Position numbers and translations under genes: made by a program. From Nitrospiria bacterium (GTDB lineage Bacteria > Nitrospirota > Nitrospiria > SBBL01 > JAADHI01), in assembly GCA_945787655.1 (NCBI GenBank), contig CALZIJ010000006.1, forward strand, positions 1 to 49,493: 49,493 nt of DNA, written 5' to 3'. Under the pieces are notes generated by a model. The model was not told where the DNA came from. It did no database searches and saw only the letters and a list, made by a program, of their open reading frames with translations. Positions 1 through 49,493 of this stretch are shown piece after piece; positions within the stretch are counted from its first letter, which is position 1; every line of letters starts with the position of its first letter.

Positions 1-1139
1 TTCATCGCCACCGGGGACATGGCGTCATCAGCATGTGCGTGTCCCTCATCATGAGCATGATCCTCCCCTGAATCCCCGTCATCGTGTGCATGATGATCAT
101 CCGTGTCGTCATGTGCCGGTTCATCCCATACAATTTCTCCTGACAGTGCGTCATCCCATACAATTTCTCCGCCTTCATCCGCATGCTCATCCCCCCCCGC
201 AGTTTCCCGGGGACGGAAAACTTCTTCCTCAAAATTTGCGCCATGGGTAATGACAAAATAAAAACAGCCGTCCGGCTGGTCCAAAAATCCCGGTTTTGAA
301 AAATCGGGAAATTCTCCAATCCGTTCAGCCATCACACCATCCCCTTTTCCCGTTTCACCGTGGCACAAGGTGCAGAAAATCTCGTACAATTGTTTTCCAC
401 GGGTAAAGGATGCTTCCGAAAGAGGCGTTGGATTTTCCAATATTGCCGCTTCATCTTTCGAAGCCGGTTCCCCGCCGGAATGGATCGAATGCGGGACCAG
501 GGAAGACGGCACCCGGATGGCCCTTTCCTGCGACTTTGTGACCGGTTGATTCATCATATTCCTTGTTCCAGAAAAACCCAGAACCAGTGCAGGAATTAAA
601 AAAATAAATGAAAGTCCAGCCCCGAAAGCCGTTGCGGAACGGGAAACTTTTTTTGCTCCTGTTTTTTTTAAAACATCTTCCGCCTGTTTTAACATGGTTT
701 CATCCCCCAAGATACGAAGACCAAAAACGTGTCCTGTTACAGCCCTGGGTACACATCCTTTTGAACGGGCAACCCACAGCGCGCAATACAGAAACCCAAA
801 AATCGTGCCGATAATCGCACCCAGTAACATAAAATCAAATGCCATAATACCGATCGCCGGAAGACTGAGTATGGGAAGCCCGCCCGTCTCTACAGGATAC
901 ACCACGGCTGTCCCCACAGAAAAGACCCCGCCAAACAGTGCGCCTAAAAATGCCCCGCTCCACGTAAACCACCCCACGCCGCTTTTTCTCTTTGAGACAG
1001 AAATCTTCGCCTCAACTGGGTCGAGCGGAGAGAAGAGTGAAATATCATCCAGCCCGGCCTCCTTTAGCGTCTGGATTGCGGCTTCGGTTTCTTCAGAAGA
1101 TGCAAAGGTCGTAAGGACCTGGTTTTTATCACCGGGCAT
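1..1139 (-). CDS. ActD-ActE fusion subunit of Alternative Complex III (partial, runs off left edge)
   Basis: An open frame starts at ATG 1139 and stays open to position 1 (379 codons). The ATG shares one base with the actC stop (TAATG), which implies translational coupling. Residues 1-165 match the ActD/DUF3341 layout: a soluble N-terminus followed by two membrane segments near 57-82 and 92-118. A third membrane segment (about 170-192) then leads into a cytochrome c domain with CTLCH (Cys256, Cys259, His260), corresponding to the monohaem subunit ActE. After ITHG300 there is a roughly 70-residue insertion very rich in Asp, Glu, Gly and His, before MSPVAM at the window edge, where the Met-ligand loop is expected. 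ActD and ActE are separate proteins in the ACIII complexes I know best. The third segment would correctly place the haem domain in the periplasm. The 3' end is not visible. Confidence 0.85.
   Translation of the reverse strand, partial: MPGDKNQVLTTFASSEETEAAIQTLKEAGLDDISLFSPLDPVEAKISVSKRKSGVGWFTWSGAFLGALFGGVFSVGTAVVYPVETGGLPILSLPAIGIMAFDFMLLGAIIGTIFGFLYCALWVARSKGCVPRAVTGHVFGLRILGDETMLKQAEDVLKKTGAKKVSRSATAFGAGLSFIFLIPALVLGFSGTRNMMNQPVTKSQERAIRVPSSLVPHSIHSGGEPASKDEAAILENPTPLSEASFTRGKQLYEIFCTLCHGETGKGDGVMAERIGEFPDFSKPGFLDQPDGCFYFVITHGANFEEEVFRPRETAGGDEHADEGGEIVWDDALSGEIVWDEPAHDDTDDHHAHDDGDSGEDHAHDEGHAHADDAMSPVAM
121..170 (-). repeat. 20-nt direct repeat inside the ActE-like insertion
   Basis: The 20 bases at 121-140 recur exactly at 151-170, a 30-nt period. 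On the minus strand this encodes two in-frame copies of GEIVWDD. It is an internal duplication within the acidic insertion of the fused ActD-ActE gene; two copies are too few for an array. Confidence 0.85.
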
Positions 1140-2485
1140 TACGGCTGTTCCTTATTCAGGGGGGATAGTTCCTTCATTTCGTACATCGAAACAGCAGGAA
1201 ACAGCTTAATAAACAACAAACAGTTCAATGCGAAAAAAGCCAGCAAACCCACGTTAATCGTGATCTCAATGAGAGAAGGAAGGTAAGAACCCCAGGAAAA
1301 AGGATTATCGGAAACCGCCAAAGAAGGGATTAAAATCAAATATCGTTCGATCCACATGCCCACGTTAATTAAAATCGAGATGATGAAGAGATGGCGAAAA
1401 GACCTTCGAACCCGTTTTAAAAGAAGCGCAAAAGGGCATATCCCCAAAACAAGGACCATCGTCCAGTAAAGCCCCGAAAAAGGACCCGTCATCTTTAACG
1501 CCAATAATGCCGATTCGACCGCATCCTCGGACTGCATCAAAACCACTGTTTCAGTCAGCATCAAATAAATCCAGAGCAGACAAAGCCCAAAAAGGAAAAG
1601 AGCCAGTTTTTCGAGATGTTCTATTTTAATCAGGGATTCAAGATGAAGGTATTTTCTCATAAGAATCGCCAGTGTCAAAACCGCCGCAGCACCGGAATAC
1701 AAAGCGCCAAGCACAAAAAGCGGTGCGAAAATAGTACTGTGCAGTCCGTGTGTCTGGGTGATCGCGAAATCCCACCCAACAATACTGGACACAAGCACCA
1801 TGAGCGGAATAATAAAACAGGCCACCATCGTATAAGCTTTTCGAAAGTGCAGCCATTGATCGCTGCTGCCTCGCCAGCCTAATGCGAGGACTCGATAAAA
1901 ATCCCTCCGCCAGCCTTTGGAATAATCCCTCATTGTGGCGATATCGGGAATCAAGCCAAGCAATAAAAAGAGCAGGCTCCCCATAAGATAGGAATTAATG
2001 GCGATGGCGTCCCATGAAAGCGGCGATCGTAAATTCGTCCAAAGCTGACGGTCGTTTGGAAATGGCGGGAAAACCCAATAAAAAAACCAGGGGCGGCCCA
2101 GATGAATAATCGGCAGCAAACCCGCGTTGATCAAAGAAAAAAAAGTCATCATCTCCGCACTGCGATAGATCGGCTTTCTCCACTGACTTTTCGTGAGATA
2201 CAGCACTGCCGACAGCAATGTGCCTGCGTGGCTGAGCCCAATCCAAAACACGAATGTACTGATGTATATTCCCCAAAATACCGGACTGTTTAGTCCGGTC
2301 ACGTGAAGCCCGTTTTTAATTTGGTGAATAAAGGCAAAGACCCCGGCAGCCACCATCAAGGCAAGTGTCCCGACAAGCATCCAGTAATTCCGGGAGGTCT
2401 GCGTAACGCTGCGGATCACCGTTTGATTCAGCTGATAATATTCGGTGTTTACGGCTGCGTTTTCCGAGTGCTCCATTTCAGGCAT
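1139..2485 (-). CDS. actC: ACIII membrane subunit ActC (NrfD/PsrC-like quinol-binding protein)
   Basis: This 448-residue polytopic protein has many hydrophobic segments, a charged N-terminus of about 30 residues and the NrfD/PsrC-type pattern. It sits between ActB and ActD, the usual ACIII position, so it is ActC, the membrane subunit thought to hold a quinol site and a proton path. Its start overlaps the end of actB by 8 nt and its TAA overlaps the ATG of the next gene, so the operon is tightly coupled. The hydrophilic C-terminus (ELSPLNKEQP) lies on the cytoplasmic or periplasmic edge. No truncation is visible. Confidence 0.93.
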   Translation of the reverse strand: MPEMEHSENAAVNTEYYQLNQTVIRSVTQTSRNYWMLVGTLALMVAAGVFAFIHQIKNGLHVTGLNSPVFWGIYISTFVFWIGLSHAGTLLSAVLYLTKSQWRKPIYRSAEMMTFFSLINAGLLPIIHLGRPWFFYWVFPPFPNDRQLWTNLRSPLSWDAIAINSYLMGSLLFLLLGLIPDIATMRDYSKGWRRDFYRVLALGWRGSSDQWLHFRKAYTMVACFIIPLMVLVSSIVGWDFAITQTHGLHSTIFAPLFVLGALYSGAAAVLTLAILMRKYLHLESLIKIEHLEKLALFLFGLCLLWIYLMLTETVVLMQSEDAVESALLALKMTGPFSGLYWTMVLVLGICPFALLLKRVRRSFRHLFIISILINVGMWIERYLILIPSLAVSDNPFSWGSYLPSLIEITINVGLLAFFALNCLLFIKLFPAVSMYEMKELSPLNKEQP

Positions 2486-5400
2486 CGATAATCCGCTTTA
2501 AATAAATCACCGCTGATTCGGTGTTCAGATGTTCCAAAGCCCGGTATCGCCTCGGATCACTCGCGGCCAGGGAAACCGCACTCTCGTGATCCAGCAAGGA
2601 ACCGAACAACATCGCGTCCGCTGGACAGGCCGACACACAGGCCGGTTGTATTTCACCGTCTCGGACCCGGCGCTTTTCAATCTTGGCGTCTTCTTTGGCG
2701 GTTCGGATACGCTGTACACAAAATGTACATTTTTCCATGACCCCGGCATCCCGGACAGAAAGGTCGGGACTTAACTGCTGTGTCAAGGGTTGAGGCCATT
2801 CCGGCTGGACAAAATTAAAAGACCGGGCCTCATAGGGGCAGTTATTCGCACAATACCGTGTTCCGACACAACGGTTATACACCTGGGCGTTTAATCCATC
2901 AGGGGTATGGTAAGTCGCGTAAACCGGGCACACCGGCTCGCAAGGCGCATTACCGCAATGCTGGCAGAGCATCGGCAAAAAAAGCGGCGTCTCCTGCTTT
3001 TCAGTCGATTTTGGCCAATAGCGTTCAATACGAATCCAGTTAATTTCGCGCTGAGTTTTGACCGCCTCTTCACCTGTAATCGGCAGGTTGTTTTCCGCAT
3101 GACAGGACACATTACAAGCCCCGCATCCCGTACAACGATCAAGATCAATCACCATCCCCCAACGGTAATCGTTTGCCTGATTATTCTGTTGAGGACGAAA
3201 ATATTTCGACAGGGCTTGATTAAAAAAGGCGGGCAGGGTCACCCCTTTCCGGCTCGGCAGTGCTTCAATGGGCTTTAACGAACTTTGTTGATTAAGACGA
3301 ACCGCTTCCTCAGCGCTGACTGACATTGCCATTTGGTGATCCATTTGAGACGTGTGACCTTCAGTCTTGGCGATCTTGACGTGTTTTCCTGTTTTGGCGA
3401 TCTTTACCCTTGTTCCCGCCCAAGCCAATGCACCCGTTTCGGCTTCAAAATCGGGAACGATAATTTTCAGAGGATTGCTTCCCCGGCCTTCGGCATATCG
3501 TCCGTAGGCGGTGTGACCTTGTCCGATCGGCATGGACAAGGTGTCCGGTCTGATGCCAGGGCTCAGATAGGCAGGGGCTTCGATCGCGCCTTCCGGGGAA
3601 GAAATTTTGATCAGGTCACCTTCGCGGATATCCAACTGACCGGCCGTATCGGGGTGGATTTCAAGCCAGCTGCCCCAAGTAATGGTCGTCATGGGATCCG
3701 GGGCTTCCTGAAGCCAGGGGCGGTTGGCGCCCCGGCCATCCAAATGAAAAATTGAAGGCGCGGGGATAAAATAAAAATTATCCCCTGAAAGCAGCTCAAG
3801 CTCCGGCTTGCGATGAATGACAGCGCCGAGGCCCGGTATATCGGGTGAATGGATTGTTTTTGGTTTGGAAGCTTTTTCATCCCAGCGCCCCCCCTTTTGC
3901 AAGAGCTCGGTCCAAAAAGGTTTAAAATCAACGCCAAAACCCACCCCGTCTTCAAACCCCTTTAGAAAAAAATATTCTTCCCAGACTTCCTTTAAAAAAG
4001 ATTCGAAGTTGTCCCAGGGAAAGTGCTCAGAAACGCTCCCCTCCAATGCCGTGGCCCAGTGCATTAAAATATCCCCGACATGCCGCGTGTCATACAGCGG
4101 GGCCACCACAGGCTGCATCAGTCCGACACTACGTCGTCCACCGTCTACCGACGGCAGAAGATCTCCAAAGGATTCCAATGGGGTATGAAGCGGTAAAACA
4201 AGATCTGAAAAAGCGCTCGACTCGTCCATAAACGCTGATAAACTGACAATGAAGGGCACGTTTTTAAACGCATCCTCAAGCCTCAAAGATTCCGGCGCAT
4301 GAAATAAAGGGTTCGCCTCGTGCAAAATTAAGGCTTGAACCTGCCCGGATAACATCTTTTGACGAATACCATCGATTTCTTTCCAACTGATGTGGTTTTC
4401 ATCAATGCTTTCAAAAGGGTCGAAAAACTGCACCCCTCCTTTAATCCCGATATTCCCGGCGACAATATTTAATATATTCACCGCGACGGCCTGAAACAAA
4501 CCCGATTTTTGCGCCATGGCGGCATCGCCGCACAAAGCCAGACTGGGCCGGATTGATGAGAAATCCTTCGCAAGTTGCAGAAGGGTCTCTTCGGACACAT
4601 CCGACCATTTCGCGACCTGATTCGGTTTAAAATCGGAAAGCAGTTCCCGCCATTCCGCCACAGCCTGATTCGAAAGGCCCGGGTCATGCCAGCCTTTATT
4701 TAAAATAAGATGGGCCACTCCTAAAGCCAGGATACCCTCGCTCCCGGGCCGAAGGGAAACCCACTGATCCGCATTCGCCGCCGTCAAAGACATTCTGGCT
4801 TCACATTGAACAAATTTCCCTCTTGTTTGACGCGTTTTCCCCTGCCTGAAATCGCCATACGCCTTGCTGAAATATACCGGAGCCCGCCAGGTTTCCAAAA
4901 AGTTGGCGCCAAATGAAAGCAGGTAATTGGTCTGAGCAAGATCATATTCAACCTGCCCATGAATACCGAAACAAAGTGCGTTCGCTTTTTGAAGCACTGT
5001 GTCATCCAGAAAGGTATATCGATAATCATGGGGAGAACCAAAGCCCTCCAAAAAGGCGTTGAAAATTTGATTTAAATGTCCTTTTAAAGGACGGCTAATA
5101 CAATATAAGGCATCGGTTTTTTTGTTATTTTCTAAGGTTTTAAGGCGGTCCACCACAATCTGGTTGGCCTGCTCCCATGAAACAGCTTCCCATTGCCCTG
5201 ATCCCCTTTCCCCAATTCGCTTCATCGGTGTTTGCAAGCGATCCGGGTTATACAACTCTTGTAATGCGGATTCTCCCAATGCGCAAAGTTTTCCCTGATT
5301 GACGGGATGCAGCGGATTTCCTTCGATTTTTTTGGCCTGCCCGTCCTGAACTTTCACCACGATGCCGCATCCGGAAGGACATTGCTGACAAACAGAGGCA

Positions 5401-5552
5401 TATCCCGTTGACTTTCCGGGAACCACATCTTCAGGGGGAATTACAAAGGGAACCAGGTTTTTAACCGGTTCCTCCACTTGGGAGCAGGCCCCAAGTACGC
5501 CGGCTGTACCCACCATTTTTAAAAAGAGACGTCGGTCCATCGAATGGATCAA
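2478..5552 (-). CDS. actB: ACIII iron-sulfur subunit ActB (molybdopterin-oxidoreductase-like plus ferredoxin-type domains)
   Basis: This large periplasmic subunit carries a twin-arginine signal (DRRLFLK) followed by a hydrophobic stretch ending LGAC. The first about 730 residues resemble a molybdopterin oxidoreductase and retain CQQCPSGCG and GKLCALG. The last about 230 residues carry four cysteine groups: CTGCGACNVSC, CQHCGNAPCEPVCP, CVGTRYCANNCP, and CTFC with ACVSACPADA, as in PsrB/ActB2. In characterised ACIII the N-terminal domain lacks molybdenum and the C-terminal part holds the Fe-S clusters. The longest frame begins with TTG (5552), only two bases from an AAGGA. The ATG at 5540 (MDRRLFLK, 1020 aa) fits the ribosome site and the Tat signal better. 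Confidence 0.95.
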   Translation of the reverse strand: MIHSMDRRLFLKMVGTAGVLGACSQVEEPVKNLVPFVIPPEDVVPGKSTGYASVCQQCPSGCGIVVKVQDGQAKKIEGNPLHPVNQGKLCALGESALQELYNPDRLQTPMKRIGERGSGQWEAVSWEQANQIVVDRLKTLENNKKTDALYCISRPLKGHLNQIFNAFLEGFGSPHDYRYTFLDDTVLQKANALCFGIHGQVEYDLAQTNYLLSFGANFLETWRAPVYFSKAYGDFRQGKTRQTRGKFVQCEARMSLTAANADQWVSLRPGSEGILALGVAHLILNKGWHDPGLSNQAVAEWRELLSDFKPNQVAKWSDVSEETLLQLAKDFSSIRPSLALCGDAAMAQKSGLFQAVAVNILNIVAGNIGIKGGVQFFDPFESIDENHISWKEIDGIRQKMLSGQVQALILHEANPLFHAPESLRLEDAFKNVPFIVSLSAFMDESSAFSDLVLPLHTPLESFGDLLPSVDGGRRSVGLMQPVVAPLYDTRHVGDILMHWATALEGSVSEHFPWDNFESFLKEVWEEYFFLKGFEDGVGFGVDFKPFWTELLQKGGRWDEKASKPKTIHSPDIPGLGAVIHRKPELELLSGDNFYFIPAPSIFHLDGRGANRPWLQEAPDPMTTITWGSWLEIHPDTAGQLDIREGDLIKISSPEGAIEAPAYLSPGIRPDTLSMPIGQGHTAYGRYAEGRGSNPLKIIVPDFEAETGALAWAGTRVKIAKTGKHVKIAKTEGHTSQMDHQMAMSVSAEEAVRLNQQSSLKPIEALPSRKGVTLPAFFNQALSKYFRPQQNNQANDYRWGMVIDLDRCTGCGACNVSCHAENNLPITGEEAVKTQREINWIRIERYWPKSTEKQETPLFLPMLCQHCGNAPCEPVCPVYATYHTPDGLNAQVYNRCVGTRYCANNCPYEARSFNFVQPEWPQPLTQQLSPDLSVRDAGVMEKCTFCVQRIRTAKEDAKIEKRRVRDGEIQPACVSACPADAMLFGSLLDHESAVSLAASDPRRYRALEHLNTESAVIYLKRIIDA

Positions 5553-5585
5553 ATCCTTTTATAGTCTCTAGAAATGCCTTGCCTG

Positions 5586-6095
5586 TTATTTATGACAAAC
5601 ATTACAGTCTACCGGGGCTTCTTTTTTTTTGTGGCAATCCAGACACCAGCCCATCGATAAGGAAGACACTTTTTTGACGACTTCCATTTCAGCGACATTC
5701 CCGTGACATTCACTGCATTCTATATGGGCATTCACATGCATCCGATGAGAAAAATACACAAAGTCCGGCAGGTGATATATTTTTCTCCAGGGAATGGCTT
5801 CCTGATTATCCCAATAGGTCAACAGTTTTTTAACCTCAGGGTCATCGGTTGCAATCATCTCATGGCATCCGATACATTTTTGTACACTTGGAACACCGGC
5901 AACAGAGGAACGCTCCACATAGATATGACAGTAAAGACAGGCCATTTTTTCCTGGCCGGAATGAGTGAGATGACTAAATAAAACCGGCTGTGTTCGGGAG
6001 GACGGCGCGTCTTCATTCCCCGAATAAACCGCGACATCGGATAAACCCGTCATAACCACAAGCATAGAAGTTAGGAAAAAAAGTTTTAGAGGCAT
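5586..6095 (-). CDS. actA: ACIII pentahaem cytochrome c subunit ActA
   Basis: A 169-residue secreted cytochrome. After a cleavable-looking signal peptide (hydrophobic to about residue 20) there are five CxxCH motifs: CLYCH, CIGCH, CSECH, CLDCH and CNVCH. This is the haem count of ActA in known ACIII complexes, where the chain of haems receives electrons from the Fe-S subunit and passes them to a periplasmic acceptor. It is the first gene of the act operon and lies 33 nt before actB. A good sigma70 promoter is about 40 nt upstream. The Shine-Dalgarno before the ATG is weak; the leader there is A/T-rich. Confidence 0.95.
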   Translation of the reverse strand: MPLKLFFLTSMLVVMTGLSDVAVYSGNEDAPSSRTQPVLFSHLTHSGQEKMACLYCHIYVERSSVAGVPSVQKCIGCHEMIATDDPEVKKLLTYWDNQEAIPWRKIYHLPDFVYFSHRMHVNAHIECSECHGNVAEMEVVKKVSSLSMGWCLDCHKKKEAPVDCNVCHK

Positions 6096-6135
6096 ATTTT
6101 TTTAATAATTAAAATCAGACCTCAAATAATGCCTG

Positions 6136-6163
6136 ATTATACAGACTCCCCATATCGAGTCAA
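6136..6163 (-). promoter_or_regulatory. sigma70-type promoter of the act operon
   Basis: On the minus strand TTGACT (6163-6158) and TATAAT (6141-6136) are separated by 16 bp. This is a near-consensus promoter that would start transcription around 6129, leaving a leader of about 35 nt before actA. No operator is obvious. Confidence 0.7.
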
Positions 6164-6306
6164 GAATCCGACCGGAAAATACGTCCAGTGTTCTTCTTTC
6201 ATACCAGTGAACTTTGAGGAAACACCCTCACGATGTGGGATTGAATTAAAATTTAGAGGAAAGGAAAAACAGAAAACAAGGTATTTAAACAGAAAGAAAA
6301 ACCGGC

Positions 6307-6924
6307 CTAGAACCGGATTCGGATACCCGCATTCATTCTGCCTTCGTCCACAGAAACATACGGGATATAAGTATCATCACCCGAAAAAGCGCGGAAGGCA
6401 TTGACTGCGGTCTGAAACAGTGCAATACCCAGAACGGCTTCGGACGACAGCCCTGTTTCCTGTGAAATACCGACAGGATCATAACCAGGATCTTGACTGT
6501 CTTTAATGTAAAAAGACCAAACGGAATACCACAGAAAATCCGTGCCGGAAAAAAGGAGTAGTGCCTTATTATATGTAGTCGGTTGCAGACGATAGCGCGT
6601 CAATGCAAAATTAAATGTATGGTTGGAAGCCACAACGCCGGCGGCACGAAAAGGTAAGACTGATTCTTGTTTCAATGCATCCGCGGATGAGACCCCGACA
6701 AAAAAACTTCCGCTCTGGGTCTGAAAAAAATCAGTCCGAACATTCTGGCCACCCGCCATATGCCCCATCGCGTTATGCCCTGTTTCATGTGCTGCAACAT
6801 GGGTTAAATAGGCGGCCCCCGTCTGGAACACATCAGAAAATTCCATTGCGAACCCCGGACTTGAACACAGAACCAGTATGAGTCCTAATGACAGGGTCAT
6901 TTTCATTCTCTTTTGAATCCCCAT
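6307..6924 (-). CDS. secreted or membrane HETGH-motif protein of unknown function
   Basis: I do not recognise the family. An upstream frame exists to 6972, but the ATG at 6924 has a GAGGTG ribosome site four bases away and leads straight into a signal peptide ending near SSPGFA. The mature protein starts with HETGHNAMGH (His46, Glu47, His50, His55), the HExxH zinc-peptidase signature, here in a short, moderately hydrophobic protein of about 205 residues. The middle and C-terminal parts hold amphipathic or hydrophobic stretches, and the protein ends GIRIRF, with the C-terminal Phe common in outer-membrane proteins. It stops with TAG. It lies upstream of the act operon on the same strand, about 210 bp away, and is probably a separate transcript. 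Enzyme activity is unproven. Confidence 0.7.
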   Translation of the reverse strand: MGIQKRMKMTLSLGLILVLCSSPGFAMEFSDVFQTGAAYLTHVAAHETGHNAMGHMAGGQNVRTDFFQTQSGSFFVGVSSADALKQESVLPFRAAGVVASNHTFNFALTRYRLQPTTYNKALLLFSGTDFLWYSVWSFYIKDSQDPGYDPVGISQETGLSSEAVLGIALFQTAVNAFRAFSGDDTYIPYVSVDEGRMNAGIRIRF

Positions 6925-7243
6925 TGCACACCTCTGTAAGATATTTTTATAAATATATTGATATTGTGCCATACAAAAAGCCTAACGCAGCACTAAAAAT
7001 AAAACAATCCCCTCAAAAGGGGGGGATCACGCGCAATCAATTGACTTGGGTAGACGAGAGAATCAAGTAAACATAAGTTGTTAATTTAATTAAATAAAAT
7101 CAACTAATGCGGAGTTAAGACAAGAAAAATCTGAATAAAGATAAACCGTAAAAAGGGCCTGAATCACGGAAAACTGTTTTTCGTAACACCCAAAAGATGG
7201 GATTTTTGAGGAAATGGCTCAAACCGGTGGGCGAAAGACGGCT

Positions 7244-8113
7244 TCAAGGGAAGGGTTTGACCTGTTTTATGATATACCCCTCCTCGTGCAGATGGCTTAA
7301 CAAGCCGTCTTTTCCAACCAGATGGGCTGCACCGACAAGGACAAATTCCACTTCTGGTGTCTTAAAATATGATTTGATTTTCGGCAGCCAATCCATGTTG
7401 CGGTCCACAAGGATCATCTGATACAACTTTGGATAATCTGTTGCCATCGGCAACACAGCCAAAGTTTCGAGTTTTTTCCGATTTCCTGACCGCCATGCTG
7501 TTTTCATGTCGCCAATCAATTTCTGGATATCCCTGACTTCATGAAGCGTCTTCATGATCAGTTCGTTTTCCTGGCCTTCCCCCATCCGGGAAATAAAGGT
7601 CATTTGGGTCTCAAGGCTTTCCAGGGCCATCACTTTTTTGTTATCACGCTTTGCCTGCTCATAAAAAAACTTGTCCACCCCGATGCCGGCCAATCCCAGT
7701 CGCTGAAGCTCCAATAACGTTAAGGTCATTGAAACCATCCCGGGCTTAAAAGATAAAAGAGAGGCCAGCGGGAAACCAATCGAGTTACAATAGGCTTCAA
7801 GAGCGGTATAGGTTTCAGAATTGAGGACAGACTTTAAAGTTCTTCCGTCTTGATAAGAGGCTGCGATTAACATTTTTTGCTGGAATGCAGGGTCAGAAGT
7901 CCCTCCGATATCCGTTTCAAAAACCAGCAGATCTGACTGTTGATAAACGGCATTAAATTCATCCGGCAACGGATAGTCAGCAGTACTCAACAAATGCACC
8001 GTACCCCCGATATAAACATGCTGACCGCCTTGGCGCACTTCCCACACCGATGTTTCAGCATCACAGAGACCGGGAATAAAAATCGAAAAAAAGACTAGGA
8101 GCAACAACCGCAT
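7244..8113 (-). CDS. TraB/GumN family periplasmic protein
   Basis: A TraB/GumN-type protein, a family with conserved GxxH motifs resembling a metalloprotease fold; its bacterial function is unsettled. Visible signatures are YIGGTVHLLS at the N-terminus of the mature protein and VGAAHLVGKDGLLSHL near the C-terminus, both diagnostic. A longer frame reaches 8158, but the ATG at 8113 has an AAGAGGA site and begins a clean signal peptide (MRLLLLVFFSIFIPGLCDA), giving about 289 residues. It follows the patatin gene by 92 nt on the same strand and may be the last gene of that run. Confidence 0.88.
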   Translation of the reverse strand: MRLLLLVFFSIFIPGLCDAETSVWEVRQGGQHVYIGGTVHLLSTADYPLPDEFNAVYQQSDLLVFETDIGGTSDPAFQQKMLIAASYQDGRTLKSVLNSETYTALEAYCNSIGFPLASLLSFKPGMVSMTLTLLELQRLGLAGIGVDKFFYEQAKRDNKKVMALESLETQMTFISRMGEGQENELIMKTLHEVRDIQKLIGDMKTAWRSGNRKKLETLAVLPMATDYPKLYQMILVDRNMDWLPKIKSYFKTPEVEFVLVGAAHLVGKDGLLSHLHEEGYIIKQVKPFP

Positions 8114-8205
8114 CGATATCCTCTTATTCAGCTGGACGTGACTGGCGTGTTCAAGCACTTATAGACCAGTCTTTCCTCATGAAGGATTGAAAAGATCGAG
8201 ATGAA

Positions 8206-9117
8206 TTATGGACCAATCGTGATAAATTTTTTAACACGGTTTCTCCAGAGCAACTGTTTGAGCGGTTTAATCGCAGCACGGGCGGCTTCCTCCCCTTTTT
8301 GAATGGCTTCTTCAAAACGCCAGAAATCCGACCAATGGATATGCCCGATACTTGGACGAATAGAAAAGTCAACGCCGTTCAGTTGACGGTTGGATAAAAT
8401 ACACCGCGTGATTTCATTGGCGCGCAATACGACATCCAGCCCACTATCGAACATTTCCGGGGTTTTCAAGGTTTCCTCAGAGATATTTACGGCAATGACA
8501 AAATCAACCCCGCGGGCTTCCAGAGGTTCTACAGGCACTTGATTCACCCATCCCCCATCAATGAGCTGGACGCCATTGACATGAATGGGGGGAAGAACGC
8601 CGGGGATCGCACAGCTGGCCGCCACGGCAGTACGAATCGGCCCTTCAGACAAGACCATCTCAGCCCCATTTGTTAAATCGGTGGCTACCGCCACAAAGGG
8701 GATGAGGGATTCCTCGATCTGTTTATCTTCAAGCAGGAGGCTCATTTGGGATAAAAAGACATCTTCTGAAATAAACGAGGTGCGTTGCAGAGAAATCCCC
8801 CAAAATATCCCCTTTTGGAGATAGGTTTTCAGGTTGGTCATGAAGCTTTTATTCTTTTTCTCTTCGAAGTGCCGTTTGATAAAAAAAATTTTGGTACGGC
8901 GAAAAGCTTCACTTTTTAAAAAAGCAAGGACACGTGTCTTTAACTGATCAATTGAAGGATTCTGGGCATACATTGCGCCCACAATAGAGCCAAAACTGGT
9001 ACCCGAAATCATGTGAAGGTCTACACCTTCCGCTTCCAGTACCTTCAGTACGCCAATATGCGCCAGGCCTCTCGCACCGCCGCCGCCGAGCGCCAGACCC
9101 ACCTTCAGTGATTTCAT
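8206..9117 (-). CDS. patatin-like phospholipase (RssA/NTE-type)
   Basis: A 303-residue cytosolic lipid acyl hydrolase of the patatin family. The oxyanion-hole motif GGGGARG is at about 11-17, the nucleophile elbow GTSFG at 39-43 (Ser41) and the Asp of the catalytic dyad in DGGW at 187-190. That is the complete set needed for activity, and the length fits RssA-type proteins. It has no signal peptide. It begins 15 nt after the small coiled-coil gene, so the two are probably co-transcribed. The substrate cannot be told from sequence. Confidence 0.92.
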   Translation of the reverse strand: MKSLKVGLALGGGGARGLAHIGVLKVLEAEGVDLHMISGTSFGSIVGAMYAQNPSIDQLKTRVLAFLKSEAFRRTKIFFIKRHFEEKKNKSFMTNLKTYLQKGIFWGISLQRTSFISEDVFLSQMSLLLEDKQIEESLIPFVAVATDLTNGAEMVLSEGPIRTAVAASCAIPGVLPPIHVNGVQLIDGGWVNQVPVEPLEARGVDFVIAVNISEETLKTPEMFDSGLDVVLRANEITRCILSNRQLNGVDFSIRPSIGHIHWSDFWRFEEAIQKGEEAARAAIKPLKQLLWRNRVKKFITIGP

Positions 9118-9132
9118 TAAGAAGACGCCTCC

Positions 9133-9390
9133 TTATTGTACCTCTTCCTTGATTTCTTTTTTTTCTGTTTCCTGAACCTCTTCTTTCGCATCAACCGTTT
9201 TTTGAGGTTCTTTTTTTACCTTGGACGCGATAAATGCAGCGCGCTTCGACATACAATTTTTTTTACGTTGGGCCCTTTTTAATTTTTTCCTTGCCTTTCG
9301 GACAAGAAGTGGCGCCGCCTCCCCCTTTAATTCCTTTTGAAGCTCTGTTTTCAGGGTCTTTATTTCTTTTTCCAGTTTCTCAATATTCAC
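9133..9390 (-). CDS. small charged coiled-coil protein
   Basis: An 85-residue protein almost entirely of Lys, Glu, Ala, Leu and Gln. Residues 1-30 show heptad-like spacing of hydrophobics (a short coiled coil), the middle is Arg/Lys-rich and the tail Glu/Lys-rich. The start is GTG, preceded by a strong AGGAGG five bases away, which supports real translation. It lies between the epimerase (39 nt upstream) and the patatin gene (15 nt downstream) on the same strand. I recognise no family. A nucleic-acid or ribosome-associated role is possible but only a guess from charge. Confidence 0.65.
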   Translation of the reverse strand: MNIEKLEKEIKTLKTELQKELKGEAAPLLVRKARKKLKRAQRKKNCMSKRAAFIASKVKKEPQKTVDAKEEVQETEKKEIKEEVQ

Positions 9391-9429
9391 CTAACCTCCT
9401 TGGGTTTCTTTATATTGATTATAAATGAT

Positions 9430-10347
9430 TTAATCGCCTTTGAAATAGGCGACCGTATTTTCTAATCCTTCCGAAAGGGAAACGCCTGGTTCCCAATCCA
9501 AAGCTTTGAAGATCTTTTTTGATTCGAGGCAGCTTCGCTTTTGCTCCCCCTTTTTTTCAGGGCCGTGAACTTCCTTCAATTCAGATTCCGTAATGCCGAG
9601 TAACAACTTAAACAGCTGATTCACGGTGGTTTCAACACCGGTTCCAATATTAAAAGTATCATTAATTTTATTATTCATAACCGCCATATTGGCTTCAACC
9701 ACATCTTTTACATAAACATAGTCGCGGGTCTGCATTCCATTTCCATTAATTGTCGGTTGTTCACCTTTTAAAAGCTTTTGTGTGAAAATGGCCACAACGC
9801 CAGCCTCGCCATGCGGGTCCTGACGCGGCCCATAAACATTTCCATACCTGAGGGAAGTGTATTCAAGTCCACAAACTTTTTGATAATAATACAAATAATG
9901 CTCACTCGATAATTTACTGACACCATAGGGTGAAAGGGGATGGGCTGGATGCGTTTCCGTCGCAGGAAATGTATTCTGCTCTCCATAAATGGCGCCGCCT
10001 GAGGAGGCAAATACAATACGCCGGGCGCCGTTTTTCACCGCGCACTCTAATAGGTTAATTAATCCCAGTATGTTGCTCTTTGCATCAAAGGCCGGATCTG
10101 TGACGGATTTTCTGACATCCATCTGCGCAGCGTGATGGTTAATCAATTCAGGTCTTTCCTTTTGAAAAATTTTTTCAAGGCGGCTGCTCTGGATATCACA
10201 TTTATAAAAAGTGGCCTCTTTATTAATGTTTTTCTTTTTCCCGGTAGACAGATCATCAACAATAACCACATCGTGACCTTCTTCTATTAATCGATCCACG
10301 ATATGGGAACCGATAAAACCCGCCCCGCCCGTCACTAAAATCTTCAT
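9430..10347 (-). CDS. NAD-dependent epimerase/dehydratase (UDP-glucose 4-epimerase-like)
   Basis: A 305-residue extended short-chain dehydrogenase. The N-terminus has the Rossmann dinucleotide motif TGGAGFIGSH, a Ser-Ser pair (ASSGG, about 115-119) and the catalytic YGVSK (Tyr141, Lys145). The later NIGTG and RPELINHHAAQ segments are those of nucleotide-sugar epimerases of the GalE/WbpP group. It would interconvert a UDP-hexose for surface polysaccharide; the exact sugar is not determinable. A GGAGG ribosome site lies eight bases before the ATG. It follows tlyA by 66 nt. Confidence 0.9.
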   Translation of the reverse strand: MKILVTGGAGFIGSHIVDRLIEEGHDVVIVDDLSTGKKKNINKEATFYKCDIQSSRLEKIFQKERPELINHHAAQMDVRKSVTDPAFDAKSNILGLINLLECAVKNGARRIVFASSGGAIYGEQNTFPATETHPAHPLSPYGVSKLSSEHYLYYYQKVCGLEYTSLRYGNVYGPRQDPHGEAGVVAIFTQKLLKGEQPTINGNGMQTRDYVYVKDVVEANMAVMNNKINDTFNIGTGVETTVNQLFKLLLGITESELKEVHGPEKKGEQKRSCLESKKIFKALDWEPGVSLSEGLENTVAYFKGD

Positions 10348-10413
10348 CTCAGGAACCTCCTCATCAAACTCCCAATCGAACGCTTATCAAATGTATACCA
10401 TTCATATCTAAAC

Positions 10414-11112
10414 TTAAGGCAATATTTTTTTAAAATAGGCGAGATATTCTATATTCCCTTTTCGGCCTTTAATAGGGGAAGAAATAATCCCGACCGGCAC
10501 AAGCCCCCAAGTTTTCGCTTTTGCACGAATATTTTGAACCGCCTCTTCTCTTTTTTCAGGGTCCCGAACGATTCCGCCTTTTCCGACTGCACCTTTCCCA
10601 ACTTCAAATTGAGGTTTAATCAACGCGACAATCCTCCCACCCGGCTGAAGATAAGAAACAATACAAGGAATAACTTTTTCCAGTGAAATGAAAGAGACAT
10701 CAATCGTGATAAAATCCAGTACTTCCGGGACAAGCGCTTTGGTTATGGCCCGAATATTCTGTTGTTCTAAGACCACTACCCGCGAGTCTTGACGTAAAGT
10801 CCAAGCCAGTTGTCCATAGCCCACATCTACGGCATAAACGCGTGCCGCACCATGTTTTAGCAAACAATCCGTAAATCCACCTGTCGAAGCACCCACATCC
10901 ATCACAACACAGTTCGTAACAGAGATTACAAAGGTCTTTATCGCGGCTTCAAGTTTGAGCCCTCCCCGACTCACATAGGGCAAGGTTTCTCCGATTAATT
11001 CTATTTCGGCATCGGATTTTACCAAGGTGCCTACTTTATCCATTCTAACACTATTTACGCGAACTGCACCGCTTAAAATCAAAGCCCGGGCCTGCTCCCG
11101 GCTTTTGGCCAT
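10414..11112 (-). CDS. tlyA: TlyA-family rRNA 2'-O-methyltransferase (S4 plus FtsJ-like domains)
   Basis: TlyA-type protein: an N-terminal S4 RNA-binding domain (AKSREQARALILSGAVRVN) followed by an FtsJ/RrmJ-like methyltransferase (VMDVGASTGGFTDCLL, about 75-90; LIKPQFE, about 185). The family 2'-O-methylates rRNA and was once annotated as haemolysin A. The first ATG (11112) lies inside the S4 domain. In-frame codons upstream, from about 11154, still encode the family-typical KDRLDRIIVLRG, but the frame up to the preceding TAG has no ATG, GTG or TTG. An ATT at 11172 or 11154 is the only candidate for a full-length start. The gene follows dxs. Confidence 0.9.
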   Translation of the reverse strand: MAKSREQARALILSGAVRVNSVRMDKVGTLVKSDAEIELIGETLPYVSRGGLKLEAAIKTFVISVTNCVVMDVGASTGGFTDCLLKHGAARVYAVDVGYGQLAWTLRQDSRVVVLEQQNIRAITKALVPEVLDFITIDVSFISLEKVIPCIVSYLQPGGRIVALIKPQFEVGKGAVGKGGIVRDPEKREEAVQNIRAKAKTWGLVPVGIISSPIKGRKGNIEYLAYFKKILP

Positions 11113-11216
11113 TCCCCGAAGAACGATTATCCGGTCTAACCGGTCTTTTAAAATTTTATTTGCCGTTTGAATACTGTCCTATTGCTAATCTGGTATAGTT
11201 TGGTTTTATTGAGGCC

Positions 11217-13181
11217 TCAAATAGCCTTCACCCGGGAAGGGGACACGCTGGTTTTTGTGATAAGGCCAGACTTATGGGCGGGGGTTTCAACAAACTCAAT
11301 AACACACGCAGAAATACTTTTGGGATCGAGTCCCAGGTCTTCTCTCAGGCGTTTCTGGCCGCCATGTTCAGTAAAGGCATCCGGAAGACCAATTTGTAAT
11401 ACATCAACAGGCCGGATCTTGCCCGCATTCTTTTTTTCTTCCAAAACCGAAAGGACGGATTCTCCAAAACCACCTGATAATACGTGTTCTTCCAGTGTGA
11501 CGATTTTATGGGTCTTTATTGCTACAGCACGCAACAGGTCATGATCTAAAGGTTTGGCAAAACGTGCATTCACGACGCCAGCCGTGATTCCCTGCTCTTT
11601 TAATTGCAAGGCCGCGGCCTGTGCAGGGTAAACCATACTCCCTAAAGCAATAAGCGCGACATCCCAACGGGGTTCTTCTTTACTCATGACGATCTCGGAC
11701 AAACCGACAGGAAGCGGTACAAGATTTTGATCAAGAGAAATGCCAACCCCAGCGCCGCGAGGGTAACGAATCGCAACCGGTTGATTCAGTTCAAGTGCAG
11801 TCGCCAACATATGCTGAAGTTCATTCTCATCCTTTGGGGCCATAAGAATCATATTCGGAACCCCCTTTAAATAGGCGATATCAAACACACCGGCATGCGT
11901 GGGTCCATCTTCTCCCACCAGGCCCGCCCGGTCCATACAAAACACAACAGGCAAGTTTTGAAGGGCAACATCATGAATAATCTGATCAAACCCGCGCTGT
12001 AAAAAAGTGGAATATATTGCAACCACAGGTCTCAGGCCGTCTGCCGCCATACCGGCCGCCATGGTAACGGCATGTTGTTCCGAAATCCCGACATCATAAA
12101 ACCGGTCAGGAAAGACCTCGGCAAATTGATTGAGCCCTGTCCCTGCCGGCATCGCAGCGGTAATGGCCACAATATCCTTATTTTTTTCGGAAAGTCGTAT
12201 TAATGTTTTTGAAAAAACCGAGGTATAGGAAGGAGGCGTTTTCCCCACTTTTTTCTTGGCTTTCCCCGTTGAAAGATCAAAAGCGGGTGTACCGTGGTAT
12301 GAGGCAGGATCAGACTCGGCCGGTGCGTACCCCTTTCCTTTTTTCGTCACGACGTGCAAAAGTATCGGGCCATCAAGGTCTTTGATATTATCAAAAGTCG
12401 TCAATAAATGATCCACGCGGTGTCCATCGATGGGTCCAAAATACTGAAAACCCAGCTCTTCAAAAAGTAAACCCGGTACAATCATCCCCTTGACGGATTC
12501 TTCCGCGCGGCGGGCCACTTCCAGCATAGGCTGACCTTTGTTCGGGATGTTTTTAAGTAAGGTTGCCGTTTCGCTCTTCACACGTGTATACAATTTCCCG
12601 GACAGAATCCGGTTGAGATAGGCAGAAAAAGCACCGACATTTTCTGAAATGGACATCTCATTGTCATTTAAGATGACAATAAAATTCCGTTTCAAATGCC
12701 CGGCATGATTTAAGGCTTCGTAGGCCATACCGGCAGTCAGCGAACCATCTCCAATAATCGCGATGACATAGTGATCTCCCCCTTTTTTCTCCCGTGCCTC
12801 AACCATGCCCAAGGCAGCGGAAATGGATGTGCCCGCATGCCCCGCACCGAAGGTATCGTATTCACTTTCTTTTCTGGAGAGAAATCCGCTGATCCCGCCA
12901 TATTGACGCAAGCTTGAAAAGTTATCCCGACGGCCGGTTAAAATTTTGTGCGGATATGCCTGATGTCCCGTGTCCCAAACAAGGCGGTCTTTTGGGGTAT
13001 CGAAACAGGCATGCAGTGCCAGCGTTAATTCGACCGTTCCCAAGCTGGCCCCAAGATGCCCACCCTTGTCGGAGACCGTTTTAAGAATCAGTTCCCGGAT
13101 TTCTTTCGCCAATGCCGGTAAATTTTTTCTGGGGACAGACTTCAAATCTTTCGGAGAATTAATACTTTCTAATAAAGACAT
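11217..13181 (-). CDS. dxs: 1-deoxy-D-xylulose-5-phosphate synthase
   Basis: A 654-residue thiamine-diphosphate enzyme that condenses pyruvate and glyceraldehyde 3-phosphate, the first step of the MEP isoprenoid pathway. The thiamine-binding GDG...ND signature is at 144-173, the substrate-site DTGHQAYPHK at 70-79 and the transketolase C-terminal region holds the conserved DRAGLVGEDGPTHAG. Length is normal, with a hydrophilic tail of about 15 residues. The ATG has AAGGA seven bases upstream. It sits 26 nt after ispA, giving the common xseB-ispA-dxs-tlyA order. Confidence 0.98.
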   Translation of the reverse strand: MSLLESINSPKDLKSVPRKNLPALAKEIRELILKTVSDKGGHLGASLGTVELTLALHACFDTPKDRLVWDTGHQAYPHKILTGRRDNFSSLRQYGGISGFLSRKESEYDTFGAGHAGTSISAALGMVEAREKKGGDHYVIAIIGDGSLTAGMAYEALNHAGHLKRNFIVILNDNEMSISENVGAFSAYLNRILSGKLYTRVKSETATLLKNIPNKGQPMLEVARRAEESVKGMIVPGLLFEELGFQYFGPIDGHRVDHLLTTFDNIKDLDGPILLHVVTKKGKGYAPAESDPASYHGTPAFDLSTGKAKKKVGKTPPSYTSVFSKTLIRLSEKNKDIVAITAAMPAGTGLNQFAEVFPDRFYDVGISEQHAVTMAAGMAADGLRPVVAIYSTFLQRGFDQIIHDVALQNLPVVFCMDRAGLVGEDGPTHAGVFDIAYLKGVPNMILMAPKDENELQHMLATALELNQPVAIRYPRGAGVGISLDQNLVPLPVGLSEIVMSKEEPRWDVALIALGSMVYPAQAAALQLKEQGITAGVVNARFAKPLDHDLLRAVAIKTHKIVTLEEHVLSGGFGESVLSVLEEKKNAGKIRPVDVLQIGLPDAFTEHGGQKRLREDLGLDPKSISACVIEFVETPAHKSGLITKTSVSPSRVKAI

Positions 13182-13207
13182 TGTATTATCCTTGATTTTA
13201 TCATCGA

Positions 13208-14110
13208 CTATTTCTCCCGATCGATTATAAAGGTTGCAATTCCACGTATAGGGTCCGCTTCCGGCCCCAATGTTTTGATATCCGATAAGGCCTCTTCAAC
13301 CAGAACCACCGCCTCTTTTTTGGCACGGGAAAGACCCATAAACGCCGGATAAGTCAATCTTCCCTTGGATTGATCCTGCCCCACGGGTTTTCCGAGTTTA
13401 TCCGTTTCACCTTCCACATCGAGGACATCATCGGCGATTTGAAAGGCCAATCCGATTTTTTCTCCAAATGCAGTCAAATTCGATAATTTCTTTGGACCGG
13501 CCCCACCTAGAATACCGCCTATTCGCACTGAGGCACGAATCAAGACACCGGTTTTATGAGTATGGATACGCTTTAATTTCTCCAACGAGAGATCCTCTTT
13601 TCCCTGTGCTTCAATGTCATTCAACTGGCCGCCGACCATGCCGGTACTTCCAGAGGCCGATCCGAGCTCCAAGATCACCCGCAACATTTTTTTTGGAGAA
13701 ATGCTTGCCGCCAACCCTTTCTCAGCCAGCATAGAAAAAGCCGCGGTTAAAAGCGCATCGCCGGCAAGAATGGCCGTACTTTCCCCAAACATCTTGTGAT
13801 TGGTCAGTTTCCCTCGACGATAGGTATCATCATCCATTGCCGGTAGGTCGTCATGAATGAGGGAATAGGTGTGAATGAGCTCAATGGCTGAAGCAAAGGG
13901 CAAAACGACTTCCTGCTGCCCTCCGACCGCCTCACAAGCGGCGATACAAAGAATAGGGCGTATGCGTTTACCTCCCGCGAAAAGGGAATAGCGCATGGCT
14001 TCGTGTAAAAGAGGCGGATCGCAGCTTGGGCTGGGTAAGTAGGACTTTAGTACCCGATCCACAGCAAAAGCCTGCTCCGATAAATATCTTTTTAAAGCCT
14101 CCCTATCCAC
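13208..14110 (-). CDS. ispA: farnesyl/geranyl diphosphate synthase (trans-isoprenyl)
   Basis: A 300-residue short-chain trans-prenyl transferase. The first Asp-rich motif DDLPAMDDD is at 87-95 and the second DDVLD at 227-231; GGKRIRP at 46-52 binds the diphosphate. It extends DMAPP/GPP with IPP in the cytosol, and its product feeds quinone side chains and undecaprenyl phosphate. The start is GTG (14110), with AGAGGA eight bases upstream, inside the end of xseB, so the two are translationally coupled. Confidence 0.96.
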   Translation of the reverse strand: MDREALKRYLSEQAFAVDRVLKSYLPSPSCDPPLLHEAMRYSLFAGGKRIRPILCIAACEAVGGQQEVVLPFASAIELIHTYSLIHDDLPAMDDDTYRRGKLTNHKMFGESTAILAGDALLTAAFSMLAEKGLAASISPKKMLRVILELGSASGSTGMVGGQLNDIEAQGKEDLSLEKLKRIHTHKTGVLIRASVRIGGILGGAGPKKLSNLTAFGEKIGLAFQIADDVLDVEGETDKLGKPVGQDQSKGRLTYPAFMGLSRAKKEAVVLVEEALSDIKTLGPEADPIRGIATFIIDREK

Positions 14111-14363
14111 TCAAGGCATCCTCTGTTTCCTTTTTTAATTTTTTCCCGGAAAATGCTTGTGATTTGCGCGCTCCTTTTTTCCCTTCAATCAATATTTCAA
14201 CCTTCTTTTCCGCTTCTGAAAGGGTTTTCATGCAACTTTTTGACAGCCGGACGCCTTCTTCAAAGACTTTCAAGGCTTCTTCGAGAGGAAGGTCTCCCCT
14301 TTCTAAAGACTGCACTGTCTTTTCAAGGCGCTTTAATGCCGTTTCAAATTTAAGCTGAGCCAT
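14103..14363 (-). CDS. xseB: exodeoxyribonuclease VII small subunit
   Basis: An 86-residue protein. The N-terminal helix pair has the family pattern FETALKRLEKTVQSLERGDLPLEEALKVFEEG, and the tail is a basic, low-complexity extension. Exonuclease VII (XseA plus several XseB) degrades single-stranded DNA. xseA is not in the window. The gene ends with TAG overlapping the GTG of ispA. It heads the xseB-ispA-dxs-tlyA run, just downstream of a consensus promoter; its own Shine-Dalgarno is weak. Confidence 0.95.
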   Translation of the reverse strand: MAQLKFETALKRLEKTVQSLERGDLPLEEALKVFEEGVRLSKSCMKTLSEAEKKVEILIEGKKGARKSQAFSGKKLKKETEDALSG

Positions 14364-14401
14364 AACAAACCCGATACAACCATCACTATAAAAGTTCGTT
14401 C

Positions 14402-14429
14402 ATTATACAAAAGCCCTCAAGGAGGTCAA
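14402..14429 (-). promoter_or_regulatory. sigma70-type promoter upstream of xseB, overlapping a hairpin
   Basis: On the minus strand TTGACC (14429-14424) and TATAAT (14407-14402) are 16 bp apart, ending about 38 nt before the xseB ATG. The -35 hexamer begins at the loop of an inverted repeat (AAAGCCCT/AGGGCTTT, 14410-14437) that could also end transcription arriving from the LolA-like gene. Confidence 0.7.
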
Positions 14430-14441
14430 GGGCTTTCTTTT
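14410..14441. terminator. hairpin that may act as a terminator, overlapping the xseB promoter
   Basis: An 8-bp inverted repeat AAAGCCCT/AGGGCTTT has a loop of about 12 nt. On the plus strand it is followed by CTTTTCC; on the minus strand only by TTTTG. It lies downstream of the minus-strand LolA-like gene. No plus-strand gene enters it. Confidence 0.45.
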
Positions 14442-14580
14442 CCTCCCGCTATGAATAGCTCGTCCTGAAAACACTTCCTACCCAGTTACTATTCAGTATA
14501 GCTTAACCAAAAGAAGGCCATGGGAATGAAGCGCCTGAAACATTCTTTTTTACTGACTATCTTCAATATATATATAAAGT

Positions 14581-15396
14581 CTAGGGAATTTGAGCACGCC
14601 TTAAAGCCCGCTCAGAGAACAATTGATCGTTTAGACCGATATTGACTTTTAAATCACTGACTTCAAAAATCGTTCTGTGCCCATTTTGAACATTGATGAC
14701 TTTAGTCTGCTTCCAAACACTCAATTGCTTGACTTGTTGCCATTGAATGGTTTGACGCTTCAACAGTTTCTCAGTACGATCATAATAATCAATCTTTAAA
14801 ACTGTCCAATCCTTTTTGGAAATCCACGATACTTTTTTGCTATAAATACTTTCATTTTCATTGGGTTGACTGACAATCACAAAACAGGGTATCCCGTTAT
14901 AGATTTCTTCCGAAAGCAAGTGATGTGTATCTTCATCAAGCCGACGCTGCCCCATGTCTCCGAATGTAAGATCAGATCCTAAAAAAGCATCATTAAGGTC
15001 CTGGCCGGAAATACGGCGAACCATTCTCAACGCCGGAAGATATAACCAAAGATCATCCGGCCGGTCTTTCTGTGCATAATCCCAAACCAGGAAAGCCACC
15101 CCGCGCGAATCTTCCGGAAAGCGGGTGACCAGCAACATCTTGCTGTCAATACCACCAATGCCGCGGTAGTTTTTCCATAAGCGGGAGGCCACGATGCGTT
15201 TCATGACTCCGTCCCGTTCAATCAGTTTAAGAGTAACGGTATTTTTTTGATCATCGGCACGATAAATCAGGGTTTTCGATTTCTTGATAATCTCTGTTGC
15301 GGATAAAACCTTGTTCTGAGCCCATCCGGTTTCTGGAAAGGACAGAAGACAGATTAGTAAAATACAACATCCAGCCGACAGCTTCTTCAAATCCAT
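14581..15396 (-). CDS. outer-membrane lipoprotein-sorting-like (LolA-like) protein
   Basis: A secreted protein of about 271 residues of the LolA-like 'outer membrane lipoprotein-sorting' family that often accompanies RND/MMPL exporters. After a signal peptide ending near TGWAQ it shows the family's strand pattern: FPEDSRGVAFLVWDYAQ, DDLWLYLPALRMVRRI, SDLTFGDM and, later, SKKDWTVLKIDYYDR. A GTG at 15414 is possible, but the ATG at 15396 has a GGAGGGGG site eight bases upstream. It stops with TAG. It lies 120 nt after the O-methyltransferase and is probably the end of the moaC-led run. A role in periplasmic lipid or lipoprotein carriage is likely but the cargo is unknown. Confidence 0.85.
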   Translation of the reverse strand: MDLKKLSAGCCILLICLLSFPETGWAQNKVLSATEIIKKSKTLIYRADDQKNTVTLKLIERDGVMKRIVASRLWKNYRGIGGIDSKMLLVTRFPEDSRGVAFLVWDYAQKDRPDDLWLYLPALRMVRRISGQDLNDAFLGSDLTFGDMGQRRLDEDTHHLLSEEIYNGIPCFVIVSQPNENESIYSKKVSWISKKDWTVLKIDYYDRTEKLLKRQTIQWQQVKQLSVWKQTKVINVQNGHRTIFEVSDLKVNIGLNDQLFSERALRRAQIP

Positions 15397-15516
15397 CTCA
15401 CTGGCCCCCTCCACGGTATTCCGACAGCGAGATAAAAACCACTCTCCCTAAAAAAGTAGTCGTACACCTTTATTTATATTCAGGATAAGACTGCCTCAAA
15501 ATTCGGCTAAAAACCC

Positions 15517-16605
15517 TTATTTTTTGGGCTTTTCTCCCATAATAACCACAAAAGGACTTGGTTCGGAAAGAGATATCGTCCGGACTTTTTTAAACCCCGT
15601 TTTGCTCATCCACTCCGACACTTCTTTTTCCGAGTACGCCGCGCCGCCAGGTGTATGAATGAGTTGATTCACACCGATCAAGGCGGAAAGGGCCGGGCCG
15701 GTTTTCTGCCGGTTCAGCATTTGATCCTGCACCAATACCTTTCCCCCCGGCTCCAATGCATTAAACGATTTTTTGAGGATCTTACCAATCACTTTGGGGG
15801 ATTCCTGGTTAAACATCGATGATAAAAGGACCGCATCATAACCTTTGCCAAAGGAGCTGTCAGTCAGATAGTTTCCGGGTTTTCGGTTAATCCGTTTTTC
15901 CAAACCAAACGAAGCTACAATTTCTGTTGTAATTTCAAGGGTTTGCGGTAAATCCAGTACCGTAGCCGACAAGTCTTTGTTTTTTTGACAAAACTTGACA
16001 TCAAAGGTACCGGGGCCACCCGCAACGTCCAAAAGATGCTTTCTGTCAGAAAAATCAATGTCTTTTGAAAGCAAATCCCCTTGCCCCAAAGCCCGGTAAT
16101 GCATACCGTAAATGTAATTTCGAAGCGCTTCCGCGCCCTGATCATGCGGTTTGTCCACCACGGGTTTTCCCGTGACCACGGCATCACACAAATCACCCCA
16201 GGCATCATACCAGCTATCGAACATTGAAACGATCCCCCCCTGAAACTTCTTGCTCCCCTTGACCAGGAAGGTATTGGACAGTCGATTATTCTTGTATTTT
16301 CCTCCGGTTTGATTTAACAAACCCAGCGACACGGCCGCCACCAGCAGAATTTCCAGACCCCGTTTATCCGCTTTACACCTATTCGCCAACTGAGTCACGG
16401 TTAAAGGCCCGTCTTTTAACAAGGTAAACACATCCAGGCGCACCACCGTGTGCAAGACTTTCGCCTGCCAATAAGAAGATGCAATTTGCATCACCTGCAT
16501 CGGGTCCAAGGCATTGCTGGATGGCGCCGTTTTTTTGTTGATGGATTTTGCGGTTTTCACCACTTTTTTAACGGCTTTTTTTGCCGTTTTCACCGTTTTT
16601 TTCAT
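15517..16605 (-). CDS. SAM-dependent O-methyltransferase (plant-OMT/AcsM type) with a Lys/Ala-rich N-terminal tail
   Basis: A 362-residue methyltransferase of the methyltransf_2 family. Residues 35-120 form the winged-helix dimerisation domain (AKVLHTVVRLDVFTLL...), then comes the SAM site LLDVAGGPGTFDV and, near the C-terminus, LEPGGKVLVQDQML. Relatives methylate hydroxyls of polyketides, carotenoids or tetrapyrroles; the substrate is unknown. The first 30 residues are a Lys/Ala/Val repeat (KKTVKTAKKAVKKVVKTAKS) resembling histone-H1-like tails and unusual for the family. An AGGAG site five bases before the ATG supports the tail being translated. It starts 9 nt after the phosphatase gene. 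Confidence 0.88.
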   Translation of the reverse strand: MKKTVKTAKKAVKKVVKTAKSINKKTAPSSNALDPMQVMQIASSYWQAKVLHTVVRLDVFTLLKDGPLTVTQLANRCKADKRGLEILLVAAVSLGLLNQTGGKYKNNRLSNTFLVKGSKKFQGGIVSMFDSWYDAWGDLCDAVVTGKPVVDKPHDQGAEALRNYIYGMHYRALGQGDLLSKDIDFSDRKHLLDVAGGPGTFDVKFCQKNKDLSATVLDLPQTLEITTEIVASFGLEKRINRKPGNYLTDSSFGKGYDAVLLSSMFNQESPKVIGKILKKSFNALEPGGKVLVQDQMLNRQKTGPALSALIGVNQLIHTPGGAAYSEKEVSEWMSKTGFKKVRTISLSEPSPFVVIMGEKPKK

Positions 16606-16614
16606 CTCATCTCC

Positions 16615-17256
16615 TCATGTACAATCCTTGGGGTAAAAAGAAAAAGCATGCAGATTAGGCCAGCGATCCGTATATTCTATTTTGGTAATCGAAGCATGAC
16701 GAATCACCAAGCGCTTAAAATGGATTAAAGGCATTTCAAGCGCATGCGCTACAATCATCCGAATCGACCCGGCGTGAGTCACGACCAGCACAGTTTCACC
16801 AATATGTTTTGACACCAGAGTGGCGATGCCCTCGTTAACACGTCTTGAAAATACCTTGAGTGACTCTGCGCCTTCCGGTGTAAAATGGGCCATATCTTTA
16901 CGCCAGGCGGCCCATTCTGCGGGGTATTTCATTTTAACTTCTTTGCTGCTCAATCCTCCCCAACGGCCAAACCGCCATTCCTGTAATGCCTCCATGGTCA
17001 CCCTTTGGGCTTCCAATTTTTCTGTTGCGATTTGTGCGGTTTCCTGAGTCCTTCTAGAAGGACTCACATAAATACCGGCAATCGCTTGTTCATATTTTTC
17101 TAAAAAAGAAGTCCAGGCTCCGGCTTGATTTCGACCCAAAGGATTCAATGCAGGGTCTTCGAGGGCATCGTCATAAAACCGGTCTTTCGGGTAATCCGTT
17201 TGGCCATGACGCAACAAAAGGAGTGTTGTTGATTTCCTTTCAGAATCGGTGTGCAT
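16615..17256 (-). CDS. histidine phosphatase family protein (phosphoglycerate mutase-like)
   Basis: A 213-residue member of the histidine phosphatase superfamily. The phospho-acceptor motif LLRHGQTD is at 14-21 (His17), a conserved Arg lies in SPSRRTQETA, the acid in EALQEWRFG and the second His in VVTHAGS. It resembles the broad-specificity GpmB/CobC group; no specific substrate can be named. It begins 4 nt after the ABC permease stop and 9 nt before the O-methyltransferase, so it is part of the same operon. Confidence 0.9.
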   Translation of the reverse strand: MHTDSERKSTTLLLLRHGQTDYPKDRFYDDALEDPALNPLGRNQAGAWTSFLEKYEQAIAGIYVSPSRRTQETAQIATEKLEAQRVTMEALQEWRFGRWGGLSSKEVKMKYPAEWAAWRKDMAHFTPEGAESLKVFSRRVNEGIATLVSKHIGETVLVVTHAGSIRMIVAHALEMPLIHFKRLVIRHASITKIEYTDRWPNLHAFSFYPKDCT

Positions 17257-17260
17257 CCGA

Positions 17261-18022
17261 TTATTCCACCCGTTGAAAAGTCGTTATGGCCGCAATAACG
17301 GAAATCAACGCAAAAACCGTGAGAAAACCCAAACCTATCCAAAATGGCTGTTGAAACACGCCGTGATAACAAGCCCGGACGGCCTCGACACCATAAGTCA
17401 CCGGGTTGGCCCGGCTAACGATCTGCATCCACTTCGGCATAAAAGCGGCGGGCACCAACGCGGAAGAAAAAAAGAGCAGAGGCAGGGTCAACATATTTCC
17501 CATCACAACGAGCGGCTCTTCCTGTTTTAAAAACATGGCCAGGGCATTGGAGATGGCCGAAAACCCCACCGCCAACAATAGGACGACCACCCACACCCAG
17601 AAAACCCCTTGCCCTTTTGGAAAACCCGCACCGATGACAGCAGCCACTGCGATCAATAAAAAAACCTGGATGACCACCGTGAATCCATTGTGCAGCAAGC
17701 GGCTTAATACAATCGAGGAGCGCACGATGGGGGCAACGAGCATTTTTTCCATCACGCCATGTCGTAGATCACGCAGGAGACTGACACCCGACCACGATGC
17801 GCCAAACAACACCGTCATCACGATCACACCAGGGGCAAGAAACTGAACATAATCCCCTTCCGGAAATTGGGGGAGTTGGGACAAACCCTTGAACAACTGT
17901 CCAAAAATAACCAGCCAAAGCAGGGGTTGAATCAAGCCGAAAAACGTCCACATCGGCATACGCCATGTGAGTTTTAAGTATTTAAAAAAAAGATACCGTG
18001 TATCGGAAATAAAATTCAGCAT
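17261..18022 (-). CDS. ABC-2 type transporter permease
   Basis: A 253-residue inner-membrane permease with six predicted membrane spans and the ABC-2 signature in the last third (LTLPLLFFSSALVPAAFMP...NPVTYGVEAVRA), as in DrrB/NodJ-type exporters. A TTG at 18028 extends the frame by two codons, but the ATG at 18022 is the normal choice. It follows the ATPase gene by about 8 nt and would pair with it to export a lipid, polysaccharide or drug-like molecule. Confidence 0.95.
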   Translation of the reverse strand: MLNFISDTRYLFFKYLKLTWRMPMWTFFGLIQPLLWLVIFGQLFKGLSQLPQFPEGDYVQFLAPGVIVMTVLFGASWSGVSLLRDLRHGVMEKMLVAPIVRSSIVLSRLLHNGFTVVIQVFLLIAVAAVIGAGFPKGQGVFWVWVVVLLLAVGFSAISNALAMFLKQEEPLVVMGNMLTLPLLFFSSALVPAAFMPKWMQIVSRANPVTYGVEAVRACYHGVFQQPFWIGLGFLTVFALISVIAAITTFQRVE

Positions 18023-18030
18023 TGACAAGT

Positions 18031-19563
18031 CTACTCTTTTTGATCTTTCGTGGAGGCATCCTGACTTTTCTCAGAAAGGTCATCTTTTGGCCACTCACTC
18101 TGGGGTTGTTCACCGCCTTCGGACCAATTTTGTCCGGAACCGCTTTTTTTATCCGACGACCAATTTGAATCGGCCTGACCGCCCCATTTCTTCCAGGGTT
18201 CTTCTGAATCAGCTTCTGCTTTTGCAGGGGCGTCCTCCGATTTGGCAACCTTTTTCTCCGGCTTTTCCTCTACAGGTTCACGGCTCTCTTCTGAAGACCA
18301 TTCCGAGTTTGCCTGATCACCCCATTTTTTCCAGGCCGGCTCACTCGAATCCGCCGTCCGAGAATCTTCAGTGTGTTCTTTTTCGGGGTCAGGCGAATGC
18401 TTTGTGTCGGCCTCTTGTTGATCGGAAACAGCCTTAGGGTCATGATCTCCCTTAGACCACTGGGCCGCTCCCTGCCCTGCCCATTTTTTCCAATCCTGAT
18501 TACCTTCTGATTCGGGACCTTCAACCCATTCCGATTTGGACGATCCCGCTTTATCCGCCCATTTTTTGGCCCACTTATTATTTTTGGAACCACCCCAGCC
18601 GCCCCAATCCTCTTCGGCCGCCTCATCGGCAAGCAACCAATTTTTTCCGGTATATTTTAAATAAACATCATCAAAAGTGGGGCGTGCCAGTAATACTGAT
18701 TTGGCTGATAGATTGAGTGAATCGACCCACTGGATGACCTTTGGAAGCAATTGCTGTCCATTTTCCAGATAAAGTCGAATGGCTTCTCCCTGTTGAATCA
18801 CTTCCTTAAACCAGTCCTTATTCCTGAAAGCCGCCAGTGTCTCTTCCGTAATCGGCTCATCAAAGGTGAGATGAATCGCATCCTGCCCCAAACTGTCTTT
18901 CAATTGGTCCGGTGTGCCAACGATGCGGATTTGTCCGCCATCTAATATCCCCACCCTGTTGGCCAGTTGATCGACTTCATCCAAATAATGTGTCGTCAAA
19001 AAAAGCGTCATGCCTTCGTCACGGTTAAGACCGCGCAGATATGCCCACAAATCAGCGCGGCTTTTTGGGTCCAGTCCAATGGTCGGCTCATCCAGAAAAA
19101 GTAGTTTCGGCTCGTGGATCAAGGCCGTCGCAATGTCAAGACGGCGCTTCAAGCCCCCGGAGAGAGACCCCACCCACTGTCCTTCCCGCCCGGTCATGTC
19201 GAAGAGTTGAAGCAGGGTTTTGATTCGCTCCTCAATCTTTTTTTTGGGAAGATGGTAAAGGCGGCCCTGAAGCAGCATGTTCTCCAAAACCGTCAACGCC
19301 GGATCAACCCCACTCTGCTGGCCGACATACCCAAATGACATGCGTACGGCCAATGGATCTTCAAGAACATCGTGGCCGGCAACGGTTACCGTTCCGGAGG
19401 TCGGACGAAGCAGGGTCGTTAAAATTTTGATTGTAGTGGTCTTCCCGGCCCCGTTGGGTCCGAGAAAACCAAAAACTTCGCCCGCTTCGACATGTAAAGA
19501 AATGTCGTTGACCGCGCGAATTCCTGCATCAAATTCTTTTATCAGATGATCAATCTGGATCAT
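18031..19563 (-). CDS. ABC exporter ATPase (DrrA-type) with a 200-residue Trp-rich repeat tail
   Basis: Residues 1-305 form a normal DrrA-like ATPase: Walker A GPNGAGKT (35-42), Q-loop GYVGQQ, signature LSGGLKRR (134-141), Walker B LLFLDEP (154-160) and H-loop TTHYLD. Family members usually end near 310-330. Here a hydrophilic extension (311-510) carries 16 tryptophans, many Lys/Glu/Ser and tandem copies of WKKWxxQxxxxW (358-369, 411-422, 457-468), plus two degenerate copies (320-346). The frame is continuous and ends with TAG. The start overlaps the moaC stop (ATGA). The tail is presumably cytoplasmic. Its function is unknown. Confidence 0.95.
18034..18633 (-). repeat. coding region of tandem WKKW repeats in the ABC ATPase tail
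   Basis: Three well-kept copies of the 12-residue pattern WKKWxxQxxxxW start at residues 358, 411 and 457 (spacings 53 and 46 residues). Degenerate copies lie at 320-331, 331-346 and 475-491. At the DNA level the copies share recognisable blocks but are not identical, so the array is not brand new. Confidence 0.85.
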
Positions 19564-20063
19564 GGAAGGGGCTCAGGACGTGTGTATGTCCCTGATTTAC
19601 CGCCACTTTTTTTAAGCAACCCGATTTTGCCAAAACTGATGCCCTTGTCGATTGCCTTGCACATATCATAAATCGTCAAAGCAGCCACACTGACGGCCGT
19701 GACAGCCTCCATTTCGACTCCTGTCTGGCCTGATGTCTTGGCGGTTCCGGCAATTTCGATTGCGGCAATACCTTGGGCATTGGTCGGGATAACTTCAAAC
19801 TGAATATCCACACTTGTTATGAGGAGCGGGTGACACATTGGAATTAAATCCGGGGTTTTCTTGGCGCCCATCACGCCTGCCACCTGGGCCACGGCCAGGA
19901 CATCCCCTTTCGCTATCTGGCCTTCTTCAATCCGTTTTAGTGTTTCCGGTTTCATGTACACCGTGCCTGTTGCTGTGGCTTCCCGGTGGGTATCTTTTTT
20001 GCCGGAAACATCGACCATTCTGGCGCGGCCTTCCTGGTTAAAATGAGTCAACTCATCAGTCAT
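19560..20063 (-). CDS. moaC: cyclic pyranopterin monophosphate synthase
   Basis: A 167-residue MoaC. It converts the MoaA product to cyclic pyranopterin monophosphate in molybdenum-cofactor synthesis. The conserved [27 protein letters not shown] and [11 protein letters not shown] segments are all present and the length is typical. GGAGGAAAAAT precedes the ATG. No other moa gene is nearby; it leads a run of ABC exporter, phosphatase and methyltransferase genes and overlaps the ABC ATPase start by 4 nt. Confidence 0.97.
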
Positions 20064-20174
20064 ATTTTTCCTCCAAAAGTTGACGAAAAGCTTAGCATAG
20101 GGTTTTAGAATGTGTCAATGAAAGGAATGGCTGAAACGCAGTAATGAACCAGAGTCTTCATCATCGAAAACAAA

Positions 20175-20212
20175 GTGGTCAGCCCGGAGGCATTGACCTC
20201 CGGACTGATCAC
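20175..20212 (-). terminator. terminator of the DUF481 gene
   Basis: A 16-position inverted repeat (about two mismatches, 6-nt loop CATTGA) lies 35 nt past the stop of the minus-strand DUF481 gene. On the minus strand it is followed by TTTGTTTTCG. Confidence 0.65.
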
Positions 20213-20246
20213 AAAAGCGAATAAAACAGCACAAATGGAAGGCGAC

Positions 20247-20975
20247 TTAGAAATTAACCAGCAAGGCAACCGCTAAAAGGGTATCCGTTTTTTTGAGTGT
20301 GGACGGCACAGGCTGATTGTCAAACTTGATTTCATAGCTGGTTTTCAAGGAAAAATTCTGGCTTAAGACTGTAATTAAAGCGGTCTCGGTGTTGATATTA
20401 TAGTTATCGGCATCATCGAAATCATGCAAATATTCAACGGACTGCTTGAACTTGTTCACTTCTGTAAACAGAAATTGATACGCGCCAAACAACCGCCCCC
20501 GCATAAAATCGTTTTCAGTATTATCCGTATATTCTTCTGAAACATAATCCAGTCCGGTTTCTCCCCGCAACAAATGTTTTGGTCCGGTCAGAAATTTGTA
20601 CCCTGCAAAAGGACCACCGTAATACCTTGCGTCAATTCCGGAAAATTTATTTTTGTTCCAGCCCGCCGCGAGACCACCAAAGAGCCGTTTTGAAAACAGA
20701 TAATCACCACGAAGCCCCATCGCATAATTTTCTGCGCTCCTCACACCTTCACTCTTACTGCTTAAAGCCGAGGCTTTCCAGCTGCCTTCAAAGTGCTCAC
20801 TAAATTTGTACATCAGAATATTTTTGGCTGAAAAGGTCGTGACATTGGAATTCCCGCCGGTATTCACAGATGACAATTCTGCCTCGTCCGACCATTTTTT
20901 TTCTTCTGCGTTCACGTAGGTCACCAACAGTAATAAGGGCAAGGTCAGCAATACTGTCTTTTTCAAAAAATTCAT
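20247..20975 (-). CDS. DUF481 (YdiY-like) outer-membrane protein
   Basis: A 242-residue DUF481 protein. It has a signal peptide (to about residue 23, YVNAEE), then amphipathic strands beginning WSDEAELSSVNTGGNSNVTTF, the DUF481 hallmark, and a terminal Phe (VALLVNF) typical of beta-barrels inserted by BamA. The E. coli relative is acid- or salt-induced; function is not known. GGAGTAAAT precedes the ATG. An 8-bp inverted repeat lies upstream (21032-21051). It is transcribed alone, divergent from mscS. Confidence 0.9.
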   Translation of the reverse strand: MNFLKKTVLLTLPLLLLVTYVNAEEKKWSDEAELSSVNTGGNSNVTTFSAKNILMYKFSEHFEGSWKASALSSKSEGVRSAENYAMGLRGDYLFSKRLFGGLAAGWNKNKFSGIDARYYGGPFAGYKFLTGPKHLLRGETGLDYVSEEYTDNTENDFMRGRLFGAYQFLFTEVNKFKQSVEYLHDFDDADNYNINTETALITVLSQNFSLKTSYEIKFDNQPVPSTLKKTDTLLAVALLVNF

Positions 20976-21031
20976 ATTTACTCCATGCTTTTAAGGGATT
21001 ATAGAATTTAGCAATGAACAGATTTCATGCA

Positions 21032-21051
21032 TATAACTGCTTTCAGTTATA
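21032..21051. other. 8-bp inverted repeat between DUF481 and mscS
   Basis: TATAACTG and CAGTTATA are separated by CTTT. It lies in the divergent promoter region, about 57 nt before the DUF481 start, and could be an operator or a hairpin. No regulator can be named. Confidence 0.35.
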
Positions 21052-21165
21052 ACCCCAAAAGATACCGGGGAGCAAGCTTTTTAAAAAATAAAATAAAGAG
21101 TGTTGCAAACTGTGGCAGGAGGGTTTCATAATCATTTTATGATGTAAGACATCCTCAAATAATAT

Positions 21166-21185
21166 GTGCCTTTCTTAAAAGGCAC
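21166..21185 (+). other. hairpin in the mscS leader
   Basis: GTGCCTTT/AAAGGCAC with loop CTTA forms a perfect 8-bp stem ending 35 nt before the mscS ATG. A run of T is absent, so it is more likely a leader structure or operator than a terminator. Confidence 0.35.
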
Positions 21186-21220
21186 GGCATTTCATTGATC
21201 ATTAACGCTCAGGAGAAGAA

Positions 21221-22054
21221 ATGATAAACACAGAAAAAATGCTAGAAACCCTCACAATGTGGGTCAGTACGTATTCCATCAAGATTGTGGCGGCAATTCT
21301 TGTTTTTATTATCGGAAAATGGATTTCTAAAAAACTGTCGAAAACCTTGGAGGTCTTGCTTCAGAAATATCAAATCGAAACCACACTCATCAATTTTTTA
21401 AAAAATATGGCCTATTACACACTGCTGATCATGGTCATCATTGCCGCAGCCGGACAACTTGGCATTAACACAACATCATTTCTTACAATCATCGGCGCGG
21501 CAGGTCTTGCTGTGGGTCTGGCCTTAAAAGATTCCCTTTCAAATTTTGCGTCCGGCGTGATGTTGATATTATTTCATCCATTCAGACAGGGAGATGTGAT
21601 CACCACGGCCGGTGCGACCGGAAAAGTCACCAGTATCGCCATTTTCAGCACCACTTTAACCACCCCTGATAATCAGCGTGTGATTATCCCGAACAGTGCC
21701 ATCACCGGGAATACCATTACCAATATCACCGCGAACCCGACAAGACGCGTCGATCTTGTCGTTGGCATCGGCTACGACGATGACATTTCCAAAGTAAAGC
21801 AAATTTTAACTGATTTGGTTCAATCCGACGCCAGAGTCCTCAAAGATCCTGCCCCTGCGATTGCTGTCACAGAACTGGGTGATAGCAGTGTCAACCTGGC
21901 CGTCCGCCCCTGGGTCAACACAGGAGACTATTGGGGAGTCCTTTGCGATTTAACAGAAAAAATTAAAATCACCTTTGATCAGGAAGGCATCAGCATCCCT
22001 TTTCCACAACGCGAACTTCATGTTGTTCACGAAAAACAACATGAAACCACGTAA
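21221..22054 (+). CDS. mscS: small-conductance mechanosensitive channel (MscS family)
   Basis: A 277-residue MscS-type channel that opens under membrane tension to release solutes on hypo-osmotic shock. Three N-terminal membrane helices (about 17-35, 56-80 and 87-110) are followed by the pore-lining TM3 pattern GAAGLAVGLALKDSLSNFASG, the beta-domain (FRQGDVI; IFSTTLTTPDNQRVIIPNSAI) and the alpha/beta end domain. Length is typical. AGGAGAAGAA precedes the ATG. It is monocistronic. Confidence 0.95.
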   Translation: MINTEKMLETLTMWVSTYSIKIVAAILVFIIGKWISKKLSKTLEVLLQKYQIETTLINFLKNMAYYTLLIMVIIAAAGQLGINTTSFLTIIGAAGLAVGLALKDSLSNFASGVMLILFHPFRQGDVITTAGATGKVTSIAIFSTTLTTPDNQRVIIPNSAITGNTITNITANPTRRVDLVVGIGYDDDISKVKQILTDLVQSDARVLKDPAPAIAVTELGDSSVNLAVRPWVNTGDYWGVLCDLTEKIKITFDQEGISIPFPQRELHVVHEKQHETT

Positions 22055-22365
22055 TGAAGATCATCCCTAAACAGGGTTTTTATATTCATGAGAGGTAATT
22101 TTCAAGCGTCATGATCCCTCTCTGCATTCAATCTCACTTTAGTTTAACGCTTCAAAAACACGTCATTCTTTATTTCTATGTCAAACACGAACCGGTTCAT
22201 GTTTCAGGCAAGAAATCATGTCGATAGTTTGGACAACTCTCCGCAATCAGAAAATAAACCAACTACCATGAGTATTGCACATGCTTTTTATTTAAAAAAG
22301 TGATAGGCTGGTTCTTTGATTTCTTGATTTTTTTTGGATTTTCGGTAGACTAGCTACCACACTTT
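22055..22365. other. intergenic region between mscS and the RND exporter gene
   Basis: 311 bp without a supported gene. It holds a weak CCCT/AGGG hairpin followed by TTTTT at 22070-22086 (possible mscS terminator) and a 22-bp near-palindrome at 22183-22204. No clear ribosome site precedes the downstream ATG. Confidence 0.5.
22183..22204. promoter_or_regulatory. 22-bp palindrome, operator-like
   Basis: The core GAACCGGTTC is a perfect 10-bp palindrome, extended to 22 bp with one mismatched pair (AAACACGAACC against AAACATGAACC on the opposite strand). It lies 162 bp upstream of the RND exporter gene. No -10/-35 pair is obvious next to it. Confidence 0.4.
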
Positions 22366-25050
22366 ATGAAGCCATTTGTCGAAAAAATAGTTCGTTTTCC
22401 GAAACTTGTGATCCTTTCAATTCTTCTGATCACACTCTTTTTTCTGTCACAAATCTTCAGCATTGAATTAAAATTTGACCCCAAAGCCATCCTGCCCCAG
22501 GACGATCCCATCGTTCAGCGGAACAACAAAATTGAAGAAACCTTTGGCGGAAGCCGGGTCGTGGTCATTGGCGTACACAACAAAAACGGGGATATCTTCA
22601 ACCCTGAAACCCTGAAAAAAATTAAAACCATCAACGACGAAGTCAAACTCATCTCCGGCGTCAAGGAAGAAAATGTCGTCAGTATTGCCGACCGGAAAAT
22701 CAAACACATCGTCGGAACCGAGGGCGAAATCGACATCACCCAACTGATGCCCGAAGTCCCCACCACCACTGAAGATCTGTCTGAACTCAAAAAACGTGTT
22801 TTTTCAAATGAACTCCTCTTAGATGGACTCGTTTCAAGGGACGGCTCCGCTGCTGCCATTGTCCTGGACTTTGCCCAGAATGTGCCGAAGGAAACCTTCA
22901 CCGGTTCGGATCTTCCGGAAGGCGCTTTTGAAACATTTCCCGGTGACGAAGGCGATTTTTCCGCACCGGATCAATCCATGTCGGGCCAGGAGGAGTTCTG
23001 GGATGGAAACAAGGCAGATAACCCCAACACCAATTTTCAAGGCGATTTTCAAAAAGAAGGAAATAACCCGGAAGAAAGTGTGGAAGATGAGCCGGCCTGG
23101 AAAAAATGGCAGAAAAAATCCGAAGGGGAAGAAGCGTCTGACGGGGGAGAAAAAAGCTGGCAACAGTGGCAGGCCCAATCAGGCTCAAGCTGTAGTGACT
23201 GGCAAGTCAGCGGCCCCGGGGAAGCCCTGCGGGATTCCTACATCCACTGCCAAATTCAGGATATCATCAAAAAACAGATGGACGACAACCATGCCTTTTA
23301 TGTGGGCGGCATGCCCGTCGTCCTCACCTATTTTGAATCGGACGCCTGGCAAATGCTCGTCATCCTCTTCCCGCTGGCCGTGCTTATTATCGGCATTTTG
23401 CATTACATGGCCTTTAAAACCTGGCAAGGCCTGGTCATCCCGCTGGTGACTTCCCTGTTGGCCGTGGCCTGGGCCATGGGCATCATGGGCGTGACCGGCA
23501 CCCCCCTGGACCCCTGGAACGCCATGACCCCGATTCTGATCCTGGCCATCGCGGCAGGCCACTCCGTTCAGATTTTAAAACGCTACTATGAAGAATACGA
23601 GCGATTGGGTGATAACAAGGCGGCGGTGATCGAGTCCACCTCCCAAGTCGGACTGGCGATGATTACCGCCGGACTGATTGCCTCGGCCAGCTTCGCATCA
23701 CTGATTACCTTTAAGTTAGGGACTTTTCAAGCCTTTGGACTATTTACGGCCTTCGGTATTTTAAGCGCGCTCTTTCTGGAATTGACCTTTATTCCGGCCT
23801 TGCGCTCCGTACTCAAACCGTCTAAAAAATTAAAGAAAAAACCCAGCGGACCCGACTTGCTCGACCGCTTCCTGACGCGGCTAGCGATAACCATTAATGA
23901 CCCTTCGGGGCGTAAAAAAATACTGATCGGCGGCGTGCTCTTTTTTATCGTTTCGATCATGGGCGCCATGATGATGCAAGTCAGCAACAGCAACCGTTCC
24001 CAGTTTTTTGAAAGTACAGACCTTAGAAAAGACGACAAAGCCTTGAATGAAAAATTTGGCGGGACATCCACCTTCTATGTATTACTCGAAGAAACCCAAA
24101 AAGGCGCGCTGAAAACACCTGAAGTGGCCAATGCGATTGACCGCTTGCAACGCCGGCTCGAAACCGTCGAATCGGTCGGAAAAACCGAATCCTATGTCGA
24201 TTACATGAAACAAATGAACCAAACCATGAAGGGCGGCGATCCATCGATGCTGCGTGTCCCGGAGTCCAAAGAAGAAATCGGGCAGTTTCTCTTCCTGTAT
24301 TCCATCTCCGGAAATCCGGCCGACTTTTCCCGGCTGATGCGGCCACAACAGGACGAGGCGATTATCTGGGTTTTTATGAGAACGGACGATACACAGCTCG
24401 CTGAACAGTTGATCCAAATCGTTGAGGAAGCCAAGGCCACTGATTTTAATGCACTGAACGTCGATATCGGGGTCGCGGGCAGCACGCCCGTCGTGGTTGC
24501 GCTCAACCGGGAAATGGTCCGGGGCAAGGCCCAAAACATGTTACAAATCGCCGCAATCACTTTTTTGATGACTGCATTTTTCAGAAGATCTCTTTTAGGC
24601 GGTCTTTTTGTGATTATCCCCCTGGCGCTTTCGGTTTTGATTAATTTTGGCGTGATGGGTTTTGCCGGGATTCACCTCGGCATCGGCACTGCCGCCATCT
24701 CTGCGATGGCCGTGGGCATCGGGGCCGATTACGAAATTTATCTTATTTTCCGGCTGCGGGAAGAAATCCGAAAAGGCGGGAACGTCGCCGAGGCCGTCCG
24801 CACTACACTGCTCACTTCAGGAAAAGCCATTATCTTTGTCGCCCTTGCGGTCTCTTGCGGTTACGGTATGCTGGCCTTCACGGGTTATTATCTTCACATG
24901 GAAGGGATTCTGGTTCCGTTGGCCATGCTCACCAGTTGTCTCGGCGCCTTGGCCATTCTGCCGAGCCTGGTGCTTGTGTTTAAGCCCAAGTTTGTTTTTG
25001 GCGGGATTCCAATGAGCACACCGCAACCCGAATCGTCCATTTCACGCTAA
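22366..25050 (+). CDS. RND/MMPL-family exporter with a Trp-rich acidic insertion in the first periplasmic loop
   Basis: An 894-residue MMPL/RND transporter (HpnN/YdfJ-like two-half layout). There is one helix at 14-34, a large loop to about 327, a block of five helices, a second loop (about 545-720) and a second helix block. The GADYEIYL segment in TM10 and its counterpart near 400 (AAGHSVQIL) are the proton-relay-type positions. Between about 174 and 285 an acidic insertion carries FPGDEGDF/FQGDF repeats, then EPAWKKW (243-248), SWQQWQAQ (264-271) and SCSDW. This is the motif seen in the nearby ABC ATPase tail. The family exports lipids or hydrophobic compounds; the cargo here is unknown. 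The start has no clear Shine-Dalgarno. Confidence 0.92.
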   Translation: MKPFVEKIVRFPKLVILSILLITLFFLSQIFSIELKFDPKAILPQDDPIVQRNNKIEETFGGSRVVVIGVHNKNGDIFNPETLKKIKTINDEVKLISGVKEENVVSIADRKIKHIVGTEGEIDITQLMPEVPTTTEDLSELKKRVFSNELLLDGLVSRDGSAAAIVLDFAQNVPKETFTGSDLPEGAFETFPGDEGDFSAPDQSMSGQEEFWDGNKADNPNTNFQGDFQKEGNNPEESVEDEPAWKKWQKKSEGEEASDGGEKSWQQWQAQSGSSCSDWQVSGPGEALRDSYIHCQIQDIIKKQMDDNHAFYVGGMPVVLTYFESDAWQMLVILFPLAVLIIGILHYMAFKTWQGLVIPLVTSLLAVAWAMGIMGVTGTPLDPWNAMTPILILAIAAGHSVQILKRYYEEYERLGDNKAAVIESTSQVGLAMITAGLIASASFASLITFKLGTFQAFGLFTAFGILSALFLELTFIPALRSVLKPSKKLKKKPSGPDLLDRFLTRLAITINDPSGRKKILIGGVLFFIVSIMGAMMMQVSNSNRSQFFESTDLRKDDKALNEKFGGTSTFYVLLEETQKGALKTPEVANAIDRLQRRLETVESVGKTESYVDYMKQMNQTMKGGDPSMLRVPESKEEIGQFLFLYSISGNPADFSRLMRPQQDEAIIWVFMRTDDTQLAEQLIQIVEEAKATDFNALNVDIGVAGSTPVVVALNREMVRGKAQNMLQIAAITFLMTAFFRRSLLGGLFVIIPLALSVLINFGVMGFAGIHLGIGTAAISAMAVGIGADYEIYLIFRLREEIRKGGNVAEAVRTTLLTSGKAIIFVALAVSCGYGMLAFTGYYLHMEGILVPLAMLTSCLGALAILPSLVLVFKPKFVFGGIPMSTPQPESSISR

Positions 25051-25086
25051 TTACCGAAGTCGAACAGCAGAACACATGAACATCGA

Positions 25087-26109
25087 ATGAATCCCAAACA
25101 GCTCGATAAAAAAATTGAAACCCTGATTGAAGAAGCCACTGAGACCTCTGATCATGCCGATTTAATTCGTGAAATTGTGATCACTGCGCTTCATCTTTCA
25201 GAAAACCATGTCACGGAAAATGATGTCCAAATCATTCATACGGCACTCAAGGAAATGCGGTTTGGGTTTAAATTATTTGCTCCATATAAAGATATTCGCA
25301 AAGTCAGTGTTTTCGGGTCTGCCCGAACCCAACCCACAGAACCCATTTATCAGTACTCTGCAGCGTTTGCCCGTCAAGTGACCACGAAAGGATTCATGGT
25401 CATCACCGGGGCCGGGGAGGGAATTATGCGGGCCGCTCAAGAAGGCGCAGGGAGACAAAACAGTTTTGGCATAAACATTATCTTGCCTTTTGAGCAGAAC
25501 GCCAATGAATTTATCCAAAATGACCCGAAACTAATGACCTTTAAATATTTTTTCACAAGAAAACTTTTTTTTGTGAAGGAAGCCGACGCCATTGCACTTT
25601 TTCCCGGCGGCTTTGGCACCCATGATGAGGGCTTTGAAGCCCTGACCCTGCTTCAAACCGGAAAGACCGAACCCATGCCGATTGTATTTATCGATGTGCC
25701 CGGCGGCACTTATTGGCAATCCTGGCTTGGCTTCATTAAGGAAGAATTTATTAAAAACGGCCTGATTTCTCCAGAAGACCTCTCTCTATTTAAGGTGACT
25801 GATCAAATCGAAGATGCCATTCAGGAGATTTCATCCTTTTATTACAATTACAACTCCAGTTGCTTTCTCGACCAAAAAACCGTCATTCGCCTCCATCATT
25901 CTGTAGAAAAACAACTGCTGGAAGAGTTAAATGATCTTTTTTCCGATATTGTCGTTCGAGGAAAAATCACCGCTGAAGAACAATGCTCAGAAGAGGGACT
26001 CGAATCCGAAGACGGGCTTCACCGCATTGCCTTTTATTTTAACCAAAAAAGTTTTGGGCGATATCGGCAGTTAATTAACAAAATTAATCACTATCGACCG
26101 GCGGCTTAA
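25087..26109 (+). CDS. LOG-family nucleotide 5'-monophosphate phosphoribohydrolase-like protein
   Basis: A 340-residue protein of the TIGR00730/LOG (lysine-decarboxylase-like) superfamily. It has GSAR (77-80), GAGEGIM (108-114) and PGGFGTHDE (173-181), the nucleotide-binding and catalytic signature of enzymes that hydrolyse nucleoside monophosphates to base and ribose 5-phosphate. The N-terminal 65 and C-terminal 110 residues extend beyond the core, closer to PpnN-like than to the 190-residue plant LOG type. It follows the RND gene by 36 nt and precedes thrB by 20 nt. Confidence 0.88.
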   Translation: MNPKQLDKKIETLIEEATETSDHADLIREIVITALHLSENHVTENDVQIIHTALKEMRFGFKLFAPYKDIRKVSVFGSARTQPTEPIYQYSAAFARQVTTKGFMVITGAGEGIMRAAQEGAGRQNSFGINIILPFEQNANEFIQNDPKLMTFKYFFTRKLFFVKEADAIALFPGGFGTHDEGFEALTLLQTGKTEPMPIVFIDVPGGTYWQSWLGFIKEEFIKNGLISPEDLSLFKVTDQIEDAIQEISSFYYNYNSSCFLDQKTVIRLHHSVEKQLLEELNDLFSDIVVRGKITAEEQCSEEGLESEDGLHRIAFYFNQKSFGRYRQLINKINHYRPAA

Positions 26110-26129
26110 ACCGAACCATAAGGAAAATC

Positions 26130-27062
26130 ATGAACAAAACAGTCACCGTTTTCGCCCCTGCATCCGTTGGGAACCTCGGTCCCGGATTTGATATTCTAGG
26201 CATGGCCTTATCCGGGATGGGCGACACGCTCACTGCCGAACGGCGCGTTGAACCCGGTATTTTGATAAAAAAAATTACCGGAGACCAGGGGCAATTGCCG
26301 ACAGACGCAAAAGAAAATACCGCAGGTATTTCTGCTCAGGCAGTACTGGATCATTTGAATATTAAAACAGGAATCACCATAACCCTTAAAAAGGACATCC
26401 CCGGCACCGGTCTGGGCAGTAGTGCCGCCAGTGCGGTCGCCGGCGCCTATGCCGCCAATGCGCTCTATGGCGCGCCTTTGTCCAAAAGCGAATTGATTCC
26501 GCTCGCGGCCGTTGCGGAAGAAAAGGTCAGCGGTGCCCTTTTTTTAGACAATGTGGGGCCATCACTCATGGGCGGCGTGACCTGGAACAATCCTTTCACA
26601 AAGGAAGTGGTCTCCCTCGGATATATTGAAACGGCGCTCATTATTATCGTCACACCGGATTTCCGCGTGTTAACAAAAGATGCCCGAAGTGTACTGCCTC
26701 AATCCGTCCCCATGCGCGACTTCATCTTTAACATGGCCCAAACCGCCATGATTTCATGGGCAATTTCACAAAAGAACCTCGAAAAATTTGGAGAAGCGAT
26801 ACAGGATCAGGTGGTGGAGCCGGTCCGCGCCCCTTTAATCAAAGGGTTTAACGAGGTCAAAAAAGCCGCACTTGAAGAAGGGGCATTGGGTTGTTCGATC
26901 TCAGGCGCCGGATCCACTGTTTTTGCAATCGCCCGGAACAAGAAACAAGCTGAAACAATATCCGATAAAATGAAAATAGCGTTCTTGGGTCAGGGGGTCT
27001 CGGCCACGACCCGGGTAACACACATGGACCCTCAAGGCGCACGGCATATTTCTCAGGATTGA
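26130..27062 (+). CDS. thrB: homoserine kinase
   Basis: A 310-residue GHMP kinase. It phosphorylates homoserine on the way to threonine. The N-terminal APASVGNLGPGFDILG and the ATP loop PGTGLGSSAASA (91-102) are those of ThrB, as is the C-terminal GALGCSISGAGSTVFAI. AAGGAAAATC precedes the ATG. thrC and hom are not in the window. It is probably co-transcribed with the LOG-family gene. Confidence 0.95.
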   Translation: MNKTVTVFAPASVGNLGPGFDILGMALSGMGDTLTAERRVEPGILIKKITGDQGQLPTDAKENTAGISAQAVLDHLNIKTGITITLKKDIPGTGLGSSAASAVAGAYAANALYGAPLSKSELIPLAAVAEEKVSGALFLDNVGPSLMGGVTWNNPFTKEVVSLGYIETALIIIVTPDFRVLTKDARSVLPQSVPMRDFIFNMAQTAMISWAISQKNLEKFGEAIQDQVVEPVRAPLIKGFNEVKKAALEEGALGCSISGAGSTVFAIARNKKQAETISDKMKIAFLGQGVSATTRVTHMDPQGARHISQD

Positions 27063-27159
27063 ATATATATGAACGGCGAAAATATTCGGAAACAGATACA
27101 GTTTTGGTGTATATAAATAAATTGGATATATTCGCGCCCGATTTAAGGAGTGACTAGGT

Positions 27160-28152
27160 ATGGAACTGGGAACCACACTGACACGATTCATCATCGCACA
27201 ACAACGAAAATATCCCGGCGCTTCCGGAGATTTTTCAGGCTTGCTCGCGGCCATCGCAACGGCCGGAAAAGTCATTTCACATGAAGTGAACAAGGCCGGT
27301 TTAATCGACATTCTGGGATACAAGGGGAAAAAAAATATTCATGGGGAAGAAGTCCAGAAGCTGGACGATTTCACTAATAAGGTTTTTATGAGAACCCTAA
27401 GCCACACCGGTCATCTCGTCGGCATCGCCTCGGAAGAAATGGATGATATTTATCAGATTCCCGAAGAATACCCGAAAGGGAAATACGTCTTTTTAATGGA
27501 CCCGCTGGACGGCTCATCGAACATCGATGTGAACATCAGTATCGGCTCTATTTTTTCGATTTACCGTCGGAAGAGTCAGGGTCCGCTTGCCGAGATGTCT
27601 GATTTCCTTCAGGCAGGACGCCATCAGGTCTGTGCAGGATATTTAATCTATGGATCAAGCACAATGCTGGTTTATACCACCGGCTACGGAGTTCACGGCT
27701 TTACCCTGGATCCGGGCATCGGCGAATTCTTACTGTCTCACGAGGGGATACAAATGCCCGACCGAGGAGGGATTTACAGCATCAATGAATCCTACACCTC
27801 GCAGTGGTCTGGCGGGATAAAAGCCTATATAGAACACGCCAAAGGAGAGAAAAAGACCGCTCGTTACGTCGGGTCACTGGTTGCTGATTTTCATAGAAAC
27901 CTATTGAAAGGTGGCATTTACATCTACCCCGGCGACAAGAAAAACCCTAACGGAAAGTTACGCCTTTTATACGAAGCCGCGCCACTCGCCTTTATCGCCG
28001 AGCAAGCAAAAGGCTATGCGAGCGATGGACAAACCGCTATGATGGATATCGTACCAAAATCCCTGCATCAAAGGGTGCCGCTTTTTATCGGAAGCGCTCA
28101 TGATGTAAGGCAAGCAGAACATTACATGTCTAAAATTGACAATCCATCCTAA
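27160..28152 (+). CDS. fbp: fructose-1,6-bisphosphatase class I
   Basis: A 330-residue class I FBPase that hydrolyses fructose 1,6-bisphosphate in gluconeogenesis or the Calvin cycle. The metal/phosphate signature DPLDGSSNID is at 114-123, the metal ligands EE at 92-93, and the substrate-binding KLRLLYEAAPLAFIAEQAKG is near the C-terminus. Length is normal. AAGGAGTGA precedes the ATG. It is the last protein gene before the tRNA. Presence in an autotroph or heterotroph cannot be told from this alone. Confidence 0.97.
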   Translation: MELGTTLTRFIIAQQRKYPGASGDFSGLLAAIATAGKVISHEVNKAGLIDILGYKGKKNIHGEEVQKLDDFTNKVFMRTLSHTGHLVGIASEEMDDIYQIPEEYPKGKYVFLMDPLDGSSNIDVNISIGSIFSIYRRKSQGPLAEMSDFLQAGRHQVCAGYLIYGSSTMLVYTTGYGVHGFTLDPGIGEFLLSHEGIQMPDRGGIYSINESYTSQWSGGIKAYIEHAKGEKKTARYVGSLVADFHRNLLKGGIYIYPGDKKNPNGKLRLLYEAAPLAFIAEQAKGYASDGQTAMMDIVPKSLHQRVPLFIGSAHDVRQAEHYMSKIDNPS

Positions 28153-28193
28153 ATGTTTTATCTTTTCCCACCTTTTCACCGAGTATTTTTTAT

Positions 28194-28266
28194 GGGGCTG
28201 TAGCTCAATTGGGAGAGCGCCTGGTTCGCAATCAGGAGGTAGGGGGTTCAATCCCCCCCAGCTCCA
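28194..28266 (+). tRNA. tRNA-Ala (anticodon CGC)
   Basis: A 73-nt cloverleaf. The acceptor stem is GGGGCTG/CAGCTCC, with the G3:U70 pair that marks alanine tRNAs. D stem GCTC/GAGC, anticodon stem CCTGG/TCAGG with loop TTCGCAA (anticodon CGC, codon GCG), five-base variable loop, T stem GGGGG/CCCCC with TTCAATC loop, discriminator A. CCA is not encoded (ACA follows), so it must be added enzymatically. Confidence 0.97.
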
Positions 28267-28641
28267 CAAAAATGACGTATTTTTTCCTCATTGTTCGACC
28301 CCTTTTTCGATATATCGACACTTTTCAAAGTTGTTTAAAAAGGCCTCTTCTTTATCTTAATCTTATAAAGAGATGGCTTTGTTTAGCCCTTTTTCTCAAC
28401 CTCGCTTTTATTTTCTCAGCCCGGTGCGGAGCTTCACCCTATTCTCAGGGATAGAATCTCTCATGATTTAAGAATATCTTCAGGGTCACCGCAAAAAACA
28501 GGAAAGAAAAACTTATTATTTTCCCGGCAGACGGTAAAAAGGATATGTTACTATACTGTGCATTTGCCGGGTTTAGTCCCCGGTTTTACTATTTTCGGTC
28601 TGTAAACACGGACTTAATACCAAAAGGAGTCATTTCACACT
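28267..28641 (+). other. intergenic region between tRNA-Ala and the cytochrome gene
   Basis: 375 bp with no supported gene. A short CCGGG/CCCGG hairpin (28567-28583) followed by TTTTACTATTTT could be a leader structure or weak terminator. AAAGGAG lies 12 nt before the cytochrome ATG, a little far for a ribosome site. Confidence 0.5.
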
Positions 28642-29814
28642 ATGAGTCGTTCCAATTCTGAACAATCCGTCCCGATGTGGCAACTGTCTATCGTGATCAT
28701 TCTTGCGATCGGCCTGACGGGTATTGTCATAAAAGGTTTGAATAGAACAACAGGAAAGACGGCAAAAACCCTGGTCGAGGCCGAAGAAGCCCCGCCTAGC
28801 CTTGAAGAACTTTATGATGTGCCAGCCTTGGTAAAGGAAGGTGAATTTATTATTTTCGGCACGAACCGGCCAGAACTGGAAATCAGCCTCTCCGGCAAGT
28901 TTGACCGGATGCCCATTGGAAAAGGCAAGTGCGCCTTTTGCCACATCTTTGTCGAAGGGCACAATACAGACCGATGCCCGGATATTAGGGGCATCGAAAA
29001 AAGATCACATGATCGCCCGAAAGAAGACCGCTATAAACTGTTTACAGAAAAATTATCCGAAAGCCCGGAACCCGTCTCCGGCTTTAAACCAAAAGCGACA
29101 ACAGGCGGGCAATATATTCTTGAATCCATGTATTGTCCAAGCTGTTATGTGGTTGAAGGTTTTGGTACTCCCGGCTCTCAAGATTTTTCAAGCAAAATGC
29201 CTGTCATGCACCACATGCCCTATTTAATGAGCGACTACGATATGATCGCCACGACCGCTTATCTTCAGTCTATGGACACACCCGGTGATTACAGCAGGGT
29301 TACCGCGGCAAAAGACTGGCAAGACTACTTTGATCAGGAATTGCCGCTCCCTGACAATTCCCCTAAAATTTTTGCCTCAATAGAAAGCCTGGCCGAGACT
29401 GAAAAACTTGTGGCCCCCCTCGAAGGGGTTATCGAAAAAAATGGCTGCTTCGTCTGCCACAAAATTCCTGGAATCCCAATCGCTAAAACCGGCCTGATTG
29501 GACCTGTCTTAACCATGAAAAGCACGGCTGCCCGCCGTTTGGCCTCTCCAGAATATCAAAAGGCTGTTTCTGAAGGCCGCGCAAAAGCAACATCGGAACG
29601 GGAATACGTCAAGGAATCCATCCTGAACCCGACCGCCTATATTGTCCCCGGCTTCGGTAAGGGGGAAGGCATGCCCACTGATTACGCGCGTAAAATGACT
29701 TTGGGAGATTTGGAAAAGGTTGTAGATTTTCTACTCACCATTGATGAAAACAAGGCTGAAAAAGAATCGCTCTTGTCCCCCGTGGGCCTGGATGATAAAA
29801 CCCGGGATGAATAA
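28642..29814 (+). CDS. membrane-anchored di-haem cytochrome c with two homologous domains
   Basis: A 390-residue protein. One N-terminal helix (13-31) anchors it, with the rest in the periplasm. Two cytochrome domains follow. Domain one has CAFCH (97-101) and a C-terminal part with ESMYCPSCYVVEGFG (161-175) and MPVMHHMPYLMSD. Domain two has CFVCH (269-273), then ESILNPTAYIVPGFG (325-339) and MPTDYARKMTLGDLEKVV. The matching positions show that CPSCY is the counterpart of NPTAY, not a third haem site. It would carry electrons in the periplasm, possibly from ACIII to an oxidase. No partner is adjacent. It is transcribed alone. Confidence 0.85.
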   Translation: MSRSNSEQSVPMWQLSIVIILAIGLTGIVIKGLNRTTGKTAKTLVEAEEAPPSLEELYDVPALVKEGEFIIFGTNRPELEISLSGKFDRMPIGKGKCAFCHIFVEGHNTDRCPDIRGIEKRSHDRPKEDRYKLFTEKLSESPEPVSGFKPKATTGGQYILESMYCPSCYVVEGFGTPGSQDFSSKMPVMHHMPYLMSDYDMIATTAYLQSMDTPGDYSRVTAAKDWQDYFDQELPLPDNSPKIFASIESLAETEKLVAPLEGVIEKNGCFVCHKIPGIPIAKTGLIGPVLTMKSTAARRLASPEYQKAVSEGRAKATSEREYVKESILNPTAYIVPGFGKGEGMPTDYARKMTLGDLEKVVDFLLTIDENKAEKESLLSPVGLDDKTRDE

Positions 29815-29848
29815 AAAAAGCAGGGATACGCCAAATGCGTATCCCTGC
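29813..29848 (-). terminator. rho-independent terminator of the ubiC-FGE-ubiA operon
   Basis: A perfect 12-bp stem GCAGGGATACGC/GCGTATCCCTGC (29820-29848) with loop CAAAT is followed on the minus strand by TTTTTTTATT. It lies 40 nt past the ubiA stop and also trails the plus-strand cytochrome, so it may serve both. Confidence 0.9.
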
Positions 29849-29888
29849 CTAAAAAGATCCTGACTTCAATCTTATCTTTTCAGAAAAT

Positions 29889-30755
29889 TCATGTGTAATA
29901 ATTGAAAATCAAGCCCGCTAAAACAAGGACCCCCACCCAAACATTAGACCGAAATAAATAAAAAAGGGTCTCCCTGGGTAAATCCTTCCTTAACTTGAAT
30001 GACTGAAAAACAAAGAACAAGGTAATCCCGCCGATGGCGGCATAGTAAACACCTGATAATTGGGCAAAACGCCCCACCAGCGCCAGAAAGAAAACAACCA
30101 GGAAATAAAAGCCGCCCACGGCCACCCAGCTTTTTTCTCCAAACAAAATCGCCGTTGATTTTACTCCAATTTTTTTATCATCCTCCCGATCCATTAGGGC
30201 ATAGATGGTATCGTATCCCGCGGCCCAGCAAAGATTGGCCAAAAGGATTAAAAATGGAATCACGGAAAGACTGTTTCGAACTGCGGCCCAAGCCAGGATA
30301 ATGCCCCAGCTAAAGGCAACGCCCAGCACTATTTGAGGTAAATAAGTTACCCGTTTTGCAAATGGATAAATGATGGCACAAAAAAGGGCAGAAAAGCTTA
30401 ACAAAAAAGCATAACGATTGAGCATTAAGACAGTCACCAGCGCACAGGTCAAAAAAATGGCTAAAACAACCAGGGCTTCTTTCAGGGTCAAATCTTTATT
30501 GGCCAGGGGGCGATCCTTCGTTCGATCCACTTTGGCGTCAAAACGGTGATCTGCCATATCATTCATGACGCAGCCCGCACTTCTCATAAAAAAAGAGCCC
30601 AATATAAAAATAACAACATGGGAAAAACTCGGCTTGCCTTCAGAAGCGACAATTAAAGACCAGAGCGTTGGGAAAAGTAATAATAAGGTGCCGTATTGTT
30701 TATCAAGACGAATGAGGCGTGCCACAGCCTCCCGTTTTTCCCATAAAAAGACCAT
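29889..30755 (-). CDS. ubiA: 4-hydroxybenzoate polyprenyltransferase (UbiA family)
   Basis: A 288-residue integral membrane prenyltransferase with about eight spans. It has the two Asp-rich motifs of UbiA: NDMADHRFD (65-73) with DRTKDRPLA, and DREDDKKIGVKST later. It attaches a polyprenyl chain to 4-hydroxybenzoate. Close relatives act in other quinone routes, but the presence of a chorismate lyase in the same operon supports this substrate. It starts 2 nt after the FGE-like gene and ends the operon. Confidence 0.92.
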   Translation of the reverse strand: MVFLWEKREAVARLIRLDKQYGTLLLLFPTLWSLIVASEGKPSFSHVVIFILGSFFMRSAGCVMNDMADHRFDAKVDRTKDRPLANKDLTLKEALVVLAIFLTCALVTVLMLNRYAFLLSFSALFCAIIYPFAKRVTYLPQIVLGVAFSWGIILAWAAVRNSLSVIPFLILLANLCWAAGYDTIYALMDREDDKKIGVKSTAILFGEKSWVAVGGFYFLVVFFLALVGRFAQLSGVYYAAIGGITLFFVFQSFKLRKDLPRETLFYLFRSNVWVGVLVLAGLIFNYYT

Positions 30756-30757
30756 AC

Positions 30758-31705
30758 TCAGTCCACTTCTTTTGCACAGCGAAATCCAAGATCTTCCAAG
30801 CGCTCCGATGGCGGATCGTAAGACCGCGTGGCTGCCCGCGCATACACCTCCAAAACCCGAATGTAGGCCCCTCCCGGATAATGGCCCAGTGAATGAAAAG
30901 AAAGGCCACGGACAACGCGGTGCTTCATGCCAAATTCCGCTTTTCTAAGCGTGCTCCCTGGATAAGGCAAGTACCAACTGTCTGTCCATTCCCAGACATT
31001 TCCCACCAGATCAAACACGCCGTAAGGGCTTGTGCCGCTTCGGTAAGTCCCCACCGGAGCCAGTTTCATGTTGACGTCTGATGCAGGAGAAAGATGACCT
31101 TTTTTTATATCAAATTGCATTCCCCATGGATATGTGCGTCCATCCGGTCCCCGGGCCGCCTTCTCCCACTGGGCTTCAGTCGGCAGCCGCTTTCCCAGCC
31201 AACGGCAATAATCATTCGCATCATACCAGTCCACAAAGGATACGGGATGGTCCGCGGTCCCGACTTTATATTCTCCATTTCTCCAATGTGGCGGCGGCCG
31301 GTGGCCGGTGGCCCGGACAAAATTTAAATATTTCCCTTGTGTGACTTCATATCGGTCGATGTAAAACCCTTTGAGTGTGATTTTCTGTTTAGGGTGCTCA
31401 TCTTCGAACCAGGGTTGAGGAAACCCCAGTTGAAGCCCCTCGTTTTCTGAATCGACTTCATCACTGCCCATCCAGAAAGGGCCGGGCGGGATCCAGACCA
31501 TTGAAAAATCTTCGGTTTCAATCGGAGTGTGGTCCGGTACGTCCTGACTGGATTGTGACGGATTCCCTGGCAGCAATGCACTTGTTGACCGGCAGGCAGT
31601 CAACATCAAAATTAAAAGGATTGGGATGAAAGCCGAGGTGAAAAAACTTCGCAGATTAAAGCTGAAACTTGCCCTGAAATCAATAAACGATACCGTCTTG
31701 CCCAA
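30758..31705 (-). CDS. formylglycine-generating-enzyme-like (SUMF1) lipoprotein
   Basis: A 315-residue lipoprotein. The lipobox LTAC has its Cys at residue 38. The mature part is a SUMF1/FGE-sulfatase fold: MVWIPPGPFWMGSDEVDSEN, GFYIDRYEVTQGKYLNFV, HPVSFVDWYDANDYCRWLGKRLPTEAQWEKAARG and GVFDLVGNVWEWTDSWY. Family members modify sulfatases or act as non-enzymatic binding modules; the active-site Cys pair of true FGE is not obvious, so activity is doubtful. The start is TTG with GAGGA ten bases upstream, and it overlaps the end of the ubiC-like gene by 94 nt in another frame. It lies between ubiC and ubiA, an odd position. Confidence 0.88.
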   Translation of the reverse strand: MGKTVSFIDFRASFSFNLRSFFTSAFIPILLILMLTACRSTSALLPGNPSQSSQDVPDHTPIETEDFSMVWIPPGPFWMGSDEVDSENEGLQLGFPQPWFEDEHPKQKITLKGFYIDRYEVTQGKYLNFVRATGHRPPPHWRNGEYKVGTADHPVSFVDWYDANDYCRWLGKRLPTEAQWEKAARGPDGRTYPWGMQFDIKKGHLSPASDVNMKLAPVGTYRSGTSPYGVFDLVGNVWEWTDSWYLPYPGSTLRKAEFGMKHRVVRGLSFHSLGHYPGGAYIRVLEVYARAATRSYDPPSERLEDLGFRCAKEVD

Positions 31706-32175
31706 AATAAAGTGTCCTCTTTCAATGCCAGCGTTGCCGCAACCGCTTCAAAAGGTAAATATGCAACTTCCAGTTGGTCCCGAAAAGTAGGAATGGACTG
31801 CGTTTCAATAATTCGGCCCAGTGGTTTTTCTCTGAGTTGCAAGGCCTGATAAACATCGGGGTTAAGTTTTGAAACAGGCAGCGTTGAGACCGCATAGATT
31901 AATTTTTCCGTGCCGCTTTCCTTTTCAATATTTAACCAAACAGACCGTTCAATCGCTTTTTCCCCTTCGGGTACTCCCAGTTGTGAGGCCAATTGCCCAC
32001 TCACTAGACACGACTGCTGCCCCATCACTTCGAGCGACACCGGCCTCAATAAAAGGGCATTTAAACTCCGTACTGTGGTGCCATCGGAAGACAACAACAG
32101 GCGAAGCACAGGGTCAACTGAGTGGGTTTTCCAGTTGCTCCAACATGCGCTTATGCTTTGCCAGTCCTGCTTCAT
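31612..32175 (-). CDS. ubiC: chorismate lyase (UbiC-like)
   Basis: A 187-residue protein with the pattern of chorismate-pyruvate lyase: RSLNALLLRPVSLEV (chorismate-binding Arg), KPLGRIIE, and the C-terminal RRYRLLISGQVSALICEVFSP, whose Glu corresponds to the catalytic acid of UbiC. It would convert chorismate to 4-hydroxybenzoate and pyruvate. Length is slightly above E. coli UbiC (165). AGGA lies ten bases before the ATG. It is the first gene of the ubiC-FGE-ubiA operon and overlaps the next gene by 94 nt. Confidence 0.8.
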   Translation of the reverse strand: MKQDWQSISACWSNWKTHSVDPVLRLLLSSDGTTVRSLNALLLRPVSLEVMGQQSCLVSGQLASQLGVPEGEKAIERSVWLNIEKESGTEKLIYAVSTLPVSKLNPDVYQALQLREKPLGRIIETQSIPTFRDQLEVAYLPFEAVAATLALKEDTLFWARRYRLLISGQVSALICEVFSPRLSSQSF

Positions 32176-32667
32176 GAGGGGGTCATCCTACTGAAAAGGC
32201 GTCTCAGAGTCAAGGTAAGCTGCGAAGCTTGACTCGGTTAGACCGGATATATTCCAAACAGCTAACAGATTCAAAATCATTCATTTTTTATGATATTTAT
32301 GCCATTAAATGTAAAAATAAATTATTTTTATCTATAAAAAATCTATATAATGTCATAATTTTGAGTACAGGTATCTTGTTCCAGCCCTCACTATTTTTTC
32401 CAACATTGCCTGGAAAGGAGCATCAAAATTAATCCGCTATTGAATTGTGGGAATGAAAATCTTCATAAAATAGCGCTGTATCGATCGGGGGCATTGAGAC
32501 GCCATGGAATACCCATCAGCTTCGATGTGGATCTGAACAAAAAACGGGACATTCTGTCTATTTGTAAATCTCTTGTCTATTGTGGCGCATGAATGTGTCA
32601 CCGGCTTGAGACGTCTTGACAAACTTGTTCACGCCCCTTATTTTCTCGAAAATGAGGATCTCCTATT
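32176..32667. other. A/T-rich intergenic region with no supported gene
   Basis: 492 bp between divergent genes. Two open frames of about 60-67 codons (32229-32432 plus, 32437-32622 minus) have no ribosome site and no family resemblance. Promoters for both flanking genes should lie here, but I see no clear consensus. Confidence 0.5.
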
Positions 32668-33612
32668 TTGCAGTGTATTGAACCCGGTTTTTCTAAAGCC
32701 TTAAAATATTTCAGCTTATGCCTTTTATTTTTCCTCATTCCAAAAAACCTGGAAGCTGCGGAAAAAAAATGGAATGTGAGTCTGTTCACAGGGGTGTATA
32801 AACCTTCTTTAAAAACATTAAATCAGGTGCTTCAAACCCCCAAAACGGCCATCCTTCAGGACCCTAACCATCAACTCAGTCCAAACAATGCTTTCGGGTC
32901 GGAAGTCCGCAATTTAAAGATCTCTCCCTATGAAGTCAATAAAACCTTCGGTATCGAGATAAAACGATGGATTGCGCCAAAACATGCCCTCACCGCCAGA
33001 CTCAATGTTTGGGACAGTACCGTGAATGGTGCCGATATCATTCCACAAATCACTGCGGCAAACGCCACTGAATTTACAGATGTCCCAAGATCCACACGAT
33101 ACAATCTATCCATTACACAATTATGGCTGGGGTGGCAATATACGTTGTTTTCTCCTTTTCCTAAAAATGAGGTCTACCTCGACATGGGGTTTATTGGCGC
33201 AGCGTTTGGACAAATGACTGTGGACAACCTCCTAAAGGTAACCGGCCCTGGAACCGAAGGATTTCCAATCGTCAGCTCCATGGAATCAAGAGGATGGGGA
33301 ATGACATCGCGTTGGGGCTTGGGCAGCCATTACGCCATCTTCGATTGGCTTGCCGTTACTTTCCGTATCGCCTATGTCATTGGGGAAATCCCCAAAATGA
33401 AAATCAACCGTTTTTTTCCTTCCGGTTTTAGTACTCCCCCTCCGGAAGAAACCAATACCGAACTCGAACCCCGGCCGGAAGTGGGAGATTCGGTCAACAT
33501 TGCAGAAGTTCAATCCGAGACCTCCACACGCGAAGTGAGGACCAATATCAGGCCTTTGCCACTGGAACTGGATGGCCTGGAGGTATTATTCGGCTTTCAA
33601 ATTACCTTTTAA
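32668..33612 (+). CDS. outer-membrane beta-barrel-like protein of unknown function
   Basis: A 314-residue secreted protein that I cannot place in a family. The start is TTG with AGGA nine bases upstream; an ATG alternative would lose the signal peptide (hydrophobic KYFSLCLLFFLIPKNLEA). Alternating hydrophobic/polar strands (WNVSLFTGVYKPS, LTARLNVWDS, QLWLGWQYTLF, EVYLDMGFIGAAFG, WGLGSHYAIFDWLAVTFRIAYVIGEI) and the end LEVLFGFQITF with C-terminal Phe are those of a small outer-membrane barrel. A Glu/Pro-rich stretch (about 253-275) would be a loop. It is the first gene of the surface-protein block. Confidence 0.75.
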   Translation: MQCIEPGFSKALKYFSLCLLFFLIPKNLEAAEKKWNVSLFTGVYKPSLKTLNQVLQTPKTAILQDPNHQLSPNNAFGSEVRNLKISPYEVNKTFGIEIKRWIAPKHALTARLNVWDSTVNGADIIPQITAANATEFTDVPRSTRYNLSITQLWLGWQYTLFSPFPKNEVYLDMGFIGAAFGQMTVDNLLKVTGPGTEGFPIVSSMESRGWGMTSRWGLGSHYAIFDWLAVTFRIAYVIGEIPKMKINRFFPSGFSTPPPEETNTELEPRPEVGDSVNIAEVQSETSTREVRTNIRPLPLELDGLEVLFGFQITF

Positions 33613-33722
33613 AAAGATTTTCATAGTAAAACTTGAAAAATTCTCATTAAAAAGACTAATATGACGCTGGAATTTTCAATCAGAAAGAATATTTCAAGTT
33701 TAAAATCGGCTGTGAGTTTGAG

Positions 33723-33752
33723 TTGACCCGATGCCGATTGATTTGATATATA
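33723..33752 (+). promoter_or_regulatory. candidate promoter of the secreted-protein gene at 33816
   Basis: TTGACC (33723-33728) and TATATA (33747-33752) are 18 bp apart, 64 nt before the ATG. Confidence 0.4.
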
Positions 33753-33815
33753 ACTAGGGTCTATGGTGATAAAGGCCATAAAATAACCTTCAGCGCATGT
33801 AGGTTTAAGGTTCTC

Positions 33816-34541
33816 ATGAAAAACTTTAGCCTCCAGCTTTTCATACATAACTTTGTTGTTTTTTCGGGTATGCTGGTCTTCGGGTCGTTGCTGCCCCCTT
33901 TGGCTTTGGCTCAGCAAGTTTCAACCCAAACCACGACCACAACTTCGACAATACTGACAGACAATCCAGGTTTGGGTTGCGCCGCATGTACCACACTTGA
34001 TGCAAATTTTAATTTTCCGGATACTTCCACACCTATTTTCAGGGGAGACCCTGTGCTGAATACCCTGCCTTCATCCATCGCAAATGGGGTCCCCGAAAAT
34101 AATCAGTTTGGAGTCGGAGTTCCTGCCGGGAGAAGCGACTTCCCGATCAATTATGAAAATAATGCTTCATTCAGCGATTCAGAATTTTCGAATACTACAT
34201 CAGAAAAACTGGAATCAGTCCCGATTACCGACGGCAACACGCGGCACAACATCACCTCAAATATTAACCAGGTCGTCCCTGGAGGGACATTTAATTTTAA
34301 CCTTAATGATATAAATGGCGGCAATAGCGAGAATCAAGATTTTGTAATACTCTTTTCCATCCAATCAATGACCGATCCAGATGGAAACCTAGTCGGAAAC
34401 GCGACAGGCACGTTTACTCAGATACTGGATGGCATTACAACAAGCGGGACGGTGCAATTTAACACGACCAATGGATTTAGCGGAACGAACCTCCATTCTT
34501 CAGACAATTTTTTGGACGGACGTGATTTTTTTCTTCAATAG
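33816..34541 (+). CDS. secreted protein of unknown function, Thr/Asn-rich
   Basis: A 241-residue protein with a long signal peptide (ends near LALAQQ). The mature part is rich in Thr, Asn, Ser and Asp, starts with a QTTTTTST stretch, and has one CAAC pair (GLGCAACTTLD) and no catalytic motif. TTTAAGG precedes the ATG. The C-terminus is uncertain: the frame ends soon after a run of seven T (34525-34531); one base fewer gives DFFFNSSGGFRTDH, one more gives a longer tail. It neighbours another secreted protein whose mature N-terminus is similarly Gln/Thr-rich. No family recognised. Confidence 0.65.
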   Translation: MKNFSLQLFIHNFVVFSGMLVFGSLLPPLALAQQVSTQTTTTTSTILTDNPGLGCAACTTLDANFNFPDTSTPIFRGDPVLNTLPSSIANGVPENNQFGVGVPAGRSDFPINYENNASFSDSEFSNTTSEKLESVPITDGNTRHNITSNINQVVPGGTFNFNLNDINGGNSENQDFVILFSIQSMTDPDGNLVGNATGTFTQILDGITTSGTVQFNTTNGFSGTNLHSSDNFLDGRDFFLQ

Positions 34542-34673
34542 CAGTGGAGGCTTTCGAACAGATCACTGATGACCAGGATGACTTAAAAGAGCTTCTTCTG
34601 GCATGACCAGGAGAGGGTAGCAACAAAGCAACACAAAGTGTGGTAACGCACTACAACAGAGGAAGGAGGATGT

Positions 34674-35588
34674 ATGAAAATACATCAATTATTAACGGCT
34701 GGATTTTTGAGCGTTTTTCTTTTGGCCGGCACGGCCTTCGCCCAGAATATTCAGACGGACACAACTAGCACGACTGTAGGTTCTACTCAGTTCGGAATTC
34801 TGATGACACCATCAGATTTGGGAACTGTGATGCAGTCGGCAGTCGACCCATCCTGTTCCGGTCCGACGGATGCGCGGGTTTGTACTTCGCTGGGAGCAGA
34901 TGGCACAGCAGGCACTTTTGACGATTTTGTCAGAATCGACGCTTTGCCAGGTGCTCATACCAGCAGCCCGATCGCTGGAGAGGTTTCAAGCCAAGCCAAC
35001 TTCGCTTGCGGCCCGACAGCCTCATCCAATAACTGCGTTGGACTCCTAAATAACACAGATGGAACAGGAGGTCCACAGACGGCACCTAACTTTAGTGGGC
35101 GTCAGCTCGTTGGATTAATCGATGTCGATATCAGTGTGGGAGACGGTGGAGCGACACCGGGAATGCCGGATGGCTTCATGCGCTTTACACTTGACCCTGC
35201 GTCAGGAAACGCCACGATTGATCAATTTATTGATCATACCGTCAGTCTCGGAAGCGAAAACATGCTTTTCCAGAACAGAACGGCGACCGTAGGACTTGGG
35301 AATCCTATTCCTGATCCTATTGGGGATCCGCTCACGCTGGTCACATTTGTTGCCGCAGCAGATAATGCTGGGGTTCCTGCGAATGTGGACATGGTCTCAC
35401 GGACAAATATCCAACAGGGCAATGCTGACGGGTTCGGCGGAATGACTCTCGATATGACAGTCAATTTCCCGGTCGGCTCCAGCGCGGCTACTGAGTTTCC
35501 AGCTGTAGGACAATTCCTTACACCTGGGTTAAATACCGGAATAGATTTTACCGGAAATTCCGTAGTGGATAACTTCGGATTTCCGTGA
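34674..35588 (+). CDS. secreted protein of unknown function
   Basis: A 304-residue protein with a clear signal peptide (KIHQLLTAGFLSVFLLAGTAFAQ) preceded by a strong GGAAGGAGG site. The mature part is Thr/Gly/Asp-rich with six Cys in the first third (CSGP, CTSLG, FACGP, NNCVG) that may pair. The rest looks like a beta-sandwich (LVGLIDVDISVGDGG, GGMTLDMTVNFPVGS). There is no sorting motif and no catalytic signature. It lies upstream of the TPR-barrel gene on the same strand, separated by two hairpins. Confidence 0.7.
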   Translation: MKIHQLLTAGFLSVFLLAGTAFAQNIQTDTTSTTVGSTQFGILMTPSDLGTVMQSAVDPSCSGPTDARVCTSLGADGTAGTFDDFVRIDALPGAHTSSPIAGEVSSQANFACGPTASSNNCVGLLNNTDGTGGPQTAPNFSGRQLVGLIDVDISVGDGGATPGMPDGFMRFTLDPASGNATIDQFIDHTVSLGSENMLFQNRTATVGLGNPIPDPIGDPLTLVTFVAAADNAGVPANVDMVSRTNIQQGNADGFGGMTLDMTVNFPVGSSAATEFPAVGQFLTPGLNTGIDFTGNSVVDNFGFP

Positions 35589-35622
35589 TCTTTCCATAGG
35601 TGTTTAAAAAATATCTGTACTC

Positions 35623-35671
35623 CTTTTGCGGGGAGAGTGATCTCCCCGCAAAAGGTTTGTCTGACAAACCT
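35623..35671 (+). terminator. two consecutive hairpins after the secreted-protein gene
   Basis: The first is a perfect 14-bp stem CTTTTGCGGGGAGA/TCTCCCCGCAAAAG with a 4-nt loop (35623-35654). The second is AGGTTTGT/ACAAACCT with loop CTG (35653-35671), sharing two bases with the first. No T run follows either, so this may be an RNA-stabilising 3' structure or attenuator rather than a simple rho-independent terminator. Confidence 0.6.
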
Positions 35672-35789
35672 GTCTGATTATCAACATTCATTTCAAGTTT
35701 TTTAAATCATGATGACCTTCCTGACCGTCTATTTTCTTCAAACTCCCGACCTCGTTTTTTTTAAAACTTTCTATTAATCCGGGGATGCC

Positions 35790-38700
35790 TTGAGATATTT
35801 ACCATTTTTTTCTCGCATATTCCCCTTGTTTATTCTGGTTTTTATCCTAATATTATTTCCTTATTCAGGATTTTCAGCCACATCAGATCTCGAAAAACGC
35901 TTTGATGAAGCCGTTGCACTCTTTCAACAAAAACAAGATAAAGAAGCCGAAAAATTTTTTTTGGAACTCTTGCAAGAAGACTCTTCGCTCGTCAGGCCAC
36001 ATCAATTTCTCGGACTAATCTATGCCCGTACTCATCGTGTTGAAAAAGCAATCCAAACCTTTGAAAACATGATTCAATCTTCACCCAGATATTGGGGAGG
36101 CCATTTTGGCCTTGGCCTTGTCTTAAAACAAGTCAAGCAATTTGAACGCGCGAAACAGGCATTCCGACTCGCCATTGCCTTTTCTGGAAAAAATCCGCAA
36201 GCCTGGTTTCATTCTGCTGAAATTCACGAAGCCCAAAAAAATATGGCAGACGCCATTTCCGCCTATCTAAAAGTAATCAAAGAAGGACAAGCCGGATCGA
36301 AAGAAGTCCTCGCTGCCACTGAACGGCTGAATGAAATAGGGAAAACACCCGAGCAAGGGACCATTATTCAAGGCCTCTTAAAAGGAGCCGAGACCACGAT
36401 CAAATCAGGAGACCTTAAGGGGGCCATCCCTTTTTATGAAGAAGCAATCCAACTCTTGCCAGAAGGCAAACAAATCCGACATACATTGGGAAAACTTGCT
36501 GCCCAGGCCGGGGAAGTTGTCAAATCAGAAACCGTCCTTCTTGAAAGTATTCGAATCGATCCCGTGTATTTACCTGCACGACTTTCTCTCGGCCGACTTT
36601 ATGAACTCACCGGACAGCGGGAAAAAGCCATTACCGCTTATGAGACCATGCTAGTGATCAGCCGGGATGAAACCATCCCTGAAATTCGTGCCGCAAAATC
36701 TCTTCTTTTCCCATTACTTGATTTACATGAAATTAAAGATCTTACGGACGAAGCCAATACGCTCGTTGAAGAAGAAAAACTCGAAGAAGCGGAAACGGCT
36801 TTTAAAACCGCGATTGAACTCGACCCGGAAAACACCATTCTTATCTACAACCTGGCACAGTTCTATCACCAAACCGACCGGCATTTCTTTGCCGAAGAAG
36901 AAGTGTTAAAAGCCCTTGTTTTTGATCCGGAATCCAAAGGGCTCCTCCTCCTTTTGGGGAATATCTACCAAAAACAACGCCACTACCTCCAGTCAATCGA
37001 ATTCTACGTGAAAGTACTTTCCCTTTCAAAAAACCAAAAATCCCTCCCCTACCGGGAAGCGTTATCGGGCATCTTTCAAAGCGCGGTTTTACTTTCAAGA
37101 GCCCGGGTCAACGCCAGCACTCCTTTTGCGGAAGGACTCCGGCACAAAGAAAAAGGAGATTTGGAAAAAGCGCTGCCGTTGATCAAATCCGCATCAGAAA
37201 TCGTACCGGAAAGCCCTATTCTGGCTTTTTATCTTGGAGAAACATACCGGGAAAAGGGAGAGATAGAGCGGGCTTTTTATCATTTAAAAAGGGCAGCCGA
37301 TCTTCATTCCGCCTTTTACAGCACACGTTTGGCACTTGCCCGCGTCGCTATACAACAAAAAAAATTCTTTACAGCGATCACATCCTATCAACGGTTATTA
37401 CAACTTCAACCCGATACATTGATTCAGTACGGGATTAAACGAAAATCCCTTGAAAAAGAGTTCATAGAAAGCATACAAGCATGGCAGAACGCGCGTGAGT
37501 TAACACGTGAACTGTTTCAAAAAAGTATCACGGCCAGCCGCCAGGGAGAACAGGGACAGGCTTTGTCCCTGTTGTTTGATGCCCTGCTTGAAGAACCGGA
37601 AAACCCGTCACTGCTTTTTTCATTGGGCATCGCCTATGTGGCTTCCAAAAAATGGGACGATGCGGAAAACCTTTTTAAACGCCTGCTCGAAATTTATCCG
37701 GATTATCCCGGCGCACATATCCGCTTGGCCTCAGTTTATGAGGCTAAAAAATTACTTTTCGAGGCCAAGTGGGCCTACGAAGCCTTATTAAAAAAGAAAA
37801 CAAGTCCCCATGCTGAAAAAGACATGGCAAAAAAACGTCTCCAGGATATCAAATTAACAATAAAGAGGCACCAAATTGCTGATCGGCATGAAAAAAGGGG
37901 GGTTGCTTTTTTAACTGCCGAAAAACCGGACCCGCGACTCGAGGCAATCGCACTTTGGGATTTGGAGCAAGCAGTCAAACTCCGACCGGATGCGGCCCGT
38001 TTTTATTTTAACCTTGGCCTCATGCAGGAAAAACAGATCTTTGGAACAGAGGGCATGACCGAAATAATGGCCAAAAAAATTCGAGCAAACCCCAATTTAC
38101 TGGATAAGCCGATAAAGTCCTATAACCAGACCATTCGTAAAAACCCGAACTATCTGCCCGTTTATGCGCGTCTTGCCAGATTACATGCAGCAAGTCAATC
38201 CCGCGAAAAGGCAATCAAGGTCTATCAAAATGCCTTGGCCAGAGGCTTCAACTCTGAATCCGAGCCGGTCATTGAAATTCAAAAAAGGCTGGATGCCCTT
38301 CAAAAACGGTATTCAGGACGCATTGGTTTAAATACAGGCATCGACAGTAATTTTACATTAACCACACCGGCCCAAAAAGATTTATTCAATAGTTTTTCGC
38401 TCGATTTCGCCTATATTCTATTTAGAAGGCCGGGCATAGAAATTCCCATCTCCTACAGACAGCAAACAACAGCATACTACCGCCAGCAAATTCTCTTGAG
38501 TAACCACGGACTCTCCCTGGCCATAGAGCAACAGATTTCCTTTCCTTTAAGTTACCGGCTGGAAGGGACCTATCAAGCGGGTTTAAGCGAAGGGACGGGA
38601 CTTTCTTCTCTAACCACCCGTGGTTCAGCCTCCATCACTTATCGGGCGAAAATACCCTCAGTCACCTCATTTAGTTATAACTTTACCCGTATCGAATTCA

Positions 38701-39176
38701 AGCAGCTTGAAAATTTGAACCGGGACGCTCACCAGGCCGGATTTTCATTGGTGCAAAGACTCACGGATAAGGACGAAGCCAGCCTTTCCTATAATTTCGT
38801 CACTCAAAGGACACCAAAAGCCCAAGACAATACTTTTGATGGACATCAACTCGTTATGGGATACCAGCACCTGTTTAAACAAAATATTCGCTTCAGGAGT
38901 TCAGGCAGCGTTTTTCTACAAAACTTTCTTCATATTGATTCTAATGGGGGAATTGAAAGAGAAAACAAATTCTATTCCTACGGATTTGGTCTGACCCTTC
39001 CCTGGACCAGTCAGGCAACTGTTTACGTGGACCATGTCCTGCAAAAAAATCATTCAAACCTGGGGCCTGTCACTTTGGGGAGAGCGATAGAAGACATCGG
39101 CGCGGACCCGGATAACCCCGGTCTGGGGGATTACACGAAACGCCTGTGGATGGTGAGGGTTGATATTGCGTTTTAA
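35790..39176 (+). CDS. TPR-repeat outer-membrane beta-barrel protein (Slam/PgaA-like architecture)
   Basis: A 1128-residue protein. The TTG start leads to a signal peptide (hydrophobic 6-28). From about 30 to 835 it is built of tetratricopeptide repeats, e.g. RVEKAIQTFENMIQSSPRYWGGHF and DDAENLFKRLLEIYPDYPGAHIRLASVY. From about 840 to the end there are amphipathic strands beginning SGRIGLNTGIDSNFTL and ending VRVDIAF; by hand I count about 14. TPR plus barrel is the plan of Slam (surface lipoprotein assembly modulator) and of exopolysaccharide exporters PgaA/BcsC. The neighbour is a giant lipoprotein, which favours a Slam-like role by context only. Confidence 0.8.
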   Translation: MRYLPFFSRIFPLFILVFILILFPYSGFSATSDLEKRFDEAVALFQQKQDKEAEKFFLELLQEDSSLVRPHQFLGLIYARTHRVEKAIQTFENMIQSSPRYWGGHFGLGLVLKQVKQFERAKQAFRLAIAFSGKNPQAWFHSAEIHEAQKNMADAISAYLKVIKEGQAGSKEVLAATERLNEIGKTPEQGTIIQGLLKGAETTIKSGDLKGAIPFYEEAIQLLPEGKQIRHTLGKLAAQAGEVVKSETVLLESIRIDPVYLPARLSLGRLYELTGQREKAITAYETMLVISRDETIPEIRAAKSLLFPLLDLHEIKDLTDEANTLVEEEKLEEAETAFKTAIELDPENTILIYNLAQFYHQTDRHFFAEEEVLKALVFDPESKGLLLLLGNIYQKQRHYLQSIEFYVKVLSLSKNQKSLPYREALSGIFQSAVLLSRARVNASTPFAEGLRHKEKGDLEKALPLIKSASEIVPESPILAFYLGETYREKGEIERAFYHLKRAADLHSAFYSTRLALARVAIQQKKFFTAITSYQRLLQLQPDTLIQYGIKRKSLEKEFIESIQAWQNARELTRELFQKSITASRQGEQGQALSLLFDALLEEPENPSLLFSLGIAYVASKKWDDAENLFKRLLEIYPDYPGAHIRLASVYEAKKLLFEAKWAYEALLKKKTSPHAEKDMAKKRLQDIKLTIKRHQIADRHEKRGVAFLTAEKPDPRLEAIALWDLEQAVKLRPDAARFYFNLGLMQEKQIFGTEGMTEIMAKKIRANPNLLDKPIKSYNQTIRKNPNYLPVYARLARLHAASQSREKAIKVYQNALARGFNSESEPVIEIQKRLDALQKRYSGRIGLNTGIDSNFTLTTPAQKDLFNSFSLDFAYILFRRPGIEIPISYRQQTTAYYRQQILLSNHGLSLAIEQQISFPLSYRLEGTYQAGLSEGTGLSSLTTRGSASITYRAKIPSVTSFSYNFTRIEFKQLENLNRDAHQAGFSLVQRLTDKDEASLSYNFVTQRTPKAQDNTFDGHQLVMGYQHLFKQNIRFRSSGSVFLQNFLHIDSNGGIERENKFYSYGFGLTLPWTSQATVYVDHVLQKNHSNLGPVTLGRAIEDIGADPDNPGLGDYTKRLWMVRVDIAF

Positions 39177-40623
39177 GAGCGGAGAATATCTTTCTCCGTC
39201 TTTTTATACCATGGCCCTGAGCTGCCTTTGTCTTTGCTTCATCATTTCTCATCCCAGCCTCTCTTTTGCGCAGCCATACACTGAAGAAGTTTTTTCTTTC
39301 AGTGGCGAAGTTAAAAACGAAACGGCCTTTAGAGTCGTCAGACCCGTTTCTTTTACCAAAATACTCAACTTGCTTAGGCTGGAAGGGCGTTACATCCCCA
39401 ACTCGAAACTACAGGTGACCGCCCGGCTCAGAAGTTTTTATGACTTTGTCTATGATTTTCAAACCATTGACAGCATCTCCCCACGAAGGAATCCACGAAC
39501 AATTCTCTCCGATAATCCCACAGAAGAAGAGCTGGAGCGGATTGACATTAATAACCTTCGGAATGCCCAGTCACTTCAAAAAGACACAGAGCTCAGAGAG
39601 TTCTTCGTCGATTTGATGTTTAGATCAGTGGACTTGAGAATCGGGCGGCAGATCGTCCGGTGGGGCGTCCTCGAAGGGGCAAGAATTACCGATGAAATCA
39701 ACCCGCTTGACTTGCATGAATTTATCCTTCGAGAAGTTCAGGACCGCTATATTCCCCTGTGGATGGTTAAAGCGGATTTTTATCATGGCATTAACAAAAC
39801 AGAACTCCTCTGGATTCCAGATCTGGAATTTCACCGTCCCGCAAAACCGGGCAGTGAGTGGGAACAGCTCCAACGCCTGGAAAACCTTGAGGAGCCGGCC
39901 CAAAACTTTAAAAACAGCGAATGGGCCATCAGAACCGCCTTGCCTCTTGGACAGTGGGATGTTTCATTCAGTTATTTTTATACATGGGACGACTTCCCTT
40001 CTGCTTTCAGAACCATATTCGACCTGGGCCAGTTTGGCGTTCCACCCGGCGTAAACTTTGATCCCAGGCACACCCGGCTCCACATCCTGGGCGGATCATT
40101 TTCAAAAGGGTTTCAGACATTTGTATTCAACAGTGAAATCGCCTATATCCACGGGAAACAATTCGGGACACGTTTGGGGAATTTCAACCCTGATTCCGGC
40201 CGGTTTGAAGGCACCGTCCTTACCCTTGGTGAAAAAGAACGGGATTATTTAAAATACGGAATTGGCTTTGATTTCAGATTTCTCGGCTGGGAAACGTCGT
40301 GGATGGCCATTCAGCAATTTATCATAAACCACCAATCAGACATTATTCAGGATGAAACGGACACCTTGTTTTCCTTATTTTTTAGAAAAGAATTTCAATC
40401 CAGCCGGCTTGCGTTTGAAACACTAATTTTATACTTTGTCAATGATATCGAAACCCTCATCCGTCCCAAAGCCACTTACCGCATCAATAACAATGTGAAC
40501 CTGGCCTTTGGAGCCGATATTTTTGAAGGAGAAATTGGAGGGCCGCTTCCGGGAAATTTTAATTTTGTCGGATTTTTTAAAAACCATGACCGGGTATATG
40601 TGGAAATCAGCTATGGATTTTAA
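39160..40623 (+). CDS. DUF1302-like outer-membrane barrel protein
   Basis: A 487-residue protein with a signal peptide ending near LSFAQ. The pattern ELREFFVDLMFRSVDLRIGRQIVRWG, followed by RITDEINPLDLHEFILREVQDRYIPLWMVKADFY, is the DUF1302 signature. The end VYVEISYGF has the C-terminal Phe of outer-membrane barrels. DUF1302 proteins often occur with RND-type exporters; function is unknown. Its TTG start overlaps the previous gene by 17 nt; a TTG at 39166 has a better-spaced GAGGG. The ATG at 39211 would shorten the signal n-region. Confidence 0.82.
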   Translation: MILRFKSGEYLSPSFYTMALSCLCLCFIISHPSLSFAQPYTEEVFSFSGEVKNETAFRVVRPVSFTKILNLLRLEGRYIPNSKLQVTARLRSFYDFVYDFQTIDSISPRRNPRTILSDNPTEEELERIDINNLRNAQSLQKDTELREFFVDLMFRSVDLRIGRQIVRWGVLEGARITDEINPLDLHEFILREVQDRYIPLWMVKADFYHGINKTELLWIPDLEFHRPAKPGSEWEQLQRLENLEEPAQNFKNSEWAIRTALPLGQWDVSFSYFYTWDDFPSAFRTIFDLGQFGVPPGVNFDPRHTRLHILGGSFSKGFQTFVFNSEIAYIHGKQFGTRLGNFNPDSGRFEGTVLTLGEKERDYLKYGIGFDFRFLGWETSWMAIQQFIINHQSDIIQDETDTLFSLFFRKEFQSSRLAFETLILYFVNDIETLIRPKATYRINNNVNLAFGADIFEGEIGGPLPGNFNFVGFFKNHDRVYVEISYGF

Positions 40624-40651
40624 ACCGCATACACTACGGGCAACAACACCC

Positions 40652-43600
40652 ATGTGGATGGTTATCCAGAATTTAAAAATAAAGCCTGTTGTTCAAACGA
40701 TGTTTTTCGTACTGCTGTTTAGCCTCGTCTTTCTTTCTGCATGCACGCCTGACCCCGACCCGGATTGTTGCATTGGTGGAGGAGACCGCCGGGATGCTCC
40801 CTTCTCCACAACATATAATTTTCAGTTTAAAACCCGGGCAAGCGACATCGTCGCACCCAATCCAGACCGTTTGCTCAGGATATTTTCGGAAGCGGATATC
40901 CTGACACTGATTCAAGCGGCATCTACGGAACAGCTGATCGAAAATGGCTTAATCGGTGGACAAGTTCATACCTTCGACGGCCCTGCACGGGAAGTTTCAC
41001 TCCGCGTGACCGATACAGACGGTAATCTTATTGGCCGTATTAACGGTCCCACCCGCAATCTTTTTTATAACGGTTTGGGTCAAGTTCCTGATTTACTGAT
41101 TGATCGGGGGACAGGCGATGAAGGCACCTTTACGCTTTTTAGCGTGCCGCCAGGTGACGTTTTTTTTCAAGCCGAAAAAGGCGGCCGCGGAAACAGCCGC
41201 ATCACCTCCTTTAAAGAATCTGTTTCCTTAGGGCGCCTTGATGTTCTTCCTGTTTTTCCAGACCGAATCGAGGTATTAGGAGTGGTCAGCAATGCCTCAA
41301 CAGAAGGCGAATCCAGAATTACCAATCCACTGGTTTCTTTTTTTGGCTCCACCGTCACGGTCACAGGCAATGCCGAAGGGCGGTTTCTTCTGCCCGCCGA
41401 GCTGGGGCTTCCGACACAAGGAGAGTTTTTAATTCAACTCAAAGCCCCTTCGACCGATTTTCGGGAAACCGTCCTCCCTTTTTCCACCCCAATGGCGGAT
41501 GTTTTAAGCAGAACGCAGGCCTTCGACCCGCTCACCATAGACCGGCTTTTACTGTTTCCGGAGACAGAAATTCAGGGCATGGCCTCCGATGCGGGCCTAT
41601 CACTCGGAAGCAATTGGGGAATTATTACCGGAAGGGTCCGGGCCGATAGAGACGGGACGGGCCAAGGCAACGCCTCCGTGATTGCGATGAACTCAACCGG
41701 AAATCAGCTCAACGAAAAAGACGGACAACAACGACTTTTCTATTTTAATGCCCCCGGTGGCGCTGGGCAGCCCCTGTCACAATCCAACCTGGACCCGACA
41801 TTGACACAAACAAGTGATCATGCTGGTTTCATTCTTTTTGTAGACGACTGTGCTTCGAATAAAACCGTCTTTCTTCATGGATATAAATCTTCTATAGATG
41901 AAGAGATCGAACCCGCTTTGTCCACAGGACGCGCAAGGGCCTATTGCGAGGCGGGGAAAGTGATGTTTCAGGACATTCGCTTGAATTTTATACCGGATTT
42001 TACCGATCCGCCAATCGTCACGGTAGAGATTACCGGAAACATAAAAAATGAAAACGGCCTCCCTGTCTCAGGGGCCACGGTTTCATTGGTGGGATCAGCG
42101 TTTACCCCTCAAACAAGCAGTGACGACACATTTAGCATTACACAAAATATTGCGGATCAGGTTTCTCCAGTATTGGCGAATAGTGATACTACCTTCAGGG
42201 TCGCTTCGGAAAACCATCTTCCCACCTATCAAAAAATTTTTAGCGGTCCAGAAGGCGGGAAACGAGACCTCACGATACTTCAGTCCTCAATGGGTGAACT
42301 CTGCCTCCCTTCAGGGAACCTCCATATTTTGGGAACGGCCCGGAACCTGGGACTGCTTGACCCATCACGCGCCAGTCTCGCTTTGGAAGGCATTTCCGTT
42401 GAAGTGGTTCAACGGGACGGGAGTCCCGCAGGCCGTGTGGTCTACCCTGGCGGAGACACCAAAACAGCGGCGCAGGGCCAATTTGCCGTTTGTGATCTTC
42501 CGGAAGAAGGGCTGTATCAAATTAAAGTCACTTCTCCGGAAGATTCGGGCACAGTAATGGTTCAAAGTCATGCAGACGGCGTCTTTTTCATGTCCATGAC
42601 GGTCAACAAGGCGCTTCCCAAAACCGTCACATTAAATGGGCGTGTCAAAAGCTTGATGGCCCCCGACGAAAGCCCAACCGCAATTGGCAACATGAACCTG
42701 GTGGTTCACGGGACTGGACAGCAATTTACCTCAGATGCTTCCGGGAATTATGCCATGGCCCTTGGCAGCAACGGTCAATATATTCTTCAAATGGAAAAAG
42801 AAGGGTTATTACCCGCCTTGAATTATCACGTCGAAACGCCTGTTCAAATTACACAAGCCGATCATCCGCCACTGATTACGCTTTCACAGGAAGACCTGGA
42901 AACCCTGGCCGGCGAGGCAGGTGTTGCCTTGCTGGAAGACACAGGTATTGTCGCCGGGAAAACATTGTCACGAAAATTTTCCAGCAGCGGAACCGCCATC
43001 TCGACGGTCTCCGATCCTCCGATCGGACTTTATTCTACTTTTATGAATGATGATGGACACGTGGATTTGCTTTCTGTTTCCACTTCGGGAGAAACGGAAC
43101 TCTATTTCGGGGACGGCACGGGCACATTTACTCCCAAATCCCTTCCATGCCCCAATTTATCCATCTCACCACAAGCCGCTGAAGTGAGAGATTTTAACCA
43201 GGACGGTCGAATGGATTTGGCTGTCATCGGGGACTTCGGCTTTACAATTTTTCTGGGCGCGATTGACGGTTGTTTTGAACGCCTGCAAACCATTCCACCC
43301 CACACCCCCGACCCGGCAGCAGGGGAAACAAAAGATCCTGAACTGGGGGGAATCCCACAAGCATTCAGTATTACCGATTTAACCGGAGACGGGTTCTTCG
43401 ACGTATTAATAGCAACGGCGGCGGAACCCGGCCTGACCCGCCTGGTCAACCAAAGGGACGCCGTATTTACCCCGGTCAGAATGGATGGATCCTGCGGCGC
43501 CGCTCCGCTGGCCGTCGTAGCGAGGCAGTCCGCAACGGGTTTGCTGGATATTATCCTTGCAGATGCCGTTGAAGGGATCTGTGAAATCACTTTCAATACC

Positions 43601-44506
43601 GATGAGTCCGCCTTTGCTCCGATTCAACTCACACTCCCCGACGGAGTGTCTTCTGCAAAAGTGATTGCCTTACACGCGGTTTCTTTAAACGGCGATACCA
43701 TCCCCGACCTATTGGTCATTCATCAAGACGGCGCGGCGGTCTTCCTCGAAGCGCCCCTTCCTCGTGATGAAGCCGATGGAATCACAGAACGCCCTCTGAT
43801 AAGCGCTTTTACAGCTCCCGACGGATTTACACTTTCTGCCGCGCTTCTTGCCGATATTGACCGGGACAACCGCAATGACATGATCGTTGGTGGAGCAGGC
43901 GGAACCCTGACCCTTCTGGGCAATGGGGACGGAACCTTTAGCACCACACTCCCCGTTTCAACATCTGCCAGTACTCATCTGAGTTTGGCCGATTATAATG
44001 CCGACGGGAAACCGGATCTGATGATCCTGGAATCTTCAAATTTGAACCTGTTTTTTGGGGAAAATTCACCTATTTCCGGGATGACCCTAAACGCGTTGAA
44101 CGAATCGGGGCAGCCCGTCGGCCGCCTCGCGTACATGGATGCGACAGGGCGTATTCAAACGGACGCGACATCCACGAATGAAAGCGGACGCTTCATCTTT
44201 TTTAATGTCCCTCCGGGATTTACACAAATTCTGGTAACTGGCGGCGGAGCAGGAAACAGCTACGGCACGACGCTGTCCGGAGGGCTGTCTTATTTTCATG
44301 TTAATACAAGCCTATTCTCAACGACCCAGGTCCATATTTCTGGAGAAGTCATCAACCCCACTGTCGGCGTCTTTTCCGGTATTTCTGTGGAAGACATTCA
44401 AATTACTCCGCTCGGTACAGGTGTAGAAACCTTTTCCGGCCCGGAAGGACAATATGAACTTGATTTGGGGGCAAACAGTACGTTTATTATGAAGCTTGAT
44501 CCTTAA
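40652..44506 (+). CDS. giant lipoprotein with carboxypeptidase-regulatory-like domains and an FG-GAP/VCBS beta-propeller
   Basis: A protein of about 1284 residues. The upstream frame extends further, but ATG 40652 gives a lipoprotein signal with lipobox FLSAC (Cys31). The middle contains several Ig/CarboxypepD-reg-like modules (e.g. VEITGNIKNENGLPVSGATVSLVG; TLNGRVKSL...). Residues about 795-1125 hold six FG-GAP/VCBS calcium-loop repeats: DDGHVDLL, FNQDGRMDLAV, LTGDGFFDVLI, LNGDTIPDLLV, IDRDNRNDMIVG and YNADGKPDLMIL, as in integrin-type beta-propellers. A final Ig-like module ends in NSTFIMKLDP. It lies right after the TPR-barrel and DUF1302 genes, a plausible exported adhesin or surface-bound partner. 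The cargo function is unknown. No clear Shine-Dalgarno. Confidence 0.8.
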   Translation: MWMVIQNLKIKPVVQTMFFVLLFSLVFLSACTPDPDPDCCIGGGDRRDAPFSTTYNFQFKTRASDIVAPNPDRLLRIFSEADILTLIQAASTEQLIENGLIGGQVHTFDGPAREVSLRVTDTDGNLIGRINGPTRNLFYNGLGQVPDLLIDRGTGDEGTFTLFSVPPGDVFFQAEKGGRGNSRITSFKESVSLGRLDVLPVFPDRIEVLGVVSNASTEGESRITNPLVSFFGSTVTVTGNAEGRFLLPAELGLPTQGEFLIQLKAPSTDFRETVLPFSTPMADVLSRTQAFDPLTIDRLLLFPETEIQGMASDAGLSLGSNWGIITGRVRADRDGTGQGNASVIAMNSTGNQLNEKDGQQRLFYFNAPGGAGQPLSQSNLDPTLTQTSDHAGFILFVDDCASNKTVFLHGYKSSIDEEIEPALSTGRARAYCEAGKVMFQDIRLNFIPDFTDPPIVTVEITGNIKNENGLPVSGATVSLVGSAFTPQTSSDDTFSITQNIADQVSPVLANSDTTFRVASENHLPTYQKIFSGPEGGKRDLTILQSSMGELCLPSGNLHILGTARNLGLLDPSRASLALEGISVEVVQRDGSPAGRVVYPGGDTKTAAQGQFAVCDLPEEGLYQIKVTSPEDSGTVMVQSHADGVFFMSMTVNKALPKTVTLNGRVKSLMAPDESPTAIGNMNLVVHGTGQQFTSDASGNYAMALGSNGQYILQMEKEGLLPALNYHVETPVQITQADHPPLITLSQEDLETLAGEAGVALLEDTGIVAGKTLSRKFSSSGTAISTVSDPPIGLYSTFMNDDGHVDLLSVSTSGETELYFGDGTGTFTPKSLPCPNLSISPQAAEVRDFNQDGRMDLAVIGDFGFTIFLGAIDGCFERLQTIPPHTPDPAAGETKDPELGGIPQAFSITDLTGDGFFDVLIATAAEPGLTRLVNQRDAVFTPVRMDGSCGAAPLAVVARQSATGLLDIILADAVEGICEITFNTDESAFAPIQLTLPDGVSSAKVIALHAVSLNGDTIPDLLVIHQDGAAVFLEAPLPRDEADGITERPLISAFTAPDGFTLSAALLADIDRDNRNDMIVGGAGGTLTLLGNGDGTFSTTLPVSTSASTHLSLADYNADGKPDLMILESSNLNLFFGENSPISGMTLNALNESGQPVGRLAYMDATGRIQTDATSTNESGRFIFFNVPPGFTQILVTGGGAGNSYGTTLSGGLSYFHVNTSLFSTTQVHISGEVINPTVGVFSGISVEDIQITPLGTGVETFSGPEGQYELDLGANSTFIMKLDP

Positions 44507-44603
44507 TACACTTGTTATAATAATTTATGAATAGTAGAGAGAACGTCCTCTCAAAATTTTAAAGAGGTAATGCGGTTTGTATTTTCGGGCCCTGGATTAA
44601 AAG

Positions 44604-44915
44604 ATGAGTCACTTTTATTCGGATATCGATGACGATTCGATAAAAAAAGAGAAGTCAAAAGCCCGGATCCTCCGAAGCAGTTCCTGGTGGAAACGACGGC
44701 GCAGTACGGGCCTGTGCCATTATTGCGGACAGAAATTTAACCCTGCCGATTTAACAATGGACCACCTGATTCCCATCAGCCGAGGCGGAAGAAATAACAA
44801 GGGGAATGTCGTCCCGGCGTGCAAACCTTGTAACAACAAAAAAAAATACCTGCTGCCCACCGAGTGGGACGCTTACCTCGCCAAACTGGACCAACCAACG
44901 TCAGAAGAAGACTAA
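44604..44915 (+). CDS. small HNH endonuclease-domain protein
   Basis: A 103-residue protein. It has CHYCG and CKPCN zinc knuckles around MDHLIPISRGGRNNKGNVVPAC, the HNH catalytic fold (DH, N). Such stand-alone HNH proteins occur in many genomes, sometimes beside defence or mobile DNA genes; there is no such neighbour here. The first 30 residues are charged. It is transcribed towards the PEP-CTERM gene and ends before a shared terminator. Substrate unknown. Confidence 0.88.
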   Translation: MSHFYSDIDDDSIKKEKSKARILRSSSWWKRRRSTGLCHYCGQKFNPADLTMDHLIPISRGGRNNKGNVVPACKPCNNKKKYLLPTEWDAYLAKLDQPTSEED

Positions 44916-44954
44916 ACCTACCCTAAATCTTCCCTTTGATAAAAACGGGAAAAA

Positions 44955-44994
44955 AGGGGGCAGTGACTTCTCGTATGAAAATTCACTGCCCCCT
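44955..44994. terminator. bidirectional terminator between the HNH and PEP-CTERM genes
   Basis: A 12-bp perfect stem AGGGGGCAGTGA/TCACTGCCCCCT spans a 16-nt loop. It is followed by TTCTATTT on the plus strand and TTTTTTCCCG on the minus strand, and sits between converging genes. Confidence 0.8.
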
Positions 44995-45036
44995 TCTATT
45001 TGTGGCTTTTCCGCTTAAAAAACCCGGACGAATGAT

Positions 45037-45666
45037 TTATCCGGTTGATTTTTTAGCATTTATCTGACGCTGCCGTTTTAAATGATAGAGTGCCAGGCCA
45101 AGCATGCCAGACCCCATCAAGATCATCGTGCTGGGCTCCGGGACCACATGAAGCTGTCCTTCCTCTGCCGTCAAGGTTAAAATCTCCGCATTGAGTCCTT
45201 TGACATCAATGCCAAAAACAGGATCGGCTGAAAAACCAAGGAGACTCGTTCCAGTTGAAAGCCCTTCAAAATGAAGAGAAGCCAGTACAAAACTGTCTGG
45301 CTGGTTGATAGACAGACTGGTGTCATCCCATAAAGACAGTTCGGCGATATCGACGACTCCCGGCGTAGAAACAATATCTGCATCCTGAAAAGACAAGCCC
45401 GGCACGCCTAAATCAAGAAATGAACCGAACTGCACCTCTGTGATTGAAGCAATAGAGGCATCAAACGTGACATCCAGATCATAAGCGGAGACAATTTCTC
45501 CGACTAAATCGGAAACGACAAGATCAATCCAGGCCGTATCGCTGGTCAAGATACTGGTTTCACTCGTCTGAAAACCAATAGTGATCGCTGATACAAGCGC
45601 TGGTATCTGGATTGATACACAGATCATCCCCATTAAAATCCATTTTTTCAAACAAAGTTTATGCAT
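45037..45666 (-). CDS. PEP-CTERM protein with a cohesin-like domain
   Basis: A protein of about 209 residues from ATG 45666 (an earlier ATG at 45681 overlaps the GGAGAAGAG ribosome site). It has a signal peptide (KKWILMGMICVSIQIPALVSA), then about 120 residues of strands typical of cohesin-like modules (AWIDLVVSDLVGEIVSAYDLDVTFDASIASITEVQFG). The end is VPEPSTMILMGSGMLGLALYHLKRQRQ: the PEP motif, hydrophobic helix and basic tail recognised by exosortase. It would be anchored or released at the surface. The exosortase gene is not in the window. It lies 37 nt after the dockerin gene. Confidence 0.9.
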   Translation of the reverse strand: MHKLCLKKWILMGMICVSIQIPALVSAITIGFQTSETSILTSDTAWIDLVVSDLVGEIVSAYDLDVTFDASIASITEVQFGSFLDLGVPGLSFQDADIVSTPGVVDIAELSLWDDTSLSINQPDSFVLASLHFEGLSTGTSLLGFSADPVFGIDVKGLNAEILTLTAEEGQLHVVPEPSTMILMGSGMLGLALYHLKRQRQINAKKSTG

Positions 45667-45703
45667 AGTCTCTTCTCCCATGAAATGAAATTAAAACCCG
45701 ACA

Positions 45704-47167
45704 TCAGGATGCGCATTGTGCATTGGTACATTTCAATACACAAGCACGACCGTCATTCACAGTGATCACACCATCGCCATCCGCATCTCGTGGATCACTT
45801 GGCCCTGTCGCGGGTTGATTACGATCTGCAAAAATTTTCTGGATATCGTTAATATCCACGTCACCGTCTTCATCGCAATCACACACCTTTTCTTCCGGAG
45901 GTGCTTTGACCACAATCGTGATGGAACACAATGCCTGCCCCCCGTCGCTGTTCGTGTGAGAAAAATTAATGACATGCGTGCCGGATTGCGCTGCGGTCGG
46001 CACCCAATTAAAGGTACTGTTCACCGGATTTCCCGAGACCGGCAGGGCCGGTGTCATCAGGGCTCCAGCCGGAAGGCCCGCGACATTGATTGTCGCTGGC
46101 AGACCTGAAGGATCTGAGGATTGTTCGATAAAGGTGACCAGTTCTCCCGGCGCCACGGTCAGTACCGTTGAGTTGCAAACCGGAGTGGGTGGACTTTCAA
46201 TCACAGGCGGCGGGGCGCTGTCATCCAGTTGAATCAGGAAATCAACCGCTGATTTTCCCTTGACCGTCCCGTCCGCATCCAGCGATTCAATGGTCACTTG
46301 CGTTGAATACAGTGTATTGAAGCCCGCTCCCCCCAGTGTCGCACCAGTCGTATCCCAGCTGTATAATCCTGAAGTGGAATTCACCGAAGCGCTGTTTGAG
46401 GCTTGCGGCGGACCGGGTTGGGTAAATCCCAAACCACCGCTGGCTTCGAGTGCACTTGAAAGCCTGAATCCAAGAGAATCGTTATCGGGATCGGCCCCCG
46501 GTACAAAAAATGTACACAAGGCGTCAATCGGGCAGGTCACGATGGGTGGAAGGGCACTCACCGGAGAGTTATCAGACATCCCGATATCTACCAGGGTTTC
46601 AACATCGTACCATCCATTTGGATTATTAATATGGGCGTTTGGAAAAACCGATCCGGAAATCCGGCAGCAGCTAAAAAGTTGCGCCGTGAAGCTGCCCCCG
46701 GAGGTATACGTATGTGTAATATTGGTGTCTACCACCGGAAAACTTGCAGGATCCAGCGCTGAGCCGAATAGCCAGTTATTATCCCCGTCAATTGAGGTCA
46801 CCAGGTAGAGCAGCGGGCCAAGTGGTGAACCGATTCCTCCGGAAAAACCACCAGGGTCCAGTTGAGAACCACCAATGAATTCCGCAATAATATCTCCGAC
46901 TCCCGGTCGGCCGTCCGCTTCCGAACAGGCCGTAACACTCAAGCTGACAAGATCGTAACATCTGTACCCGTTTCTCCGCCATGCATTTTGGAGTTTAAAC
47001 TCCACGGTATTGCCACTGGCAGGTGAGTATGTCAAATGCCCATAACGAAAATGTGTTGCGAAGGCGGAATCAACACTTGCTAAATTGATCTATAAAATAC
47101 TCACCATTATCATTTTTATTAAATGACGGCGTAAAAAAACGTCGATTTCTGGATTTGTTTCTTTCAT
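45704..47167 (-). CDS. secreted dockerin-containing protein, in-frame TAG in the signal peptide
   Basis: The best ribosome site (GGAGGA, five bases) precedes ATG 47167. From there the frame reads a signal-peptide-like segment (RRHLIKMIMVSIL-stop-INLASVDSAFA) interrupted by TAG at 47092-47090 (codon 26), then stays open to 45704. Reading from a downstream TTG at 47035 gives 443 residues but loses the signal. The mature protein has a THFRYGHLTY start, Ig/cadherin-like modules (VPGADPDNDSLGF; FIEQSSDPSGLPATINVAGLPAG) and, at the C-terminus, two calcium-binding loops (DCDEDGDVDIND, DADGDGVITVND) like a type I dockerin. TAG is a normal stop elsewhere here, so the gene is either broken or miscalled at this base. 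Confidence 0.8.
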
Positions 47168-47992
47168 AAAAATCCTCCATAGTGGTTGAATCACCCTATT
47201 GAATAGATACATAACCTGGATAACCCTTGATCGGAGAACAAAGGCATCAGGCACTTGTTAATGAACTTTGATACGATGGGTTTATAGAAAAAAAGGAATG
47301 ATGTCAGATCGTCATTCCTGCGGATAAACAAAAGCAAATTTCAAGCCAGAAGTAACACAAAGAGAGATATCTCTATATATTTTATGGATAAAATAAAATC
47401 TATGATTGACCAGATTATAAAATAGTACAGATTGATTATAAAAAGACCACAAAACCTCTACGATAATAATGATATTACATTTCTGTTTTAAAATTTACTT
47501 TTTAAAACATATCATTATGGGATATAGGTTGAATTCACATTTTCCTTTACTGTCCACTTTTCCGTCACCTACCAATACATATAATATGTATATATCTAAA
47601 AACAATCTACAACCTACAAAGATAATAAAGAATAATAAGCCATGTCCGAATTTTCGCCTCATTTAACCTTCAAACGCTGCCTGATTTTCCGTCACTTTTG
47701 ATCCTTTGGGCATAAAAAAGGAGATCACTCCACTGACAATTTAATATAAAAATCGCCTCTCATTCCCAACAATGTGTCTCAAGTCAGACGCCCCCTTTTT
47801 TTTACATGGGGTTATTCCAACAGCGACGAACATCCCGTCAATAAAAAAAAGGTTCCCTGCCCTGAGACCATCATATCGCAATACTTTCGAAATGAACGGC
47901 GCCCCCAGCCTGAAACCTTGACAGACTCCCAATTTATCTGATTAAATAAACAGCTTTTATATCGTCTTTTTTAAATAAGGTCTAAATGGACA
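47168..47992. other. 825-bp A/T-rich region without a convincing gene
   Basis: It is much richer in A/T than its surroundings. It contains a minus-strand terminator at 47288-47319 and two poor open frames: 47469-47666 plus (A/T-rich) and 47741-47932 minus (63 codons, no ribosome site found). The second has normal-looking amino-acid composition and could be a decayed gene. Promoters for the dockerin gene and the sulfur-carrier operon should be here. Confidence 0.5.
47288..47319 (-). terminator. orphan rho-independent terminator (minus strand)
   Basis: AGGAATGA/TCATTCCT (47294-47319) with a 10-nt loop is followed on the minus strand by seven T. No minus-strand gene is visible upstream of it, so it may end a small RNA or a lost gene. 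Confidence 0.6.
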
Positions 47993-48208
47993 ATGTTGCT
48001 GAAAATTAACGGAAAAAAAGAAGACATACAATGCACCACGCTGGAAGACCTGCTTAGAGTCAAAAATATTGAACCTCAAATGGTTTCAATTGAGCTAAAT
48101 GACAACATGGTGAGCCGGGAAAACCTGGCGAGCACGACGCTCAAGGAAGGGGATGCGATCGAACTCCTCTTTTTTATGGGGGGTGGACGAGAACAAACCG
48201 GACGATAA
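47993..48208 (+). CDS. ThiS/MoaD-like sulfur carrier protein with a C-terminal extension
   Basis: A 71-residue ubiquitin-like protein of the ThiS/MoaD family (LLKINGKKEDIQ... TLEDLLRVKNIEPQMVSIELNDNMVSRENLASTTLKEGDAIELL). Sulfur carriers end in a GlyGly that is thiocarboxylated by an E1-like enzyme. Here the gene encodes GGGREQTGR, so seven residues would have to be removed after GG, as HcyD does for HcyS in Wolinella. It overlaps or abuts a cysteine synthase and an E1-like gene, matching CysO-CysM-MoeZ of mycobacteria more than thiamine synthesis. Confidence 0.85.
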   Translation: MLLKINGKKEDIQCTTLEDLLRVKNIEPQMVSIELNDNMVSRENLASTTLKEGDAIELLFFMGGGREQTGR

Positions 48209-48209
48209 C

Positions 48210-49133
48210 ATGCGTACTTCAAGTGACATCACCACATTTATCGGAAAGACCCCGCTTATTCAATTACGTGATCTTTCCAAAGAAGGCTCTGCGTCAGTCC
48301 TCGCAAAGGTCGAATTTTTTAATCCCGGAGGCAGCGTTAAAGATCGGATCTGCCTGAGTATGATTGAAGCTGCAGAGGCTGACGGTCGCCTTAAACCCGG
48401 CATGACGCTGATTGAACCCACCAGTGGAAATACCGGAATCGGACTGGCCCTCGTCTCCGCTGTACGGGGTTACAAACTAATTCTCGTGATGCCGGAATCG
48501 ATGAGCATGGAACGGGCCAGCCTGTTGTCGTCTTACGGCGCACAATTGGTATTGACCCCGGCTTGGGAAGGCATGCGCGGCGCCATCAAGGAGGCAGAAA
48601 GCATCCTGGAACAAAATCCGGATTACTTTATGCCCGCTCAATTTTCAAACCCGGCCAACCCCGAAGTCCATCGAAAAACAACCGGGCCGGAAATTCTTTC
48701 CGCAATCGAAGGAGAAATTGACGCTTTTGTTGTCGGTGTCGGAACAGGCGGAACCATTACCGGTGTAGGAGAAGTGCTTAAAGCTAAAAATCCGAAAACA
48801 CAAGTCATTGCTGTTGAACCTGAAACCTGCGCCGTGTTATCCGGCGGAGAACCCGGCCCACATAAAATTCAAGGCATCGGGGCGGGTTTTGTGCCGGAGA
48901 TTTTAAATCGCAGCATCATCGACCGGGTCATTACCGTCAGTGATGATAATTCCTATAAAATGGCAAAAACGCTGGCAAAACAGGATGGATTACTCGTAGG
49001 AATTTCTTCGGGCGCCAATGTCTGGGCTGCCAGAAAAGTGGCCTCGGAATTAGGCAAAGGCAAAACCGTGGTGACTTTATTACCCGATACTGGTGAACGG
49101 TATATCAGTATTGAAAAATATTTTAATATTTAA
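48210..49133 (+). CDS. cysteine synthase (CysK/CysM family)
   Basis: A PLP-dependent O-acetylserine (or phosphoserine) sulfhydrylase of about 307 residues. It has NPGGSVKDR (PLP Lys), EPTSGNTGIGLA, the phosphate loop GTGGTITGVGEVLK and ISSGAN. An upstream frame runs to 48153 inside the sulfur-carrier gene, but the ATG at 48210 is one base after the carrier stop (TAACATG), giving coupling and normal length. With a thiocarboxylated carrier as sulfur donor it would make cysteine as in the CysO pathway. It may be CysK-like with sulfide instead. Confidence 0.93.
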   Translation: MRTSSDITTFIGKTPLIQLRDLSKEGSASVLAKVEFFNPGGSVKDRICLSMIEAAEADGRLKPGMTLIEPTSGNTGIGLALVSAVRGYKLILVMPESMSMERASLLSSYGAQLVLTPAWEGMRGAIKEAESILEQNPDYFMPAQFSNPANPEVHRKTTGPEILSAIEGEIDAFVVGVGTGGTITGVGEVLKAKNPKTQVIAVEPETCAVLSGGEPGPHKIQGIGAGFVPEILNRSIIDRVITVSDDNSYKMAKTLAKQDGLLVGISSGANVWAARKVASELGKGKTVVTLLPDTGERYISIEKYFNI

Positions 49134-49154
49134 CCAACAATATTCAGGATAAGT

Positions 49155-49493
49155 ATGGCCTTTACAGAAGAACAGCTGGTGCGGTACAGCAGGCACATTA
49201 TTCTTTCCGAAGTCGGCGGAAAAGGACAAAAGAAAATCCGTCAGGCCAAGGTCTTGGTGATTGGTGCGGGCGGCCTTGGATCTCCCATCGCCTTATATCT
49301 TGCCGCCGCCGGCATTGGCACGCTGGGCTTGATTGATGCGGATACCGTTGATTTAACCAACCTTCAGCGCCAAATTGTCCACCACACCGCAGATGTCGGT
49401 CGACCCAAAGTCCTTTCCGCAAGCGAAAAAATTGCTGATTTGAATCCTGATGTGGAAATTATCACTTATCAGAAACATCTTAATGCAGAAAAC
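49155..49493 (+). CDS. ThiF/MoeB-family adenylyltransferase (E1-like), partial at right edge
   Basis: Reads from ATG 49155 to the window edge (113 codons) without a stop. AGGA lies five bases upstream. RYSRHIILSEVGGKGQKKI at the N-terminus, GAGGLGS (ATP loop), DADTVDLTNLQRQ and the beginning of the following helix are those of MoeB/ThiF. It adenylates the carrier's C-terminal Gly for sulfuration. The catalytic Cys and zinc cysteines lie beyond the edge. It follows the cysteine synthase by 21 nt. Confidence 0.92.
   Translation, partial: MAFTEEQLVRYSRHIILSEVGGKGQKKIRQAKVLVIGAGGLGSPIALYLAAAGIGTLGLIDADTVDLTNLQRQIVHHTADVGRPKVLSASEKIADLNPDVEIITYQKHLNAEN

Follow-up and report, generated by a model that had tools for sequence, protein, structure and literature searches.

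MmpL3 and MmpL4/MmpL5 are mycobacterial exporters of the RND/MMPL type that carry lipids and siderophores, and the hopanoid transporter HpnN and the sterol transporter BstA also have the RND architecture. DrrA and DrrB form the daunorubicin-type ABC-2 exporter. The aryl polyene cluster of E. coli encodes a LolA-like protein (ApeL), an RND protein (ApeM), a LolB-like protein (ApeN) and a SAM methyltransferase, and its product is delivered to the outer membrane (PMC8253772). At the level of peptides, short WXXW sequences reversibly bind doxorubicin through stacked Trp residues (PMC13415283).

Here we describe a locus in a window of 49,493 nucleotides (the whole stretch of DNA analysed) from a Nitrospiria bacterium, in which an ABC exporter ATPase and an RND pump carry the same W-K-K-W motif. 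The window falls within Nitrospirota, close to Candidatus Manganitrophaceae. The overall fold of the RND pump resembles that of the MmpL exporters, and the best Foldseek matches of its model are MmpL4/5 (truncated MmpL4: E=8e-24, TM-score 0.63 on the query and 0.77 on the target). In both, the periplasmic domain can carry an insert, which is a coiled coil in the MmpL4/5 entries but disordered and Trp-rich in our pump, and the identity is about 14%. Unlike MmpL, the pump is encoded in a Gram-negative operon together with an ABC exporter and a LolA-like carrier. HpnN and BstA match the pump in sequence, and HpnN also in structure, but the scores fall well short of the curated cut-offs (84 of 752 bits for the HpnN equivalog, 38 of 1400 bits for BstA). 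The ATPase passes the drrA cut-off and its permease is DrrB-like but under the drrB cut-off; the ATPase differs from DrrA in a Trp-rich tail of 203 residues beyond the DrrA domain. The operon shares an RND pump, a LolA-like carrier and a methyltransferase with the aryl polyene cluster, but differs from it in having an ABC-2 exporter. No aryl polyene ketosynthases or ACPs were recognised by eye at 13–32 kb of the window or in the relatives' clusters. The synthetic WXXW drug-binding peptides (Popkov type) have the i,i+3 Trp pair seen here; since they are designed, the analogy is functional only.

The RND pump and its insert

The MMPL/RND transporter (HAE3-like, 894 residues) is encoded at 22366–25050 on the plus strand. 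The PF03176 profile matches it in two stretches covering both halves (E=4e-42, 145 bits against a cut-off of 20.5), while the HAE3 profile TIGR00921 gives E=2e-71 and 241 bits, below the subfamily cut-off of 352. The AlphaFold2 model (pLDDT 75, pTM 0.70) has the RND fold, with two periplasmic domains and two membrane-helix bundles.

In the first periplasmic domain, residues 174–285 (22885–23220, plus strand) form an acidic, Trp-rich and disordered insert. The pLDDT is below 50 at residues 177–272, between a strand (162–169) and a helix (290–304). The translation agrees with the first-pass annotation, which had described these residues as an acidic insertion with EPAWKKW, SWQQWQAQ and SCSDW, and the first of these reads on as EPAWKKWQ. 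The WKKW motif spans W245–W248 (23098–23109) and is followed by Q249, and a short helix predicted at residues 244–250 coincides with WKKWQ. The second W-x-x-W, WQQW, spans W265–W268 (23158–23169). At the end of the insert, C276 and C295 (23191–23250) are both present in 10/10 RND orthologues of families f1 and f5, while the domain lacks cysteine in the 18 other loci examined. The pair is likely to form a disulfide, as expected in the periplasm. The insert lies between membrane helices 1 and 2, in a domain that is periplasmic in RND pumps, and should therefore be periplasmic itself.

The ABC ATPase and its tail

The DrrA-type ABC-2 exporter ATPase (510 residues; 18031–19563, minus strand) was recognised by PF00005 and by TIGR01188 (drrA), which it matches with 320 bits, above the subfamily cut-off of 312. 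Its paired ABC-2 permease (DrrB-like; PF01061, E=6e-35) lies directly downstream at 17261–18028, on the minus strand, and this pairing is kept in relatives. The AlphaFold2 prediction of the ATPase had a pLDDT of 34 and was left unused.

After the conserved LKYTGK begins the charged, Trp-rich C-terminal tail, residues 308–510 (18034–18642, minus strand). Comparison of orthologues revealed a first motif, WAKKW (W331–W335, 18559–18573), which is followed by three WKKW copies at 18481–18492, at 18322–18333 within EPAWKKW, and at 18184–18195 near the C-terminus; the three read WKKWGDQ, WKKWAGQ and WKKWGGQ. W331, W335 and W361 are found without exception in the 17 orthologues compared. The first-pass annotation had noticed the motif in an ATPase tail 3 kb away from the pump; there are in fact three copies, 4.6–4.9 kb distant, with 2.8 kb between the genes. 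The form it proposed, WKKWxxQ, holds for the ABC protein, but that of the RND protein is WKKWQ. Among the orthologues, the motif reads EExW-K-K-W-Q in the insert (Q in 19/20) and EE(P/D)W-K-K-W-(G/Q) in the tail. By family membership the tail is cytosolic, and the difference in compartment that was pointed out at the outset is real as far as the sequence can tell.

A conserved operon

The gene order MoaC, ABC ATPase, permease, histidine phosphatase, O-methyltransferase, LolA-like protein and RND pump is kept across families. In the window, the run starts with a MoaC-like gene (19560–20063; named from its sequence appearance) and, beyond the ATPase and permease, continues with a histidine phosphatase (16615–17256, PF00300), an O-methyltransferase (15517–16605, PF00891) and a LolA-like/DUF1329 periplasmic carrier (14581–15414; PF17131, E=5e-54, and PF07044), all on the minus strand and assigned to the operon by synteny. 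The genus of the window has its RND gene beyond MoaC and DUF481, opposite the rest of the run. As in the DUF1302-DUF1329-MMPL envelope module, the LolA/DUF1329 carrier is a direct neighbour of the RND gene in f5, in f11 and in L198. A DUF1302 protein stands between the LolA-like and RND genes in families f7 and f9 (L206, L207 and L211), and none was identified beside the RND gene in the window.

The ABC ATPase and the RND pump thus belong to one old operon and one export system, which answers the surprise that the two carriers of the motif are unrelated proteins: they are unrelated in fold, but not in context. The region is flanked by a polyprenyl-synthase-like gene (13208–14110, minus strand) and a UbiA-like prenyltransferase gene (29889–30755, minus strand), both named from sequence appearance, and the cargo may therefore be prenylated or quinone-like.

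Conservation of the tail and the insert

Orthologues in seven families, as far as examined, all keep both the ATPase tail and the RND insert. Five of these families (f1, f5, f7, f9 and f11) belong to the window's class, and there, among the orthologues examined, no ATPase is without the tail and no RND protein without a Trp-bearing insert. The insert is missing from the RND paralogues (second RND), and the open frames of the Nitrospira-type ABC proteins are without the long tail. Among 296 Nitrospirota genomes, the tailed ABC protein occurs in 21 and the RND orthologue in 18/21 of these, a raw co-occurrence that largely reflects common descent. The count of 18 is a lower bound, as at least one of the three ABC-only genomes (G081) has a linked RND-type frame with AYAQEDWKKWQ. 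One further RND match among the 296 genomes resembles the paralogue.

The RND loops of f9 and f11 contain tryptophans (NPWWNPD, PEDWASESW) but not WKKW, and the pump therefore does not depend on the strict motif. A second motif, W[ST]xxEMxxWW, is found in both proteins: in the RND inserts of f15, as EWSQKEMDEWWAKQGG, and in ABC tails of f22 and f9, as WSPEEMKEWW or WTEAEMKEWW. Families f15 and f22 are outside the window's class. Searched as a DNA pattern, this motif has 12 matches in the 296 genomes, 9/12 of them inside ABC or RND genes.

Three further features were observed in these loci. An A-x-A-[QE] stretch, such as SSAYAQEDWKKWQ or IPVAQAQEWSQ, precedes the Trp motif of the f15/f22 RND inserts in 10/10 loci (L212–L216, L218–L220, L240 and L243); it resembles a site for signal peptidase I, here located midway along the pump loop, and is missing in the window's own family. 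The RND gene of G004 (L195:10734-13344) consists of two overlapping ORFs with a frameshift after the first periplasmic domain, possibly an assembly error. At L124:14628, on the plus strand, a 94-residue open frame of RWGWGRSWGWGRSW repeats is probably an antisense or spurious frame.

Specificity of the motif

The WKKW codon pattern has 21 matches in the genome, three in the ABC gene and one in the RND gene, and only these four lie in a Trp-rich acidic setting. Two of the others are in ordinary proteins, an NADH-dehydrogenase-like protein (PTWKKW) and a probable amidohydrolase, and the remaining ones are in short or spurious frames. The genome search suggested with the original observation thus confined the Trp-rich acidic copies to two transporters. 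Since about 17 WKKW codon places exist elsewhere in the genome, the coincidence could in principle have arisen by chance, but conservation over seven families, exclusivity and the spacing of the Trp residues (below) refute this explanation, which we regard as next to negligible. The motif is neither scattered over unrelated proteins nor absent from the relatives of both carriers, the two outcomes that would have spoken against its significance.

Across the 296 genomes, WKKWQ occurs at 63 places, and the contexts were read at 30 loci. A third carrier was sought there and rejected: these loci are ABC tails, RND inserts, a conserved NADH-dehydrogenase-like site (FPVWKKWQVAQ), singles inside ordinary folded proteins, and chance frames. 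A literature search for Trp-rich disordered ABC tails returned no match.

The composition was examined in the same way. The open frames of 1.95 Mb, which is 64% of the genome, were all scanned for segments of 40 residues that contain three or more Trp and few other hydrophobic residues. By reading of the matches, only two genuine proteins have such segments, the ATPase in its tail and the RND pump in its insert. The remaining matches are ORFs that are short or seem to be in the wrong frame (the one in L166 is long) and one ordinary folded domain (L092). Scanning of the relatives' clusters picked out the same two genes again. A genome-wide Trp-rich composition is thus ruled out for the sampled 64%.

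Trp makes up 8.9% of the ATPase tails and 6.2% of the RND inserts of the orthologues. Pairs with W(i,i+3) spacing number 31 in the tails against 15.4 expected, and 20 in the inserts against 4.7 expected, values that 0/2000 shuffles reached in either case; because the sequences are related by descent, these figures describe a pattern and not independent events. The commonest W-x-x-W is WKKW in both segments. Beyond composition and Trp spacing, the likeness of tail and loop is weak (z>=2 in 3/15 genomes, one of them inflated by a repeat). This weak likeness, together with the free variation in the lengths of tail and insert and the tolerance of dispersed repeats, is what would be expected of generic low-complexity linkers that drifted to a W/K/E/G composition and have no function in common. 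However, this composition recurs in no further protein of the 64% of the genome that was scanned, a Trp content of 6–9% with i,i+3 spacing is non-random, and three tryptophans of the tail are invariant, so that we consider mere drift improbable.

Trp and Lys favour the membrane interface, and W(i,i+3) spacing places the two tryptophans on one helical face. The W-K-K-W motifs might therefore lie at the lipid head groups and hold the tail and the loop to the inner membrane, without any specific partner. The strongly acidic flanks would disfavour anionic membranes, however, and restriction to two proteins of one operon is not obviously expected of an interface anchor; we view this explanation as rather unlikely, though less so than drift.

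DNA similarity between the two genes

A 22-nt stretch of the ATPase gene that includes EPAWKKW (18322–18343, minus strand) is identical to positions 23088–23109 of the RND gene. This identity was matched by 1/200 synonymous shuffles, but it is the best case out of the 15 genomes tested. In family f9, a GC-rich dispersed repeat of about 72 nt, which ends in GGGGGCGACGCAAGCCCCT, occurs in the ABC tail, in the RND gene and elsewhere in the loci (L207:2248-2319, 9882-9953 and 11649-11720; L210:9215-9286; L211:14382-14453).

Both observations could point to gene conversion or to a mobile repeat that copies the motif between the neighbouring genes, and movement of the motif was one of the explanations first put forward. 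In permutation tests of within- against between-genome similarity of tail and loop, however, the protein sequences gave no within-genome excess (p = 0.61), and the DNA value of p = 0.02 is largely due to the f9 repeat and the single 22-nt identity in the window. Moreover, the f9 repeat does not encode WKKW, and in most genomes the shared stretch is only 9–13 nt, the same as in synonymous shuffles. These results largely refute gene conversion or concerted evolution as the general cause, which we hold to be very improbable; mobility is at most an occasional side process.

A possible shared cargo

That only two carriers were found among the proteins checked suggests that both grip the same cargo or partner. 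The first-pass annotation had proposed a partner shared across the compartments. Co-conservation fits this proposal, as the two segments belong to one operon, are carried together and exclusively among these proteins, and contain two motif types in common. The putative partner could be a cargo or the membrane instead of a protein.

One way to account for the motifs is as docking elements for components of the machine, or as stickers that cluster the ABC and RND proteins at one membrane site, each acting from its own side. Short conserved motifs in long disordered acidic spacers, in several copies in the ABC tail, would suit such a role, as would the predicted short helix at WKKWQ of the RND protein and the fact that the two proteins are operon partners. 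Nevertheless, one soluble protein cannot bind segments in different compartments, and the clusters scanned contained no third Trp-rich partner. Docking or clustering is thus possible but doubtful, and we rank it above interface anchoring.

We favour, ahead of both, a tentative reading to which we assign a probability of about 0.35, in which one and the same cargo, hydrophobic or aromatic, is bound by the tail on the cytosolic side and by the loop on the periplasmic side. From the paired tryptophans, one helical turn apart, we infer a transient aromatic clamp. The operon would encode an old Nitrospirota export route with two pumps, composed of the DrrAB-type ABC exporter, the RND/MMPL pump, the LolA/DUF1329-like carrier and the O-methyltransferase, which a DUF1302 protein would join in some families. 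On the cytosolic side, the tail of the ATPase would collect cargo close to the ABC-2 exporter; in the periplasm, the loop of the RND protein would capture it and make it available to the pump and the LolA-like carrier. This removes the paradox of the compartments, because a cargo, in contrast to a soluble protein partner, is encountered in both compartments. We prefer a cargo clamp because of the binding of doxorubicin by WXXW peptides, the DrrA-type ATPase and the likeness to the aryl polyene genes. Against it, the designed WXXW peptides are not homologues of the tail or the insert, WKKW is missing from the f9 and f11 RND loops, in most genomes tail and loop, compared over their full length, show no significant likeness beyond composition and Trp spacing, and the co-occurrence is mostly due to common descent. 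The more specific proposal, that WKKW is a cargo-specific linear motif on both sides of the inner membrane and that the disordered segments act in the handover of one aromatic or lipid product from the ABC exporter to the RND pump, is unlikely on present evidence, slightly more so than docking.

It is unusual for a linear motif to be common to two transporters that are unrelated and face different compartments. The operon is also present in relatives of the manganese-oxidising Candidatus Manganitrophus; a literature search for Manganitrophus with ABC and RND transporters returned no match. Should the motif bind a cargo common to both proteins, it would illustrate how an ABC exporter on the cytosolic side and an RND pump facing the periplasm can operate in series, and it would provide a sequence tag for the product of this conserved Nitrospirota operon.
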